From NCBI RefSeq assembly GCF_021228235.1, contig NZ_JAJQRG010000001.1, positions 682,001 through 746,000 of the forward strand: a DNA stretch of 64,000 nt, in the 5' to 3' direction. The DNA is from Pseudophaeobacter flagellatus (lineage in GTDB: Bacteria; Pseudomonadota; Alphaproteobacteria; Rhodobacterales; Rhodobacteraceae). A program made the position numbers and the translations under genes. A model generated the notes under the pieces. That model was given only the letters and a program-made list of their open reading frames with translations, was not told the DNA's origin and did no database searches. Shown piece after piece: positions 1-64,000 of this stretch (position 1 is the first letter of the stretch; each line of letters opens with the position of its first letter).

Positions 1-2693
<2,693 letters not shown>

Positions 2694-2710
2694 GCCTGTT
2701 TTACCGTCAC

Positions 2711-2747
2711 ATGTTCCAAAATGTTCGCAAATGTTCTCATAAAGTTC
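2711..2747 (+). promoter_or_regulatory. LexA box preceded by tandem ATGTTC decamers
   Basis: GTTC at 2733-2736 and GTTC at 2744-2747 are separated by exactly seven bases. This is the alphaproteobacterial LexA recognition pattern GTTC-N7-GTTC. Two further ATGTTC units start at 2711 and 2721, so three ATGTTC units repeat at a 10-bp period before the final GTTC. A TTTACA hexamer at 2748-2753 directly abuts the box and could be a -35 element for the small gene at 2840. The pattern is seen in the sequence; LexA binding is inferred. Confidence 0.65.
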
Positions 2748-2839
2748 TTTACAGGCGCGTCGTAAAGTGAGAACAAATAGGCAACAAGATCGCCAGAGAG
2801 CGGTTGCCAACCCGACAGACAAGAGTGGAGCGCAGACCA

Positions 2840-2962
2840 ATGATGACCCAATTGAAAACAACCCTGAACAACACACAGTCGACCCTGTTGCAGGACGCGC
2901 TTGGCGCTGCATCCTTGGTGGTCATGCTTGTGGTTGCGCTGCATCTGCCAGGTTTTTTGTAA
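2840..2962 (+). CDS. 40-residue single-pass membrane peptide, candidate SOS-induced gene
   Basis: A short open frame starts ATG-ATG and encodes 40 residues (39 from the second ATG). GGAG at 2827-2830 is well placed as a ribosome binding site. The first half is polar and looks amphipathic (TTLNNTQSTLLQDALG). The second half is one hydrophobic helix (AASLVVMLVVALHLPGFL) that runs to the C-terminus, so it should be a small inner-membrane protein. A LexA box lies about 90 bases upstream and no other gene reads away from that box. I recall similar short proteins in roseobacters but cannot confirm homologues here. By size, topology and likely SOS control it resembles Caulobacter SidA, a 29-residue SOS division inhibitor. 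That function is inference only. Confidence 0.6.
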   Translation: MMTQLKTTLNNTQSTLLQDALGAASLVVMLVVALHLPGFL

Positions 2963-3062
2963 CCGCCCGACCTGAAGTTTCCTTATCCCCGCCCGTCGTA
3001 ACCGCAAAAACTGGAGACTTATTCCCCGAGCAAATTTGAATACTGCCTGCTGTCTTTATGAC

Positions 3063-3215
3063 GGGAACGTGCATGTCTTATCCCGACCTGCGATGGAAAC
3101 CTTGCTTGTCCTTGTTTCACCGGTTGCGCCTATCAACCGGATTGCGTTCCCGGACCCCGCATGAAGACGCATATACTGCCGCCACCATCTGCCCGGATGT
3201 GTGGCGGTTTTTTTT
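3063..3215 (+). ncRNA. Possible small RNA ending at an intrinsic terminator
   Basis: The stretch contains no convincing gene but has a 7-bp hairpin (CCGGTTG/CAACCGG, about 3120-3140) followed by a strong intrinsic terminator at 3178-3215. A weak TTGAAT (3036-3041) with TATGAC (3057-3062) could serve as promoter, though the 15-base spacer is short. No coding gene ends just upstream, so the terminator needs an owner. The start is a guess, and a long 3' end of the 2840 gene transcript is the main alternative. Confidence 0.3.
3178..3215 (+). terminator. Rho-independent terminator
   Basis: CCGCCAC (3179-3185) pairs with GTGGCGG (3201-3207), followed by eight T at 3208-3215. It reads on the plus strand and could end the 2840 peptide transcript or a small RNA. 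Confidence 0.8.
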
Positions 3216-3533
3216 GCCGTCGCCCTGCAAGACTGGGGGCGATCAGGATTTACCCCCATGTGCCAGGTCACCGCAGTGGCGGTTTGCGACAAAGATCGGT
3301 ACAGAAAACCCTTCATCATGACAAACTTGCACCGCCCATATCACAGCTGCGAGAAGAGCTGGCGGAGCCGGTTTTAATTGTTGCTTCTTTGCTGATGATA
3401 CATCCGGCAGGTCGGGCGGCACGCCTGCACCGATCGGCGGTGGTGTTGTCTTGGCTGCGCGGCATGTTACCGTATGACGTGCCCCAGATCAGATGAACCG
3501 AGGGCTGCCTGTTTGAGTAACATAAAGCTAAGG
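3216..3533. other. Gene-poor stretch
   Basis: Nothing convincing was found here. The longest open frames have unnatural composition, no ribosome binding site and no recognisable motif. Confidence 0.5.
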
Positions 3534-3998
3534 TTAAGCGCAGTTTTTTTGCGACGCCTCATGAAATGCCTCGAGCGTGGCATCGAGGCACAGCAGGATA
3601 GAGGCATGACGGTTTTTGAAATCGCGCGCCGGTATCAGCACTTCCAGCTCTGCAAAGGGGGGCGCGGGCGGCGGTTGGTTGGCGGTCAGCATGGCTTTCA
3701 GCTCTGCGCGGGCGGTTTCGACTTCGCTCAGGCTGCGGCCAATGATCTTGCTGGCCACAATCGAGGCCGAAGCCTGCCCCAGGGCGCAGGCCTTGACGTC
3801 CTGGCCAAAGTCGGCAATCTGCCCGTCGTGCAGGGTCAGATCAACGGTGACGGTTGATCCACACAGCGGCGCGCGTTTCTTTGCGGTGGCATCCGGGTTG
3901 TCCAGCCGATCAAGCAGCGGAATATCCGCCGCCAGCGCCAGAATACGCGCCGAATAGAGCTTGATAAGATCGGTTTCGCTGGACGTTTCGCTGGACAT
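3534..3998 (-). CDS. Iron-sulfur cluster assembly scaffold protein (IscU/SufU-like)
   Basis: This 154-residue cytoplasmic protein resembles the IscU/NifU N-terminal scaffold fold, on which Fe-S clusters are built before transfer to target proteins. Three cysteines sit at the expected places: Cys46 (APLCGS), Cys71 (KACALGQAS) and Cys137 (ILLCLD). The usual Asp after the first Cys-Gly is Ser here, a variation that may affect cluster stability. The start is the ATG ending at 3998, preceded by GAGG at 7-8 bases; a longer frame upstream has no family-like sequence. It is divergent from hisI with a 77-base gap. No other suf/isc gene is adjacent, although a gene annotated in this clade as SufBCD-associated lies at 51544. 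Confidence 0.8.
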   Translation of the reverse strand: MSSETSSETDLIKLYSARILALAADIPLLDRLDNPDATAKKRAPLCGSTVTVDLTLHDGQIADFGQDVKACALGQASASIVASKIIGRSLSEVETARAELKAMLTANQPPPAPPFAELEVLIPARDFKNRHASILLCLDATLEAFHEASQKNCA

Positions 3999-4075
3999 AA
4001 GGCGGCCTCGGGCTTTCCCTTGGGGTATCTTCCCCATACATAGGACGCGGATGGCAGATACAAAAGGGTTTTCCC

Positions 4076-4444
4076 ATGACTTTCTCTCCCGATAGCCTGC
4101 AATACGACGCGTCCGGCTTGATCCCCTGTATCGCCCAGGATCACAGCAGCGGCGAGGTGCTGATGATGGCCTGGATGAATGCGGCAAGCGTCGCCAAGAC
4201 GTTAGAGACCGGCAAGGTGACCTATTGGTCGCGCTCGCGTCAGGCCTTTTGGGTGAAGGGAGAGAGTTCGGGGCATCTGCAGAGTCTGGTAGAGCTGCGG
4301 CTTGATTGTGATCGCGATTGCCTGCTGGCCCTGGTCGACCAGGTGGGCCCTGCCTGTCACACCAATCGGCGCAGCTGTTTTTACACCGCCATTCGTGACG
4401 GGGCAGAGCAAGAGTTGATGGCCCCGATGGACGACAGCCTCTAG
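4076..4444 (+). CDS. hisI: Phosphoribosyl-AMP cyclohydrolase
   Basis: HisI opens the adenine ring of phosphoribosyl-AMP in the third step of histidine synthesis. The 122-residue protein is the short monofunctional form, without the HisE pyrophosphohydrolase domain found in E. coli. Diagnostic motifs are VTYWSRSRQAFWVKG, the metal-binding DCDRDC and the C-terminal ACHTNRRSCF with zinc-ligand cysteines. The gene stands alone, away from other his genes, as is common in alphaproteobacteria. It is divergent from the Fe-S scaffold gene, so both promoters share 3999-4075. Confidence 0.96.
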   Translation: MTFSPDSLQYDASGLIPCIAQDHSSGEVLMMAWMNAASVAKTLETGKVTYWSRSRQAFWVKGESSGHLQSLVELRLDCDRDCLLALVDQVGPACHTNRRSCFYTAIRDGAEQELMAPMDDSL

Positions 4445-4455
4445 ACCAGACAGAT

Positions 4456-5328
4456 CTAGGTCGAGGCGGGCGCGAGGCCTACCATGCGGCGAATGTCGCC
4501 TGGGCTGGCCCCCTCGGCCCGGTATTTGGCGATGGCGCGGGCGTCATCGCGTTTGGCGAGCCGTTTGCCCGCCTCGTCGCGGATCAGATCGTGGTGGTGG
4601 TAAATGGGGGGTGGCAGGCGCAGCAGAACCTGTAGCAAGACATGGATCTGGGTGGCGTCAAACAGATCGGCGCCGCGGATGATATGGGTGATGCCCTGAT
4701 CAGCATCATCCACCACAACCGACAGATGGTATGAGCTGCCCATTCCCTTTCGCACCAGAATGATGTCACCCACACGTTCAATCAGTTGTGTCGGGTCCAG
4801 CCTGTGCGATCCGCGAAATTTGGCACCAGTTTCCTCAAAAGTACGCAGCCCGGTCTGTTGCATGGCCAGCGCCAGTGCCTTGGCCATATCAAGGCGTATG
4901 ACATCCTCTGTTCCGGGCGTCTCTCCGGCGCGGTGGCGACAGCTGCCGGGATAGATGCGCCCATCAGGGCCAAACTGCGCCACCCCTTCCTGCGGTGCCC
5001 CGGCTGCCGCCTCGATATCGGCCCGGTTGCAGCAGCAGGGATAGGTCAGGCCAAGCGCCGTGAGCTGCGCCAGCGCCTGTTGGTAGCGCGTAATTCGGTT
5101 GCATTGGCGCATCACCGGCTCCGGCCAGCATAGGCCCAGCCAGTGCAGATCTTCATAGATCTGCGCCTCCCAGGATTGGCGGGCGCGGGATTGGTCGATG
5201 TCTTCGATGCGCAGCAGAAAGCTGCCGCCAGCAGCCTGCGCCATATCATAGGCCAAAAGCGCCGAATAGGCATGCCCTAGATGCAGTGGGCCGGTGGGTG
5301 AGGGGGCAAAACGGGTGATGAAGGTCAC
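4456..5328 (-). CDS. gluQ: Glutamyl-Q tRNA(Asp) synthetase
   Basis: GluQ (YadB) attaches glutamate to the queuosine base of tRNA-Asp. It is a truncated GluRS paralogue without the anticodon-binding domain, and the 290-residue length fits. It has the HIGH-type motif HLGH (in FAPSPTGPLHLGHAYS), the RIEDID segment and a KMSKS-type KRLAKRD near the C-terminus. The zinc site is visible as YPCCCNR and YPGSC. I chose the GTG ending at 5328 because the family-type N-terminus (VTFITRFAPSPTGP) begins there and GGGGG precedes it; upstream in-frame sequence is not family-like. It follows trmFO by 22 bases, so the two tRNA-modification genes are probably co-transcribed. Confidence 0.94.
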   Translation of the reverse strand: MTFITRFAPSPTGPLHLGHAYSALLAYDMAQAAGGSFLLRIEDIDQSRARQSWEAQIYEDLHWLGLCWPEPVMRQCNRITRYQQALAQLTALGLTYPCCCNRADIEAAAGAPQEGVAQFGPDGRIYPGSCRHRAGETPGTEDVIRLDMAKALALAMQQTGLRTFEETGAKFRGSHRLDPTQLIERVGDIILVRKGMGSSYHLSVVVDDADQGITHIIRGADLFDATQIHVLLQVLLRLPPPIYHHHDLIRDEAGKRLAKRDDARAIAKYRAEGASPGDIRRMVGLAPAST

Positions 5329-5350
5329 GGGTATTGCCCCCTTTGTCAGA

Positions 5351-6694
5351 TCAGGAGAAATGGTCCAGCCAGGCGGTCCAGGCGGTTTTGGCGCGGTCAG
5401 TATAGGCCTTGTAGCGGTCCTTGCGGCCACGCCGCCCGCCTTTCAGCCCGTCAACCGGCTGGAACAGGCCAAAGTTCACATTCATCGGTTGAAAGGTCTT
5501 GGCCTCGGCCCCGCCGGTGATGTGATGGATCAGGGCGCCCATGGCGCTGTCTTGCGGCACCTCTGGTAGCTCTAGCCCAAGGATCTCGGCGGCGGCCATG
5601 CGCCCAGCCAAAAGCCCCATGGCGGCGCTTTCCACATAGCCCTCCACCCCGGTGATCTGGCCGGCAAAGCGTAGATGTGGCTTTGATTTCAGTCGCATCT
5701 GGGCGTCCAGCAGGGTGGGGGAGTTGAGGAAGGTATTGCGATGAATGCCGCCAAGCCGGGCAAAGCGGGCATTCTCCAGCCCCGGAATCATCTTGAGCAC
5801 CTCGGCCTGGGCGCCGTATTTCATCTTGGTCTGGAAGCCGACGATGTTGAATAGGGTGCCAAGCGCATTGTCACGGCGCAGCTGCACCACGGCATAGGCC
5901 TTTACATCCGGCTGGTGCGGATTGGTCAGGCCAACCGGCTTCATTGGGCCAAAGCGCAGGGTCTCGCGACCGCGCTCTGCCATCACCTCGATGGGCAGGC
6001 AGCCGTCGAAATACCCGGCCGTTTCACCTTCGTGGAATTCGGTTTTATCCGCTGCCAGCAGGGCATCAATGAAGGCCTCATACTGATCTTTGGACATCGG
6101 GCAGTTCAGGTAGGCGGTGCGCTCTTCCTCGGTTTCGCCCTTATCATAGCGCGACTGCATCCAGGCCTGCGACATATCAATGCTCTCGGCATAGATAATC
6201 GGGGCGATGGCATCAAAAAAGGCAAGCGCCTCGGCGCCGGTCTCAGCCTGGATTGCCTGGCCCAGGGTGCCAGAGGTTAAAGGACCTGTGGCAAAGATCC
6301 AATGGCCGTCCTCGGGCAGCGCGGTGATCTCCTCGTAGGACACCTCGATATTGGGATGCGCCTTCAGCTTGGCGGTGACCGTTTCGGCAAAGGGGTCGCG
6401 ATCAACCGCCAGGGCACCACCTGCGGGCAGGCGATGTTCTTCGGCGCTGGCCATGATCACCCCGTTGGCGGCGCGCATTTCCCAATGCAACAGCCCCACG
6501 GCGTTTTGCTCATCGTCATCAGAGCGAAAGGAGTTGGAACACACCATCTCGCCCAGATTGCCCGTTTGATGGGCAAAGGTTTCCACTTTGGGCCGCATCT
6601 CGTGGATCACCACTTTGACGCCCATGTTCGCAGCCTGCCAGGCTGCCTCGGACCCGGCCATGCCGCCGCCCACGATATGCAATGTCTTTGTCAT
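5351..6694 (-). CDS. trmFO: Methylenetetrahydrofolate-tRNA (uracil-54-C5) methyltransferase TrmFO
   Basis: TrmFO makes ribothymidine-54 in the T loop of tRNA using methylene-THF and FADH2. The 447-residue protein opens with an FAD dinucleotide-binding motif ([16 protein letters not shown]) and ends with [10 protein letters not shown], both characteristic of Trm[12 protein letters not shown]-like sequence ([12 protein letters not shown]) and the [12 protein letters not shown] block support the call. The ATG ending at 6694 gives the usual [11 protein letters not shown] start; a TTG nine bases upstream is possible, and neither has a clear Shine-Dalgarno sequence. It heads a probable two-gene unit with gluQ. 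Confidence 0.95.
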
Positions 6695-6993
6695 AGGGGG
6701 CAAATAGGGCAGTGCGCTGGGTTAAGCAATATTGCCTAGGTGCGAATATGGGCTCAGCAGTGATGAAATGTGGCAAGAAGGCGGCGGAAGTAGGGGGGGG
6801 CCTCCGACAGGATTCATCCTTGGGCTAGCAGAGTAGATTGGGCTTGGCAGGTGGATGGGCAAACGGGTGCAGTGGCCATTTTGGAAACAATACCGCGCCG
6901 TGCCGGTGACTGCTGTCCGATATGGCAGTAATTACATCAATTCAGGCGGAAATACACCTAGGACGGCTGTGTCTACAGAGTAAATAAGGGGAG
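6695..6993. other. Intergenic region upstream of trmFO
   Basis: No credible gene is seen. The region should hold the trmFO promoter on the minus strand but no clear -35/-10 pair stands out. It borders the long hairpin at 6994-7074. Confidence 0.5.
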
Positions 6994-7074
6994 AATTTGG
7001 GGCCGCTGCGCGGGAATGTCACCGGGGAGAGAGATTCCCGGTTGGAGGGACCTTCCGCTGCAGCGGCCCAAATT
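6994..7074. ncRNA. Long imperfect inverted repeat, candidate structured RNA or palindromic repeat unit
   Basis: Arm 6994-7009 pairs with 7060-7074 over 15 base pairs with one bulged G; the closing part is AATTTGGG with CCCAAATT. The 50-base interior can fold in two mutually exclusive ways: CGGGAAT (7011-7017) with ATTCCCG (7034-7040), or ACCGGG (7021-7026) with CCCGGT (7037-7042). It lies between the 3' end of the crotonase gene and the 5' end of trmFO. There is no T-tract, so it is not a simple terminator. It could be a structured RNA on either strand, a regulatory leader, or a dispersed palindromic repeat. Confidence 0.45.
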
Positions 7075-7189
7075 GTGTCCGGGACGTAACCCGTGCCCAA
7101 TCCTTGCCATTATCTTGCCTCGATTAAAAGGCCCGATAGAGAAACAATAAACCCCGAATGGTAAACAAAGACTAAAATTTTCACAAAAT

Positions 7190-7978
7190 TCAGGATTTTT
7201 CCCAATCGGGTGTACGTTTTTCAAGAAAGGCTGCCATGCCTTCGGCGGTATCGGGTTGCATCAGGTTTTCGACGATGACCTGACTGGTATAGGCATAGGC
7301 CTCTTCAATCGGCATCTGCAGTTGTTGGTAGTAGGCCTCTTTGCCGATCTTGACCGCCGCGCCAAGCTTGGCGGCAATCTTTTCTGCCATGGAGCGGGTC
7401 TCTGCCTCTAGCTGGTCTGCCGGGACGGCGCGGTTGATCAGCCCCAGCTCAGCAGCGCGGGGGGCTGACATGAATTCGCCGGTGGTGAGCAGTTCAAAGG
7501 CGTGTTTGCGGGGGATATTGCGGGATAGGGCGACCATGGGGGTAGAACAAAACAACCCGATGTTGACGCCATTGACGCCAAAGCGGCAATCCTCGGCGGC
7601 GATGGCAAGGTCGCAAGAGGCCACCAACTGGCAGCCCGCTGCGGTGGCAATCCCATGCACCTGGGCGATGACCGGCTGGGGGAGGCGTTGCAGGCCCAGC
7701 ATTACCTGAGTGCAGCGCGAAAAGAGACTGTCAAAATAGGCCCTGCCGCCATCGTCGGCTGCGCGCCCGGCGGTCATCTGGCGAATATCATGGCCGGCGC
7801 AAAAGGCCTTGCCCGCGCCAGACAGGATGACGGCCTTGATGCTGCGATCTTCTTTCAGCGCGTCAATCTGCTGTTGCAGGGCTGCCAGCATTTCGTCCGA
7901 CAACGCGTTCAGCCGATCCGGCGCGTTCATTCGCAAATGCGCAATTGCGTTTTTGTCGTCACGTTCCAGAATTGCCAT
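7190..7978 (-). CDS. Crotonase-family protein, ECHDC3-like enoyl-CoA hydratase homologue
   Basis: The 262-residue protein has the crotonase fold, with the oxyanion-hole segments AGKAFCAGHD and GIATAAGCQLVASCD. It resembles ECHDC3-type proteins closely (GVNIGLFCSTPMVALSR; EKRTPDW at the C-terminus). The two glutamates that catalyse hydration in classical enoyl-CoA hydratases are absent: the GGCEL position reads AGCQL, and the PE of PEILLG reads NG in VNGVNIG. It may therefore be a different CoA-dependent isomerase/hydrolase or a non-hydrating family member. GAGGAG precedes the ATG ending at 7978. It is divergent from a thioesterase gene, which suggests a shared role with acyl-CoA. Confidence 0.82.
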   Translation of the reverse strand: MAILERDDKNAIAHLRMNAPDRLNALSDEMLAALQQQIDALKEDRSIKAVILSGAGKAFCAGHDIRQMTAGRAADDGGRAYFDSLFSRCTQVMLGLQRLPQPVIAQVHGIATAAGCQLVASCDLAIAAEDCRFGVNGVNIGLFCSTPMVALSRNIPRKHAFELLTTGEFMSAPRAAELGLINRAVPADQLEAETRSMAEKIAAKLGAAVKIGKEAYYQQLQMPIEEAYAYTSQVIVENLMQPDTAEGMAAFLEKRTPDWEKS

Positions 7979-8036
7979 CTTGCTCTCCTCTTGGGTTCTG
8001 GGTGAACACTAGGGCGCAACGAGAGAGAGGAAAAGC

Positions 8037-8459
8037 ATGGGATTGGCATTCGACGCAAGAGAGCTGGAAGCCTATATGGCGGAGATATTCCCGCAGGTGG
8101 CAGAGGATTTTGCCATCGATACGCTATCGGCGGAGGGCATCACCATGCGGTTGAAGGTGGCAGAGCGTCATCTGCGCCCCGGTGGCACGGTTTCGGGGCC
8201 GTCGATGTTTGCCCTTGCGGATGTCACGGTATACGCGCTGGTCTTGTCACGATTGGGGGCCAAAGCCCTGGCTGTGACCACCAATTCATCGCTGGATTTC
8301 ATGCGTAAACCAGAGGCAGGGTGTGACATCATTGCCAAGGGTCAGCTGCTTAAACTGGGGCGCAGCCTGGCCGTGGGGGATGTGCATATGTTTTCACAGG
8401 GATCTGATAAGATGGTGGCGCGGTCCACCATGACTTATTCTATTCCACCGGTGCGCTAG
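8037..8459 (+). CDS. PaaI-type hotdog-fold thioesterase
   Basis: This 140-residue protein has the PaaI/4HBT hotdog pattern: HLRPGGTVSGPSMFALADVTVYA, with the aspartate on the long hotdog helix, and a second strand block TTNSSLDFMRKP. Such enzymes hydrolyse acyl-CoA or aryl-CoA thioesters in the cytoplasm; the substrate is not readable from sequence. GAGAGG lies just ahead of the ATG. It is divergent from the crotonase gene (58-base gap), and its 3' end overlaps the convergent psd gene by 20 bases. Confidence 0.85.
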   Translation: MGLAFDARELEAYMAEIFPQVAEDFAIDTLSAEGITMRLKVAERHLRPGGTVSGPSMFALADVTVYALVLSRLGAKALAVTTNSSLDFMRKPEAGCDIIAKGQLLKLGRSLAVGDVHMFSQGSDKMVARSTMTYSIPPVR

Positions 8460-9348
8460 CTGTAACACGTGCGAGGGGCTGGCCTACCTTGACCAGGGTT
8501 TCGCGTCCAGCGGCGCTATTGGCAACTAGGTCGGGGCTAAAGGCGACCGTGCCGGGCTGGAACACCACCACCACGGTTGACCCGCCAAATTTGAAATAGC
8601 CCTTTTCATCCATCTTCTGCACCGCGCCTGTGGTCTTGGTGTTGAGGATGGAGCCAACCCCAAAGGCCCCCACTTCGCTAAAGCAGTAGTGGCCGATCGT
8701 GTCATTTTTTATCAGGGTATTGCAGCGTTTGTTTTCGCCAAAGACATCGGGACCCGCGCCCAGGGCTATGGGATTGACCGAATGCAGCGCCCCGTCGATT
8801 TCCTGGCAGCGCTCAATCATGCCCGCCATCGGAAAGTGGTAGCGGTGATAATCCGCCGGGCATAGCCGCACGATGGCCAGGGCACCGCCCAGAAAGGGCT
8901 TGGCCATATCCTGCAGCATGGTGTTGATTGACATCGGGTGGCCTTTGATCGGCACAAAGATGTCATTCTCTAGCGTGGGAAAGACCAGAACCCGGCCATC
9001 GGCCGGCGCGATGATTTCATCTGGAGCCGGATTATAGGGGCGCGCTTCGGGTTTTAGGTGGCGGGCAAAAAAGTCATTAAAAGAGGCATAGTCCTGCGCC
9101 GGGCGTACCGCCTCTGTCATGTCGATCGACAGCTCTTCGATCACCGATTTTATCTTGCCGCGCGACCAACGGCTGTCAAACCAGCACCCAAACAATCGGC
9201 TGATCAAAGGGGCGCGAAACAGCAGCCGCTCCAGCAGCTTGGTGCTGCTGTCCTGATAGGCCCAACGGATCCATTTTTCGCCCAGGATGACCTCGTCAAA
9301 CACCAGTCCGGTTTCACGATTGACCACCTGAATGGGGGTATTTTGCAT
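8440..9348 (-). CDS. psd: Phosphatidylserine decarboxylase
   Basis: Psd converts phosphatidylserine to phosphatidylethanolamine at the inner membrane. The 302-residue length fits the long proteobacterial/eukaryotic-like class. Self-cleavage should occur at Gly-Ser in FGGSTVVVV near residue 255, giving the pyruvoyl-bearing alpha chain. Upstream are the conserved DGRVLVFP, CPADYHRYHFP and GHPMSINTML blocks. GAGG lies eight bases before the ATG ending at 9348. No pssA is adjacent. The 3' end overlaps the thioesterase gene tail to tail. Confidence 0.95.
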   Translation of the reverse strand: MQNTPIQVVNRETGLVFDEVILGEKWIRWAYQDSSTKLLERLLFRAPLISRLFGCWFDSRWSRGKIKSVIEELSIDMTEAVRPAQDYASFNDFFARHLKPEARPYNPAPDEIIAPADGRVLVFPTLENDIFVPIKGHPMSINTMLQDMAKPFLGGALAIVRLCPADYHRYHFPMAGMIERCQEIDGALHSVNPIALGAGPDVFGENKRCNTLIKNDTIGHYCFSEVGAFGVGSILNTKTTGAVQKMDEKGYFKFGGSTVVVVFQPGTVAFSPDLVANSAAGRETLVKVGQPLARVTASAPVE

Positions 9349-9473
9349 CTGATCTGCCTCGCATCCGCTGTATTCTGTTCGCCTAGCAGAGCCGGTGGCC
9401 TGGGCTCAAGCGGATTGTGCCTGACGCCAGCCTTGGCAGGGGCGTGGGTTTTGGCGGCAAGGTCAGTGGGATG

Positions 9474-9929
9474 TTAGGCTGTAGGGGACGGCGTGTCGGC
9501 TAGATCCGGCCCGCGCAGGATCTCGCGTACGGTGACGGAGGTGGTGTCAAACGCGCGCTTCAACACCTCGATGGCCCGCCAGGGATCCGCATCGCCACAC
9601 ATAAAGACATCAAAGGCACCATAGCCAACTTCGGGCCAAGTGTGCACGGATATGTGGCTTTCGGCCAGCACCGCCACGCCCGAGATACCTTGGGGGGAAA
9701 AGCGATGCGTGTGCATATGCAGCAGGGTGGCACCGCAGGCGGAAATCACATCGCAAAATGCCTGCTGGATTCGGGCCTCACTGTCCAGCCCGCGCCCCTG
9801 CGTGACTTCGATAATAAGGTGAGTGCCGGCAAAGACCCGGCCATCGCGCTGGGTCAAACGGTCGCTGCGCTGCGATTGTGCTGCCTTGCGGGGGGCGATC
9901 CCTTGGGGGGCAGAATGGGCGTCGCGCAT
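9474..9929 (-). CDS. speH: S-adenosylmethionine decarboxylase proenzyme
   Basis: AdoMetDC supplies decarboxylated SAM, normally the aminopropyl donor for spermidine. The 151-residue protein is the short prokaryotic class. The processing site is ESHISVHTWPE, with Ser91 becoming the pyruvoyl group after cleavage following Glu90. GTHLIIEV and the FDVFMCGD segment with the catalytic Cys are also present. The ATG ending at 9929 has AAGGA eight bases upstream, while a longer in-frame start has none. A roughly 30-residue N-terminal extension precedes the core. No spermidine synthase gene adjoins it, so the aminopropyl transfer partner must lie elsewhere. The speD/speH naming varies. Confidence 0.9.
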   Translation of the reverse strand: MRDAHSAPQGIAPRKAAQSQRSDRLTQRDGRVFAGTHLIIEVTQGRGLDSEARIQQAFCDVISACGATLLHMHTHRFSPQGISGVAVLAESHISVHTWPEVGYGAFDVFMCGDADPWRAIEVLKRAFDTTSVTVREILRGPDLADTPSPTA

Positions 9930-10139
9930 ACGGGTATCCTTCAGCGGGTTGGGCAGTCCTGGACGACGGGGAGGCTGGGGCAGGGCCTGGGCGCATCTAA
10001 GCAGGCTGATGCGTCTGATCAAGAAAAATCCTGGCCGACCTGCGCCGGGCCGTTCTTGTTTGGCCCTGACGGATTAGCCCGGTCCTTGGTTTTCAAAAGC
10101 TGGTGGGCAAAAGGTGGGGGCTATGCTTGGCAATCAGAC

Positions 10140-10164
10140 AAAAAAAGACCGGGGCAAGCCCCGG
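10140..10164 (-). terminator. Rho-independent terminator of the DUF1127 gene
   Basis: On the minus strand, CCGGGGC and GCCCCGG (10149-10155 with 10158-10164) form a 7-bp stem with a two-base tip, followed by seven T (complement of 10140-10146). It lies 28 bases after the DUF1127 stop. Confidence 0.88.
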
Positions 10165-10191
10165 CCATAAGGTTGCTCTGTGCCCAGGGGA

Positions 10192-10425
10192 TCAAGGGCG
10201 CCAGAACGGAAGAGTTCCTTGATAATGAGCCTCCTCGCGGGAGATCCCGATATCTCGTAGCTGTTCGACGCTCAGCGCTTGCAGGTCTTTGCGCGAGCGA
10301 TGGCGGTTGGACCATTTGGTGACCAAGACTGCAAAGGCAACTGCCGCCTGAGCCAGAACCGGCAGCGCGGCGCGGTTGGTCAGGTAGGACATATGTGTGC
10401 GGCTTTGTGTTGCAGGCGTCGTCAT
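10192..10425 (-). CDS. DUF1127 small protein (YjiS-like)
   Basis: The 77-residue protein has a hydrophobic middle (LPVLAQAAVAFAVLV) and the C-terminal DUF1127 signature RSRKDLQALSVEQLRDIGISREEA. DUF1127 proteins are small, arginine-rich and often RNA-linked or phosphate/carbon-responsive in alphaproteobacteria; the exact role here is unknown. AAGGA lies nine bases before the ATG ending at 10425. It is divergent from a MocR regulator with only 94 bases between them, and MocR proteins typically activate their divergent neighbour, so it is a likely target. A strong terminator follows. Confidence 0.87.
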   Translation of the reverse strand: MTTPATQSRTHMSYLTNRAALPVLAQAAVAFAVLVTKWSNRHRSRKDLQALSVEQLRDIGISREEAHYQGTLPFWRP

Positions 10426-10445
10426 GGGGTAGATCCTTTATTGTG

Positions 10446-10530
10446 TTGATACAATCCTAGTTGTCTGTTATGAGTAATTGATACAATGATCAAATACCCT
10501 TGTCTAAGGATGGATTGTAATGGGTACAAT
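10446..10530. promoter_or_regulatory. Repeated TTGATACAAT sites, candidate MocR operator
   Basis: TTGATACAAT occurs exactly at 10446-10455 and 10478-10487, 32 bases apart (about three helical turns). A third related site is an inverted repeat, ATTGTA (10514-10519) with TACAAT (10525-10530), that straddles the MocR start codon at 10520. The layout suits a dimeric MocR regulator that activates the divergent gene and represses itself. Confidence 0.55.
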
Positions 10531-11923
10531 TTGGGCGCCGGATCTTGCTGGTAAGTCAGGTCCAAAATACCAGCGGGTGGCCGATACCATTCGAACCGCT
10601 GTGGATGACGGGATCTTGCAATGCGGCGCAAAACTGCCGCCAGTGAGAGAGCTGGCCTATCAGCTCAAGATCACACCCGGCACTGTGGCACGGGCCTATA
10701 CGATTCTGACCGATGAAGGATTGCTGCAGGCCGAGGTTGGCCGTGGCACCTTTGTGGCGGAACGGCCAAGCCAGGTGATGGATGATGTCTGGTCACGCCA
10801 GTTGCACCTGCAAGAGGCCAAAGATCCGCATCATGTCAGCCTGTTTAGCCCACGTATGGTAGATGTAGGGCAGGTGGCCGCGCTTCGCCAGGTGATGGAG
10901 AAAGTCGCCAAGAGCGATGCGATGCTGTTCCTCAACTATCCAACGCGGGACGCCTATCTGCCGGTGCGGCAGGCGGTTGTCGACTGGCTCGACGGGCAGC
11001 CGCTGGGGCCGCTTGGCGAGGCAGAGGTGGTTTTGACCCATGGTGGCCAGAACGGTATTCTCACCGTGCTGCAGACCGTGCTGCAAGAGCCACAGCCAGT
11101 GATCCTGGTCGAGGATCTGTCCTATGCAGGCTTTCGCCGCGCGGCAGAACTGTTGCGCGCCAGGGTGGTTGGGGTGGCCATGGATGAACATGGAATTGTA
11201 CCCGCTTCGCTGGAATTGGCCATTCGTAAGACCGGGGCGCAGGTGCTTTGTACCAGTCCCGAGGTACACAATCCAACCGGGCTGTTTACTCCGCTGCAGC
11301 GCCGCCAGGAAATTGTCGCGGTGGCGCGGCGTCACGGGGTGCAGATTCTAGAGGATGATTGCTACCGCATGGGCGAGGCGAAGGCCCCAAGCTATCGGGC
11401 GCTGGCCCCGGATATGACCTGGCATGTGTTCTCGATTTCGAAAAACCTGACGCCTGCGCTGCGGGTGGGCTTTGCCCTGGCCCCCACGGGGCGGGCGCAG
11501 GATCTGCGCCGGGCCGCGGAATACAGCTATTTCGGCCTGGCCCAGCCGCTGGCGGAAATCACCCGGCTCCTGCTTAGCGATCCGCGCACCAAAGAGCTGA
11601 CCCGAGCGGTGCGTGCGGAAATGGCCAAATACGTGCGGGTTGCGGTGAACGCTCTGGGCGGGTTTGAACTGGTCTGGAATGATCAGGTGCCGTTTCTTTG
11701 GCTGAAGCTACCGGCCGGCTGGCGTTCTGCCGCCTTTACCCGCGCAGCCGAGGCCGAGGGGGTGCAGATCCGATCCGCAGATGAATTTGCCCTGCGCGAC
11801 GGGCGCGCGCCCAATGCCGTGCGCATTGGCGTGAACGGCCATGTAAGCCTGAAACGGTTTGAAGAAGCGATGCAGCGACTGCGTACATTGCTGGACAACC
11901 CGCCCGAGCAGATTAGCGTGTGA
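10520..11923 (+). CDS. MocR-family transcriptional regulator (GntR HTH fused to aminotransferase-like domain)
   Basis: The 467-residue protein has an N-terminal GntR winged helix (residues 15-80: YQRVADTIRTAVDDG, LPPVRELA, TPGTVARAYTIL, GRGTFV) followed by a fold-type I PLP domain. The PLP lysine is Lys308 in SISKNLTPALRVGF, and CTSPEVHNPTG contains the cofactor/substrate loop. Such regulators sense an amine or a PLP adduct. AAGGA lies nine bases before the ATG. An inverted repeat overlaps the start codon, suggesting autorepression. Neighbours are a DUF1127 gene and the AdoMetDC gene, so a polyamine- or amine-linked signal is conceivable but not shown. Confidence 0.9.
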   Translation: MGTIWAPDLAGKSGPKYQRVADTIRTAVDDGILQCGAKLPPVRELAYQLKITPGTVARAYTILTDEGLLQAEVGRGTFVAERPSQVMDDVWSRQLHLQEAKDPHHVSLFSPRMVDVGQVAALRQVMEKVAKSDAMLFLNYPTRDAYLPVRQAVVDWLDGQPLGPLGEAEVVLTHGGQNGILTVLQTVLQEPQPVILVEDLSYAGFRRAAELLRARVVGVAMDEHGIVPASLELAIRKTGAQVLCTSPEVHNPTGLFTPLQRRQEIVAVARRHGVQILEDDCYRMGEAKAPSYRALAPDMTWHVFSISKNLTPALRVGFALAPTGRAQDLRRAAEYSYFGLAQPLAEITRLLLSDPRTKELTRAVRAEMAKYVRVAVNALGGFELVWNDQVPFLWLKLPAGWRSAAFTRAAEAEGVQIRSADEFALRDGRAPNAVRIGVNGHVSLKRFEEAMQRLRTLLDNPPEQISV

Positions 11924-11933
11924 GCTGCCAGCG

Positions 11934-11976
11934 TTGCGCCCCTCTATGACCAACTGGCCTGAAGGGGCGCAATTTT
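11934..11976 (+). terminator. Rho-independent terminator of the MocR gene
   Basis: TTGCGCCCCT (11934-11943) and AGGGGCGCAA (11963-11972) are a perfect 10-bp stem, followed by TTTT. Confidence 0.8.
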
Positions 11977-11984
11977 GATGGGTA

Positions 11985-12527
11985 TTATTTCTCTGCGAGG
12001 TTGACCCAAACGTTAATGTCGTTGCCGCTATAGGACCAATTGTTTTTACTGGCGGCAACTCCCGCAGTAACGGCTGCCGCAACAAGCCCGGCAACCGAGG
12101 CACCGCCAACAATCACCCCGTCAAGGGCTGGGGTGTGGGTAAACTGTGTCGAAAGCTCTGGCGTTTTACAGGTCATGCGCAGCTTGGAAGGCTTGCCGTG
12201 GAATTTGGGCAAACGAACGATTGCGGGGGTCTGAAACTGCGCCGAGAATTCCGCCGTATCAATTGCGCAGGTAGCGCCAGAAATCTCTGTCCGTTGGACC
12301 CCCACTGGTTTGGAGTTTGGGTTGGTCGCGTATTGGTGTTTAAGGTCTTCCGAGATCTCTTCTGGAACAAATGTCCGGATCACCGGTTCGGTATAGCCAA
12401 CGACACGCTCGGCTGTGGTTCCATTTTTGAGGGAGACCGTGACAGGGGGCTGTTTAACCGGAGCGCCCTGCATGCAGCCTGTGACAATCAAAGCGAATGG
12501 CGAAATGAGGGGTATAGAAAGTTTCAA
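11985..12527 (-). CDS. Uncharacterised lipoprotein
   Basis: The 180-residue protein starts with a short signal peptide ending in a lipobox (ALIVTGC, Cys at residue 18), so it should be lipid-anchored. A hydrophobic Gly/Ala-rich segment (VIVGGASVAGLVAAAVTAGVA, about residues 137-157) could insert in or cross a membrane. Two further cysteines (TCAID, MTCKT) could form a disulfide. The start is TTG, supported by AAGG at a suitable distance; no ATG is available. I do not recognise the family. It stands alone, convergent with the MocR gene. Confidence 0.72.
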   Translation of the reverse strand: MKLSIPLISPFALIVTGCMQGAPVKQPPVTVSLKNGTTAERVVGYTEPVIRTFVPEEISEDLKHQYATNPNSKPVGVQRTEISGATCAIDTAEFSAQFQTPAIVRLPKFHGKPSKLRMTCKTPELSTQFTHTPALDGVIVGGASVAGLVAAAVTAGVAASKNNWSYSGNDINVWVNLAEK

Positions 12528-12696
12528 TGTATGACCTTCGTACGTATGACCTAGGGATTGTTTTGTGTTTATCCAATCTCTTTTAGGGTGTGGGTATAGG
12601 GGCGTATTGGTTCATAGCGCTGCGATGGCGCGCAAAGGCCACGGGGGGGGTAGTGGTTCGGATGAGCTGGTGTGGGGTATTATTATACCTATTTTA

Positions 12697-12766
12697 CAAC
12701 ATGTTGATAATAAACATTTTAAACATGTTTGGTGGCATTGACCTAGGGCTGGGAACTCCGTAAACC
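12697..12766 (+). promoter_or_regulatory. rplM-rpsI promoter with upstream tandem palindromes
   Basis: TTGACC (12738-12743), a 17-base spacer and TAAACC (12761-12766) form a plausible sigma70 promoter about 65 bases before rplM. Just upstream are two 10-bp palindromes, CAACATGTTG (12697-12706) and AAACATGTTT (12721-12730), centred 24 bases apart in an AT-rich tract. They could be binding sites or an UP-like element. The rest of 12528-12696 shows no gene. Confidence 0.5.
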
Positions 12767-12781
12767 CTATCCATCAAATCG

Positions 12782-12804
12782 GACGCAGGGCCTTTCCTTG
12801 CGTC
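12782..12804 (+). promoter_or_regulatory. rplM leader hairpin
   Basis: GACGCA (12782-12787) pairs with TGCGTC (12799-12804), a 6-bp stem with an 11-base loop in the leader. The position suits autogenous control of the L13-S9 operon, which is known in other bacteria. Whether this hairpin is the operator is a guess. Confidence 0.35.
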
Positions 12805-12830
12805 GTCACGACAAACAGGATTGACCTGCC

Positions 12831-13289
12831 ATGAAAACCTTCTCTGCTACCCCGGCAGATATCGACAAGAAATGGATCATCATTGACGCCGAAGGCGTCG
12901 TGCTGGGCCGTCTCGCATCGATCATTGCCATGCGCCTGCGTGGTAAGCACAAAGCCACATTCACTCCGCATATGGATATGGGTGACAACGTCATCGTGAT
13001 CAATGCTGAAAAGATCCAGATGACCGGCAAGAAGCGCGAAGAGCACTTCTACTGGCACACCGGTCACCCCGGTGGCATCAAATCCCGCACCAAGCAGGAA
13101 ATCCTGGAAGGCAAGCACCCCGAGCGTGTTGTCTATCAGGCCGTCAAACGCATGCTGCCAGGCAACCGCCTGTCGCGTCAGCAGATGACAAACCTGCGCA
13201 TCTATGCTGGCACCGAACACGGGCATGAAGCCCAGGCGCCCGAAGTTCTGGACGTGAAGTCCATGAACAAGAAAAACACGCGGAGCTGA
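12831..13289 (+). CDS. rplM: 50S ribosomal protein L13
   Basis: L13 is an early-assembly protein of the large subunit and, in E. coli, controls its own operon. The 152-residue sequence has the family marks [35 protein letters not shown] and the [21 protein letters not shown] block; the small C-terminal extension is usual in alphaproteobacteria. It is followed by rpsI after five bases, the conserved rplM-rpsI pair. A promoter and a leader hairpin lie upstream. Confidence 0.98.
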
Positions 13290-13294
13290 TATCG

Positions 13295-13780
13295 ATGACT
13301 GATCAGATCAACACTCTCGAAGAGCTGAGCGCCGTTGCAGGCGTTGAAGCAGTTGCCGAAGACATCATCGCGCGTGAGCCGGTTCGTGACGAACTGGGTC
13401 GCTCTTATGCCACTGGCAAGCGGAAAGATGCGGTCGCCCGTGTCTGGATCAAGCCAGGTTCCGGCAAGGTCGTGGTAAATGGCAAAGAAATGAAGGCCTA
13501 TTTTGCCCGTCCGGTGCTGCAGATGATTCTGCGTCAGCCGTTCACGGTTGCAGGCGTGGAAGACCAGTTTGACGTCTATGCGACAGTCAAAGGTGGTGGT
13601 CTTTCCGGTCAGGCCGGTGCGGTAAAGCACGGTGTTTCCAAGGCGCTGCAGCTTTATGATCCCTCGCTGCGCGGTGCATTGAAAGCTGCTGGCTTCTTGA
13701 CACGCGACAGCCGTGTTGTTGAACGTAAGAAGTTTGGCCGCCGCAAAGCGCGTCGTTCCTTCCAGTTCTCCAAGCGCTAA
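13295..13780 (+). CDS. rpsI: 30S ribosomal protein S9
   Basis: S9 lies on the small-subunit head, where its C-terminal tail reaches the P-site tRNA. The 161-residue protein has an acidic N-terminal extension of about 30 residues typical of alphaproteobacteria. The core follows: [36 protein letters not shown] and the basic tail ending [11 protein letters not shown], with the universal terminal Lys-Arg. It is the second gene of the rplM operon, and a terminator follows 25 bases downstream. Confidence 0.98.
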
Positions 13781-13805
13781 ATCATACAGATCCATTTGGA
13801 TCACG

Positions 13806-13831
13806 GGGCTCGCCATTGGCGGGCCCTTTTT
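13806..13831 (+). terminator. Rho-independent terminator of rplM-rpsI
   Basis: GGGCTCGCC (13806-13814) pairs with GGCGGGCCC (13818-13826) with one G-U pair, a three-base loop and TTTTT at 13827-13831. Confidence 0.9.
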
Positions 13832-13980
13832 GTTTGTGCCGTGTAATGCCCCGCCGTACCCAGTTGCCGGTGTTGGCGGTGTTGCCGGAATGGACACTGG
13901 CACAATATGCGGCGCGCGCTTTCAGGGATCAGGCCGCTATCGCGTGTTTTTGATAAAGTGGCAGGTGGCCAGTGGCGTCG

Positions 13981-14595
13981 CTAGTCTGGATCAATCAGGC
14001 CCAGGCCGCGCAGATAGATGCCAATGCCGGTTTCCAGCAGGTCTTCTGGCGGAAAGGGAGAGTTGGTGCCGGGGGTGTTGCGGGCATAAAGCTCAACAAC
14101 GCCGTGGCTCATCGCTAGGATATGGGCGGAAAACATCGAGGCAGGCGGCCGTCTTTCTGCCGGGATATGCTGGCTCAGATCATCTGCGGCGCGTTCTAGA
14201 ATCTGGTGGGCGCGACGGGCTGCATTGGCCAGTTCTGGTGTGCGATTGCTGGAAATGCCGCTTTCAAACATGGCGATGTAATGGCCTGGGTGTTTGCGGG
14301 CAAAGGCCAGATATGCCCGCCCCGTGGCCTCGAACGCGGCCAGCGCCGAGGGCTGGTATTTGTCATAGGCGTGCTGCATCAGATCGGCGAACATCAAAAA
14401 ACCCTGACGCGCGGCTTCCGCGATCAGGTCTTCGCGCCCTTCAAAATGGCGGTAAACGGCCGCGGGAGTGACACCCGCCTGCTTGGCCGCCTCTGAAAGG
14501 GTGAACCCGGTGGGGCCCTTGACTTCAATCAGGCGCAGCGCGGCCTCGACCAGGGCTTGGCGCAGGTTGCCATGATGATAGCCACGTTTAGACAT
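13981..14595 (-). CDS. TetR-family transcriptional regulator
   Basis: The 204-residue protein has an N-terminal TetR helix-turn-helix ([40 protein letters not shown]) and a C-terminal WHG-type ligand/dimer domain ([15 protein letters not shown]). The ATG ending at 14595 overlaps the ppk2 stop as ATGTCTAA, so it is translated from the ppk2 message and may link polyphosphate metabolism to gene control. A longer frame upstream lies within ppk2 and lacks TetR sequence. The ligand is unknown. Repression of its own operon is possible, but no operator was recognised. Confidence 0.88.
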
Positions 14596-15457
14596 CGCGT
14601 TTATCCGGTGCGGTGCAGATCTTGCTATTGACCGGACCGATGGATTTTTTGTCTTTGTTTGTGTAATCAATCGCATGCAGAACGGTACGGATGGCAGCCA
14701 GACGGGCTCGCCGCTTGTCGTCTGAGTGGATCACATGCCAGGGGGCATGCGGGCGGTGGGTTTTGCGCAGGGTTTCTGCGATGGCTTTGGAGTAATCATC
14801 CCAACGGGCAAGGCCCTGTACGTCGATCTGGCTCAGCTTCCATTGTTTCAGCGGATCGCTTTCCCGCGACAGAAAACGACGCAATTGTTCCTCTCTGCTG
14901 ACATCCAGCCAGAATTTGAACAAGAGGATCCCATCGTCAACCAGCGCTTCTTCAAAGGGGCTGACCTGGTGAAAAAACCGCTCGCGCTGTTCCTCTGTGC
15001 AGAAGCCAAAGACATCTTCCACCACACCGCGATTATACCAGCTGCGATCAAAGAAGGTGATCTCGCCACCAGAGGGCAGGTGGTCAATATAGCGCTGAAA
15101 GTACCATTGGCTTTGCTCTGGTTCGCTAGGTTTGCCAAGGGCAACAACACGGGCGCCGCGTGGATTTAGGTTTTCACGAAACCGCTTGATCGTTCCACCC
15201 TTGCCAGCCGCATCCCGGCCCTCAAACAGGATGGCAACGCGCGCGCCGTTCTGCTTGACCCAGGACTGCATTTTTACCAGTTCAATCTGTAGGTCTTCGA
15301 TTTCGCGCTTATAGGTCTTGCGGGACATGCGCGTCTTGTAGGGATGATCCGGGTTTAGGATATCATCTTCATCGCTGACTGCTATTCGCTTGGCCACATG
15401 TTTGGGGGCTTCGGTTTTGAAATAGCGACTGATGGCGCCATCATAGGGCAATGTCAT
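14588..15457 (-). CDS. ppk2: Polyphosphate kinase 2
   Basis: PPK2 enzymes transfer phosphate between polyphosphate and nucleoside (di)phosphates. The 289-residue protein has Walker [11 protein letters not shown] (residues 80-89), Walker [11 protein letters not shown] followed by VVEDVFGF, and the lid-region arginines ([14 protein letters not shown]). Length and motifs fit class I, single-domain PPK2, which mainly phosphorylates NDPs. GGAGG lies eight bases before the ATG. Upstream, TATAAC (complement of 15484-15489) is a plausible -10, and a PHO-box-like pair of repeats is at 15520-15537. A TetR gene overlaps its 3' end. Confidence 0.93.
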
Positions 15458-15519
15458 GCGTAAACCTCCACTCTGCTCAAACTGTTATAGGCCAAAGCGC
15501 CATGAGATGTGATACCGAT

Positions 15520-15537
15520 CCGTCACCGGGGTGTCAC
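15520..15537 (+). promoter_or_regulatory. PHO-box-like repeat upstream of ppk2
   Basis: CCGTCAC (15520-15526) and GTGTCAC (15531-15537) are separated by four bases, the 7-4-7 geometry of PhoB sites (consensus CTGTCAT twice). They sit about eight bases beyond the expected -35 of ppk2. The repeats point away from ppk2, which weakens the case. Confidence 0.25.
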
Positions 15538-15613
15538 AGGCCAGGCTGGCATCGCGCCCGGCCCTGATCTTTGTTGATCCGGCCTGCGGTTCCCATCGAT
15601 ATTTGCGGTCTCT

Positions 15614-16531
15614 CTATGCGCCGATGTCATTCATATCAAAGGGCGTGGATTGGTATATCTCGTTGATCCAATTACCATAAAGCAGATGCGCGTGGCTGCG
15701 CCAACGGTTTTGCGGAATCTGGGTCGGATCATCGCCAGGATAGTAGTTTTGCGGCACATTGATTTCGGTGCCGCTGGCGATATCGCGATCATATTCCTGT
15801 TTCAGGGTGTCGCTGTCATATTCAAAATGATTGAAGATATAGAGCGCGCGATGATCCGGGTCCTGCACCAGACAGGGGCCTGCCTCGGGGCTACCCAAGA
15901 GCGTGGTCAGCCCTGGGCGGGCGTCGATCTCATCCTGGCGGATTTCCGTCCAGCGCGACACCGGGATGACGCAGTCATCGGAAAACCCCCGTAAATAGGG
16001 GGAGGAGTCCGCAAGGTTCTGATGGCGGAAACAGCCAAAGAGCTTGTGCTCTAGCAGGTGTTTCTTGACGTCGTTGAAGTAGTTTATCATGGCCATCCCG
16101 CCCCAGCAGACACCAAAGGTCGACTGGACATTGGTCTGGGTCCATTCAAACACCTCGCACAGCTCTTGCCAGTAGGTGACCTCTTCAAAGGGCAGGTGTT
16201 CGATCGGCGCGCCAGTGATCACCAGCCCATCAAATTTCTCGTGCTTAACATCCTGAAAGGATCGGTAGAATTCTTCCATATGTTCAGCGGCAGTGTTGCG
16301 GGTCTGATGTTCGGTCATGCGGATCAGCGACAGTTCGATCTGCAATGGCGTGGCACCGATCAGCCGGGCAAACTGGTTTTCTGTCTGGATCTTTTTGGGC
16401 ATCAGATTCAGCAAGCCGATGCGCAGCGGGCGAATATCCTGGCGTGCCGCCTGATCCGGCGACATGACCATGACGCCTTCGTTCGTCAGAACGTCATAGG
16501 CGGGCAGGTCAGAAGGGATCTTGATAGGCAT
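15614..16531 (-). CDS. metA: Homoserine O-acyltransferase MetA, probably acetyl-CoA-specific
   Basis: MetA acylates homoserine in the first committed step of methionine synthesis. The 305-residue protein has the catalytic Cys142 (TFGVCWGG), the oxyanion lysines in [10 protein letters not shown] (46-47) and the His of FNHFEYD. Residue 111 is Glu ([10 protein letters not shown]). Work on MetA family members found that Glu here favours acetyl-CoA while Gly favours succinyl-CoA, so homoserine O-acetyltransferase activity is predicted. GAGGA lies before the ATG ending at 16531. A P-loop ATPase gene ends 57 bases upstream on the same strand. No SAM-II riboswitch is recognisable in that short gap. 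Confidence 0.95.
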
Positions 16532-16588
16532 GTCAGGTCCTCGATGGGATGAAAGGTTCAGGAAGTCACAGAGATAGGCAGTTCTGGC

Positions 16589-17446
16589 CTAGGTCTCAAG
16601 CGCTTGGGCGATCAAGGTGTTGAAATCATCCTCGCTTGTGATGGCAGAGATTTGATCGGCGGTGACCGTGACACCCCAATTGCGGGCCATGGCGGCATAG
16701 CGGGGCTGGCGGTGGGCCAGCGCCTGGGCATAGGTCCAGCGGATAAAGGCATCGGGGTCGACATCTGCCTCTGATAGCGACATTTGATTGAGATAGTCTT
16801 CCCAGGCCCGCTGCAGGAACTCGGGCTGGTAGGACATCGGCTTTGGGGCGCGGTCAAAGCGGCGAATCAATTCCTCGGTATGGGCCTCGTCGCCCTTGAT
16901 CCAGACCATCAGGCAGGTTTTGGACAGCTCGGTCAGGATGGGGTCTTGCGGGTTTTCAGCATCCACCCATTCACAGATAGAGCCACCGGAATCGCAGATG
17001 AAATTAGAATAGCCATAGAGCCGGGTGGCGCGCTCGGCAAAATATTCGGTGTCGTGCAGGGCATTGATCTCGGCGCGGCGAAACTGTTCTTGCCGGTGCC
17101 GGTATTCCTGCATCCGGAGCCCGCCTTTGGTCGGGTCGCCAGGCTTGCCTAGATAGGAAGAGACAGGCGTTAGGTTTTCAAAGGTGATATTGGAACCGAT
17201 ATATATCGAGTCCGACAGCAGAAGCTCGCGCAGGAAGGGGTTTTTCATCGCTTCAAATTTGGCGTTATCGGCGATGTATTCGCCCATATATCGGGTGCCG
17301 ATGCGGTAATCGATTGAGTAATGAAACCAGCTGCCGGAACCGCGCAAGATATTGCTGATATAGGTTTTTCCAAGCCCGGACATGCCAAAAAACAATACGC
17401 GTTTTTGCGGCGCGTCCCGCCAGTCTTGTGCAGTTTGATAGAGCAT
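16589..17446 (-). CDS. P-loop ATPase/kinase-like protein of unknown function
   Basis: The 285-residue protein has a Walker A motif near the N-terminus (FFGMSGLGKTYISN, residues 19-32). FHYSIDYRIGTRYMGEYI follows, like an acceptor-binding region of a nucleoside-type kinase, and NFICDSGGSICEWVD sits at a Walker B-like position. No transmembrane segment is visible, so it should be cytoplasmic. I do not recognise a named family; similar proteins are annotated simply as ATPase in this clade. It lies 57 bases ahead of metA on the same strand and may be co-transcribed with it, but no link to methionine is proven. Confidence 0.75.
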   Translation of the reverse strand: MLYQTAQDWRDAPQKRVLFFGMSGLGKTYISNILRGSGSWFHYSIDYRIGTRYMGEYIADNAKFEAMKNPFLRELLLSDSIYIGSNITFENLTPVSSYLGKPGDPTKGGLRMQEYRHRQEQFRRAEINALHDTEYFAERATRLYGYSNFICDSGGSICEWVDAENPQDPILTELSKTCLMVWIKGDEAHTEELIRRFDRAPKPMSYQPEFLQRAWEDYLNQMSLSEADVDPDAFIRWTYAQALAHRQPRYAAMARNWGVTVTADQISAITSEDDFNTLIAQALET

Positions 17447-17525
17447 TGCCCGGTCTTTCTTGTTGTGCTTTGGCCTTGCTACTGTGCCAGCGCGATCTGG
17501 TCAATTCTTGGCCTCAATCACACCA

Positions 17526-18419
17526 TTAGGCCGGGTCGGCCCTGGCTGTCCCGATACGCCCGGCAGCCTCCAGGATATTGAGGTAATTGGCGACAAAGAT
17601 CAGCCCGGCGCCGACAAAGGTCCAGATTACCACCGATTCTCCGTAGATCAGCATTGCCAAGACAGCGATCACGGGCAGGCGGGCAAAATCAAAGGGCACG
17701 ACCACCGTGGCCGGCGCAATCGACAGGGCATTGGTAAAGCAGAAATGTGCCGCCAACCCGGCGCAACCGATCAGCAAGATCCAGGGCAGTAGCGCCAGGC
17801 TCGGCAGTGTGACATCGCCATCCCAGCCCGCCATGACCAGCCCCATGACCAGCTGCATGCCGGTGAGCCAGAACAGGATCGACGCGATGCCTTCATGCCG
17901 GGTCAGCCGCTTGGTAAAGATCACCGTCAGCGCAAAGAAGATGGCGCAACTGGCGGCGGTGATGACGCCGGCATTCAGGGTTGCGGGCGAGGGGCGCGCA
18001 ACAATCAAGATGCCGATAAAGCCCAGCACGGCGGAAAACCCGCGGATCCGTGTCAGCCTTTCGCCCAGCAGAAGCGGTGACAGCACCACCACCCAGAGCG
18101 GTGAGGTGAACTCAAGCGCAAAAACCTGAGCGAGCGGGATCAGGGTTACCGCAAAAAACCAAAGGTTCTGGCCGGTGAAATGCGCCAGGTTTCGTACCAG
18201 GTGGCTGCTGAGCCGGTCTGTTTTTACCTGATGCCATTTGCCCGTCAAGGTGATCACCAGGATCACGATCACCAGCCCGACAAGGCTGCGATAGGTCATG
18301 ATTTCAAAGGTATCGAGCATCTGCCCGGCCTCGCGCCCTGCAATGGCCATTGCAGAAAAAGAGCCAATCGCGCCCAGCATCCAAAGCGCTGCTGGCAGAA
18401 TTCTTGTTTCACTGTTCAT
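17526..18419 (-). CDS. DMT-superfamily transporter (EamA type)
   Basis: The 297-residue membrane protein has about ten hydrophobic helices arranged as two EamA repeats, with the inter-repeat signature LEFTSPLWVVVLSPLLLGERL and a second-repeat end at IYGESVVIWTFVGAGLIF. Such proteins export metabolites or take up amino acids and nucleosides; the substrate is unknown. The ATG ending at 18419 has AAGGA seven bases upstream and gives a short cytoplasmic N-terminus; an upstream ATG adds eleven non-conserved residues. It lies downstream of guaA but is separated from it by a terminator. Confidence 0.9.
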   Translation of the reverse strand: MNSETRILPAALWMLGAIGSFSAMAIAGREAGQMLDTFEIMTYRSLVGLVIVILVITLTGKWHQVKTDRLSSHLVRNLAHFTGQNLWFFAVTLIPLAQVFALEFTSPLWVVVLSPLLLGERLTRIRGFSAVLGFIGILIVARPSPATLNAGVITAASCAIFFALTVIFTKRLTRHEGIASILFWLTGMQLVMGLVMAGWDGDVTLPSLALLPWILLIGCAGLAAHFCFTNALSIAPATVVVPFDFARLPVIAVLAMLIYGESVVIWTFVGAGLIFVANYLNILEAAGRIGTARADPA

Positions 18420-18531
18420 CGGGGGATCCTTTGGGCGGGAGCTGCCTCTCACAGGAAGCGCTTTTCTTCTCGCGCGTCAATGGCCCGCGTCATTTACCGA
18501 CGCGCATGACCTAAGCCCGGTCTTTTGGTGG

Positions 18532-18561
18532 AAAAACAAAACCCCAGCCTGCGGGCCGGGG
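18532..18561 (-). terminator. Rho-independent terminator of guaA
   Basis: On the minus strand CCCCGGCC pairs with GGCTGGGG (18554-18561 with 18542-18549, one G-U pair), followed by TTTTGTTTTT. It lies 48 bases after the guaA stop. Confidence 0.88.
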
Positions 18562-18609
18562 TTTCTCGTTCGTTTCAGTAGCTTTCATCGCCGCCAAGCA
18601 GCGGTCAGC

Positions 18610-20178
18610 CTATTCCCACTCGATGGTGCCCGGAGGCTTTGAAGTGATGTCATAGGTGCAGCGGTTGATGCCCTTGACCTCATTGATAATACGGGTGGAG
18701 GTTTCGCCCAGGAACTCATGGCTGAAGGGGTAATAATCAGCAGTCATGCCGTCCACCGAGGTTACCGCGCGCAGGGCGCAGGCAAAATCATAGGTGCGGC
18801 CATCGCCCATCACCCCGACGGTACGAACCGGAAGGATGGCAACAAAGGCCTGCCAGATCTCATCATACAGACCATGCTTGCGGATCTGGTCGATATAGAC
18901 CGCATCGGCTTCGCGCAGGATGTCCAGCTTTTCGCGGGTGATTTCACCGGGGCAGCGAATGGCCAGGCCTGGCCCAGGAAAGGGGTGGCGGCCGATAAAG
19001 CTGGCGGGCAGGCCCAGTTCGCGGCCCAGTTCACGGACTTCGTCCTTGAACAGTTCGCGCAGGGGTTCGACCAGTTTCAGCCCCATCTTTTCGGGCAGGC
19101 CGCCGACATTGTGGTGGCTCTTGATCGTTACCGAAGGTCCGCCAGAAAAGCTCACCGATTCGATGACATCGGGGTAAAGCGTGCCCTGGGCCAGGAATTC
19201 GGCCCCCTCGATGGAGTTGGCATGCTTCTGGAACACGTCGATGAACAGCCTGCCGATGATCTTGCGCTTGGTCTCGGGGTCGGACTGGCCTTCCAGCTCT
19301 CCGAGAAACAGCTCTTGCTCATCGGCGTGAATGAACTGCATGTTGTAGTTGTCGCGGAACATGGTGACGACCTCTTCGGCCTCACCTTTGCGCAGCAGGC
19401 CGTGGTCAACAAAAACACAGGTCAGCTGATCGCCAATGGCCTCGTGCAGCAGCACCGCCGTAACCGAGCTGTCAACACCACCGGACAATCCGCAGATGAC
19501 CTTTTTGTCGCCCACCTGTGCGCGGATCGCGGCAATCGCTTGCTCGCGGTACAGTCCCATGGTCCAGTCGCCGGTAAACCCGGCCAGGCGAACAAAGTTT
19601 TCATAAAGCTTGGCGCCGTTGGGGGTGTGGTGCACTTCGGGATGAAACTGCACGGCATAGAAATTGCGCGCCACATCGGCGATGACGGCGCAGGGAGCAT
19701 TCGGCGAGGTGCCATAGACCTCAAAGCCGGGGGCGATTTTGCTTACGTGGTCACCGTGGGACATCCAGACCTGTTCGCGGTCTTCATCGCCAAGGAACCA
19801 GCCGTCAAGCAGCGGCAGGGTGGCTACGGTGGGTTTGACATAAGCGCGACCAAATTCGGCGGTGCCATGGCCGCTTTCGACTTGGCCGCCAAGTTGCTGC
19901 ATCATCACCTGCTGACCATAGCAAATGCCCAGGATCGGCACACCGTAGTCAAAGATTTCCTGCGGAACGCGGGGGCTGCCCTCGCGAGTCACGCTATCTG
20001 GGCCTCCAGAAAAGATCACGGCCTTTGGCGCCAACTGGCGCACAAAATCCATTGTGACGTTCTGGTAGGGGTGAATTTCACAATAGACGTTCAGCTCACG
20101 CAGGCGGCGCGCAATCAGCTGCGTCACCTGGCTGCCAAAGTCTATGATAAGAAGGCGGTCATGGGATGTCTGGCTCAT
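18610..20178 (-). CDS. guaA: GMP synthase (glutamine-hydrolysing)
   Basis: GuaA aminates XMP to GMP with ammonia from glutamine. The 522-residue protein has an N-terminal class I amidotransferase domain ([16 protein letters not shown]; nucleophile Cys in GICYGQQ; catalytic His in FHPEVHHT), the ATP-pyrophosphatase loop [12 protein letters not shown], and the C-terminal dimerisation domain ending KPPGTIEWE. The ATG ending at 20178 gives the family-type start [15 protein letters not shown]; a longer upstream frame is non-homologous. It is divergent from the mttB-family gene across about 190 bases and has its own terminator. Confidence 0.97.
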
Positions 20179-20370
20179 GTTTGGCTCATAGGCCCTGCAT
20201 TCGGTTCTGGCAAGAGGACAGATGCATCCGGTAGCCCAGTTCGGCAAAAACTGCGGCAAAAAATTGCGTGCCCATGTCGCTTTCCAACCGGATAGGCCGT
20301 TATCCTTCGGCGCAGGGGACAATGCGCGGGGTAAACATCTTGCAACGTAATTCCTTCAAGAGGGCAGATC

Positions 20371-21915
20371 ATGGCTGAAGAAGCACCACGTCGTCGGAGC
20401 CGAGGTGGCGGTGGCGCCGCCCGTCGCGCAGAACGCAGCAGCATCAATATTGAAACTGCAAAGTATATTCAGCGCAATATCCCGAATTTTGAGGTGCTGA
20501 CCCAAGAAGCGCTGGAAATTATCGAAACCAATGCTGATATCATCCTCGAAGAGGTTGGCGTCAACTTTGTCGATAACTCGGCCGCGCTGCAGCGCTGGCG
20601 CGATGCAGGGGCGGATGTGCAGGGCGAGCGGGTGCGCATCCCGCGTGGCCTGGCGCGCAAACTCTGCGCTACCGCGCCTGCGGAATTCACCCAGCATGCC
20701 CGCAATCCTGAAAAATCGGTGGTGATTGGCGGCAATAACATGGTGCTGGCCCCCGTCTATGGCCCGCCCTTTGTGCGTGATGCCAAGGGCGGACGCCGCT
20801 ATGCCACCATGGAAGATTTCAACAAGTTTGTGAAATTGGCCTATATGTCCAAATGGTTGCACCATTCTGGCGGCACGGTCTGCGAACCGACCGATATTCC
20901 GGTGAACAAGCGTCACCTGGATATGTTGCTGGCCCATATGACCTTGTCGGACAAGCCGTTCATGGGATCGGTCACCGAGCCGAGCCGGGCGCAGGATTCG
21001 GTGGAAATGTGCGAAATCCTGTTTGGCAAAGAGTTCGTCCAGAACAATACCGTGATGACCTCGCTGACGAATATCAACTCTCCCATGACATTTGACGATG
21101 TTATGATGGGCTCGCTGGAGGTCTACGCCGCAAACAATCAGGCCTGCATCATTTCGCCCTTTATCGTTGGCGGTGCCATGGCACCAGTCTCGGTTGCGGG
21201 GACGCTGACACAGGTGCTGGCCGAGGTCATGGCCGGGGTTGCCTATAGCCAGCTGGTTCGCCCCGGCGCGCCTGCCATCTTTGGTGCTTTTGTTTCCTCA
21301 ATTGACATGAATTCCGGCGCGCCGACCTTTGGCACGCCAGAGGCTTCTCTAATCACCTATGGGGCGGGCCAATTGGCCCGCCGCCTGAACTTGCCGTTCC
21401 GCTCTGCCGGGTCCTTCTGTGGGTCCAAATTGCCGGATGCGCAGGCCGCCTATGAGACCGCAAATTCGCTCAACATGGGGCTGTTGTCCGGGGTAAACTT
21501 CATGCTGCATTCCTGCGGTTGGCTTGAAGGTGGCCTGGTGGCGGATTTTGAAAAATTCGTCATGGACGCCGATCAGCTGGGCACGTTGCATGGCCTGGCC
21601 AAAGGTGTGCCAGTTTCCGAAGACGATCAGGCGATGGATGCCATCCGTGAAGTGGGGCCGGGCGGTCACTATCTTGGCTGTGCCCATACCCAGAAGAACT
21701 TCAAAACCGCTTTCTGGAAATCCGAATTGCTGGATTACAAGCCTTTTGAAACCTGGGAAGAAGAAGGCGCGCGTGACACCTATGCCCTGGCCAGCAGTCG
21801 GGTAGATTACCTGCTTGCCAACTATCAGCCCCCTGCATTGGACCCTGCCATCAAAGAGGCCCTGGAGGCCTATGTGGCAGCGAAGAAAGCTGCGGCCCCT
21901 GATTCGTTCATGTAA
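20371..21915 (+). CDS. Trimethylamine methyltransferase (MttB) superfamily protein, non-pyrrolysine
   Basis: The 514-residue protein belongs to the MttB/COG5598 corrinoid methyltransferase superfamily, TIM-barrel enzymes that move a methyl group from a quaternary or tertiary amine to a corrinoid protein. It has an Arg/Gly-rich, probably flexible N-terminus (residues 7-22). There is no in-frame amber codon, so it is the pyrrolysine-free type. Glycine-betaine methyltransferase MtgB is one characterised member of that type, and related proteins are abundant in roseobacters. Substrate cannot be read from sequence. AGAGGG precedes the ATG. No corrinoid protein or pyrrolysine genes are adjacent, which leaves the methyl acceptor unknown. 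Confidence 0.88.
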   Translation: MAEEAPRRRSRGGGGAARRAERSSINIETAKYIQRNIPNFEVLTQEALEIIETNADIILEEVGVNFVDNSAALQRWRDAGADVQGERVRIPRGLARKLCATAPAEFTQHARNPEKSVVIGGNNMVLAPVYGPPFVRDAKGGRRYATMEDFNKFVKLAYMSKWLHHSGGTVCEPTDIPVNKRHLDMLLAHMTLSDKPFMGSVTEPSRAQDSVEMCEILFGKEFVQNNTVMTSLTNINSPMTFDDVMMGSLEVYAANNQACIISPFIVGGAMAPVSVAGTLTQVLAEVMAGVAYSQLVRPGAPAIFGAFVSSIDMNSGAPTFGTPEASLITYGAGQLARRLNLPFRSAGSFCGSKLPDAQAAYETANSLNMGLLSGVNFMLHSCGWLEGGLVADFEKFVMDADQLGTLHGLAKGVPVSEDDQAMDAIREVGPGGHYLGCAHTQKNFKTAFWKSELLDYKPFETWEEEGARDTYALASSRVDYLLANYQPPALDPAIKEALEAYVAAKKAAAPDSFM

Positions 21916-21962
21916 CGGGCTATAGTTGATTTCAGTATTTGGCACACTCGTTTAAGGCGAAG

Positions 21963-22002
21963 TGCTGGCGGCGGTGACAAATGATGTTACCGCCGCCTTT
22001 TT
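21963..22002 (+). terminator. Rho-independent terminator of the mttB-family gene
   Basis: GGCGGCGGT (21967-21975) pairs with ACCGCCGCC (21989-21997), extended inward by GACA/TGTT with one G-U pair, followed by TTTTT. Confidence 0.92.
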
Positions 22003-22019
22003 ATGTGCGTATTTTCTGC

Positions 22020-22340
22020 TCAGCGACCTGTGGCTTGGGGGGCGGCTTGTGCAGTTTGGCCAAAGCCCGAGAGACAGGCGGCCTCTCCCATCAGGGCGGT
22101 CAGCAGGTCAATATGACGGGTGATCGCATAGGCCGCCTCGCCGCGCAGGCGGTGCTGGTTCATCTCCTGTTCAAGCTCCATTATGCGCAGGATTGCTGCG
22201 GTGGGTCTTGGGCTGCGATGCACCCCCAGTATGCGACGCAGATCGCGGTCACGACTGTAGTTCGCGGCACCAATGCGGGCCGATCGGATTAACAATCTGG
22301 GACGGTGAAGGGCTTTTAGTCGGCTCAGGACATCCTGCAT
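22020..22340 (-). CDS. DUF6477 family protein
   Basis: This 106-residue basic, mostly helical protein matches from memory the DUF6477 family of Rhodobacterales (MQDVLSRLKALHRPRLLIRSAR, RDLRRILG). It has no signal peptide or membrane helix. The ATG ending at 22340 fits the family start and has AAGGG about ten bases upstream; a longer frame is not family-like. It is divergent from a DUF6456 regulator gene. I recall this pair as neighbours in other Rhodobacterales, where the region corresponds to genes needed for gene-transfer-agent production in Rhodobacter capsulatus. Its own biochemical role is unknown. Confidence 0.75.
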   Translation of the reverse strand: MQDVLSRLKALHRPRLLIRSARIGAANYSRDRDLRRILGVHRSPRPTAAILRIMELEQEMNQHRLRGEAAYAITRHIDLLTALMGEAACLSGFGQTAQAAPQATGR

Positions 22341-22577
22341 TGATCGATCCCTTTTTCTAGCGTGTAGACCAACCACTAACACAACCATTGCGGGTGTTGC
22401 CGCTGGGGGCTGTTCACCGTGCGGTCTATTCCCGGTTGATTGATCACTCTGTGGAAACAATGATGAATATATAAAAGTTCTGTTCAAAATCAGGTAGGTA
22501 AACTCCCTGTGCCTGTGGGTAACCGCAGGGGCGGTACGTGACGGATTTGCCTGGCTGACGCCCGGAGGTTAGCGACG

Positions 22578-23648
22578 ATGCAAAGACAGCCCGCACAAAA
22601 TCTTCCCGAATGGGTCCCACAGGAGGTGCAGCGCTACCTGGATCATACCGAGGGTGGCTGCTCGATCCGCCAATTGGCCCGAGAATTGAAATGTCATCCC
22701 TCTACGGTTTTGCGCCAGGTGCGTCGGGTGGAAAATCGACGGGATGATCCGCTTGTCGACTGCGCCCTTGGTGCTTTGGCGGCAGGGCATTTCGGGCGCC
22801 AATCCTCGCCGCGAACCCGGTCCTTGGGCGATACAGAGATACTGGAGAATGCCGCATTAGAGGTGTTGGCCCGCCTCTGTCAAAGCGGCGCGGTTCTGGC
22901 GGTGGGCGCAGGGATGGAAAAGGCCGTGGTGGTGCGCGAAGGCGAAACCAGCATGAGCAAGCTTTCGGTTGAGCAGGGGCTGGCGGGGGTCCTGGCGCTA
23001 TTGGGCTGGATCAGTTGCACCCGTTCCGGCCGGTTGCGGCGCTATCACATCACGCCTGCGGGGCGGGCGGTCTACAGTCGGCTGATGGCTCGCCGGGAAA
23101 ATCAGGCACGGGCCAAGCTGGAGCGCGGCTTTGGCGAAACGCAGAGCCGGTCTAGCCCGGGATCAAGATCAAAGCCCAAGGAGCGCCGGTCGCGCTATGG
23201 CCTGGGCGAGACACCGCTGGATATGCTGGCGCGCCTGCTGGACAAAAGCGGCAAGCCCTTTCTCGATAGCGATTTGGTGAATGCGGGCAGACGCTTGCGC
23301 GAAGACTTTGAACTGGCCCAAGTGGGGGATCATCTCGCCCAAAGCCAGGCCTATTTTGGCGCTGCCGATGCCTGCGGTCAGCCCCGTGGGGGCGTTGTTT
23401 GCCCCACCTCTAGCGCTGCAAAAAACCGGACACGCGCGGCGCTGACAGCATTGGGGTCGGGGCTGAATGACATTGTTCTGCGGTGTTGTTGCCATCTCGA
23501 AGGATTGGAGGCGGCAGAGCGCCAGCTTGGCTGGTCTGCACGGTCGGGAAAGATCGTCCTGCGCATTGCGCTGGCCCAGTTGAAGGTCTTTTACGAGACC
23601 ATGGATGAAAGCCACGATGGAAAACACAACAACCAGATGATCGGCTAG
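22578..23648 (+). CDS. DUF6456 helix-turn-helix protein, GafA-like regulator
   Basis: The 356-residue protein has an N-terminal DNA-binding helix-turn-helix (GGCSIRQLARELKCHPST, then VLRQVRRVENRRDDPLVDCAL). A middle winged-helix-like part (LLGWISCTRSGRLRRYHITPAG, residues 147-168) and a basic linker follow. The C-terminal DUF6456 domain starts around residue 210 (ETPLDMLARLLDKSGKPFLD) and ends in VLRIALAQLKVFYE. This layout, an HTH joined to a sigma-like DUF6456 part, is what I recall for GafA, the direct activator of gene-transfer-agent genes in R. capsulatus, split as GafY and GafZ in Caulobacter. The assignment is inference. No GTA structural genes lie in the window. Confidence 0.72.
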   Translation: MQRQPAQNLPEWVPQEVQRYLDHTEGGCSIRQLARELKCHPSTVLRQVRRVENRRDDPLVDCALGALAAGHFGRQSSPRTRSLGDTEILENAALEVLARLCQSGAVLAVGAGMEKAVVVREGETSMSKLSVEQGLAGVLALLGWISCTRSGRLRRYHITPAGRAVYSRLMARRENQARAKLERGFGETQSRSSPGSRSKPKERRSRYGLGETPLDMLARLLDKSGKPFLDSDLVNAGRRLREDFELAQVGDHLAQSQAYFGAADACGQPRGGVVCPTSSAAKNRTRAALTALGSGLNDIVLRCCCHLEGLEAAERQLGWSARSGKIVLRIALAQLKVFYETMDESHDGKHNNQMIG

Positions 23649-23718
23649 GGCAGGCGGCAATGCCGTGGGCTGCTGCACTGGATATTGTAGCTTGGCGTCG
23701 GTGTGATAATCTGCGGTT

Positions 23719-24678
23719 ATGAAATTTACCCTGCGCCAGTTGAGCTACTTCAAATCCCTCTGTGAACACCGAAATTTTGGTCGGGCCGCCCAGGCCTGCC
23801 ATGTTTCGCAGCCCGCTTTATCCGTTCAGATCAAAGCGCTCGAAGATCTGATGGGCGGCATTCTGGTAGAGCGGCGGGCGCGGGATGTGATCCTGACGCC
23901 GCTTGGCCGCACGGTTCTGGCCCAGAGCGATCAGATCCTCCAGGCGGCTGGGCAGCTGGATCGTCTGGCACAGGATCAGGGCAGTGGCCAACGCAGTCTC
24001 TCTTTGGGGGTGATTCCAACCATCGCGCCCTACCTGTTGCCAGGGCTATTGGCGGGGCTGCGCGCCCATGATCTGCATCTGCGAATTCAGGTGCGCGAGG
24101 CCCGGACCGAACGGCTGCTGGAGGCGCTGCAAACCGGCGCGCTGGATGTGGCGATCATGGCCCTGCCCAGCGGTGTTTCGGGGTTGGTCGAGGAAGAGCT
24201 GTTTGCGGATCATTTCTTGCTTGCGGGGTCATCCAAGCGCCTGCAGCAGGTCAATGCAGGCCAGGCTGCTGTGGGGCCAACGGATCTCAAGGCAGAGCAG
24301 TTGATGTTGCTGGAGGATGGTCACTGCCTGACCGATCAGGCGCTGGCCGTCTGCGGCGTCGCCAGATCGGCCTCGGGGATCAATATGGGGGCTGGATCAC
24401 TGCCGACCCTGTCGCGGCTGGTGGCGGCGGGCTTTGGCCTGACCTTGATGCCGGAACTGGCGGTCGGGGCCGAATGTAGCGCGACTAAAGATCTGTGTGT
24501 TCAACGCTTTATCGGGGAACAGCCGCATCGCAGAATTGGCTTGTTGCGCCGCGCGAGCACCGCCGGGGATGGTTGGTTTCACGATCTCGCAGAGGTGGCC
24601 CGCCAAACTGGCCAGGATATCCTGGAACAGGCCCGAAAAGACTTCGGGCCCGCCATTGGCGTGCCCGAGATCTTATAA
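23719..24678 (+). CDS. oxyR: LysR-family peroxide sensor OxyR
   Basis: The 319-residue protein has a LysR winged HTH at residues 1-62 (LRQLSYFKSLCEHRNFGRAA, SQPALSVQIKALED) and a periplasmic-binding-like sensor domain. The peroxide-reactive pair is conserved: Cys203 and Cys212 in LEDGHCLTDQALAVC, with the same nine-residue spacing as Cys199/Cys208 of E. coli OxyR. It should activate peroxide-defence genes on disulfide formation. It is convergent with a peroxiredoxin gene 22 bases away, so that gene is a plausible but not adjacent-promoter target. Confidence 0.93.
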   Translation: MKFTLRQLSYFKSLCEHRNFGRAAQACHVSQPALSVQIKALEDLMGGILVERRARDVILTPLGRTVLAQSDQILQAAGQLDRLAQDQGSGQRSLSLGVIPTIAPYLLPGLLAGLRAHDLHLRIQVREARTERLLEALQTGALDVAIMALPSGVSGLVEEELFADHFLLAGSSKRLQQVNAGQAAVGPTDLKAEQLMLLEDGHCLTDQALAVCGVARSASGINMGAGSLPTLSRLVAAGFGLTLMPELAVGAECSATKDLCVQRFIGEQPHRRIGLLRRASTAGDGWFHDLAEVARQTGQDILEQARKDFGPAIGVPEIL

Positions 24679-24700
24679 TGGTCGTGATGAATAGAGGGGG

Positions 24701-25246
24701 TTAGGCTGCAGCGGCCTCTTCGCCCTTCAGGTGCTTCATCACGTTTTCCGGGGAAGAGACGCCATAGGGGTCATCGCTGTGGTTGTCCGACAGGCCAGGC
24801 TCTTCGAACCAGGCTTCGACAACGCCGTCGTTGACAATGGCTGCATAGCGCCAGGAACGGACGCCAAAGCCCAGGTTATCCTTGGCAACCAGCATGCCCA
24901 TCTTGCGGGTGAATTCGCCGGAGCCATCAGGAATAACGCCGACGTTTTCCAGGTTTTGCGATTCGGCCCATTTGTTCATCACAAAGCTGTCGTTGACCGA
25001 CATGCAGTAGATCGCATCAATGCCTTCGGCCTGGAAATCGGCAAAGCCTTTTTCAAAACCGGGCAGCTGATAGGTCGAGCAGGTCGGCGTAAAGGCACCA
25101 GGCAGCGAGAACAGCACAACGCGCTTGCCCGCGAAATAGTCCGCAGTTGTCTTGTCTTCCCAGCGGAACGGGTTGGAACCGCCCACAGCCTCGTCGCGCA
25201 CGCGGGTCTTAAAGGTCACATTGGGCAGTTTCAGGCCAGCTTTCAT
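24701..25246 (-). CDS. Peroxiredoxin (Prx5/AhpE-like)
   Basis: The 181-residue protein has the peroxidatic motif PGAFTPTCSTYQLPGF and the conserved FALPDGSGEFTRKMG-like segment (IPDGSGEFTRKMG) of Prx5-type peroxiredoxins, which reduce H2O2 and organic peroxides, usually with thioredoxin or glutathione. I prefer the internal ATG ending at 25246 because GGAG lies nine bases before it, while the ATG five codons upstream has no ribosome site. It is convergent with oxyR. The C-terminus ends in an Ala run with no extra domain. Confidence 0.92.
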   Translation of the reverse strand: MKAGLKLPNVTFKTRVRDEAVGGSNPFRWEDKTTADYFAGKRVVLFSLPGAFTPTCSTYQLPGFEKGFADFQAEGIDAIYCMSVNDSFVMNKWAESQNLENVGVIPDGSGEFTRKMGMLVAKDNLGFGVRSWRYAAIVNDGVVEAWFEEPGLSDNHSDDPYGVSSPENVMKHLKGEEAAAA

Positions 25247-25614
25247 CTTCTTCAACTCCATGAATGAGGAACCATTTCACAGCCGTTTATAAGAGTTCTA
25301 AATAGAGCGCAACAGCTTCGGGTGAAGCAATTTCCACAGGTCAGAAATAGGCGGTGAATTGCCTGATATTGCAGCAGACTTTCCTGTATTTCGCATGTTT
25401 ATACATGGCTGTAGGCAGGGGCCACAGGGCTGCAGATCCAGCCCGATGTGTTGCACATCTTTTACGCCAGAACGCCTGGGCAGGTGAGCCGGAGTATCGC
25501 GGCAAGCGCGTGGTATGCGTTCGTTGCATTGCCGATATCGTAATGTCGCGGTGACGCCAAGGAATGAACGTGCTAAGTCATCCTAAATACAGACAGGCCA
25601 GAAGCGGACCCACT
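25247..25614. other. Divergent intergenic region, peroxiredoxin/lipA
   Basis: No credible gene is seen. It must contain the peroxiredoxin promoter (TATAAA on the minus strand near 25282-25287, with no well-spaced -35) and the lipA promoter. No clear OxyR site was found. Confidence 0.4.
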
Positions 25615-26568
25615 ATGCGTGATCTCAAAATTCCCGAGCAACGGCACCCCGAAAAGGCAAATCGCCCGGACAATGCCCAGCCAAAGAAACCCAGCTGGAT
25701 TCGGGTCAAGGCCCCCGGCGGCAAGGGGTATGCGGAAACGCATAAGATCATGCGCGACAATGGTCTGGTCACGGTTTGCGAAGAGGCGGGCTGCCCCAAT
25801 GTCGGTGAATGCTGGAGCCAGGGCCACGCCACCATGATGATCATGGGCGAGGTCTGCACCCGGGCTTGCACTTTTTGCAATATCGCCACCGGCAAACCGC
25901 CTGAGGATCTGGACGCCTTTGAACCGGGCCGCGTTGCCCATGCGGTGCAGAAACTGGGGTTGAACCATGTGGTAATCACCTCGGTTGATCGCGATGATAT
26001 CACCGATGGCGGGGCGGATCACTTTGCCCAGACCATCCGTGCCGTACGCCATCGCAGCCCCAACACCACCATTGAAATCCTGACCCCGGATTTCATCAAA
26101 TGTGATCCGTCGGTGTTGGAAACCGTGGTCGAGGCCCGCCCGGATGTGTTCAACCACAATCTTGAAACCGTTCCCGGGCTCTACCCAGAGGTACGCCCCG
26201 GCGCGCGCTATTTCCATTCGCTGCGCCTGTTGCAGCGGGTGAAAGAGCTGGACCCGTCGATGTTCACCAAATCGGGGATCATGGTGGGCCTGGGCGAAGA
26301 TGAACAATCGGTGCGCCAAGTGATGGATGACATGCGTGCAGCGGATATCGATTTCCTGACCATCGGCCAATATTTACAACCCACGCCCAAACACCATGCG
26401 GTTGATCGTTTTGTCACCCCGGAAGAATTCAAAGCCTACGAAAAAGCCGCCTATGGCAAAGGCTTCCATATGGTTTCTGCCACACCGTTGACGCGGTCTT
26501 CCTACCACGCGGGCGATGATTTTGCCCGCCTGCGTGCGGCCCGTAATGCCAAGCTGGGCGTACAATAG
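25615..26568 (+). CDS. lipA: Lipoyl synthase
   Basis: LipA is a radical-SAM enzyme that inserts two sulfurs into octanoyl groups on lipoyl domains. The 317-residue protein has both iron-sulfur motifs: the auxiliary cluster [12 protein letters not shown] and the radical-SAM CTRACTFC. The terminal Arg-Ser-Ser-Tyr ([11 protein letters not shown]) supplies the serine ligand of the auxiliary cluster. I chose the ATG at 25615 because [20 protein letters not shown] is the usual roseobacter start; an ATG 17 codons upstream is possible. A bidirectional terminator follows. Confidence 0.96.
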
Positions 26569-26611
26569 CTGCCAGCGGTTGGGCACCTCTCTGACGGGCC
26601 CGATACATAAT

Positions 26612-26647
26612 AAAAAGCCCCGCAGATTTTGGTCTTGCGGGGTTTTT
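26612..26647. terminator. Bidirectional terminator between lipA and hpt
   Basis: AAAAAGCCCCGCA (from 26612) pairs with TGCGGGGTTTTT (26636-26647). T-tracts on both strands let it serve both convergent genes. Confidence 0.9.
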
Positions 26648-26669
26648 GCTTGCGGGGACCTGTGCGGGA

Positions 26670-27215
26670 TCAGTCTTCGTCGGTAAAGCGCACTTTGCCG
26701 ATATGGGGCAGGTTACGATTGCGCTGCGCATAATCGATACCGTAGCCGACAACAAATTCATCCGGGATTTCAAAGCCCACCCAGTCAGAGCGGAAATCCA
26801 CTTCACGCCGTGAGGGTTTATCCAGCAGAGCAATGGATTTCAGCCGGGCGGGTTTGCGGCTTTCCAACAGATGTGTGACGTGGTTCAGGGTGTGGCCGGT
26901 GTCGACGATATCTTCGACCACCAGCACGTCGCGCCCTTCAATTGCGCCACGCAAGTCTTTGAGAATGCGAACTTCTCGACTGCTTTCCATGCCGTCACCA
27001 TAGGAAGATGCCTCTAGGAAATCGACCTCGATTGGCAGATCCAATTCGCGCACGAGGTCGGCAATAAAGACAAAGCTGCCGCGCAGCAGCCCCACCACAA
27101 CCAGCTTGTCGGTGTCGCCGAACTCTTGCGTGATCTCATCGCAAAGCTCTTCGATCCGTGCGGCGATGGTCTTGGCTGAAATCATCACATCGATGACATA
27201 TGGACGCTGTGTCAT
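26670..27215 (-). CDS. hpt: Hypoxanthine phosphoribosyltransferase
   Basis: This 181-residue purine-salvage enzyme converts hypoxanthine or guanine to IMP or GMP using PRPP. The PRPP loop is [14 protein letters not shown], the flexible-loop segment is [12 protein letters not shown], and purine recognition uses [26 protein letters not shown] lies before the ATG ending at 27215; the longer upstream frame is not family-like. It is divergent from the COQ10-like gene and convergent with lipA. Confidence 0.95.
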
Positions 27216-27290
27216 GGCTACCCCTTGAATTTTCCGCGCGTTCATAGGACATGACGCGGCACGATCATAGCAAGAAAATTGAAGACACCT

Positions 27291-27737
27291 ATGCCTGTTC
27301 ACTCTGAAACCCGACAAATGCCCTATACCGCCGCGCAGATGTACGGGCTGGTGGCTGATGTGGCCTCCTATCCGAAATTTCTGCCCTGGTGTGCTGCCGC
27401 GCGCATTCGTAGCCGCAGTCAACTGGGCCCGGCAGAGGTGATGGAGGCGGATCTTGTGATCTCTTTCAAGGTGTTTCGCGAACGCTTTGGCAGTCGGGTC
27501 ACGCTCTATCGTGATGATATGAAGATCGACACCGAATACCTGGATGGGCCGTTTCGCTACATGAAATCCAACTGGTCCTTTGTCGCCCGCGATGATGGCA
27601 GCTGCGATGTTGCTTTTTTTGTTGATTTCGAATTCAAGAATGCGGTGTTGCAGGGGATCATCGGGGTTGTCTTTAATGAGGCGATGCAGCGTATAGTCAA
27701 GGCATTCGAACGTCGCGCAGCCGAGCTTTATGGCTAG
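27291..27737 (+). CDS. COQ10/RatA-family START-like protein
   Basis: The 148-residue protein has the START/SRPBCC fold of the COQ10-RatA group: [39 protein letters not shown] and the C-terminal helix [21 protein letters not shown]10 proteins bind ubiquinone and aid respiration. RatA of E. coli was described as a toxin acting on ribosome assembly. In alphaproteobacteria a quinone role is more likely, and no RatB antitoxin-like partner adjoins it. I chose the ATG at 27291 over an upstream TTG because the homologous N-terminus begins about there. Confidence 0.86.
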
Positions 27738-27766
27738 GCTGCCTTAACCAGGAAAGCCAAACCGAA

Positions 27767-29077
27767 ATGACCAGCCCGATCTCTGACTCTCTGGATTTGA
27801 CCGCCGCTTTGGTTGGCTTTGCCACCGGGGAGATCACGGCCAGCCCGCTGGCGCAAAGGATGGTGCGGCTTTCGGCCCTGGATTGGATGGCCTGCGGGAT
27901 CGCTGGCATTGATGAACCGGTCTCTGGCGTCTTGCGCGCCCAGGCAATATCCGAGGGCGGTGCGGCGCAGGCTACGGTCTTTGGCGGCGGGCAGGTGCCG
28001 GCGCGCATGGCAGCGCTGGTCAATGGGGCCACCTCGCATGCGCTGGATTATGATGATACCCATTTTGCCCATATCGGCCACCCGTCTGTGGCAGTATTCC
28101 CGGCGGCCTTTGCCCTGGGGCAGCAGTTGGGCGCATCACTGCCGCAGCTGTTGGAGGCCGCGCTTGCCGGGATGGAGCTGTCGATCCGGGTGGGGCTGTG
28201 GCTGGGGCGCAGCCATTATCAGCAGGGCTTTCATCAGACTGCGACGGCGGGTGCCTTTGGTGCCACGGCAGCGGCGGGGCGACTGCTGCAGCTTACCCCG
28301 GATCAGATGGCGATGGCGATGGGGCTTTGCGCTACCCGCGCGGCGGGGCTTAAGGCGCAATTCGGCACCATGGGCAAACCCTATAATGCAGGTCTGGCGG
28401 CCAGCGCCGGGGTTGAGGTCAGCAGTCTGGTTGCCATAGGCTTTACTGCCAATGCGCAGGCGCTTGATGCGGCGCTGGGGTTCGGAGCAACCCATCACGG
28501 CGAAGCCAATCTGGATCTGGCGCTGCAGGGTCTGGGGCAGACCTGGCTGTTTGAGGGTATAAGCCACAAGTTTCACGCCTGTTGCCATGGGTTGCATGCG
28601 GCGCTGGAGGCCGCCGCCACGCTGGATTTGGCCGCGCCAGAGATTGCCCAGCTGGTGGTGCGCACCCATCCGCGCTGGATGACTGTCTGCAACCAACTGG
28701 CCCCGACAAGCAGCCTGGGGGCGAAATTTTCCTATCGCACGGTTCTGGCGATGCAGGCGCTTGGCCTCGATACCGCTGCGCTTGATAGCTATAGCGCCGC
28801 CACCTGTGCGCTGCCCGAGCTTGTCGCGCTGCGCGACCGTATCGAGATAGAGCCAGACGAGACCCTGGCAGAAACCGAGGCCCATGTGCAGGCCCTGCGT
28901 CGCGACGGCAAGCGCTTTGAGGCCCGCCATGATTTGCAGGTGCCGATCAGCCCCGACCAGCGCGAGGCGCGCCTTTTGGGCAAGGTCGCAGCGCTGATCG
29001 GCACGGACCGCCAGGCGACGCTTTGGCAGGGGCTGCAGACTGGGGCGCCGCTGGCCGAGATTACGGATCAGTTCTGA
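27767..29077 (+). CDS. MmgE/PrpD family protein
   Basis: The 436-residue protein belongs to the MmgE/PrpD family, which includes 2-methylcitrate dehydratase, cis-aconitate decarboxylase and iminodisuccinate epimerase. Typical motifs are ALVNGATSHALDYDDTH in the N-terminal helical domain and KFHACCHGLHAALEAA, the KxHxCC-type active-site segment. No prpB/prpC neighbours are present, so methylcitrate catabolism is not supported by context. It starts 29 bases after the COQ10-like gene and may share its transcript. The substrate is uncertain. Confidence 0.88.
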   Translation: MTSPISDSLDLTAALVGFATGEITASPLAQRMVRLSALDWMACGIAGIDEPVSGVLRAQAISEGGAAQATVFGGGQVPARMAALVNGATSHALDYDDTHFAHIGHPSVAVFPAAFALGQQLGASLPQLLEAALAGMELSIRVGLWLGRSHYQQGFHQTATAGAFGATAAAGRLLQLTPDQMAMAMGLCATRAAGLKAQFGTMGKPYNAGLAASAGVEVSSLVAIGFTANAQALDAALGFGATHHGEANLDLALQGLGQTWLFEGISHKFHACCHGLHAALEAAATLDLAAPEIAQLVVRTHPRWMTVCNQLAPTSSLGAKFSYRTVLAMQALGLDTAALDSYSAATCALPELVALRDRIEIEPDETLAETEAHVQALRRDGKRFEARHDLQVPISPDQREARLLGKVAALIGTDRQATLWQGLQTGAPLAEITDQF

Positions 29078-29125
29078 AATCTGGGCCGTAGGGGCTGATG
29101 GCACGGGCCAGGTGCCAACATGAAA

Positions 29126-29153
29126 CGGGCTTTCCAGTAATTTGGAAAGCCCG
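29126..29153. terminator. Perfect 11-bp hairpin between convergent genes
   Basis: CGGGCTTTCCA (29126-29136) pairs perfectly with TGGAAAGCCCG (29143-29153) around a six-base loop. It lies after both the MmgE/PrpD gene and amtB. No T-tract follows, so it may act as an RNA 3'-end stabiliser rather than a classical terminator. Confidence 0.55.
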
Positions 29154-29251
29154 CCTGATGCAATCGTCCGCATCTCTGCCTTGAGAGTGGTGGCATCTGG
29201 TGCTGTGCCCGGCGGGGTCCGGGCACAGCGTTAACTGGTCCGGGTGCGGCG

Positions 29252-30433
29252 TCAACTGGTCATGTCATAGGCACGCTCGCCATGGACAGTAATATCTAAG
29301 CCGTTTGTCTCTGTTTCAAGGTCCACGCGCAAAGATGTGAAGGCGCCGACGATCTTGATCAAAAGGATGGTCACCAGGGTGGTGAAAACACCCACCACCG
29401 CCAGCGCCCCCAATTGCGCCAGCCAGGCCCCCTGGCCAAAGACCGCAATCATTACTGTGCCAAAGATGCCGCCGACCCCGTGCACCGCAAAGACATCCAG
29501 CGTGTCGTCGATCTTCAGCTTGTTGCGGACCAAGTTTACCAGTTCCTGGCACAGGATCCCTGCGATGGCACCAATGATCAGCGCCTCTATGGGGCCAACA
29601 AAGCCGCTAGCCGGGGTGATGGAGGCAAGCCCTGCAATGGTGCCGGTGACCAGACCCACGACCGAGGCCGTGCCGTATTTGATCTTTTCCCAGAAGGCCC
29701 AACTGAGCGAGGCGGCCGCCGCAGAGATATGCGTTACGGTCAGCGCCATGGCCGCGCCACCATCTGCCGCCAGTTGCGAGCCACCGTTGAAGCCAAACCA
29801 ACCCACCCAAAGCATCGCGGCGCCAATGACCACATAGCCGGGGTTATGTGGTGGGGTGGTGCGGTTTTTGCGTGGTCCCAGGAAAATCGCCAGGATCAGC
29901 GCCGCCAGACCTGCAGTTTCATGCACCACGATGCCTCCGGCAAAATCCTTGACGCCGATCTCGCCGAAGATGCCGCCATCCGACATCATGCCGCCGCCCC
30001 AGATCCAATGTACCACAGGCGCATAGCACAACAGCATCCAAAGCCCCGAGAAGGTCAGCACAAAGGCAAAACCGACCCGTTCTACATAGGCGCCAACAAT
30101 CAGCGCCGGGGTGATGATGGCGAAGGTCATCTGAAAGGCAAAGAACAGCACTTCGGGAAGTGTGCCGCTAAGGCTCTCGGCGGTGACGCCGGTCAGGAAC
30201 ATCTTGTCCAACCCGCCCCAATAGCCGCTTTCACCGGGGCCAAAGGCGATTGTATAGCCAAAGGCCAGCCAAAGAATGCTCATTAGACAGGCAATGGCGT
30301 AGCACTGCATGAAGACGCTGAGCACATTTCGCGCACGCACCAGACCGCCGTAAAACAGGGCGAGCCCTGGCAGTGTCATAAACAGCACAAGGGCCGTTGC
30401 TACAATGATCCAAGCTGTATCAGCTCCATTCAT
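29252..30433 (-). CDS. amtB: Ammonium transporter Amt
   Basis: The 393-residue protein has about eleven membrane helices of the Amt/MEP/Rh family: ALFYGGLVRARNVLSV, the vestibule tryptophans, and the twin-His pore residues in GIVVHETAGLAAL and DTLDVFAVHGVGGIFGT. The C-terminal tail carries the regulatory GERAYD motif that in other species lets a PII protein gate the channel. The ATG ending at 30433 has AAGGA six bases upstream. No glnK lies next to it, unlike many proteobacteria. It fits with the ntr genes 4 kb away, which probably control it, although no promoter motif was identified. Confidence 0.95.
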   Translation of the reverse strand: MNGADTAWIIVATALVLFMTLPGLALFYGGLVRARNVLSVFMQCYAIACLMSILWLAFGYTIAFGPGESGYWGGLDKMFLTGVTAESLSGTLPEVLFFAFQMTFAIITPALIVGAYVERVGFAFVLTFSGLWMLLCYAPVVHWIWGGGMMSDGGIFGEIGVKDFAGGIVVHETAGLAALILAIFLGPRKNRTTPPHNPGYVVIGAAMLWVGWFGFNGGSQLAADGGAAMALTVTHISAAAASLSWAFWEKIKYGTASVVGLVTGTIAGLASITPASGFVGPIEALIIGAIAGILCQELVNLVRNKLKIDDTLDVFAVHGVGGIFGTVMIAVFGQGAWLAQLGALAVVGVFTTLVTILLIKIVGAFTSLRVDLETETNGLDITVHGERAYDMTS

Positions 30434-30560
30434 GGGTTGTCCTTCCATCCCGTCTGCATGGTTGGGGGTTCAAAGACATGAATGCAGATGAGGAAAAAAG
30501 CGTCACCCTGCGCAAAAGCGCTAAAAACATGGGCTTTTGCTAAACTGATTAAATAATGGG

Positions 30561-31106
30561 CTAGTCTTGGGGTGTCTTGCTTAAATTGCGCTCTGTTTGC
30601 GAAATGGCGCGCTGCAGCAAACATAGCGCATGGGCACAGCTGGCGGCGCGAACCCTGTCCCGCCCCAGCGGGCCAAATTCGATGGTTTCCACCAGGGGGG
30701 GCTCTCCGGTCTGGGCAAGGCCAAAACAAACGCGTCCCTCGGGTTTGTGTTCTGACCCGCCGGGGCCGGCGATGCCGGTGATGGCAACGGCAAGGCTTAC
30801 CTGCGCGGCCTGCAGGGCGCCGAGGCTCATTTCCCGCGCCACGGCCTCGCTCACGGCACCGTAGTGGCGCAGGGTATCGGGGAGGACCCCCAGCATCGCC
30901 TGTTTGGCACTGTTGGAATAGGTGACAAAGCCGCGGTCAAATACCGCAGAAGACCCCGGCAGATCTGTTAGCGCCGCAGAGACCATTCCGCCGGTGCAGC
31001 TCTCGGCGGTGGCTATGGTGATCCCCAGCCTGCGGGCCTGGGCGATCAGCAGGGCCATATCCGGGCGCGGTGGCTGATCGGTGCCGGGAGCGGCGGGCTG
31101 CGTCAT
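30561..31106 (-). CDS. CinA-family nicotinamide-nucleotide amidohydrolase (PncC-like)
   Basis: The 181-residue protein is the stand-alone CinA C-terminal domain: IATAESCTGGMVSAALTD near the N-terminus and AVAITGIAGPGG. E. coli PncC of this family deamidates nicotinamide mononucleotide in NAD recycling. The MocF/MoCF-like N-terminal domain of full CinA is absent. It is the last gene of ispDF-pgpA-cinA, its ATG overlapping the pgpA stop by four bases. Function in NMN deamidation is by family. Confidence 0.9.
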   Translation of the reverse strand: MTQPAAPGTDQPPRPDMALLIAQARRLGITIATAESCTGGMVSAALTDLPGSSAVFDRGFVTYSNSAKQAMLGVLPDTLRHYGAVSEAVAREMSLGALQAAQVSLAVAITGIAGPGGSEHKPEGRVCFGLAQTGEPPLVETIEFGPLGRDRVRAASCAHALCLLQRAISQTERNLSKTPQD

Positions 31107-31600
31107 AGCCCCAGTACCCCGTGGCTAAATCCTGCAAGGGCGATGACGCCAAGACCGGCGAACATTCCGGCAATCACATCGTCCAGCATGACGCCCACCG
31201 GCCCAGCCTGACGGTCCGCCCAGCCCACCGGCCCGGGCTTCCAGATGTCGAACAGGCGAAACAGGGCAAAGGCGGCAATCCAGCCGGGCCAAAGCGCCGA
31301 GATGGCAATGCCATGTGCCCAGGCCGGATAGGACAGCGCCCAGAGCGCCAGCCATTGCCCGGCGACCTCGTCGATGACAATTTCAGACGGGTCGTGATTG
31401 GCCTCGCCGCGGGTCATGACCCCCGTGGCCCAGATGCCAAGCCCAGTCGCCAAGATTGTTGCCAGCGCAAGCAAGGGAAAGCCCCCCAGCTGATGCAGCC
31501 CATAGGCCAGGGGCAGGGCAATCAAAGAGCCCCAGGTGCCGGGGGCCGGGTGCAGATAACCGATGCCGCCCACCGTGGCGATCATTCTGGCCAACATCAT
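31103..31600 (-). CDS. pgpA: Phosphatidylglycerophosphatase A
   Basis: PgpA removes phosphate from phosphatidylglycerol phosphate at the inner membrane. The 165-residue protein has family blocks GYLHPAPGTWGSL, EIVIDEVAGQWLAL, FRLFDIWKPGPVGWAD and the acidic VMLDDVIAGMFAG, with about four hydrophobic segments. Start and stop overlap ispDF and cinA by four bases each, so it is translated as the middle gene of a compact operon. Confidence 0.94.
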   Translation of the reverse strand: MMLARMIATVGGIGYLHPAPGTWGSLIALPLAYGLHQLGGFPLLALATILATGLGIWATGVMTRGEANHDPSEIVIDEVAGQWLALWALSYPAWAHGIAISALWPGWIAAFALFRLFDIWKPGPVGWADRQAGPVGVMLDDVIAGMFAGLGVIALAGFSHGVLGL

Positions 31601-32763
31601 GGCTTCACCAGCGTAGCAGTTGCGAGTGAGGCAATACCTTCGCCGCGACCGGTAAACCCCAGCCGTTCAGAGGTGGTGGCCTTGATCGATACTCGTGTTG
31701 GATCAAGGCCAAGGATTTCAGCCATCACCGCGCGCATCTCTGCAGCATGAGGGCCGATCTTGGGGAATTCGCAAACAAGGGTGCAGTCCACATTGGAGAT
31801 ATGAAACCCCATGGTTTTGGCCAGATCTGCTGCATGGCGCAGGAATATATCACTGGCAGCACCTTTCCATTGCGGATCTGATGGGGGGAAATGCTGGCCA
31901 ATGTCGCCCTGCGACAGCGCGCCATAAATTGCATCCGTCACCGCGTGCATGCCAACGTCGGCATCGGAATGGCCCTGCAACCCGCGCTCATATGGGACGG
32001 TCACGCCACAGAGGGTCACGCTGTCACCGGGGCCAAAGCGATGTACATCGTAGCCATTGCCCAGTCGGATGTCGGGGAGAGAGGTGGCACTGGTCGTCAT
32101 GGTGTTTTCCGTTTCCAAAATTCGGGCGGCGCGGGCAAAATCCTCGGGCCGGGTGATCTTGATATTGTCTGGATCCCCTGCCACGATCACAACGTCAAGC
32201 CCGGCTGCGCGGGCGACCTCGACATCATCGGCAGCGCCACCGGGATGGGCCGCATGTGCGGCAAGGATTGCATCATAGTGAAACCCCTGTGGTGTCTGCG
32301 CCCCAAATAGAGCTGTGCGGTCCTGTGTGCCGCTCACACGGCCCTTGACCCCGGTCCATAGCGCATCGGTGATGGCAAGGGCTGGCGCGGCGGCGGCAGC
32401 GCTGTCCAACGCCTCTATCACTGTGTTGATCAGGGCCGGGCTTGTGCAGGGGCGGGCGGCATCATGGATCAGCACCTTGGTGATACCCTGCCCCTGAAGG
32501 GCGCGCAGTCCATTTTGCACTGATTGCGCCCGCTCTGCACCGCCCTTGGCCAGGATGATGTCTTGCGCATCTGCAAAACTGTCCCAGGCTGGCTGATCCA
32601 AAGGCGACAGGACCAGAGCAATGGTTTTGACCTGGGCATCGCGAAAGGCTTTGAGTGTCCAGTCGATGACGCGTCGATCTTTGAGGTCGCGCCACTGTTT
32701 TGGCAGTCCACCGCCGACGCGGCTGCCGCGACCTGCTGCAACGATCAGGGCTGCTGTTGTCAT
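31597..32763 (-). CDS. ispDF: Bifunctional IspD/IspF of the MEP isoprenoid pathway
   Basis: This 388-residue fusion carries two non-consecutive MEP-pathway enzymes. Residues 1 to about 220 are IspD, MEP cytidylyltransferase (LIVAAGRGSRVGGGLPKQW nucleotide-binding loop; KVLIHDAARPC). Residues from about 230 are IspF, MECDP synthase, with metal ligands in GNGYDVHRF and LQGHSDADVGMHA and the C-terminal TTSERLGFTGRGEGI. The fusion is standard in alphaproteobacteria. It heads the ispDF-pgpA-cinA operon and is divergent from dusB. Confidence 0.97.
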   Translation of the reverse strand: MTTAALIVAAGRGSRVGGGLPKQWRDLKDRRVIDWTLKAFRDAQVKTIALVLSPLDQPAWDSFADAQDIILAKGGAERAQSVQNGLRALQGQGITKVLIHDAARPCTSPALINTVIEALDSAAAAAPALAITDALWTGVKGRVSGTQDRTALFGAQTPQGFHYDAILAAHAAHPGGAADDVEVARAAGLDVVIVAGDPDNIKITRPEDFARAARILETENTMTTSATSLPDIRLGNGYDVHRFGPGDSVTLCGVTVPYERGLQGHSDADVGMHAVTDAIYGALSQGDIGQHFPPSDPQWKGAASDIFLRHAADLAKTMGFHISNVDCTLVCEFPKIGPHAAEMRAVMAEILGLDPTRVSIKATTSERLGFTGRGEGIASLATATLVKP

Positions 32764-33060
32764 AGGACTCTCTTCTATAATCTGGCCAGCGGCGGCTGTG
32801 ATCCGATCGGGGTCTGCCCGCTGCGACCTCTGCGCCCTGGGGGCAACGGTCAGGGGCTTTGCGCTGGCGGATCGCGGCTGTGACGCAAAGTTTTATGCTG
32901 GGGAATGTTTATGTTCTGCCGCATCCGGTGGCAATCACCCGCGTCGTTGTGATTAAAATTTAGGCAGTGACGTCGAGTTGTGGGCTTGCGAGGGGCGCTT
33001 TCATTGTTCAAAAGCCGGTGCTTCGGTTACAAAACACTCACTCGCACAAGGATTAGGCAG

Positions 33061-34047
33061 TTGTCCTTCACCCTCGGAACCACCTCTATGACCCCGCCCA
33101 TTGCATTGGCCCCGATGGCCGGCATCACCGATCGCCCCTTTCGTGATCTGGTGCGCTCTTTTGGCGTCGGGCTGATGGTCAGCGAAATGGTTGCCAGCCA
33201 AGAGATGGTGCAGGCGAAACCGGGAGTGCGCGAACGGGCAGAGCTGAGCGCCGATGTGGAAAATACCGCTGTGCAGCTGGCCGGCCGCGAAGCCACATGG
33301 ATGGCCGAGGCCGCGCGGCAGGTGGCAGATCGCGGCGCGCGCATGATTGATATCAATATGGGCTGCCCGGCTAAGAAGGTCACAAACGGCTATTCCGGTT
33401 CCGCCTTGTTGAAGATACCAGACCATGCGCTGTCGCTGATAGAGGCGGTGGTCGCGGCGGTTGATATCCCCGTGACCCTGAAAACCCGGCTGGGCTGGGA
33501 TAACGATTGCCTCAATGCTGCTGCGGTGGCGCGCCGTGCCGAGGGGGCAGGGGTGCAGATGGTCACGATCCATGGCCGCACCCGCTGTCAGTTTTACAAG
33601 GGGCGCGCCAACTGGGCGGCGATCCGCGAGATCAAAGAAGCGGTATCGGTGCCGGTGTTGGCCAATGGTGATATCCTGGGTACCGGAACGGCGCGCGCGG
33701 CGCTTGATCATTCCGGCGCGGATGGGGTGATGATTGGGCGCGGGGTGCAGGGCAAGCCCTGGCTGCTGGCGCAGGTGGCCTGCGATCTTTGGGGCAGTGC
33801 GGCGCCTGAAGTTCCTGGGGTTGATGGGTTTATTGATATGGTATCAGCACATTACGAGGCTATCCTGTCCTTTTATGGAGCTGACCTTGGGCTGCGCGTC
33901 GCGCGTAAGCATCTGGGCTGGTACATGGATGTGGCCAAGACCCCAGCCGTGCTGCGCCGTGATGTATTGACCGAGAAAACGACGGGCGAGGTGCTGCGGT
34001 TGTTTCCCCTGGCCCTGGCCTCTTATCGTGAGGATGCCCCCCTATGA
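33061..34047 (+). CDS. dusB: tRNA-dihydrouridine synthase B (NifR3)
   Basis: DusB reduces uridines in the tRNA D-loop with FMN and NADPH. The 328-residue TIM-barrel protein has ALAPMAGITDRPFRDL, the MGCPAKKVTNGYSGSALL catalytic loop and TIHGRTRCQFYKGRANW. I chose the TTG at 33061: AAGGA lies eight bases upstream, and LSFTLGTTSM aligns with the usual DusB beta-strand before the APMAG motif. An ATG at 33088 would delete it. It is the first gene of nifR3-ntrB-ntrC, an order known from R. capsulatus, and its stop overlaps ntrB as ATGA. Confidence 0.95.
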   Translation: MSFTLGTTSMTPPIALAPMAGITDRPFRDLVRSFGVGLMVSEMVASQEMVQAKPGVRERAELSADVENTAVQLAGREATWMAEAARQVADRGARMIDINMGCPAKKVTNGYSGSALLKIPDHALSLIEAVVAAVDIPVTLKTRLGWDNDCLNAAAVARRAEGAGVQMVTIHGRTRCQFYKGRANWAAIREIKEAVSVPVLANGDILGTGTARAALDHSGADGVMIGRGVQGKPWLLAQVACDLWGSAAPEVPGVDGFIDMVSAHYEAILSFYGADLGLRVARKHLGWYMDVAKTPAVLRRDVLTEKTTGEVLRLFPLALASYREDAPL

Positions 34048-35114
34048 TTTCGGACGCCGCTCTTTGGGCTTCGCTTCCTGTTCCTGCCTTTTTGATCGGG
34101 GCAGACGATTGCATTCTGGATGCAAACTCTGCCGCTGAGGGGTTTTTGAACACGTCACGGCGGGCCTTGCTGGGGCGGCCGGTCTGGCAACAGATCTCTA
34201 TTGAATCACCTATCGAGGCCGCGTTCGAGCGGGCGCGGGAACAGGGCACACCGTTGTTTGTGAATGATATCGACGTTGGGTTACGTAGTCGCGCGCCGTT
34301 GCAATGCGGGGTGCAGATTGCGCCAGTGCAGGGCTGCGCGGGGCAGATGCTATTGATGTTGTCCCCGCGTGAACTGGCGGCGCGGATGACGCAGAACCAT
34401 TCAGCCAAATCCGCCGCGCAATCGGCCATCGGCATGGCGGAAATGCTGGCGCATGAGATCAAGAACCCACTGGCCGGCATCACAGGTGCCGCACAACTTC
34501 TTAGCATGAACTTGTCGGGTGAAGATATTGAATTAACGGATCTTATCGTGAGTGAGAGCCGTCGGATCGTTAAGCTTCTGGACCAGGTGGAGCAGTTCGG
34601 AAATCTGAGCGAACCTGATTTCAAGCCAGTCAACCTGCATGATGTGCTGGATCGGGCGCGGCGCTCTGCTCTGCTGGGCTTTGGCTCGCATATGACCATC
34701 ACCGAAGACTATGACCCCTCTTTGCCGCTGGCCTGGGGCGATGCGGACCAGTTGTTGCAGGTGGTGTTGAACCTGTTGAAAAACGCTTCAGAGGCCGCCG
34801 CCCCCGAAGGTGGCAACATTCGCATCCACAGCTATTATGAGCATTCCTTTCGCATGCGGCGCAGCGATGGCACCGGCAAGCTCTTGCCGCTGCAGATTGA
34901 AGTGATCGACGATGGTCCCGGTCTGCCTGATACAATTCGAGACGATGTTTTTGATCCCTTTGTTTCCGGGCGTGAAAACGGCACCGGGCTTGGCCTGGCG
35001 CTGGTGAGCAAGATCATCGCCGATCACAATGGCTGGATTTCTGTCGACTCGGTTCCGGGGCGCACCGCGTTTCGGCTCTCGTTGTCGCGCACCCCAAAAG
35101 ACGCAGAACCCTAG
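34044..35114 (+). CDS. ntrB: Nitrogen regulation sensor kinase NtrB
   Basis: NtrB phosphorylates or dephosphorylates NtrC according to PII-relayed nitrogen status. The 356-residue cytoplasmic protein has an N-terminal PAS-like domain (about 1-115), the phospho-acceptor His137 in MLAHEIKNPLAGITGAA, the N box NLLKNASEA and the ATP-binding DDGPGLP and GTGLGLALV motifs. It is coupled to dusB by ATGA and followed by ntrC after 12 bases. Regulation by GlnB is family knowledge; no glnB is in the window. Confidence 0.96.
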   Translation: MISDAALWASLPVPAFLIGADDCILDANSAAEGFLNTSRRALLGRPVWQQISIESPIEAAFERAREQGTPLFVNDIDVGLRSRAPLQCGVQIAPVQGCAGQMLLMLSPRELAARMTQNHSAKSAAQSAIGMAEMLAHEIKNPLAGITGAAQLLSMNLSGEDIELTDLIVSESRRIVKLLDQVEQFGNLSEPDFKPVNLHDVLDRARRSALLGFGSHMTITEDYDPSLPLAWGDADQLLQVVLNLLKNASEAAAPEGGNIRIHSYYEHSFRMRRSDGTGKLLPLQIEVIDDGPGLPDTIRDDVFDPFVSGRENGTGLGLALVSKIIADHNGWISVDSVPGRTAFRLSLSRTPKDAEP

Positions 35115-35126
35115 GAGAAATACCCA

Positions 35127-36494
35127 ATGGACGGCACAGTTCTTGTCGCTGATGATGACCGCACTATCCGCACTGTATTGACGCAGGCCCTGACCCGTGC
35201 AGGCTGTCGGGTGCACGCGACCTCCTCGCTGACCACATTGATGCGCTGGGTTGCCGAAGGAAAGGGGGATGTGGTGATTTCAGATGTCGTCATGCCTGAT
35301 GGCAATGGCTTGGAAATGCTGCCCAAGATCGCCCAAGATCGCCCGGGGCTTCCGGTTATCGTTATTTCGGCGCAAAACACTATCATGACAGCGATCAAGG
35401 CCGCCGAAGCAGAGGCCTATGACTATTTGCCAAAACCCTTTGACCTGCCGGAGCTGATGAAGCGCACCGCCAAGGCTATGGCGGAATCGCGCAAATCTCC
35501 CAGCGGCTCCACCGTAGAAGATCACGAGCGCCCGGAGGATTTGCCGCTGATTGGCCGCACCGAGGTCATGCAGGCGCTCTACCGTCTGATTGCACGGGTG
35601 ATGAACACCGATATGCCGCTGATGATCACCGGCGAGAGCGGCACAGGAAAATCACTGATCGCCCGTGCTGTGCATGATTTTTCCGATCGCCGTACCCTGC
35701 CGTTTGTGACCGCGTCGGAAAGCGATCTGATGGCGCTGGAAGGGCCGGCGCGGCTGCTGGCCGAGGTCAAGGGGGGGACCCTGTTGATTGATGAGCTGGT
35801 TGATTTGCCGGATGAGGCGCAGGCGCGCTTGGTGCGGATGATGGATTCCCCTGGCACCCATGCGCCACGCATTATGGCGACCAGCCAAAAGGACCCTGCC
35901 GTTGCGATGGAAAACGGCACGCTGCGCCAGGATCTTTACTATCGGATGTCCGGCACCGAACTGGGGGTTCCCAGCCTGCGTGAGAGGGTCGAAGACATTG
36001 CTCTGCTGGCGGCACATTTCCTGGTTAAGGCCGAAAATGACGGCGCGCCGCATCGTTACTTCAGCGATGAAGCAAGCGAGATGATGCGCCACTGCGCCTG
36101 GCCCGGAAACGTGCGGCAATTGGAAAATATCGTTCGCCGCCTTGCGCTTACCGCGCGAAGTGAAGAAATTTCGCGCGCCGAAGTTGCCGCAGCTCTGGGG
36201 CCCAAAACCGATGCGGGGCCGGTCATTGGCGGCGCGGTGAATGAAAAGCTGACCGATTCTATCGCGCGCCATTTGCAGCGCTATTTTGATCTACACGGCG
36301 ACATCCTGCCCCCACCGGGTCTCTATGCCCGGATCCTGCGCGAGGTTGAGGCACCTTTGATCGAGATTGCCCTGTCTGCAACAGGCGGAAATCAGGCGAA
36401 ATGCGCCGAGTTACTGGGCATCAACCGGAATACTTTGAGAAAGAAGATTACGGATCTGGATATAGAGGTGACACGGCGCCGCAAACTGATGTAA
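35127..36494 (+). CDS. ntrC: Nitrogen response regulator NtrC lacking the GAFTGA loop
   Basis: The 455-residue protein has a receiver domain (phospho-acceptor Asp53 in [11 protein letters not shown]), an AAA+ domain (Walker A GESGTGKS at 169-176; GGTLLIDEL with Asp222-Glu223) and a Fis-type HTH ([20 protein letters not shown]). The Walker A to Walker B interval is about 46 residues, nearly 20 short of enteric NtrC. The GAFTGA sigma54-contact loop is missing. R. capsulatus NtrC is known to lack this motif and to activate sigma70 promoters, so the same is inferred here. It is preceded by AGGAG and ntrB. Confidence 0.96.
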
Positions 36495-36593
36495 TATCGC
36501 CACAGAGCTGTGGTTCGCGGGTATTCGTCCTGTTTGCAACCACGACATATGGCGGTTGACCACGGCGGTCACACATCAGAATGAGGGTGGCGC

Positions 36594-38882
36594 GTGGCGC
36601 AAAGGTCACATCTATGGAGCGGCTATAGGCCATTTTTGGCCTTGGACCGGTGGCGTAAGACGCGCCAGGCTCGCAATATCGGCACCCTTGGAATGGTTCT
36701 GCTGGGGCCATTGTTGGCACTGCTGACCTTTCTCATTTTTGGCCCGCTGGGTCATGGGGCCTCGTCACGGCCGCTGCGACTGATCCTGTTGGCGGATATG
36801 GTCTATATCATGGCCATCGCGGTGCTGGTGCTGACCCAGATTGTGCGGCTGTTTGCGGCTCGGCGCTCTAAATCGGCGGGATCTCGCCTGCACTTGCGGT
36901 TGATTGGTGCCTTTGGCTTTCTGGCGCTGGGGCCGACTGTGATTGTCGCGGTTTTTGCTGTGCTGACGGTGAATGTCGGGCTGGAGGGCTGGTTTTCACA
37001 GCGGGTGCGTCAGGTGATCGGCAGCTCTTTGTCCGCCGCCGAGGCCTATCAGGAAGAGCAGCGCCGCGATATTGCCACCGATGCCCAGGCCCTGGCACGG
37101 TTTCTTGATCAAAGCCGCAGCCAGAGTTTCTACATCAATGATGCCGAGCTGCGTCAGGTCTTGACCCAGGGGCAGCTGCAGATCCAGCGCGGGCTGCGCG
37201 AGGCCTATGTCATCGACGGGACTGGTCGTATTCGCGCCCGTGGTGAACGATCCTATGAATTTGATTTTGAACGTCCCAGTGCCGAGGATCTTGCCCGCGC
37301 CAGCAGCAATCCCGAAGGCGTCGCCATCATTCAGGATTGGGACAATAACGAGTTCCGCGCCCTGGTGAGGTTGAGCGCATTTGTTGATCGCTTCCTCTAC
37401 ATCAGCCGCGATGTTGATGGCACCCTACTGAATTTGCTGGATGAAACCCAGGAAACGGCTCTCTTGTACCAGCAGCTGGAGAAAGAGCGCGGTCGCGTGC
37501 TGTTTGAATTTGGTCTGCTTTATATCGGCTTTGCGGTGATATTGATTTTGGCGGCCATGTGGCTGGCGATCTGGTTTGCTGAACGTCTGTCCCGGCCTGT
37601 GGGGCGCTTGACCATTGCGGCCCAGCGGGTCGGCGGTGGTGATCTGAATGTTCAGGTCCCCGAGGAAAACGGCGGCGATGAAATTTCGCAATTGGGTCAT
37701 TACTTCAACCAGATGACGCGGGAATTGCGGGCTCAACGCGCCACCCTGCTGGAAAATACTAACCAGATCGAGCGGCGGCGGCGGTTGTTTGACTCGGTGC
37801 TGTCTTCGGTAACCTCTGGCGTGGTGGGGCTGGATGATGCGGGTAAGATCACCTTTGTGAACCGTTCGGCCGAGCGGCTGCTTGACTGGCACGAAGACCA
37901 GCAATCTCTGGATCTGTCGGTGGCGATCCCCGAATTCGGCCCATTGTTTGCAACCCTGCTGGCCAGCGGCGGCGAGGCAGAACAGGGGGAGGTCAAGGTC
38001 AGCCGTCAGGGGCAGCTGGAAAACCTGCTGGTGCGCATGTCGCGGCGGCGCGCAGATGATGGCCGTCTGGAAGGCTATGTTGTGGCCTTTGACGATGTGA
38101 CCGATCTGGTCAGTGCCCAGCGCATGGCAGCCTGGGGCGATGTGGCGCGCCGTATCGCGCATGAAATCAAGAATCCGCTGACCCCTATCCAGCTGAGCGC
38201 GGAGCGGATCAAACGTAAGTTTGCGCCAATGCTGGGCGAAGAAAATAGCGACCAGCTTCAATCCATGACCGATGTGATTGTACGCCAGACCAATGATCTG
38301 CGGCGTATCGTCAACGAGTTTTCAAAATTCGCGCGTATGCCGGAACCAGAGCGGCGCGAGGAAGACCTGGTGACGCTGGTACGGGATGCTGTGACATTGC
38401 AGCAGACTGGCCAGCCCGACGTCAAGATCACCGCGGATCTGCCGGATACGCCGCTTTGTGCGGACCTGGATGCAACCATGATTGGCCAGGCCCTGACCAA
38501 TCTGATCAAGAACGCAGGCGAAGCCATTGTAACCCTGCGCCAAAAGAAGCCCGACATCCCGGTCGTGCCGGAAATTCGCATCGCCCTGCAGCAGCAGCCG
38601 ACTGGCGGCTATGAGGTAACGATTGCGGACAATGGCATTGGTCTGCCAGAGGATCGCGCCCGGCTATTTGAACCCTATGTGACCACGCGCAACGAAGGTA
38701 CCGGCTTGGGGCTTCCTATCGTGAAAAAGATCATCGAAGAACATGGCGGCACGCTTTCTCTTGAAGATGCGCCGCTTTTTGAAGGGCACCAGCATGCTGG
38801 TGCCATGGCAGTTATTCGCCTGCCCGCAGCTGCCAGCACGGGCCAGGTAAACCGGAATACAGTGAAAGCAGGTCTGACATGA
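36594..38882 (+). CDS. ntrY: Membrane sensor kinase NtrY
   Basis: NtrY is the membrane-bound partner of NtrX, linked to nitrogen, redox and envelope signals in alphaproteobacteria. The 762-residue protein has several N-terminal transmembrane helices, a periplasmic sensor region (about 130-305), a further helix near 310-330, a HAMP domain (RLSRPVGRLTIAAQRV), a PAS domain and a kinase core. Phospho-acceptor His523 is in ARRIAHEIKNPLTP; the ATP lid is GTGLGLPIV. It starts with GTG at 36594, six bases after GAGGG. It follows ntrC by 99 bases and overlaps ntrX by ATGA. Confidence 0.95.
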   Translation: MAQRSHLWSGYRPFLALDRWRKTRQARNIGTLGMVLLGPLLALLTFLIFGPLGHGASSRPLRLILLADMVYIMAIAVLVLTQIVRLFAARRSKSAGSRLHLRLIGAFGFLALGPTVIVAVFAVLTVNVGLEGWFSQRVRQVIGSSLSAAEAYQEEQRRDIATDAQALARFLDQSRSQSFYINDAELRQVLTQGQLQIQRGLREAYVIDGTGRIRARGERSYEFDFERPSAEDLARASSNPEGVAIIQDWDNNEFRALVRLSAFVDRFLYISRDVDGTLLNLLDETQETALLYQQLEKERGRVLFEFGLLYIGFAVILILAAMWLAIWFAERLSRPVGRLTIAAQRVGGGDLNVQVPEENGGDEISQLGHYFNQMTRELRAQRATLLENTNQIERRRRLFDSVLSSVTSGVVGLDDAGKITFVNRSAERLLDWHEDQQSLDLSVAIPEFGPLFATLLASGGEAEQGEVKVSRQGQLENLLVRMSRRRADDGRLEGYVVAFDDVTDLVSAQRMAAWGDVARRIAHEIKNPLTPIQLSAERIKRKFAPMLGEENSDQLQSMTDVIVRQTNDLRRIVNEFSKFARMPEPERREEDLVTLVRDAVTLQQTGQPDVKITADLPDTPLCADLDATMIGQALTNLIKNAGEAIVTLRQKKPDIPVVPEIRIALQQQPTGGYEVTIADNGIGLPEDRARLFEPYVTTRNEGTGLGLPIVKKIIEEHGGTLSLEDAPLFEGHQHAGAMAVIRLPAAASTGQVNRNTVKAGLT

Positions 38883-40288
38883 GTGACATTCTGATTGTTG
38901 ATGATGAACGTGACATTCGCGAGTTGATTTCCGATATCCTGGAGGATGAAGGCTATGCGACGCGAAAGGCGGGGACCTCGGATGAGTGCATGGAGCAGCT
39001 CAGCCAAGAGCTGCCATCGCTGCTGATCCTGGATATCTGGCTCAAAGACAGCGAGATGGATGGCATCGATATCCTGAAAACGGTGAAACGCGATAGCCCC
39101 GAGGTGCCGGTGGTGATCATCTCTGGCCATGGGAATATAGAAATCGCTGTCGCGGCGATCAAACAGGGGGCTTATGACTTCATTGAAAAGCCCTTTAATA
39201 TTGATCAATTGATGGTGGTTATCCGACGCGCAATGGAGGCCTCGCAGCTGCGGCGTGAAAATACCGATCTGCGCCGCAAAGAGACCGGTAGTTCTGAAAT
39301 GGTCGGTTCTTCTGCTGCCTTCCGCGGGTTGATTTCGCAGCTGGACAAGGTGACCAAATCCAATGGTCGCGTCATGCTCAGCGGTCCGGCCGGCAGTGGC
39401 AAGGAAATCGCTGCACGCTATATTCACACACATTCGGCCCGCGCCGCCGCGCCTTTTATCACCGCCAGTTGCGCCGCTATCGAGCCTGAGCGCATGGAAG
39501 AGGTGCTATTTGGCCGTGAATCCAGCGAGCGGGGCATAGAGCCGGGCCTGCTGGAACAGGCCAATGGCGGGGTGATCTTCTTTGACGAGGTGGCGGATAT
39601 GCCGCTTGGCACCCAGTCCAAAATCCTCCGGGTGCTGGTGGATCAGCAATTCCAACGGGTTGGGGGCAGCGACAAGCTGCGCGTCGATCTACGGGTGATT
39701 TCGGCTACCAACAAGGATCTTGAGGCTGAAATCAACGCTGACCGCTTTCGCCAGGAACTGTATCATCGCCTGAATGTTGTGCCGATCGAGGTACCCTCGC
39801 TGGCGGATCGGCGCGAAGATATTCCGCAGTTGGCAGAGTATTTCATCTCTCAGTTCAATGAAATCCAGGGCCTGCCGCTGCGGGCGCTGGCGGATGAGGC
39901 CGTCGCTCTGATGCAGACCATGACCTGGCCGGGCAATGTGCGCCAGCTGAAGAATATGGTGGAACGGGTGTTGATCCTGGGCGAAGGCACTGGCCCGATC
40001 GAGGCCAAGGATCTGCCGCGTGAAGAAGAAAAAGCAACTGATGATGGCCGGGTGGTGCTCTCGGGGGCGCTTGCGACATTGCCGCTGCGCGAAGCCCGCG
40101 AAGCCTTTGAACGCGAATACCTGCTGACGCAGATCAACCGGTTTGGCGGCAATATCAGCCGGACCGCGTCTTTTGTCGGGATGGAGCGCTCGGCGCTGCA
40201 CCGCAAATTGAAGTCGCTTGGGGTGGTGACCTCTAACAAGACGGGGGCCCGTGTGGCCCATGTCGAAAAGGAAGAGGACCTCGTCTAG
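38879..40288 (+). CDS. ntrX: Response regulator NtrX, GAFTGA-less
   Basis: The 469-residue regulator has a receiver domain (Asp52 in LLILDIWLKDSEMDG), an AAA+ domain (Walker A GPAGSGKE at 169-176; FFDEVADM with Asp236-Glu237) and a C-terminal Fis-type HTH (GGNISRTASFVGMERSALHR). The position after LFG that normally reads EKGAFTGA reads RESSERGIEPG, so the sigma54-contact motif is absent although the domain length is near normal. It is therefore likely to act without sigma54, as I recall was noted for Brucella NtrX. It is coupled to ntrY by ATGA. Confidence 0.95.
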   Translation: MSDILIVDDERDIRELISDILEDEGYATRKAGTSDECMEQLSQELPSLLILDIWLKDSEMDGIDILKTVKRDSPEVPVVIISGHGNIEIAVAAIKQGAYDFIEKPFNIDQLMVVIRRAMEASQLRRENTDLRRKETGSSEMVGSSAAFRGLISQLDKVTKSNGRVMLSGPAGSGKEIAARYIHTHSARAAAPFITASCAAIEPERMEEVLFGRESSERGIEPGLLEQANGGVIFFDEVADMPLGTQSKILRVLVDQQFQRVGGSDKLRVDLRVISATNKDLEAEINADRFRQELYHRLNVVPIEVPSLADRREDIPQLAEYFISQFNEIQGLPLRALADEAVALMQTMTWPGNVRQLKNMVERVLILGEGTGPIEAKDLPREEEKATDDGRVVLSGALATLPLREAREAFEREYLLTQINRFGGNISRTASFVGMERSALHRKLKSLGVVTSNKTGARVAHVEKEEDLV

Positions 40289-40595
40289 GGCAGGATGCGC
40301 AAAAGAGGGGCTTGGTTTCGCGCAACAAAAACATGCGAAACCAAATAAGGAGAGCCAGTCACCAATAGGGAGAACCCGTCACGTGAATGCAAATGAACGC
40401 GACACTCTCTCAGGGCAGATTGAATGTGGCGGGCCCTCTTGCGCTGACCAGAGAGCATAGGCAGGGCAATGCCCCACCGACTTAGAGAGAAGGCCGACCT
40501 TGCGAGAAGAGAGAAATGGCCCCGGTTTCGGGGGCATTTTGACATCAGTTGCCTTATTGTCTCCGCGTCAATGCGGCAGGGACAGTGAGGCAGTG
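40289..40595. other. Intergenic region after ntrX with hairpin and tandem repeats
   Basis: A perfect 10-bp inverted repeat, TTGGTTTCGC (40312-40321) with GCGAAACCAA (40335-40344), lies 24 bases after ntrX. It is followed by two similar 14-mers about 20 bases apart (GGAGAGCCAGTCAC and GGAGAACCCGTCAC, 40349-40381). A second hairpin (GCCCCG with CGGGG-GC, 40519-40535, then ATTTTG) could end transcription on the plus strand. No convincing gene is present. Confidence 0.5.
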
Positions 40596-41078
40596 TCAGA
40601 GGGCGGGCAAAATCACGGTGCGGCCATCCTTTTGGCGCAGGGCACAGGATTCAGGCGTTAGGCCGTGACCCGGTCTTGTCCCATTCGGCTGCGCCTGAAG
40701 GCTGGCGATTTGCTGCTGGCTACAGCGTGGCAGCTCTATCTTCTGATATCCACTTGTCGCCATGCAGCGCTGTTCAAGCTGTTGGCGCAGGCCTTGGTTT
40801 ACATCCACCGTATAGCTGCCGCCATCCACCCAATACCCAGGTCGTGCCCAGCAGCTGCCATTGGCGCAGTGCCGGGAGCCGGGATAATACACCGGTGGGC
40901 GTTGACGGAGCTGATTGGCGACGGGGGCCTGTTTCAGGGATTGAACCTGGCAGGAGAGCGTCGCATCCTGAGTCTGAGCCTGATTGTGTCCGGCATTGTA
41001 ATAGACGGGAAGGGGGCCACAGGCTGTAAGACCAAGCAGCAGCAGTGTAAAAGCGGTGACACGAGTTCCATGTATCAT
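40596..41078 (-). CDS. Uncharacterised lipoprotein
   Basis: The 160-residue protein begins with a basic N-terminus and a hydrophobic stretch ending in a lipobox (LLLLGLTAC, then GPLPVYYNAG), so it should be a lipoprotein. The mature part is Gln-rich and contains six or more cysteines, among them LSCQVQ, RHCANGSCWARPGYWVDGG, QRCMATSG, PRCSQQQ and ESCAL, which suggests disulfides in the periplasm. I do not recognise a family. The start is uncertain: the ATG ending at 41078 lacks a clear ribosome site, and an ATG six codons upstream is also possible. It is divergent from trkA. Confidence 0.72.
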   Translation of the reverse strand: MIHGTRVTAFTLLLLGLTACGPLPVYYNAGHNQAQTQDATLSCQVQSLKQAPVANQLRQRPPVYYPGSRHCANGSCWARPGYWVDGGSYTVDVNQGLRQQLEQRCMATSGYQKIELPRCSQQQIASLQAQPNGTRPGHGLTPESCALRQKDGRTVILPAL

Positions 41079-41180
41079 GCCAGTACTTTGCGCCATCTTC
41101 GCCAAAGTTACAATTGATTTGACCCCTCCGGTGGCTTCTGTCATGCAAAACTGGCAAAATGGCGCCCAAGGGACAATGGC

Positions 41181-42557
41181 ATGAAAGTGATTATTTGTGG
41201 CGCAGGCCAGGTCGGCTGGCAGATTGCGCGCCACCTCTCTGCTGAACAAAACGATGTGACGGTTGTGGATAGTAACCCTGAACTGGTGCGACGGGCGACC
41301 GATACGCTGGATGTGCAGGGGGTCGCGGGCTTTGCTTCTTATCCGGATGTGCTGGATCGGGCCGGGGCGCGGGATGCCGATATGATCATCGCAGCGACCC
41401 ATTCGGATGAGGTGAATATGGTCACATGTCAGGTGGCCCATTCAGTCTTTTCGATCCAGCGCAAAATAGCCCGTCTGCGTGCCCGTAGCTATCTGAATGC
41501 AATCTATTCCGATCTGTATCGGCGCGAGCATCTGCCCATTGATGTGGTGATCAGCCCTGAACGCGAGGTGGCCGCTGCGGCGATGCAACGCCTGTCGGCA
41601 CCCGCCGCCTTTGATACCGAGATCTTTATGGGGGGCAAGGCGCAGCTCTTGGGTATTCAAATCGACGAAAACTGCCCGGTGGTGAATACGCCGCTGCGCC
41701 AGTTGACGGATCTGTTTTCCACCCTGCGCGCCATTGTTGTCGGGGTGCGGCGTGACGGAACCCTGTTTGCGCCAGAGCCAGGGGACCAACTGTTCGTTGG
41801 CGATAGCTGCTATGTCTTTGCCCATGCAGAGGATGTGAATCGCACCATCGAAGTCTTTGGCAAGGTTGAGAAACGTCAGGATCGTGTGGTGATCGTTGGC
41901 GGCGGCAACGTCGGGCTAGAGGTTGCCAAGGCGCTGGAAAGTGGCACCAGCCGCATTCGCGCCAAGATGATCGAGAAAAACCGCAGGTGCGCCGAAATCG
42001 CCGCCGAGGCGCTGGAACGTACCATTGTGCTGAATGGCGATGGTCTGGATCGCGGGCTGATGATTGAGGCCGGCATTGATCGCGCCGATGCAATGCTGGC
42101 GGTGACCGATGATGACAAAACCAATATGCTGGCCGCGGTGCGCGCCAAGGCCGAGGGTTGCCCCTTTGTTATTGCGTTGATTAATGACCCCACGCTGTTG
42201 CCGCTGCTGAAGCCTTTGGGGATTGATGCTTTTATCAACCCGCGCGCTACTACCGTCAGTTCGATCCTGCGCCATATCCGCTATGGCCGGGTGCGGCAGG
42301 TCTATAGCATTGGCGATGCCGAGGCAGAGGTGATCGAGGCAGAGGTCATGGGTACCTCTCCGATGGCCGGGCGGATCATCCGCGAAATCGACTTCCCCGA
42401 AGGCGTTCTAGTTGGCGCAGTTCTGAGGGACGGTGAGGTGCTGCGCCCGTCAGGTGGGTTCAAGATTGAAGAGGGTGATGTCATTGCGCTCTTTGCTATG
42501 GCGGATGACGTCCCCGAGGTGGAGCGTTTGATGCAGGTTTCCATCGACTATTTCTAG
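41181..42557 (+). CDS. trkA: Trk system potassium uptake protein TrkA
   Basis: TrkA is the cytoplasmic NAD-binding gating subunit of the Trk K+ transporter. The 458-residue protein contains two RCK units, each an N domain (MKVIICGAGQVGWQIARHLS; VVIVGGGNVGLEVAKALE) followed by a C domain. It sits one base before trkH, which encodes its membrane partner, and downstream of ntrX, an order shared by many alphaproteobacteria. Confidence 0.96.
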   Translation: MKVIICGAGQVGWQIARHLSAEQNDVTVVDSNPELVRRATDTLDVQGVAGFASYPDVLDRAGARDADMIIAATHSDEVNMVTCQVAHSVFSIQRKIARLRARSYLNAIYSDLYRREHLPIDVVISPEREVAAAAMQRLSAPAAFDTEIFMGGKAQLLGIQIDENCPVVNTPLRQLTDLFSTLRAIVVGVRRDGTLFAPEPGDQLFVGDSCYVFAHAEDVNRTIEVFGKVEKRQDRVVIVGGGNVGLEVAKALESGTSRIRAKMIEKNRRCAEIAAEALERTIVLNGDGLDRGLMIEAGIDRADAMLAVTDDDKTNMLAAVRAKAEGCPFVIALINDPTLLPLLKPLGIDAFINPRATTVSSILRHIRYGRVRQVYSIGDAEAEVIEAEVMGTSPMAGRIIREIDFPEGVLVGAVLRDGEVLRPSGGFKIEEGDVIALFAMADDVPEVERLMQVSIDYF

Positions 42558-42558
42558 T

Positions 42559-44094
42559 ATGGGACGGCGCAACAAAACCCCCTATCGGATCTTGCGCTTG
42601 CCGCTGTTCCTGTTGATCTGGTGCCTGGCTTCGCTGGCCATGTGGGTGCCGGCGGTGCATGCTCTGGCGCTGAACGATCATCTGACCTCTCGGGCGTTTT
42701 TCTATACGGGTGTTCTGGGGCTGTTTCTGGTTGCGCTGGCGGGCCTGTCACTGGGTAATCGGGTGCCGCGCTATGGCATGCCAGGGCAGTTGCTGTCGCT
42801 ATTGGCGACCTTTGTGGTCTTGCCCTTGTTTCTGGCGGTTCCGGTGCAGGAATCCCTGCGTAACACCAGTTTCCTGAACGCCTATTTTGATATGGTGAGT
42901 GCGGTTACCACCACTGGCGCCGATATTTACGCCGATCCGGGGCGGCTGCCGGACAGTGTGCATCTGTGGCGCGCGATGGTAGCCTGGCTTGGTGGCTTAC
43001 TGATGTGGGTCGCTGCCTCGGCGGTGCTGGCACCACTGTCGCTGGGTGGCTTTGAGGTCACCGCAAGAGGCGAACCGGGCGGTGGCAGCGATGCTCCTCC
43101 GCAGGCCCAGAACAGCGACCCCAGGCAGCGGTTGATTCTGATCTCCGTTACCCTGGCACCGGTTTATGCTGGTCTGACGCTGGCGCTGTGGATCCTGTTG
43201 ATCATCACCGGAGAGACACCGTTGGTTGGCTTGACCCATGCGATGTCGGTGCTGTCGACCTCGGGGATTTCGGCGGTGGGCGGCACTGAAAACGCCGGGT
43301 CTGGCATTGCTGGCGAGATGGTGATGTTCCTGTTCATGTTCTTTGCCCTGTCCCGGCTGACTTTTTCCAATGATACGGTCACCGTGGGCTCTGGCCGACT
43401 GGACAAGGATCCAGAATTCAGAACCGGTGTCTTGATCGTTCTGATCATGCCGATGGTGTTGTTTCTGTGGCACCTGCTATCCACCTTTGAGGTGGGCGGG
43501 CAGACCGAACCGCTGCAGGCGCTGCGCTCACTCTGGGGTGGGGTATTTACCGTCATGTCGTTTCTGTCCACCACGGGCTTTGAAAGCGCCGATTGGCAGA
43601 CCTCTCAGCAATGGTCGGGGTTGCAGACACCGGGGATGATCCTGCTAGGGTTGTCGGTGATCGGGGGCGGGGTTGCCACTACCGCCGGCGGGGTCAAGCT
43701 GCTGCGGGTCTATGCGCTCTATCTCAATGGCATGCGCGAGATGGAACGCCTGGTGCATCCCTCGTCAGTCAGCGGTGCAGGCAGTGGCAACAAGCGCATT
43801 CAGCGCAATGGGGCCTTTGTCGCCTGGGTGTTCTTTATGCTGTTTGCGCTGTCTTTGGCGTTGATCAGCATTGCGCTCTCGGCGGTGGGCAGTGATTTTG
43901 AGCATTCGCTGATCCTGGCGATTGCATCCCTGTCCACCACGGGGCCACTGGTGGAAATTGCTGGCAATGAACCCATCATTCTGACCATTCTGTCGCCCAT
44001 CGCCAAGCTGATCCTGTGTTTTGCTATGATCCTTGGGCGTCTTGAAACACTGGCAATTATTGCACTTTTGTCGCCAAATTTCTGGCGCAGCTAG
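42559..44094 (+). CDS. trkH: Trk-type potassium transporter membrane subunit TrkH
   Basis: The 511-residue membrane protein has about ten to twelve helices and the four pore-loop filters of the TrkH/KtrB superfamily, visible as VTTTGADIY, LSTSGISAVGG, LSTTGFESAD and LSTTGPLVEI, each with the conserved filter glycine. It moves K+ across the inner membrane under TrkA control. It follows trkA after one base. The last filter is followed by the standard FAMILGRLETLAII segment. Confidence 0.94.
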   Translation: MGRRNKTPYRILRLPLFLLIWCLASLAMWVPAVHALALNDHLTSRAFFYTGVLGLFLVALAGLSLGNRVPRYGMPGQLLSLLATFVVLPLFLAVPVQESLRNTSFLNAYFDMVSAVTTTGADIYADPGRLPDSVHLWRAMVAWLGGLLMWVAASAVLAPLSLGGFEVTARGEPGGGSDAPPQAQNSDPRQRLILISVTLAPVYAGLTLALWILLIITGETPLVGLTHAMSVLSTSGISAVGGTENAGSGIAGEMVMFLFMFFALSRLTFSNDTVTVGSGRLDKDPEFRTGVLIVLIMPMVLFLWHLLSTFEVGGQTEPLQALRSLWGGVFTVMSFLSTTGFESADWQTSQQWSGLQTPGMILLGLSVIGGGVATTAGGVKLLRVYALYLNGMREMERLVHPSSVSGAGSGNKRIQRNGAFVAWVFFMLFALSLALISIALSAVGSDFEHSLILAIASLSTTGPLVEIAGNEPIILTILSPIAKLILCFAMILGRLETLAIIALLSPNFWRS

Positions 44095-44227
44095 GGCACC
44101 ATCTTGTCGCTTGGGCAAAAAACGGTGTTTTTCGGGTGGAAACTGGCAAAATCTGCAGTCATAGTTGTTTGCAATTAGCCAGGCTGGTCCGCAGTCTGGT
44201 GCAAGAACAAAGGCGAGAGAAAATACT

Positions 44228-44467
44228 ATGGCTTCGGACAGACAGAATTTGCAGGATGCCTTCCTTAATCACGTTCGCAAAACCAAGGTTCCGGTGACAA
44301 TTTTCCTGATCAATGGCGTCAAGCTGCAAGGGGTTATCACCTGGTTTGACAATTTCTGCGTACTGCTGCGCCGGGATGGCCAGTCTCAGTTGGTGTATAA
44401 ACACGCGATTTCCACCATCATGCCAGCCCAGCCCATCAGCCTATATGAAGGCGAAGACGCCTCTTGA
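44228..44467 (+). CDS. hfq: RNA chaperone Hfq
   Basis: Hfq forms a hexameric ring that pairs small RNAs with mRNAs. The 79-residue protein has the Sm1 motif ([21 protein letters not shown]) and the Sm2 motif ([10 protein letters not shown]), preceded by the N-terminal [13 protein letters not shown] helix, with a short acidic tail. The ATG at 44228 gives the standard start [12 protein letters not shown]. Its stop overlaps hflX by one base, the classical hfq-hflX pair. Its promoter region is 44095-44227. Confidence 0.97.
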
Positions 44468-45738
44468 TGGAGCATGACAGGATTCGCACCCGAGCTTGGG
44501 TGCTTCATCCGGATATCAAATCGGATCAGGGGCGTCGCCCCGCTGAACCTGCCCTGGCAGAAGGCGTCGCCTTGGCCGAGGCGCTACCTGACCTTGATGT
44601 TGTCGGTTCCGGTGTTGTGCGGCTGCCCAAGGCCCATGCAGGCATGCTGTTTGGCTCTGGTAAAATTGAAGAGCTGAAGGGGCTGTTGCAAAGCAACGAG
44701 GTGGACCTGGTGCTGATTGATGGGCCGGTGTCGCCGGTTCAGCAGCGCAACCTTGAAAAGGCCTGGGACGTCAAAATCCTTGACCGGACCGGGCTGATTC
44801 TGGAAATTTTTTCGGATCGTGCCCGCACCCGCGAAGGTGTGTTGCAGGTGGAAATGGCAGCGCTCAACTATCAGCGCACCCGTCTGGTGCGGGCCTGGAC
44901 CCACCTGGAACGTCAGCGTGGTGGGCTTGGCTTTGTCGGTGGCCCCGGCGAAACCCAGATCGAAGCGGACAGGCGCGCGATTGATGACCAGTTGGTCAAC
45001 CTGCGCAGGCAGCTGGCCAAGGTGGTGAAAACCCGCAGTCTACACCGGGCCGCGCGGGCGAAGATCCCGTTCCCGATTGTGGCTTTGGTGGGCTATACCA
45101 ATGCTGGCAAATCAACGCTGTTCAACCGGTTGACCGGGGCCAATGTCATGGCAAAGGACATGCTGTTTGCCACCCTGGATCCAACCATGCGCCGGGTGGA
45201 AATGCCCGATGGGCCAGAGGTGATTCTGTCTGATACCGTTGGCTTTATCTCGGATCTGCCGACCGAACTGGTTGCGGCCTTCCGCGCCACATTGGAAGAG
45301 GTGCTGTCCGCTGATGTGATTTTGCATGTGCGTGACATCAGCCACGAGGACAGCCAGAATCAGGCCAATGATGTGGCGGCGATCCTGGCGACCCTGGGGG
45401 TGGATGAAAACCGCGCCCAGATCGAAGTCTGGAACAAACTGGATCAGCTGCCCGAAGATGTGGCCGAAGCTCGCCGCCAGCGTGCTGCGCGCGAAGATGG
45501 GATCCATGCGATCTCGGCCCTGACCGGCGAAGGGATCGACGCCCTGCTTGCGGATGTCGCCGTCAAACTGGAAGGGGTGCGTCATGTCGAAAGCTTTACG
45601 CTGCCCTTTTCCGACGGCAAGAAGCGCGCTTGGCTGTTCCGTCAGGATGTGGTTACCAGCGAAGAACAAACCGAAGAGGGCTTTGCCCTGACTGTGCGCT
45701 GGACAGACAAGCAAAAGGCGCAGTTCAACGCCATCTAA
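44467..45738 (+). CDS. hflX: GTPase HflX
   Basis: HflX is a ribosome-associated GTPase that splits stalled ribosomes under stress. The 423-residue protein has the N-terminal HflX domain (GSGKIEELKGLL), the GGLGFVGGPGETQIEADRR linker, and a G domain with G1 GYTNAGKST, G3 DTVGFI, G4 NKLD and G5 SALTGEG. The start ATG at 44467 shares its A with the hfq stop TGA. An intrinsic terminator follows at 45820-45851. Confidence 0.96.
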   Translation: MEHDRIRTRAWVLHPDIKSDQGRRPAEPALAEGVALAEALPDLDVVGSGVVRLPKAHAGMLFGSGKIEELKGLLQSNEVDLVLIDGPVSPVQQRNLEKAWDVKILDRTGLILEIFSDRARTREGVLQVEMAALNYQRTRLVRAWTHLERQRGGLGFVGGPGETQIEADRRAIDDQLVNLRRQLAKVVKTRSLHRAARAKIPFPIVALVGYTNAGKSTLFNRLTGANVMAKDMLFATLDPTMRRVEMPDGPEVILSDTVGFISDLPTELVAAFRATLEEVLSADVILHVRDISHEDSQNQANDVAAILATLGVDENRAQIEVWNKLDQLPEDVAEARRQRAAREDGIHAISALTGEGIDALLADVAVKLEGVRHVESFTLPFSDGKKRAWLFRQDVVTSEEQTEEGFALTVRWTDKQKAQFNAI

Positions 45739-45819
45739 TGCAAAATGATATCCCGAGGCCCGTCGCAGGAATGCACATGAATGCGACAGGCCCTAGGCAC
45801 AGCCAGACATGTTGAAAAG

Positions 45820-45851
45820 AAAGAGCGCAGGGGTAAACCTGCGCTCTTTTT
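45820..45851. terminator. Terminator after hflX
   Basis: AAAGAGCGCAGG (45820-45831) pairs perfectly with CCTGCGCTCTTT (45838-45849) around a six-base loop, with T to 45851. The A-rich left arm lets it serve the convergent acylase gene too. Confidence 0.92.
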
Positions 45852-45879
45852 GCGTTATGCGGGGGCTGCACTTGGCGGA

Positions 45880-48387
45880 TCAGTTTCGCGGTTGAATAAC
45901 CGTCACCCCCACGGCGGCGGCGCGGGCCAGGTCTTCATCCAGCGACATCGGCACATATTCGCCGCGACGCCATAGCTGCGCCATGTCATCATAATTGCGC
46001 GACAGGAAATGCCCGGATTGCCCCGTCGCCAGAATGAACAAGGAACTGTCAGGGTCCGCAAAATCATAGACCCCGCGATAACCGGCAGCGTGAATGTTCC
46101 GAAAGGGCGTGGGATCCTGACCCGAGGTCAGGCCGCGCTGCAGAGTATTGTCGCCTCCACTGGTGGACTGGCGAATATTGACAAAAAACCGCAGTATCGG
46201 CACCCCTCCTAGGGTTTCATGATCATGGGTTGCCTGATGCGCATCCCCCCAGCGCAGCGATTCCAGTGCGGTACCATAGCGTGCCTCGATCCAGATCAGC
46301 GCATCATCCAGCGCTAGGCGAGCCATGTCAGTGCAGGTTTCACGTGGCGCGCTTTGGCGCACATCACACCAGATCCCGGCGCCTTCAATATCGCGGTAGA
46401 CCCGTTCGATAAACAGGGGATCCACCTGGCTGTAGGCGCTGGCCAGTGGCCCCAGGTCATCGGCAATCAGCCGCGTCTGCAAGGCCCGCAGCCAGGCCGC
46501 ATAGAGCAGCGGTTCGGGCAGGTGCTCGTTCATCTCGCCATTCCATTCCGACAAGAGCGACAGGGCGATCTGGCGTTGCCGCGTGCGGCTGCCTTCTTCA
46601 GCGGTTTCGCCGGTAAACCACAGATCCGCACCGATCACGGGCAACAAAGAGCGCGCAGTATAGGAAACCGTATCAAGCTGTGCCTCCATGAAACTGTCGC
46701 GGGTATGGACTTCGCGGTTTTGCATAAGGCGGCGCCAACGATTGATCCGCTGGGTATCGCCCCAAAGGTAAGAGACATGGTTGGGAAAGGGACGTTCCAG
46801 GATCTTGTTGTTGGTATTGCCCAGAATACCACCACGCGGGCTGATGAATTCGGGGTTGGCCGCATAGGGGACCCGCCCTAGCCAGCGGTTTTCGCGCAGC
46901 CAGCCCTGACTGGGTAGGCGACCCTTGCTGTGATGGCGGGCATCGCGGGCCGGAAAGGCACCGATGGTTTTCTGGGCGATGGTCTGCTGATCCGCCAGCA
47001 CGAGGTTCTGCGAGGGCGCTATGAAACCCTCTGCCACAGAAATGGCCTCTGCCACGCGGGAAGCGCGCATCAAGCCAATTGCCGCCGTCATCGAGGTATC
47101 CTGCGGGTCCAGCGCGGTCCAGGCGAGGCTGACCACATGCCCCGGCGGGGTAATGGTCGACAGATCAAACAAAGAGCCGGGAAGAATGGGGCCGTTTTCG
47201 CTCCAGCGCAGGGTCAGGGTGACGGGGGCACGATCCTTGATCTTGATGATAGAGGGGCGGCTGGTGAACTTGCGATAGCCCTGCGGGCTCAGATATTCCT
47301 CTGGGGTTTCAGGGTTGAGCTTTTCGATGAACAGGTCCTGATCATCCAGGTACGAAGCGGTAATGCCCCAGCCCAGATCTTCGGAGCGGCCCGACAGGAT
47401 GGCGGGGATGCCAGGAATGGTGCCGCCGATGATGCCACCGGTGGCCAGCTCCATGCGGGCCAGATACCAGCTGCCCGGTGCGCTAAGCGTCAGATGTGGA
47501 TCATTGGCCAGCAAAGTCCCACCAGAGGCAGAGCGGTTTGGCGCGGCGGCCCAGGCATTGGAGGCCCCTGAATGGCCACGCGGGGGCACCGGAAACAGGC
47601 TGTTGCCAAATGGGGTTTGGCTGTCGGGCGATACGGCGCTGTCTGGCGCTGTCAGGTTGGCATAGCGCGCCACATCGGGAAAGATCGCGGCATATTCCGG
47701 CAGGGCGGTGGTGCCCTTACCCGGCGCATCGGGCAGGATATCGCGTAGCCGGTCAGGATCGGTCAGAGCAAGAGAGGTGCGCGCCCGCAGTACCTCTTCC
47801 TGCAGATGGTTGGAAGATTTCAGCGCCATCAGCTTCATCAGTGCGATGCTGTCGGCGGGCTGCCAGGGCGACATTGGCATATTAAACAAGAACATCTCGG
47901 GCGCGCCGCGCCCCAGGGCCTCTTCGTTGATTTCCAGAAGACGTGCGTTCACCCCGGCAGAATAGGCCTTTAGGGCCTGACGGGTTTCTGGCGACTGCGC
48001 CGACACCGATTGCTGAGCCAGGCCATAAAGATCCAGGCGGCGCAAAAAGATATCAGTCTCAACCGTACGGGTGCCAAAAATCTCTGACAAGCGCCCCTGG
48101 GCGGTGCGCCGCATCACCGCCATCTGCCACAGACGATCCTGCGCATGGGCGTAGCCAAGGCCATAATAGACGTCTTCGTCGCTCGCGCCGTAGCTGCCAA
48201 AAATATGCGGCACATTGGCATTGTCGCGGACAATTTCCACCGGCGCAGACAGGCCTGGCAGGGCGATTTCCTTATCGTAGTCCGGCAGGGATTGCGCCGC
48301 CAGGTAGTAGGCCAGGCCGCTGGCCAAAAGCGCCAGAAGAATCAGTGCGGCGGCAAGCCGAAAGAGCCAGCGAAAAAGACGTGCCAT
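45880..48387 (-). CDS. Penicillin acylase family protein
   Basis: The 835-residue precursor belongs to the Ntn-hydrolase penicillin/AHL acylase family. It has an N-terminal signal anchor (LFRLAAALILLALLASGLAYYL), an alpha-chain region starting APVEIVRDNANVPHIFG, and the autocatalytic junction at Ser276 in GHSGASNAWAAAP, which should become the beta-chain nucleophile. The protein is probably periplasmic. Natural substrates may be N-acyl amides, including acyl-homoserine lactones, but this cannot be read from sequence. The ATG ending at 48387 gives the shortest cytoplasmic N-terminus; a start 18 codons upstream is less natural. Confidence 0.9.
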   Translation of the reverse strand: MARLFRWLFRLAAALILLALLASGLAYYLAAQSLPDYDKEIALPGLSAPVEIVRDNANVPHIFGSYGASDEDVYYGLGYAHAQDRLWQMAVMRRTAQGRLSEIFGTRTVETDIFLRRLDLYGLAQQSVSAQSPETRQALKAYSAGVNARLLEINEEALGRGAPEMFLFNMPMSPWQPADSIALMKLMALKSSNHLQEEVLRARTSLALTDPDRLRDILPDAPGKGTTALPEYAAIFPDVARYANLTAPDSAVSPDSQTPFGNSLFPVPPRGHSGASNAWAAAPNRSASGGTLLANDPHLTLSAPGSWYLARMELATGGIIGGTIPGIPAILSGRSEDLGWGITASYLDDQDLFIEKLNPETPEEYLSPQGYRKFTSRPSIIKIKDRAPVTLTLRWSENGPILPGSLFDLSTITPPGHVVSLAWTALDPQDTSMTAAIGLMRASRVAEAISVAEGFIAPSQNLVLADQQTIAQKTIGAFPARDARHHSKGRLPSQGWLRENRWLGRVPYAANPEFISPRGGILGNTNNKILERPFPNHVSYLWGDTQRINRWRRLMQNREVHTRDSFMEAQLDTVSYTARSLLPVIGADLWFTGETAEEGSRTRQRQIALSLLSEWNGEMNEHLPEPLLYAAWLRALQTRLIADDLGPLASAYSQVDPLFIERVYRDIEGAGIWCDVRQSAPRETCTDMARLALDDALIWIEARYGTALESLRWGDAHQATHDHETLGGVPILRFFVNIRQSTSGGDNTLQRGLTSGQDPTPFRNIHAAGYRGVYDFADPDSSLFILATGQSGHFLSRNYDDMAQLWRRGEYVPMSLDEDLARAAAVGVTVIQPRN

Positions 48388-48502
48388 TTGGGGCTTTTTT
48401 TCCTGTTTTTTGTGGCTTTGGCGTCTTGGGTGCAATTGCACCCCGCCGGACCGATGTTAGGGTATCCCCAACATAAGCCAGTTCAGAACAAGGGAAAAGC
48501 AC

Positions 48503-49375
48503 ATGACAAAAATCGCATTCTTGGGATTGGGGGTTATGGGGCATCCGATGGCCGGGCATCTGCAAGCTGCGGGTCACGAGGTCAGCGTTTACAACCGCAC
48601 CACGGCCAAGGCCGAGTCCTGGGCCAAGGAACATGGCGGCAGCTTTGCCGCCACTCCGCGTGCCGCCGCCGAGGGGGCCGAATTTGTCATGTCTTGCGTC
48701 GGCAATGATGATGATCTGCGGGCGGTGTGCCTGGGTCCGGACGGGGCCTTTGCCGGCATGGCGTCGGGCAGTGTCTTTGTGGATCACACCACCGTGTCGG
48801 CCCAGGTCACGCGGGAACTCTACGCGGCGGCGGCACAGGCTGGGATTGCCTTTGTGGATGCACCGATTTCCGGCGGTCAGGCCGGGGCGGAAAACGGTGT
48901 ACTGTCGGTCATGTGTGGCGGCGATGAGGCCCCATATGCGCGCGCAGAGCCGGTGATCGGCGCTTATGCGCGTATCTGTCGCCGCATTGGCGACAGCGGC
49001 GCGGGCCAGATGACCAAGATGTGCAACCAGATTGCCATCGCAGGCCTGGTGCAGGGCCTCAGCGAGGCGCTTCATTTTGCGGAAAAAGCTGGCCTTGATG
49101 GGCGTGCCGTGGTCGAGGTGATTAGTCAGGGCGCTGCCGGCAGCTGGCAGATGGCAAACCGCTCTGAAACCATGTTGGATGATCATTTTGAGCATGGCTT
49201 TGCGGTGGACTGGATGCGCAAGGATCTTGGCATCTGCCTGGATACTGCCAATGAAACCGGCGCAAGCCTTCCGGTCACGGCGCTGGTGGATCAGTTCTAT
49301 AAGGATGTCCAGAAACTGGGCGGTGGCCGCTGGGATACATCGTCGCTGATCAAACGCTTGCGGGCGATGGGCTAA
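48503..49375 (+). CDS. NAD(P)-dependent beta-hydroxyacid dehydrogenase
   Basis: The 290-residue protein is of the 3-hydroxyisobutyrate dehydrogenase/tartronate semialdehyde reductase family: Rossmann motif FLGLGVMGHPMAGHL, substrate-binding DAPISGGQAGAENG and the catalytic Lys in GAGQMTKMCNQ. It oxidises or reduces a short beta-hydroxyacid in the cytoplasm. It stands alone, so valine catabolism, glyoxylate or succinate-semialdehyde roles cannot be told apart. GGGAAAAGCAC precedes the ATG. Confidence 0.9.
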   Translation: MTKIAFLGLGVMGHPMAGHLQAAGHEVSVYNRTTAKAESWAKEHGGSFAATPRAAAEGAEFVMSCVGNDDDLRAVCLGPDGAFAGMASGSVFVDHTTVSAQVTRELYAAAAQAGIAFVDAPISGGQAGAENGVLSVMCGGDEAPYARAEPVIGAYARICRRIGDSGAGQMTKMCNQIAIAGLVQGLSEALHFAEKAGLDGRAVVEVISQGAAGSWQMANRSETMLDDHFEHGFAVDWMRKDLGICLDTANETGASLPVTALVDQFYKDVQKLGGGRWDTSSLIKRLRAMG

Positions 49376-49410
49376 CTCCCGACTACCGGGGTAAATGCAA
49401 AAATCGGCAT

Positions 49411-49446
49411 AAAAATAGGGCGGTGCAGGATGTATCTGCGCCGCCC
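49411..49446 (-). terminator. Terminator of the YSC84 lipoprotein gene
   Basis: On the minus strand GGGCGGCGCAG and CTGCACCGCCC (49436-49446 with 49418-49428) form an 11-bp stem with one mismatch or wobble, followed by TATTTTTAT. It probably also ends the plus-strand dehydrogenase transcript less efficiently. Confidence 0.7.
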
Positions 49447-49455
49447 TGTTTGGTG

Positions 49456-49492
49456 ATGGGGTATGGGCGGCGTTGTGCCGCCCATACCCCAT
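49456..49492. repeat. Perfect 16-bp inverted repeat
   Basis: ATGGGGTATGGGCGGC (49456-49471) and its exact complement (49477-49492) surround a five-base loop. It lies eight bases beyond the lipoprotein stop codon on the minus strand and has no T-tract of its own. Confidence 0.85.
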
Positions 49493-49500
49493 TGTGTCGC

Positions 49501-50076
49501 CTAGGGGATGATGCGGGTGTATTTTGTGCCTTCCAGTGTGGCACCAATGCGCAGACCTGCCTGACCAAACACTGCGGCAAGTATCGGCGAGGTCAGCGTG
49601 TTGGTATCGGTAGAGATCGAATTTCCCTCATCGCGCACCACATATTCAAGATCTGCACCAGCCGCCCAGCCAGAGGACCGGCGAAAGCCGCTGAGGGCAT
49701 CCTGGGTCATAAAGAACAGCACATGGGCATATTGTTGCGCGCCGATCTGCAAGCCGGCGTTGCCCTTGATGGTCGAATAGTAATCAACCGTTGCCCCATT
49801 GATGCGCAGGGCACCGCGCCCATAGGCGCCGCCGACAAAAAAGCCGGCCTCTGTCACCAGTGGCATCACCAGCATGCCGGTGGATTTTTCAGCCAGGGTT
49901 ACGGTGTTGGGGTATAGACTATACATTTGGCTGAGCGTTGCATCGACACGGGCGTCGATGGTGGCGCCGTTGTTGGTGCCTACGCCATTGCCGCAGGCTG
50001 CGGTGACGCCTGCTCCGGCCAAAAGACTCAGGGAGAAACCGCGACGCGACATGCGGTCAAAAGATCTGCTGCTCAT
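49501..50076 (-). CDS. YSC84/SYLF-domain lipoprotein with Tat-type signal
   Basis: The 191-residue protein begins with a twin-arginine motif (SRRGFSL) followed by a hydrophobic stretch and a lipobox (VTAAC), so it looks like a Tat-exported lipoprotein. The mature part is a YSC84/SYLF domain (EKSTGMLVMPLVTEAGFFVGG, then GRGALRING, KGNAGLQIGAQ), a lipid-binding fold; the Cterminal part is LRIGATLEGTKYTRIIP. Bacterial members are mostly unassigned envelope proteins. The ATG ending at 50076 fits the signal peptide; a longer frame upstream is not signal-like. Confidence 0.86.
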   Translation of the reverse strand: MSSRSFDRMSRRGFSLSLLAGAGVTAACGNGVGTNNGATIDARVDATLSQMYSLYPNTVTLAEKSTGMLVMPLVTEAGFFVGGAYGRGALRINGATVDYYSTIKGNAGLQIGAQQYAHVLFFMTQDALSGFRRSSGWAAGADLEYVVRDEGNSISTDTNTLTSPILAAVFGQAGLRIGATLEGTKYTRIIP

Positions 50077-50175
50077 ATTTCCAGTTGCCTGTCCTGGGGC
50101 GCTAGGGGCGGTCATGCAGCAGGGCTCAAGAATAATATGAGTGCCCATCACGCATGGCACCCCAAGCGGGGTTCA

Positions 50176-50197
50176 ATAAAAGGCCGGTTTTCCGGCT
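50176..50197 (-). terminator. Probable terminator downstream of hemB
   Basis: On the minus strand GCCGG-AAAA-CCGGC (50183-50196) is followed by TTTTATTG. It lies about 110 bases after the hemB stop. Confidence 0.55.
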
Positions 50198-50307
50198 CTG
50201 CGAGGATTATACGCCCATTTCGGCAATCTGTCATCACTTTGACGTCAGCGCCTGATGATGCGGGCGTTTTCTTGCCCTTGCGGTGGAAATTTCCCTGCTT
50301 GCGGTGA

Positions 50308-51306
50308 TTAGCCGTTCAGGATCCGGGCGGCTTGTGGCGCAAAATAGCTCAGCACCCCGTCACAGCCTGCGCGTTTAAAGGCCATCAGGCTTTCCAGCAT
50401 GACCTTTTCGCCATCAATCCAGCCGTTCTGCGCTGCCGCCTGGATCATCGCGTATTCGCCCGAGACCTGATAGGCAAATGTCGGGGTGCCAAAGGTGGAT
50501 TTGACCCGGTGGCAGATATCCAGATAGGCGATGCCAGGTTTGACCATGACCATATCAGCCCCCTCTTGCAGGTCGCGTTCGACCAGGCGCAGCGCCTCAT
50601 CCGAATTTCCGGGATCCATCTGATAGGTCTTTTTATCCCCCTGCAGCGCACCAGAGGCCCCAACGGCATCGCGGAAAGGCCCATAGTAGCCAGAGGCATA
50701 TTTGGCGGAGTAAGACAGGATTGAGACATTGCGATGACCAGCGGTCTCTAGCGCGCGGCGCATCGCACCGATCCGGCCATCCATCATATCGGATGGGCCA
50801 ATGATATCCGCCCCGGCATCGGCCTGGGCCATGGTCATCTTCACCAGCGCCTCTACTGTTTCGTCATTGAGGATTTCACCATCGACAACATAGCCGTCAT
50901 GGCCGTTGATATTGTAAGGGTCCAGAGCCACATCGGTCATCACCGCGATTTCGGGCGCTGCCGCCTTGATGGCGCGAATGGCCTGGTTGCAGAGATTATC
51001 GGGATTCCAGGACTCGGCGCAGTCGGCGGTTTTCAGATCGGCATCGGTATAGGGAAACAGGCAGATCGCCGGAATACCCAGCGCCTGCGCCTCGCTGGCA
51101 GCCTCGGCCACCCGGTCGACAGAGCGGCGCATAACACCGGGCATAGAGGCCACCGGTTCTTCAATGCCTTGGCCTGACCGCACAAACACTGGCCAGATCA
51201 GATCTTCTGTTGTCAGGGTGTTTTCGCGTACCAGGCCACGGAGTGCGGGGCTGACCCGGGTGCGACGCAAACGGGCAGCGGGGAAGGGGGCGACTGTCGG
51301 CTTCAT
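50308..51306 (-). CDS. hemB: Delta-aminolevulinic acid dehydratase (porphobilinogen synthase)
   Basis: HemB condenses two aminolevulinate molecules to porphobilinogen for haem, cobalamin and bacteriochlorophyll. The 332-residue TIM barrel has both active-site lysines (SYSAKYAS; MVMVKPG). The metal-binding segment reads DVALDPYNINGHDG, with Asp instead of the Cys triad, which marks the Zn-independent, Mg/K-type enzyme seen in Rhodobacter. It stands alone and is divergent from the SufBCD-associated gene. Confidence 0.97.
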   Translation of the reverse strand: MKPTVAPFPAARLRRTRVSPALRGLVRENTLTTEDLIWPVFVRSGQGIEEPVASMPGVMRRSVDRVAEAASEAQALGIPAICLFPYTDADLKTADCAESWNPDNLCNQAIRAIKAAAPEIAVMTDVALDPYNINGHDGYVVDGEILNDETVEALVKMTMAQADAGADIIGPSDMMDGRIGAMRRALETAGHRNVSILSYSAKYASGYYGPFRDAVGASGALQGDKKTYQMDPGNSDEALRLVERDLQEGADMVMVKPGIAYLDICHRVKSTFGTPTFAYQVSGEYAMIQAAAQNGWIDGEKVMLESLMAFKRAGCDGVLSYFAPQAARILNG

Positions 51307-51543
51307 CGGGAACTCTTTGTTTTTCTTCTATACCTGTTGTGGGTCGCATGGAACCCAGGGCGCTGGCAAGTGGCACAATCGCCGCGCTTTGTTGGGATGC
51401 TTGGGGTCCCTGCCGCAGTGGGGCTTGTTTCGCCCCTGACATCGGGGGATATAGGCGCGAAGGTGAAGGGCCGAGTGTTGCGTTTCACGATACCTTGCGG
51501 GCGATTGCCCCGCTGCCCCGGCATGAAGAGAGGCGTCTGAGCT

Positions 51544-52071
51544 TTGAGTCTGTTTGAAACCCTGTCCGAGATGATTGATTTGCGGTCTTTTTCCAATCTT
51601 TGGTATTGGATCGCCCTGGCAATCATGTGGTCAACCCTGAGCCATCGGGTGCTGGGGGTGCCCTTTGATATGGTGCAGCGGGCGCGCAAATATGGGGGGC
51701 AATCGGCGCAGGATCTGGACGATATGGTGCGCATCAATGTGAACCGTTTGTTTTTTGTGGTGCGCTCTACCGGGGTCTGGCTGCTGGGCTTGGCCTGTTT
51801 TGTGTTGTCCGGGCTAGCAACCCTTGGGTTCCTGCTGAAGGTAGAGACGGCCCAGGCCATTTTCTTGCTGGTGTTTCCCATGTCGCTGGTTGTGCTGATT
51901 AACCTGGCAACCGCCCAGAAAATTACGCAGAACGACTACCGCGAAGAGGCGCTGTATCGGGCGCTTTCGATCTGTCGTGTCTGCGTGCAGTTTCTTGGCA
52001 TGCTTTGCATTTTTGTCACCGCCTTGTGGGGCATGTATCAAAACCTGCATATCGGCCCTTTGGGGGGCTAA
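51544..52071 (+). CDS. Membrane protein annotated in this clade as SufBCD-associated
   Basis: The 175-residue protein has about four hydrophobic segments (LWYWIALAIMWSTLSH, VWLLGLACFVLSGLATLGFLL, AIFLLVFPMSLVVLINLA, FLGMLCIFVTALWGMY). I recall close relatives in Rhodobacteraceae named component of SufBCD complex, with the same MIDLRSFSNLWYWIA start, but no evidence in the sequence links it to Fe-S assembly. The start appears to be TTG at 51544 (GAGAGG about ten bases upstream); an ATG nine codons later is the alternative. It is followed by mfd after about 120 bases. Confidence 0.75.
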   Translation: MSLFETLSEMIDLRSFSNLWYWIALAIMWSTLSHRVLGVPFDMVQRARKYGGQSAQDLDDMVRINVNRLFFVVRSTGVWLLGLACFVLSGLATLGFLLKVETAQAIFLLVFPMSLVVLINLATAQKITQNDYREEALYRALSICRVCVQFLGMLCIFVTALWGMYQNLHIGPLGG

Positions 52072-52193
52072 GAAAGGCCGCGCCCGGGCTGGCATTCAGG
52101 CCTTGACGCATCTATCTGGCATCACAGCTCTTCCCGCGGCAGGGAAATGGTCAGACAGGGCAAGCGGTCAGCAGTTAAAAGGAGAGGCGCACA

Positions 52194-55100
52194 ATGGCGC
52201 AACGAGCAATCACCATGGGCGGCGCGCCCGAAGGGTTTGATGCCCGGCTGATCCTGGATGAATTGGCTAAATCCGGCCAACCCGTTTTGCATATCGCCCG
52301 TGATGACAAACGCATGGAGGCAATGCGCGCAGCCCTTGCCTTCTTTGCCCCGGAGATGCCGGTGATCATCTTTCCGGGCTGGGATTGCCTGCCCTATGAT
52401 CGGGTCTCGCCCAACCCGAATGTGGCGGCCTCGCGTATGGCCTGTCTGGCGGCGTTGGTGCACCAGATGCCAAAGCAGTTTATCTTGCTGACCACGCTTA
52501 ATGCTGCCAGTCAGCGGGTGCCAACGCGCGATGTGCTGCGCGCGGCGGCCTTTTCCGCCAGGGTGGACCAGCGGGTCGATGAAAAAGCCCTGCGCAATTT
52601 TCTGGTGCGTATGGGCTTTGTACAAAGCCCAACAGTGATGGAGCCGGGCGACTATGCCATTCGCGGTGGCATTATCGATATCTATCCGCCCGGCGATAGC
52701 GGCCCGGTGCGGCTCGACTTCTTTGGCGATGTGCTGGACGGGGTGCGCCGCTTTGATCCGGCAAGCCAGCGTACCACCGAAACCCTGGATCTGATTGAAC
52801 TGGCCCCGGTGTCCGAGGTGATCCTGGATGAGGCGGCGATCACCAGATTCCGCCAAAACTATCGTATCGAATTTGGTGCCGCCGGAACCGATGACCCGCT
52901 GTATGAAGCGGTCAGCGCCGGGCGCAAGCACCAGGGGATCGAGCATTGGCTGCCGTTTTTCCACGACAAACTGGAAACCCTGTTTGACTATCTGCCGGGG
53001 GCCACACTGACACTTGATGATCAGGTGACACCGGCGCGGCTGGCGCGGTGGGAAAGTATTGAAGATCAATATGAAACCCGCAAGATCGCCATGCACCAAA
53101 AGGGGCGGTTGGATACGGTCTACAAACCCGCGCCCCCCGGTCTGCTCTATCTGGATGATGCTGCCTGGGAAGCGGCCGTATCTGACCATCGCCGGATCCA
53201 GCTTCACCCATTGGCGCAGGCCTCTGGGCCTGGGGTGGTGGATGCGGGCGGGCGCATCGGGCGCAATTTTGCGCCCGAGCGTCAGCAGGAAAGCATCAGT
53301 CTTTTTGGGGCTTTGGCCGACCATATTAAGGCGCGCCTGCAAGAGGGGCCGGTGATTGTTGCCTCTTATTCAGAGGGGGCGCGCGAACGTCTGACCGGCT
53401 TGATCGAAGATGAGGGACTGGCCGAAGTCATCCCGGTGATGGATGGTACGCGTATTGGTAACTCCGGTCTGCATCTGGCGGTCTGGGCACTGGAACATGG
53501 GTTCCAATCCGACAAAATGACGGTGATCTCAGAGCAGGATGTTCTGGGTGATCGCCTGATCCGGGCACCAAAGAAACGCCGCAAGGCCGAAAACTTCCTG
53601 ACCGAGACCCAGTCTCTGAGCCCAGGCGATCTGGTGGTGCATGTGGATCACGGCATTGGCCGCTATCAGGGCATGGAGGTGGTGCGTGCCGCCGGGGCTG
53701 CGCATGAATGCCTGCTGCTGGAATATGCCGAAGAGTCCAAGCTCTACCTGCCAGTCGAAAACATCGAGCTCTTGTCAAAATACGGCCATGATGAGGCCTT
53801 CCTGGACCGTCTTGGCGGTGGTGCCTGGCAGGCGAAAAAGGCCAAGTTGAAAGAGCGCATTCGCGAAATGGCGGATAAGCTGATCCGCATCGCGGCTGAA
53901 CGCGCCCTGCGCCGCGCCCCGGCGATGGATCCGCCACCGCACGCCTGGGAGGAATTTTCAGCCCGCTTCCCCTATCAGGAAACTGATGATCAGCTGCGCG
54001 CCATTGAGGATGTGATGGCGGATCTTACCTCTGGTCAGCCGATGGACCGGCTGATCTGCGGCGATGTAGGCTTTGGTAAAACCGAGGTTGCGATGCGCGC
54101 CGCCTTTGTGGCCGCGATGTCTGGCGTGCAGGTGGCGGTGATTGCACCGACCACTCTTTTGGCCCGTCAGCATGCGGCCTCTTTTACAGAACGTTTTCGT
54201 GGGTTCCCGTTGGAAGTCAGGCAGTTGTCGCGCTTTATCAGCGCCAAGGAGGCTGCGAAAACCCGTGAAGGTATGGCCAAGGGAACGGTTGATATCGTCA
54301 TCGGCACCCATGCTTTGCTGGCGAAAAATATCCGCTTTAACAATCTTGGCCTGTTGATCATTGATGAAGAACAGCACTTTGGCGTTGGCCATAAGGAACG
54401 CCTCAAACAGCTGCGCTCTGACATTCATGTGCTGACGCTCACCGCAACCCCGATCCCGCGTACCCTGCAGCTCAGCCTGACGGGCGTGCGGGACCTGTCG
54501 ATTATCGGGACCCCGCCGGTGGATCGCCTGGCCATCCGCACCTATGTTAGCGAATTTGATGCCGTCACCCTGCGTGAAGCCTTGCTACGCGAACATTATC
54601 GCGGCGGGCAGAGCTTTTATGTGGTGCCGCGTATTTCAGACCTGCCCGAGGTCGAAGATTTCCTGAAAGCACAACTGCCAGAGCTGAGCTACATCGTGGC
54701 GCATGGGCAGATGGCCGCCGGAGAGCTGGATGACCGGATGAATGCCTTTTATGACGGGAAGTATGACATCCTGCTGGCCACGACCATTGTGGAATCCGGT
54801 CTCGATATTCCCACGGCAAACACCATGGTGGTGCACCGGGCGGATATGTTTGGCCTGTCGCAGCTCTATCAGATCCGGGGCCGGGTGGGGCGTTCCAAGA
54901 CGCGTGCCTATGCCTATCTGACCACCAAGCCGCGCCAGCGCCTCACGCCTGCAGCAGAAAAGCGCCTGCGGGTGCTGGGGTCATTGGATACGCTGGGAGC
55001 CGGCTTTACCCTGGCCAGCCAGGATCTGGATATTCGCGGAGCCGGCAATCTGCTGGGCGAAGAGCAGTCGGGCCAGATGCGCGATGTGGGGTATGAACTC

Positions 55101-55655
55101 TATCAATCCATGCTGGAAGAGGCGATCGCCAAGATCCGATCAGGTGAGCTGGAGGGCCTGTCTGACGCTGATGAGCAATGGGCGCCGCAGATCAATCTGG
55201 GCGTACCGGTGCTGATCCCAGAGGCCTATGTGCCCGACCTGGATGTGCGCCTTGGCCTGTATCGCCGCCTGTCGGGGCTGACAACCAAGGTGGAACTGGA
55301 AGGATTTGCCGCTGAACTGATCGACCGCTTTGGTAAATTGCCCAAAGAGGTCAATACCTTGATGCTGGTTGTTCGGATCAAGGCGATGTGCAAACGGGCG
55401 GGCATTTCCAAACTGGATGCTGGCCCCAAGGGCGCGACGCTGCAGTTTCACAACGATAAATTTGCCTCGCCGCAGGGGTTGGTTGATTTCATCCAGGGGC
55501 AAAATGGTCTGGCTAAGGTCAAGGACAACAAGATCGTGGTGCGCCGCGATTGGAAAAGGGACAGTGACAAGATCAAAGGGGCCTTTGCCATTGCCCGCGA
55601 TCTGGCAGAGCGTTTGATTGCCGAGCGAAAAAAAGCCAAAGCCAAGGCCCATTGA
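52194..55655 (+). CDS. mfd: Transcription-repair coupling factor Mfd
   Basis: Mfd pushes stalled RNA polymerase off damaged DNA and recruits UvrA. The 1153-residue protein has the UvrB-homology region at the N-terminus, the RNA-polymerase-interaction domain ([17 protein letters not shown]), a RecG-like translocase with Walker [12 protein letters not shown] (about residues 623-633), a DEEQ box at 724-727 and [11 protein letters not shown]. The C-terminal TRCF domain begins near 1005. AGGAG lies upstream of the ATG. With ligA and recG at the other end of the window, it is one of three DNA-repair genes. Confidence 0.97.
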
Positions 55656-55716
55656 CGCTGCTTTGGATGAATGAAACTCGCCTTTAAGTAAATGTAATTT
55701 ATTGAGAGATATTTTG

Positions 55717-55958
55717 ATGCAAACAGTTTTGAAATTACTGCAATTTGTGGTGTTTTTGCTTTGGCCGCCTGCGCGACAAGTCAGAGTGTTCCAGATCAAC
55801 AGGCGCTTGATAGCTGTTCAGAGAAAGTTGGTTTGACCCAGAAACTGACAGTGGTGACCGATTCAAACGGGAACCAGTCGATCCAGGTCGAACCCGCTGG
55901 ATCAATGGTTTCCGCGCCAGATGCCCTGGCTTTGAAGCAATGCACTGACACGCTCTAG
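55717..55958 (+). pseudogene. Small lipoprotein gene with a frame disruption
   Basis: An ATG at 55717 (GAGAG eight bases upstream) begins a signal-like sequence (MQTVLKLLQFVVF). The continuation with a lipobox, ALAACATSQSVPDQQ, lies in another frame and runs to the stop at 55956-55958. The two frames would join at the T5 run 55753-55757 if it held one more T, giving VVFFALAACATSQ, a classical lipoprotein signal. As written, the ATG frame is closed after about 40 residues and the lipobox frame has no upstream start. It is therefore a frameshifted gene or a homopolymer sequencing error. The mature part (about 60 residues, two Cys) is unrecognised. Confidence 0.6.
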
Positions 55959-56001
55959 ACTGATATTAGGGTGACCAGATTAGTTTGTTAAAAGGCACTT
56001 T

Positions 56002-57654
56002 TTATTGCATCGCCACCTGCGCACAGCCACAGGAGGCAAATACACCATCCGAACGCGCCTGCGCCTGGTCAAGCTTCTGTTTGATGTGGCGGATCTCTAC
56101 CGTTTCGCCACGCGCTTCAAGACAGTCGTGTAATCCCTTGAGGCTCCAGACATTATCTGGATGAACCGAGGCCCGCGACAGGGTGTCATCCAGACCAAGA
56201 TCAGCGCGGTAGACCGCTTCGGCCTCGGCTGTATGGCCCTGTTCCAGCAGCAGCGCCCCCAGCGCATGGCGGGTGGGCTGCATCCATCCCCAGGGTTCGT
56301 CATAGGGCAGGGTGTCATCCAGCGCGACTGAGCGGCGTAGATGGGCGTAGGCCTCGGCGTAGTTGCCCTTGCGGTATTCAATCTCGCCGCGCAGCATTTC
56401 GCGTGCAATTTCAAGCAGGTCTACAACACGATTGTTGTGCATCAGGCGGCTGTCGGGCACGCGCGCGCGGGCGGCAAGAAAGCGCTGCTCCTCTGCTTCG
56501 GCCTCTGCCACACGCCCCGTGGCGGCATAGCCGATTGCGCGGGCATAGTGCACCGTCGCAGTCAGGGTGCAGTAGAGAGTTTGGTCCTGCGGCAGACCCA
56601 GCGCAATGCAGTCTTCCCAGCGGCCAAAGCGGATCAGGATATGCGGATGCATCGCCATGTAGGATTCAAAGTAATCGGCCATTGGCGGGCTTTCGATGCG
56701 CAGCATCTCTTCGGGCGTGGTGTCCCACAACCCCTGATTTGCCTGTAGGGCGGGTTCCATTTGACCCAGAAACAGCGCACCATAGATGACAAAGTGATAG
56801 TTGTGCTGGCGGTAGCCTGTGTAGATGTTGTAGGCGCCTTCGCGGTCATAGTATTTCAGGTCAGCCGTGATCGCCTCTTGGTTCCACAGCACCACATCGT
56901 GATAGTTGCCGCAGAGCACATCAATATGGGTCGGCATATGCACCAGATGGCCCGCATCCGGCACCAGACGGCGCAGCACATCACCGGCTTTCAGCGCTTT
57001 CTCTGGGGTTGGGGACATTTCCATCAGATGCACATAGAGATGCAGCAGGCCTGGGTGCTGCATGGCGCCGGGCTGTCTTTCCATTGCCTGTTCCAGTATC
57101 TGCTGCGCCTCTGTGGTGGCGGCCCCGGGGGCTGGTGTACCTGTCTTCAGGTCCCACATGTTCCAGGGCGTAAGGTTCAGCAGGCTTTCGGCAAAAACAG
57201 TGCGCAGCTCCAGATGATCGGAACAGCGGGCAAAGGCCGCCCGCATCGTATCGGCAAAGGCCTGGTCCCAGGTCTGCATATCATCGCTTAGGTCGCGTTG
57301 TGGATAGCGGGCTTGTAGGGCGGTGATGAGCAAGGTTTCGGCCTCGGTGCAACCTTCCACATGGGCCAGCGCCGCGCGGCTGGCATCATAGGCCAGGCCC
57401 AGGGCTTCAGCCCGCCCGGTTTCGTCGTGCAATTCCCAGGGCATATTGTAGTTTGGCCCCGCCGCATAGGACAGACCCCAATGGGCCATGGCACAGCGCG
57501 GATCACATGATAGGGCCTGTTTGAAACAGGCGATCGCTTCTTGGTGGTTGAAGCCATAGGTCCAGTTCAAGCCGCGATCAAACCAAAGCTGCGCCTGTGG
57601 CGATGTGGTGGTGATGGGGCAGGAATAGCTGCCAAGATCATATGGATAATCCAT
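56002..57654 (-). CDS. TPR-containing protein of unknown function
   Basis: The 550-residue protein starts with a tetratricopeptide unit (AQLWFDRGLNWTYGFNHQEAIACFKQAL, written here as two pieces: AQLWFDRGLNWTYGF and NHQEAIACFKQALS), and more TPR-like helices lie near 430-530 (YRKGNYAEAYAHLRRSVALD). The middle holds many conserved-looking His and acidic residues (LHLYVHLMEMS, HLVHMPTHIDVLCGNYHD, YRQHNYHFVIYG), which could bind metal. The C-terminus ends CGCAQVAMQ. There is no signal peptide. GGAGGGGG lies before the ATG. No catalytic family is recognised, and its neighbours give no functional hint. Confidence 0.82.
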   Translation of the reverse strand: MDYPYDLGSYSCPITTTSPQAQLWFDRGLNWTYGFNHQEAIACFKQALSCDPRCAMAHWGLSYAAGPNYNMPWELHDETGRAEALGLAYDASRAALAHVEGCTEAETLLITALQARYPQRDLSDDMQTWDQAFADTMRAAFARCSDHLELRTVFAESLLNLTPWNMWDLKTGTPAPGAATTEAQQILEQAMERQPGAMQHPGLLHLYVHLMEMSPTPEKALKAGDVLRRLVPDAGHLVHMPTHIDVLCGNYHDVVLWNQEAITADLKYYDREGAYNIYTGYRQHNYHFVIYGALFLGQMEPALQANQGLWDTTPEEMLRIESPPMADYFESYMAMHPHILIRFGRWEDCIALGLPQDQTLYCTLTATVHYARAIGYAATGRVAEAEAEEQRFLAARARVPDSRLMHNNRVVDLLEIAREMLRGEIEYRKGNYAEAYAHLRRSVALDDTLPYDEPWGWMQPTRHALGALLLEQGHTAEAEAVYRADLGLDDTLSRASVHPDNVWSLKGLHDCLEARGETVEIRHIKQKLDQAQARSDGVFASCGCAQVAMQ

Positions 57655-57718
57655 GAAACCCCCTCCAAATATCTGGAGAGGTTAGGAGTTTTTCAGGAAA
57701 GCAGCAAGCGTGCGATGG

Positions 57719-58936
57719 CTAGAACAGTCGCTTTTCAACACGCGCCATATGCAGCATGATGCCGAAACTTATAAGCGACATGCACAGGATTGGCAGGGCA
57801 ACCGGCACCAAAGAGCCATCAAACAGCAGGCCAATGGGCGCGGCAATGGCTGCGGCGCAAACGGTTGAAATCGCCCCAATTACCGAGGCCGCCATGCCGG
57901 CAATATGCCCCATCGGCTCCATCGCCATGGCGTTGAGATTGCCGAGGGTGGTACCAGCCATAAAGAACACGCTGGTCTGCCAGGCTACAAACAGGCCAAA
58001 AGCAACAGTGTCAGGCAGGCTCAGCCCTTGAAAGAGCAGTATCAGCCCGGAACAGAGGATCTGCGCGGCCAAGGACCAGGTTACCATGCGGCGCATACCA
58101 AGGCGCACAACAACCGCTGCGTTCAACACGCTGGCGCTGCCTGCCATCAGCGCGACAAAGCCAAACCAGAAGGGAAAGCTGTCGGCGCGGGCAAAAATCA
58201 CGTCATAGATCTGCTGCACCATGGTCAGCATGGTGAACAGGGTGGCCAAGCAGAAGGTCTGAACCAGGATGGACAGCCGCACGGTCGGGTGCAGGATCAT
58301 CTCGCGCACCGCCGCCAACATCAGCGGAAAGCGGAAGGGACGCCTGTTTTCAACCGCCAGGGGTTCTGGCAGACGGATCATGGTCCAAAGAGAGATGACC
58401 AGCGCAAACAGCGCAAAGGCAGCAAAAATTCCGCGCCAGCCGGCAAAGAGGATAATCCCCTGACCCAGCATCGGTGCAAAGGCCGGCACCAGGGTAAAGA
58501 TCATCATGGCAATCGACATCATTCGTGCCATTTCACGGCCCGAATAGAGATCGCGCACAATGGCCAGCGCCACAACCCGTGGCCCTGCCGCGCCAAGCCC
58601 CATGGTCACCCGCGCAATCAGTACCAGTTCAAGCGAAGAAGAGGCCCAGGCCACTGCGGCCGAGACGATATAGATTACAGCCCCTGCAACGATCACGGGT
58701 TTGCGGCCAAAGGCATCAGACAGCGGGCCGGTGAAAAAGGTGCCAAGCCCCATCCCCAGGACAAAGGAGGTCAGGATCAGCTGCGCCCGGTTGATATCTC
58801 CGGGGCTGAGTTGCGCACCGATTTCCGGCAAGGCCGGCAGCATGGCATCAATGGAAAAGGCAATGGTTGCCATCATCATCGCAACCAGTGAAATAAATTC
58901 TGCCTTTGACATGGCGTGCTGGGGTGTCGGTGTCAT
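57719..58936 (-). CDS. MFS multidrug exporter, Bcr/CflA type
   Basis: The 405-residue membrane protein has twelve predicted helices and the Bcr/CflA signature: AFSIDAMLPALPEIGAQL in helix 1, GPLSDAFGRKPVI between helices 2 and 3, and GAAGPRVVALAIVRDLYSG in helix 4. It should export drugs or metabolites by proton antiport. The ATG ending at 58936 has AAAGGA seven bases upstream; a longer frame is not transporter-like. It lies downstream of nothing on its strand and 64 bases before the TPR gene, which may be co-transcribed. Confidence 0.93.
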   Translation of the reverse strand: MTPTPQHAMSKAEFISLVAMMMATIAFSIDAMLPALPEIGAQLSPGDINRAQLILTSFVLGMGLGTFFTGPLSDAFGRKPVIVAGAVIYIVSAAVAWASSSLELVLIARVTMGLGAAGPRVVALAIVRDLYSGREMARMMSIAMMIFTLVPAFAPMLGQGIILFAGWRGIFAAFALFALVISLWTMIRLPEPLAVENRRPFRFPLMLAAVREMILHPTVRLSILVQTFCLATLFTMLTMVQQIYDVIFARADSFPFWFGFVALMAGSASVLNAAVVVRLGMRRMVTWSLAAQILCSGLILLFQGLSLPDTVAFGLFVAWQTSVFFMAGTTLGNLNAMAMEPMGHIAGMAASVIGAISTVCAAAIAAPIGLLFDGSLVPVALPILCMSLISFGIMLHMARVEKRLF

Positions 58937-59151
58937 TGAAATCCTTTGCAAGACTTCGGTGGTCCTGAAATTGGATCCTGACCGGGCCTTTTGGCTTCGC
59001 GCTATCACGGCGGTGAAAATAGCACCATGCTTGAGAGTGCACAGTGCTATGTGCATTGTTGTTTTGTGTAGTTTCAGCGCCCGCACCGTCACCGCGAAGT
59101 CGCCCCTTGCAGCCGGGGGCCTGCCGCAGGGCATGGCGCGGCTGCGACGGG

Positions 59152-59535
59152 TTATTTCTTTGGAGGGTGTGTTTGTGCCGTGACGGGGGGGTCATCCGCA
59201 TTGGCGGCAGGCGATTCGTCATCTTTTGTGCCATCTCCCAGTCGGGCAAACAGCCATTCATTGTGCTTTTGCCGTTTCGCCAACTGCATCTGGGCAAATT
59301 CATTCATCGCAAGGGCAAAGACCCCAAGCCCGCCAAAAATCAGGGCGGTGGTCGCCAACTTGCCGGCTGCGGTCACCGGGACCAGATTGCCATAGCCAAC
59401 CGTCGACACGGTGATCACGGTAAAGAAATAGGAATCCAACCAGCTCCAGCCTTCGGCAAAGTGAAAAAACACAGTGCCCGAAGCCAGCACCACAAGCAGG
59501 GCAACAAAGATGGTTAGACGCCGCAGTTGGGTCAT
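59152..59535 (-). CDS. Two-helix potassium channel family protein
   Basis: The 127-residue protein has two membrane helices (RLTIFVALLVVLASGTVFF; LATTALIFGGLGVFALAM) flanking a pore helix and the K+ selectivity filter TVGYGN (in FFTVITVSTVGYGNLVP). This is the KcsA-like minimal ion-channel architecture. A charged cytoplasmic tail follows. Its ATG overlaps the stop of the FrnE-like gene by four bases, so it is the last gene of a three-gene operon. Confidence 0.9.
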   Translation of the reverse strand: MTQLRRLTIFVALLVVLASGTVFFHFAEGWSWLDSYFFTVITVSTVGYGNLVPVTAAGKLATTALIFGGLGVFALAMNEFAQMQLAKRQKHNEWLFARLGDGTKDDESPAANADDPPVTAQTHPPKK

Positions 59536-60203
59536 GCGTTTTCCGTAGGATTCTGAAGTTGTTCCATAATATCGGAAATAATCTGCTTCCACATATCGGG
59601 CTGCTGGGCACCGGGGACCGCATGCTGGTTGGCAATGATAAAGGTCGGAACCGATGTCACCCCCATTTTGCGCGAATGGGCATCGCGGTTGCGGATATCT
59701 TCTCGGTCACTGTCACCAGACAGCAGTTTGCGCACCACGTCGGCCTCTAGCCCCACATTGGCGGCAATCTCTACCAGGACGTCGGTATCGCCGATATCGC
59801 GCGCCTGGGTAAAATAGGCATCAAACAGGGCATCCACCATGGCCCCTTGCTTGGCCTCTATCCCGGCCCAATGGATGAGCCGATGTGCGTTTATGGTGTT
59901 TGGCGTGCGCTGCATGCCCTCAAAATCGATCTTCAATCCGGCCTTTTCGGCATTTTCCACCACGGGTGCATAGGCCCGCACCGCAGCCTCTTTGCCGCCA
60001 AACTTGGCCTCCAGATAGGCGCGCCGATCCATGCCCTCGGCTGGCATATCCGGGTTCAGCTGGAAGGGGTGCCATTCGATGACAAAGGGATGATCCGGAA
60101 TTTCGGCCAGTGCCTTGTCCAGGTGGGTCTTGCCGATATAGCACCAGGGGCAGATCGGGTCGGAAATAATGTCAAGCTTCACGGGCGGCAGATCAGCGGT
60201 CAT
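59532..60203 (-). CDS. FrnE-like DsbA-family oxidoreductase
   Basis: The 223-residue protein has a thioredoxin fold with an inserted helical domain and the active-site CPWC (SDPICPWCYIG), followed by the cis-proline loop GVTSVPTFII, as in FrnE/2-hydroxychromene-2-carboxylate isomerase relatives. There is no signal peptide, so it acts in the cytoplasm as a disulfide oxidoreductase or isomerase. AAAGGA lies six bases before the ATG, inside the end of the acyl-CoA ligase gene, three bases after its stop. Confidence 0.92.
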   Translation of the reverse strand: MTADLPPVKLDIISDPICPWCYIGKTHLDKALAEIPDHPFVIEWHPFQLNPDMPAEGMDRRAYLEAKFGGKEAAVRAYAPVVENAEKAGLKIDFEGMQRTPNTINAHRLIHWAGIEAKQGAMVDALFDAYFTQARDIGDTDVLVEIAANVGLEADVVRKLLSGDSDREDIRNRDAHSRKMGVTSVPTFIIANQHAVPGAQQPDMWKQIISDIMEQLQNPTENA

Positions 60204-60206
60204 GGG

Positions 60207-61715
60207 CTATCCTTTGAAATAGGCGGGCAGGGCGCGGCGCAGCAATTTGCCATTGGCGCCACTGGGCAGAGCGTCGAGATGGACATAGGCACGGGGCTGT
60301 TTATAGCGGGCCAGATGCGCGGCGGCAAAGCGGTGTAATTCGGCTGGGTCCAGCGGCGTGGGGCCAGTGTAAAAGGCGACGATGATATGGCTGTCGGTTT
60401 TGACCTCGACCGAGGCGACGCCAACCTGGGTTATGTCGGGATGTGCCTGCAGCTGGGTTTCCACCTCGATCGGCGAGACCCGAAAGCCGCCGGCATTCAT
60501 CATGTCATCATCGCGCCCGAGATAGCTAATCTGACCATCCGGTGCCATGGTGCCCTGGTCGCCAGTCAGGAACCACTCTCCCTGCATCCGCGCGGCGGTT
60601 TCTTCCGGAGCATTCAAATAGCCCAGCATCAACCCAGGATCGCTGGCGGCAATGGCGATGGTACCGGCTTCGCCATAGGGCACTGGCCCATCGGGGCCAA
60701 GTATGGCCACGCGACGGCCCGGCTGTGGCTGGCCCAGGGCCTGGCCACGCGCTGGATGCGCCGGGCTGGAGGAAATGAAGGTGGAACATTCCGACATGCC
60801 ATAGGCTTCGAACAGATCGGTGCTCGTGGCGTGGCGCCAGGCCTGATGCAGATGCTCGGACAGTTTTTCTCCGGCGCAAAGCCCGTGGCGCAGATCTGGC
60901 AGATCCAGTGGCGCGTTGGACTTAAGAATCTTTCGGTAAACCCCCGGCGCTGCAGCAAAAAGGCTTGCCTTGTGGTCGCGCAGCAGGGCGGGCAGATGCA
61001 TCGGATCGGTGCCCGGTTCCGGGATCAGCGCGGTGGCGCCGATGGTCCAGGGATCCATCAAGCCGGTGCCCAGCGTGAAAGTCCAGTTGAAAGCGCCGGC
61101 ATGCAGCAAGCGATCATCGGGTTTCAGATCATACCACCCCTGTACCATCATTTGGCGCGCCCAGATGGCACGATGGGCATGGGCAACAGCGCGGGCCATG
61201 CCGCTGGTGCCAGAGGTATAGACCGCATAGGCCATCCGATCAGCTGGTCCCATGGCATAGTCGCAGGGCGGCAAAGCCCGCATTGCCTGCAGAGCGGGCA
61301 GTTCAATCTGCATCGGGTGCGCCGCGCAAGCGACTGTCGGGTCACGAAAAATTGCCGCTGCATCAAGATCTGCGATCATCTTGGCGGTTTCGCCCTCGGT
61401 CAGCTGCGACGAGGTCGGAACGGGTATGAGGCCCGCAGCAATGGCCCCCAGATAGGCAATGGGGAAATCCACGGTATTGCCAAGGCGCATCAACAGGATT
61501 TGTCCCGGCTTCAGCCCCGCCTGCAACAGCCCGGTGCCGGTGCCACGTACCGCTGCCTCTAGCTGGGCAAAGGTCCAGATCTGCGCCCCCTTGGCGCCAA
61601 TGACCTCTAGCGCCGGTTTGTCGGGCAGGTTTGGGGCCTGGCGCAGCACATGGGCGGCCAGATTGAAGGGCGCGGGGCAGGGCGCAAAGGCGCCTTGATC
61701 AAAGAGAGATACCAT
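60207..61715 (-). CDS. AMP-forming acyl/aryl-CoA synthetase
   Basis: The 502-residue ANL-superfamily enzyme activates a carboxylic acid as an acyl-AMP and transfers it to CoA. Motifs are the P-loop YTSGTSGMARAV, EAYGMSEC, the TGD-type FLTGDQG with YLGRDDD, and the C-terminal catalytic Lys in SGANGKLLRR. Overall it resembles benzoate-CoA ligase-like bacterial enzymes, but the substrate is not assigned. AAAGGA lies unusually close to the ATG ending at 61715. It heads a probable operon with the FrnE-like and channel genes and is divergent from an XRE-cupin regulator, its possible controller. Confidence 0.9.
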   Translation of the reverse strand: MVSLFDQGAFAPCPAPFNLAAHVLRQAPNLPDKPALEVIGAKGAQIWTFAQLEAAVRGTGTGLLQAGLKPGQILLMRLGNTVDFPIAYLGAIAAGLIPVPTSSQLTEGETAKMIADLDAAAIFRDPTVACAAHPMQIELPALQAMRALPPCDYAMGPADRMAYAVYTSGTSGMARAVAHAHRAIWARQMMVQGWYDLKPDDRLLHAGAFNWTFTLGTGLMDPWTIGATALIPEPGTDPMHLPALLRDHKASLFAAAPGVYRKILKSNAPLDLPDLRHGLCAGEKLSEHLHQAWRHATSTDLFEAYGMSECSTFISSSPAHPARGQALGQPQPGRRVAILGPDGPVPYGEAGTIAIAASDPGLMLGYLNAPEETAARMQGEWFLTGDQGTMAPDGQISYLGRDDDMMNAGGFRVSPIEVETQLQAHPDITQVGVASVEVKTDSHIIVAFYTGPTPLDPAELHRFAAAHLARYKQPRAYVHLDALPSGANGKLLRRALPAYFKG

Positions 61716-61779
61716 ATCCTTTGGCTAGCCTGACAAGTGCTGCGTTGCAAGCATGCAGCGGGCATCTTATAGAGACCGC

Positions 61780-62403
61780 ATGACAGGACGCGACCCCAAA
61801 TCTTTGATCACCATCGCCCGAGCCAATGGCGAGGAGCGTGACGCAGAACCGTTGGACCTGGGCGCGCGCGTACGCGAGCTCCGCAAGGCGCGGGACTGGA
61901 CGCTGGAACATGCGGCCAATCAGGCTGGGCTGGCGCGATCAACCCTGTCAAAGATCGAAAACGGCCAGATGTCGCCGACCTATGAGGCCCTGAAGAAGCT
62001 GGCTGTCGGGTTGGAAATCTCAGTTCCGCAGCTGTTCACCCCGCCGCAGCGGGATCAGGTCAACGGGCGCATGACGGTGACCAAATATAACGAAGGATCG
62101 GCCCAGGCCACCGCCACCTACGAGCACGAGCTGCTCGCAGAGGGGCTGCGGCGCAAGCAGATGTTGCCTTATCGCGCGCGGGTGCGGGCGCGCTCCATGG
62201 ATGAATTTGACGGCTGGGTGCGGCACGACGGCGAAGAATTCATGTATGTTCTGACCGGGGTGGTGAAGCTCTATACCGAGTTTTACGAACCAGTAGAGAT
62301 GCGGCGCGGCGATAGCGCCTATTATGACGCGGCGATGGGCCATAATGTGGTCTCAGTCAGCCAGGATGATGCCACCATCCTTTGGGTCACCTCACTTAGC
62401 TAG
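61780..62403 (+). CDS. XRE-family regulator with C-terminal cupin domain
   Basis: The 207-residue protein has an XRE HTH (residues about 27-80: LGARVRELRKARDWTLEHAA, GLARSTLSKIENGQMSPTY) and a cupin sensor (HDGEEFMYVLTGVVKLYTEF, MRRGDSAYYDAAMGHNVVSV). Such regulators often sense a small carboxylate or amine metabolite. I chose the ATG at 61780 because GAGA precedes it; an ATG at 61753 adds nine residues without a ribosome site. It is divergent from the acyl-CoA ligase gene across 64 bases. Confidence 0.9.
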   Translation: MTGRDPKSLITIARANGEERDAEPLDLGARVRELRKARDWTLEHAANQAGLARSTLSKIENGQMSPTYEALKKLAVGLEISVPQLFTPPQRDQVNGRMTVTKYNEGSAQATATYEHELLAEGLRRKQMLPYRARVRARSMDEFDGWVRHDGEEFMYVLTGVVKLYTEFYEPVEMRRGDSAYYDAAMGHNVVSVSQDDATILWVTSLS

Positions 62404-62565
62404 CAATCGGCCAACGTCTGGGGTTGGCTGTTGCGGCGATGAAATCTTTCTGAAATCAACCGATTAGATCTGGTCGGGTTCATTTTATCCTGCAAGTTTT
62501 AAATGCGCGATACCGGGCCCGTTTGGCGCAACACGCGTCGCGGACCAGTCGCAGGCCTTTCCTGA

Positions 62566-62796
62566 TTAGGCCTGATCTGTCGCCAACTCTGCATGCAGGC
62601 TCTCGGTGAACAGGAAGTCGTCAACCTCTTCCTCGGCTTCGCGCAGGGTCAGGTGATGGGTGTCAGCCAGATATGCAACAAAGCCGTCTCGGTCCTGGGC
62701 AAGGCTGGGGACTGTTTCGGCGCAGAGATGCGGGAAACGCTGTTTGGCGCGTGGATACATACTCTCCCAACGCCACGGTGAAGGAAGGGTCGTCAT
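62566..62796 (-). CDS. Small conserved-looking hypothetical protein
   Basis: The 76-residue acidic protein (SPWRWESMYPRAKQRFPHLC, then HHLTLREAEEEVDDFLFTES) has natural composition and two probable helices, without signal peptide or membrane helix. The ATG ending at 62796 has a G-run eight bases upstream. It resembles, from memory, short uncharacterised proteins in roseobacters, but no family name is known to me. It stands alone between the XRE-cupin gene and the solute-binding gene. Confidence 0.55.
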   Translation of the reverse strand: MTTLPSPWRWESMYPRAKQRFPHLCAETVPSLAQDRDGFVAYLADTHHLTLREAEEEVDDFLFTESLHAELATDQA

Positions 62797-62904
62797 GATT
62801 GGTACCCCCATCGAAACAATAACCATTCATCATGTCAATTATATCAAAAGCTATGAAACAAGGGAACACGGGAGTTTTGTTGCCTTTTAACGGGATAGCC
62901 AGTG

Positions 62905-64000
62905 TCACTCTGTGGCCTGGTACCACCAGACCTCTGGCATAAACCCGGTTCGGTCGCCGTAAATTGGCAAAACATCCGGAAAATGTAGCTCTTTCACATG
63001 GGCGATACGCCCCTTGTCAAAGGACCAGATGGGAATGACATAGCGCCCGGCGGTCAGTACCCGGTCCAACGCGCGAGTGGCGGCGGTAAAATCTTCTGGG
63101 GCGTCTACCGTGAGCATGTGATCAATCATTGCATCCACCGCAGGCGAGGCAATTCCCATCAGATTGCGGCTGCCGGGCTGATCTGCCCCGGCGCTGCCCC
63201 AATAGAGGCGCTGTTCGTTGCCCGGGCTTAATGACAGCTCACGGCGTAACCGGGTGAGATCAAAGTCAAAGCTGCTCTGGCGGCCAACATATTGCGCGTT
63301 ATCAACCATTTCCGGTGTCAGGGTGATGCCCAGACGGTTCAGCGCGCGCGCATAGATTTCGATCACCGTCTTCATCTCGCTATCGCCCTGGCGCAGCAGA
63401 ACATTCAGGCGCAGCTCGGTGCCATTTGCATCGCGCAGTACTCCATCCTGAACGCTGAGGCCCGCCTCTTGCAGCAGCGCCATGGCGCGACGCAGGTTCT
63501 TGCGGTTGCGCTTGGTGCCGTCGCTTTGTGGCAGGCGATACCCGGAGAGGGTGCCGGGGGGCAGATCTTCGGCAAAGGGTGCCAGATATTGCGCCACGCG
63601 ACCGCTGGCTGCTCCGGGCTGCATCCCGAGGTGGGAATTGGAAAAATAAGAACTGATGCGCTGCTGCGTCCCGCCGGTAATGGTTTCATTGATATATTCA
63701 AAGTTGAAGGCCAGGATCAGGGCCTCACGCACCCGCCAGTCATCCAGTGGCGCGCGGCGGGTGTTGAAGGCCAGCCCGGTCATGCCGCTGGGGCGCTGAT
63801 GAGGAATTTCACTTTTGACGATGCGCCCGCTTGTGACGGCGTCAAAACCATAAGCGCGCTGCCATTTATCCGCATTGAATTCGCGGTAGGCGGTCAGCTC
63901 GCCTGCTTTAAAAGATTCGAATAAGACCGTCTGATCACCGAAAAAATCAATCCTCAGTTGATCAAAATTCTGGGTGCCAACCCGGAAGGGCAGATCCTTG
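62905..64000 (-). CDS. Extracellular solute-binding protein, family 5 (YejA-like), 5' part outside window
   Basis: The visible 365 residues form the C-terminal part of a peptide/nickel-type (family 5) ABC transporter binding protein. The frame is open to the window edge on the minus strand. YejA-like features are FESFKAGELTAYREFNADKW near the edge, GMTGLAFNTRRAPLDDWRVR, and the C-terminal VIPIWSFDKGRIAHVKEL. It should bind an oligopeptide or similar ligand in the periplasm. Permease genes (yejB/E/F type) are expected on either side but none lies downstream within the window; upstream genes are not visible. Confidence 0.9.
   Translation of the reverse strand, partial: KDLPFRVGTQNFDQLRIDFFGDQTVLFESFKAGELTAYREFNADKWQRAYGFDAVTSGRIVKSEIPHQRPSGMTGLAFNTRRAPLDDWRVREALILAFNFEYINETITGGTQQRISSYFSNSHLGMQPGAASGRVAQYLAPFAEDLPPGTLSGYRLPQSDGTKRNRKNLRRAMALLQEAGLSVQDGVLRDANGTELRLNVLLRQGDSEMKTVIEIYARALNRLGITLTPEMVDNAQYVGRQSSFDFDLTRLRRELSLSPGNEQRLYWGSAGADQPGSRNLMGIASPAVDAMIDHMLTVDAPEDFTAATRALDRVLTAGRYVIPIWSFDKGRIAHVKELHFPDVLPIYGDRTGFMPEVWWYQATE

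Follow-up and report, generated by a model that had tools for sequence, protein, structure and literature searches.

A probable LexA-repressed unit behind recG in Rhodobacteraceae combines a predicted single-pass membrane peptide with a structured 3' RNA

Behind recG in Pseudophaeobacter flagellatus lies what is probably a LexA-repressed, monocistronic transcription unit with a dual function, which encodes a predicted membrane peptide of 40 residues and carries a structured RNA in its 3' part. The unit was found in the window, by which we mean the whole 64,000-nucleotide stretch of contig NZ_JAJQRG010000001.1 that was analysed, and its features are collected in Table 1. Comparison of related loci points to purifying selection on the peptide frame and to selection on structure in the RNA, and the two are presumed to share a single transcript.

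The initial annotation had marked the LexA box, the Shine-Dalgarno sequence GGAG and the 40-codon frame, all of which are where it placed them, and had put the box about 90 bases ahead of the frame, which agrees with the 92 nt between the box end and the ATG in the window. New here are the inverted second operator and the covarying structured RNA in the 3' UTR behind the peptide. Both were missing from that annotation, and the RNA appears to be part of the same transcript.

Table 1. Features of the recG-proximal unit, in window coordinates
Feature	Position	Strand	Basis or remark
recG, upstream neighbour, outside the proposed transcript	579..2693	+	NCBIfam RecG equivalog, 1106 bits; start codon taken from the mechanical ORF list
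Operator region 1	2713..2747	+	GTTC half-sites at 2713, 2723, 2733 and 2744
LexA box GTTC-N7-GTTC, GTTCTCATAAAGTTC	2733-2747	+	Within operator region 1
-35-like hexamer TTTACA, adjoining the box	2748..2753	+	TTCTTTACA in 39 of 51 unselected loci
Operator 2, GAAC-N7-CAAC (GTTG-N7-GTTC on the other strand)	2771..2785	-	47 of 51 loci
Shine-Dalgarno sequence GGAG	2827..2830	+	Similar string in 48 of 51 loci, AGAG only in 6 of these
40-codon frame (P0001), predicted single-pass membrane peptide	2840..2962	+	Conservation, selection, hydropathy, AlphaFold
Structured 3' UTR RNA (model R1)	3042..3214	+	Covariation; closing stem 3048-3060 with 3160-3171
Exposed CUGCCUG and C-rich motifs	within 3042..3214	+	Motif counts; predicted unpaired
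Rho-independent terminator	3178..3215	+	Stem GCCGCCAC...GTGTGGCGG, then a run of T

LexA-type sites around the presumed promoter

Taken alone, the pattern GTTC-N7-GTTC occurs at chance level: the window has three copies where 1.18 are expected, and 12 of 100 shuffles have at least as many, while the whole genome has 101 matches compared with 122 for a reversed control pattern. A case for the box built on counts alone was rejected, because neither the window count nor the genome count is above chance. An exact box stands ahead of the frame in 51 of 52 loci that were not picked for carrying one (hereafter the unselected loci, which are the unique ones among L001 to L053; L027 to L053 are best-scoring matches and no random draw). 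The sole exception, L053, has three GTTC half-sites spaced ten bases apart. All 26 relatives that bear the frame have an exact box, the nearest lying 72 to 132 nt 5' of the start, and the end of recG upstream, which is also upstream in all 53 loci from L001 to L053. When 51 unselected loci were aligned, the GTTC half-sites at -10, 0 and +11 were 96 to 100% conserved per base, and in some divergent loci the adjoining TTTACA is replaced by TTGACA or TTGACG.

We also searched with a 20-base pattern that spans box and -35 region and holds no peptide information. Among the 117 matches listed, the peptide lies directly downstream in 113 and recG lies upstream in 112. The four matches without the peptide comprise two loci that end before it (L132 and L164) and two chance matches in other phyla (L071 and L076); the five without recG comprise two chance matches, two loci that begin no more than 72 bases from the box (L085 and L120) and one, L125, with no recG at that place. 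In this tally L096 counts as a weak peptide match (E 4.6e-4) and is absent from the tally of boxes, in which the peptide starts of L141 and L162 were wrongly assigned.

The second operator is of the type GAAC-N7-SAAC and begins 38 bases past the box start in 47 of the 51 unselected loci, compared with a rate of 1% in shuffles when any position is allowed; the same site at the same offset occurs in 90 of 110 promoter-selected loci. In the window's own genome, GAACATGAGTAGAAC stands before lexA and GAACAAGAGGCGAAC before recA; both read GAAC-N7-GAAC in the orientation of the genes and represent the same operator type. The presumed promoter of the peptide unit is flanked by its two LexA-type sites, and its -10 element is expected in or near operator 2, an arrangement that fits tight repression. 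A usual -10 hexamer was not recognisable across the 51 aligned loci, and a simple promoter scan of the locus gave no sigma-70 site. The excerpts of a D. shibae study (PMC6473078) list in silico LexA sites at lexA, recA, dprA and others, and recG is absent from that text. The near-constant box and the operators of the same type at the genome's own lexA and recA suggest that the unit is very probably under LexA control, as the initial annotation had proposed.

Conservation, distribution and topology of the peptide

The 40-codon frame is almost certainly a real coding gene. Among 12 members of the genus, the pN/pS ratio of the frame is 0.16 (66 non-independent pairs), compared with 0.34 to 5.2 for the other five frames, and differences from the window's peptide frame number 87, 10 and 209 at codon positions 1, 2 and 3. 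In a sample of 60 relatives, 36 of which belong to the family, the frame was found in 26 at E<=1e-3. All 26 are family members, and they include all 12 members of the genus when the window's own genome is counted. The initial annotation had set conservation of the frame with its upstream box beforehand as a test of its proposal, and such conservation was found: beyond the 26 box-bearing relatives, profile A1, which was built from 23 of the 26 peptides, matches 344 of 394 family genomes (343 of 393 genera). The A1 match is single in every one of the 344 genomes but two, G376 and G417, each of which has two matches that may represent second copies. The window peptide matched nothing in Pfam or NCBIfam, and a comparison with plasmid and phage records was likewise empty, which gives no sign of a mobile-element gene.

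A second profile, A2, was built from 86 of 91 peptides, leaving out L062, L116 (cut by the locus end), L138, L150 and L153. Residues D19 and G22 are invariant over the 86 members, and in the most divergent loci, L214 and L210, one or the other is replaced. Across a class-wide sample, A2 matches 5 of 385 genomes, all five in the Rhodobacteraceae, the family of the window; of the 380 genomes without a match, the 20 listed belong to other families.

A1 found no match in 50 family genomes, and the following figures cover the 20 of these that were listed. Eight of the 20 match A2 at E<=0.1, with an exact box in seven of the eight, and the remaining 12 have no A2 match even at that threshold. A recG locus was obtained from 15 of the 20 (L236 to L250, of which L250 was unreadable), and an exact box stands right behind recG in seven. 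A LexA domain was matched in 16 of the 20, one of them weakly. Loss of lexA as the cause of most missing peptides is unsupported by this result, for which the LexA domain was scored in these 20 genomes only. As 12 of the 20 listed genomes have no recognisable peptide and 16 have a LexA domain, the unit seems dispensable in some lineages. In G091 (L209) the peptide and its box occur together on a different contig from recG, and the pair therefore seems to have moved jointly.

The initial annotation described the peptide as a polar part followed by one hydrophobic helix, and this description is borne out by hydropathy, charge and structure prediction. The highest 17-residue mean hydropathy, 2.38, falls on residues 20 to 36, and in 155 distinct peptides the mean number of lysines and arginines is 2.5 before the hydrophobic stretch and 0 after it. 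According to the positive-inside rule, the positively charged side of a membrane protein stays inside, and an orientation with the N terminus in and the C terminus out is therefore predicted. AlphaFold2, run with 18 sequences, returned a single helix over residues 2 to 39 (mean pLDDT 84.6, pTM 0.43), a model that shows little besides helicity. Comparison across the family thus strongly supports a predicted single-pass peptide with a polar N-terminal part on the inside and one membrane helix.

A structured RNA in the 3' untranslated region

Two motifs recur in the 250 nt past the stop codon of the 153 distinct loci. CTGCCTG occurs in 122 of them, where shuffled sequences gave 5.4, and CTGTCCC in 110, where shuffling gave 6.0; a GC-rich terminator follows the motif region. 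The terminator in Table 1 is missing from the list that a simple terminator scan of the locus returned. The arms of the closing stem pair more stably within a locus than between loci, with -18.05 kcal/mol compared with -12.09 (sd 0.28) for anchored segments, a test that covers those 87 of 131 loci in which both anchors are present. In 61 loci outside the model alignment, the corresponding energies are -13.64 and -8.01 kcal/mol (sd 0.32), and the lowest of 200 shuffles reached -8.83.

In alignment A3, which holds 34 of 61 3' UTRs, 30 of 39 base pairs show two-sided changes, a count that is inflated by related rows and that refers to a structure drawn from the same 34 sequences. Under the same reservation, the covariation score is 0.248; shuffles gave 0.131, with 0 of 500 coming up to the observed score, and sliding the structure along gave no more than 0.118. 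One hairpin in this alignment is poorly aligned and 50.6% paired. RNAalifold, run on 109 3' UTRs aligned with plain MAFFT, recovered the terminator alone, and this alignment was set aside.

Of 198 family genomes, 149 have a match to covariance model R1 and, with strict filters, 49 have none. The model's one match in the window's own genome is the RNA of Table 1, a copy that was in the training set. Positions of RNA and peptide were compared in 73 of the 149 genomes, and in all 73 the RNA directly follows the peptide, with both on one contig and one strand, at a median gap of 13 nt (-15 to 113). Most matching genomes have one match, and G110 has five. In a class-wide sample, R1 matches 20 of 289 genomes at E<=0.01. 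Four of these are family members (E<=2.1e-17), and the 16 matches outside the family are weak (E 8.6e-6 to 0.01); three of the latter that were inspected look like terminator hairpins, with no GTTC-N7-GTTC on the strand scanned. A search of window positions 2500-3700 and 14 loci against Rfam, in E-value mode, listed matches that all stayed below their gathering scores, and we rejected these: among them, GABA3 lay over the terminator, SorX was on the minus strand and Ysr141 fell mostly on the recG part of the loci. The RNA thus represents a conserved family that Rfam does not recognise, and its covariation and conserved motifs suggest that it is very likely functional.

The two motifs are predicted to be exposed, with unpaired probabilities of 0.74 and 0.68 compared with an average of 0.44 for the core and 0.46 for other C-rich 7-mers. 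The C-rich hairpin loop is degenerate in the window's copy, reading CTTATCCC where most loci have CCTGTCCC. In 145 distinct 5' UTRs, most complements of the motifs are scarce: GGACA occurs once against 9.7, GGGAC not at all against 4.7, CAGGC not at all against 3.8, GGCAG not at all against 5.6 and AGGCA once against 7.8. The idea that the motifs target the unit's own 5' UTR is therefore unsupported, as most complements are avoided, though GACAG (30 against 16) and ACAGG (13 against 5.6) are enriched. The scarcity suggests a base-pairing RNA that would spare its own leader, and protein binding by the exposed motifs is an alternative. We consider a trans-acting base-pairing sRNA the likelier role, with a fair measure of doubt.

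Possible role in division and alternative explanations

Our best reading is that the unit resembles SidA and DinR combined in one gene and would restrain division during the SOS response, a role suggested by analogy. The comparisons with known systems given here draw on excerpts of the published accounts. SidA of Caulobacter is a 29-residue inner-membrane SOS peptide that interacts with FtsW and thereby blocks division (PMC4211646), and DinR of Klebsiella is a 3'-end sRNA of the LexA-controlled dinI that represses ftsZ and has been linked to division arrest (PMC10907235). Like SidA, the product here would be a small single-pass membrane peptide under LexA/SOS-type control in an alphaproteobacterium, as judged by sequence; it differs in its 40 residues, in the structured 3' RNA that accompanies it and in that its action on division is conjectural. 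No homology to SidA was found in the class-wide A2 search, whose matches all fell in the window's family and whose sample may or may not include Caulobacter. The likeness to DinR is one of layout, in that a regulatory RNA would lie in the 3' part of a LexA-controlled small-protein mRNA, whereas the dinI product is a modulator of the RecA filament and not a membrane peptide. Bacillus YneA, which interacts with FtsW, and Staphylococcus SosA are SOS-induced division inhibitors as well, but belong to other phyla.

In the mechanism that we propose, DNA damage would lead RecA to trigger self-cleavage of LexA and the unit would be derepressed, after which the peptide would insert in the inner membrane, contact the divisome and slow septation. 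The 3' RNA, possibly freed by RNase E, would pair with mRNAs bearing GGGACAG or CAGGCAG and adjust their expression. Whether the peptide acts on division is, in our estimate, evenly balanced. We hold the whole picture, a LexA-gated unit with division as the role of the peptide and with or without a trans-acting RNA, to be equally balanced, because it rests on that step and because a recognisable peptide is missing from 12 of the 20 listed A1-negative genomes. A bolder version is tentative: the dual-function RNA would define a DNA-damage division checkpoint of the Rhodobacteraceae, with the peptide blocking the divisome and the repeated CUGUCCC and CUGCCUG loops of a multi-hairpin sRNA, delivered by the same LexA-gated transcript, silencing division or cell-cycle mRNAs.

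The Rhodobacteraceae form a large family of marine and phototrophic bacteria, and the genome of the window has no match to SulA (PF03846). In the open-access literature searched, neither an SOS division inhibitor from this family nor a recognisable paper on this peptide or RNA turned up. A putatively LexA-gated gene that 344 of 394 sampled family genomes carry is a direct and testable candidate for such an inhibitor, and its 3' RNA would join DinR as an RNA-based form of SOS control, coupled here to the gene of a membrane peptide.

Alternatively, the RNA might be the main product, a DinR-like SOS sRNA, and the peptide an accessory or a regulator of some membrane system other than division, for example a transporter, the release of gene-transfer agents or envelope stress. 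This possibility agrees with the strongly covarying structure and conserved motifs of the RNA and with the Klebsiella precedent, in which a LexA-controlled 3'-end sRNA represses ftsZ (PMC10907235). We regard it as doubtful, given the purifying selection on the peptide itself and given that L209 to L213 and L215 keep divergent peptides and boxes where the match to the RNA model is weak or missing, which argues that the peptide is no mere by-product.

It is unlikely that the peptide is instead an SOS-induced membrane-active toxin, which would depolarise or disturb the inner membrane and send damaged cells into dormancy. E. coli TisB and DinQ are short SOS-regulated membrane peptides, with which our unit agrees in size, in having a single membrane helix and in its LexA control, and the 3' RNA could serve as a brake; however, these systems have antisense or antitoxin RNAs (agrA/agrB for DinQ, istR-1 for TisB), and no RNA of this kind appeared here among the Rfam matches listed. 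The peptide is also single-copy in nearly all matching family genomes, keeps mostly to one chromosomal place behind recG and, in the window, resembles no plasmid or phage record. TisB has a regulatory leader ahead of its frame, and the merely 72 to 87 nt from box start to ATG in 29 of 51 unselected loci would leave little space for one.

Excerpts of three papers on R. sphaeroides (PMC6238624, PMC8625941, PMC9779115) describe RSP_7527, an mRNA of about 300 nt for a small hypothetical protein, and UdsC, a processed 67-nt sRNA of the 3' UTR in which nt 39 to 67 form the terminator. Compared by description only, this too is a small-protein mRNA with a terminator-bearing 3' UTR sRNA in a related bacterium, and the RNA part of our unit may already have been described in that one species under these names. 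That the unit is a relative of this stress mRNA with SOS control as a secondary matter is very unlikely: the layout is similar and the RSP_7527 promoter fusion responds to H2O2 with increased activity, but the authors report an RpoHII-dependent promoter induced at elevated temperature, whereas the promoters here appear to be built on LexA-type sites.
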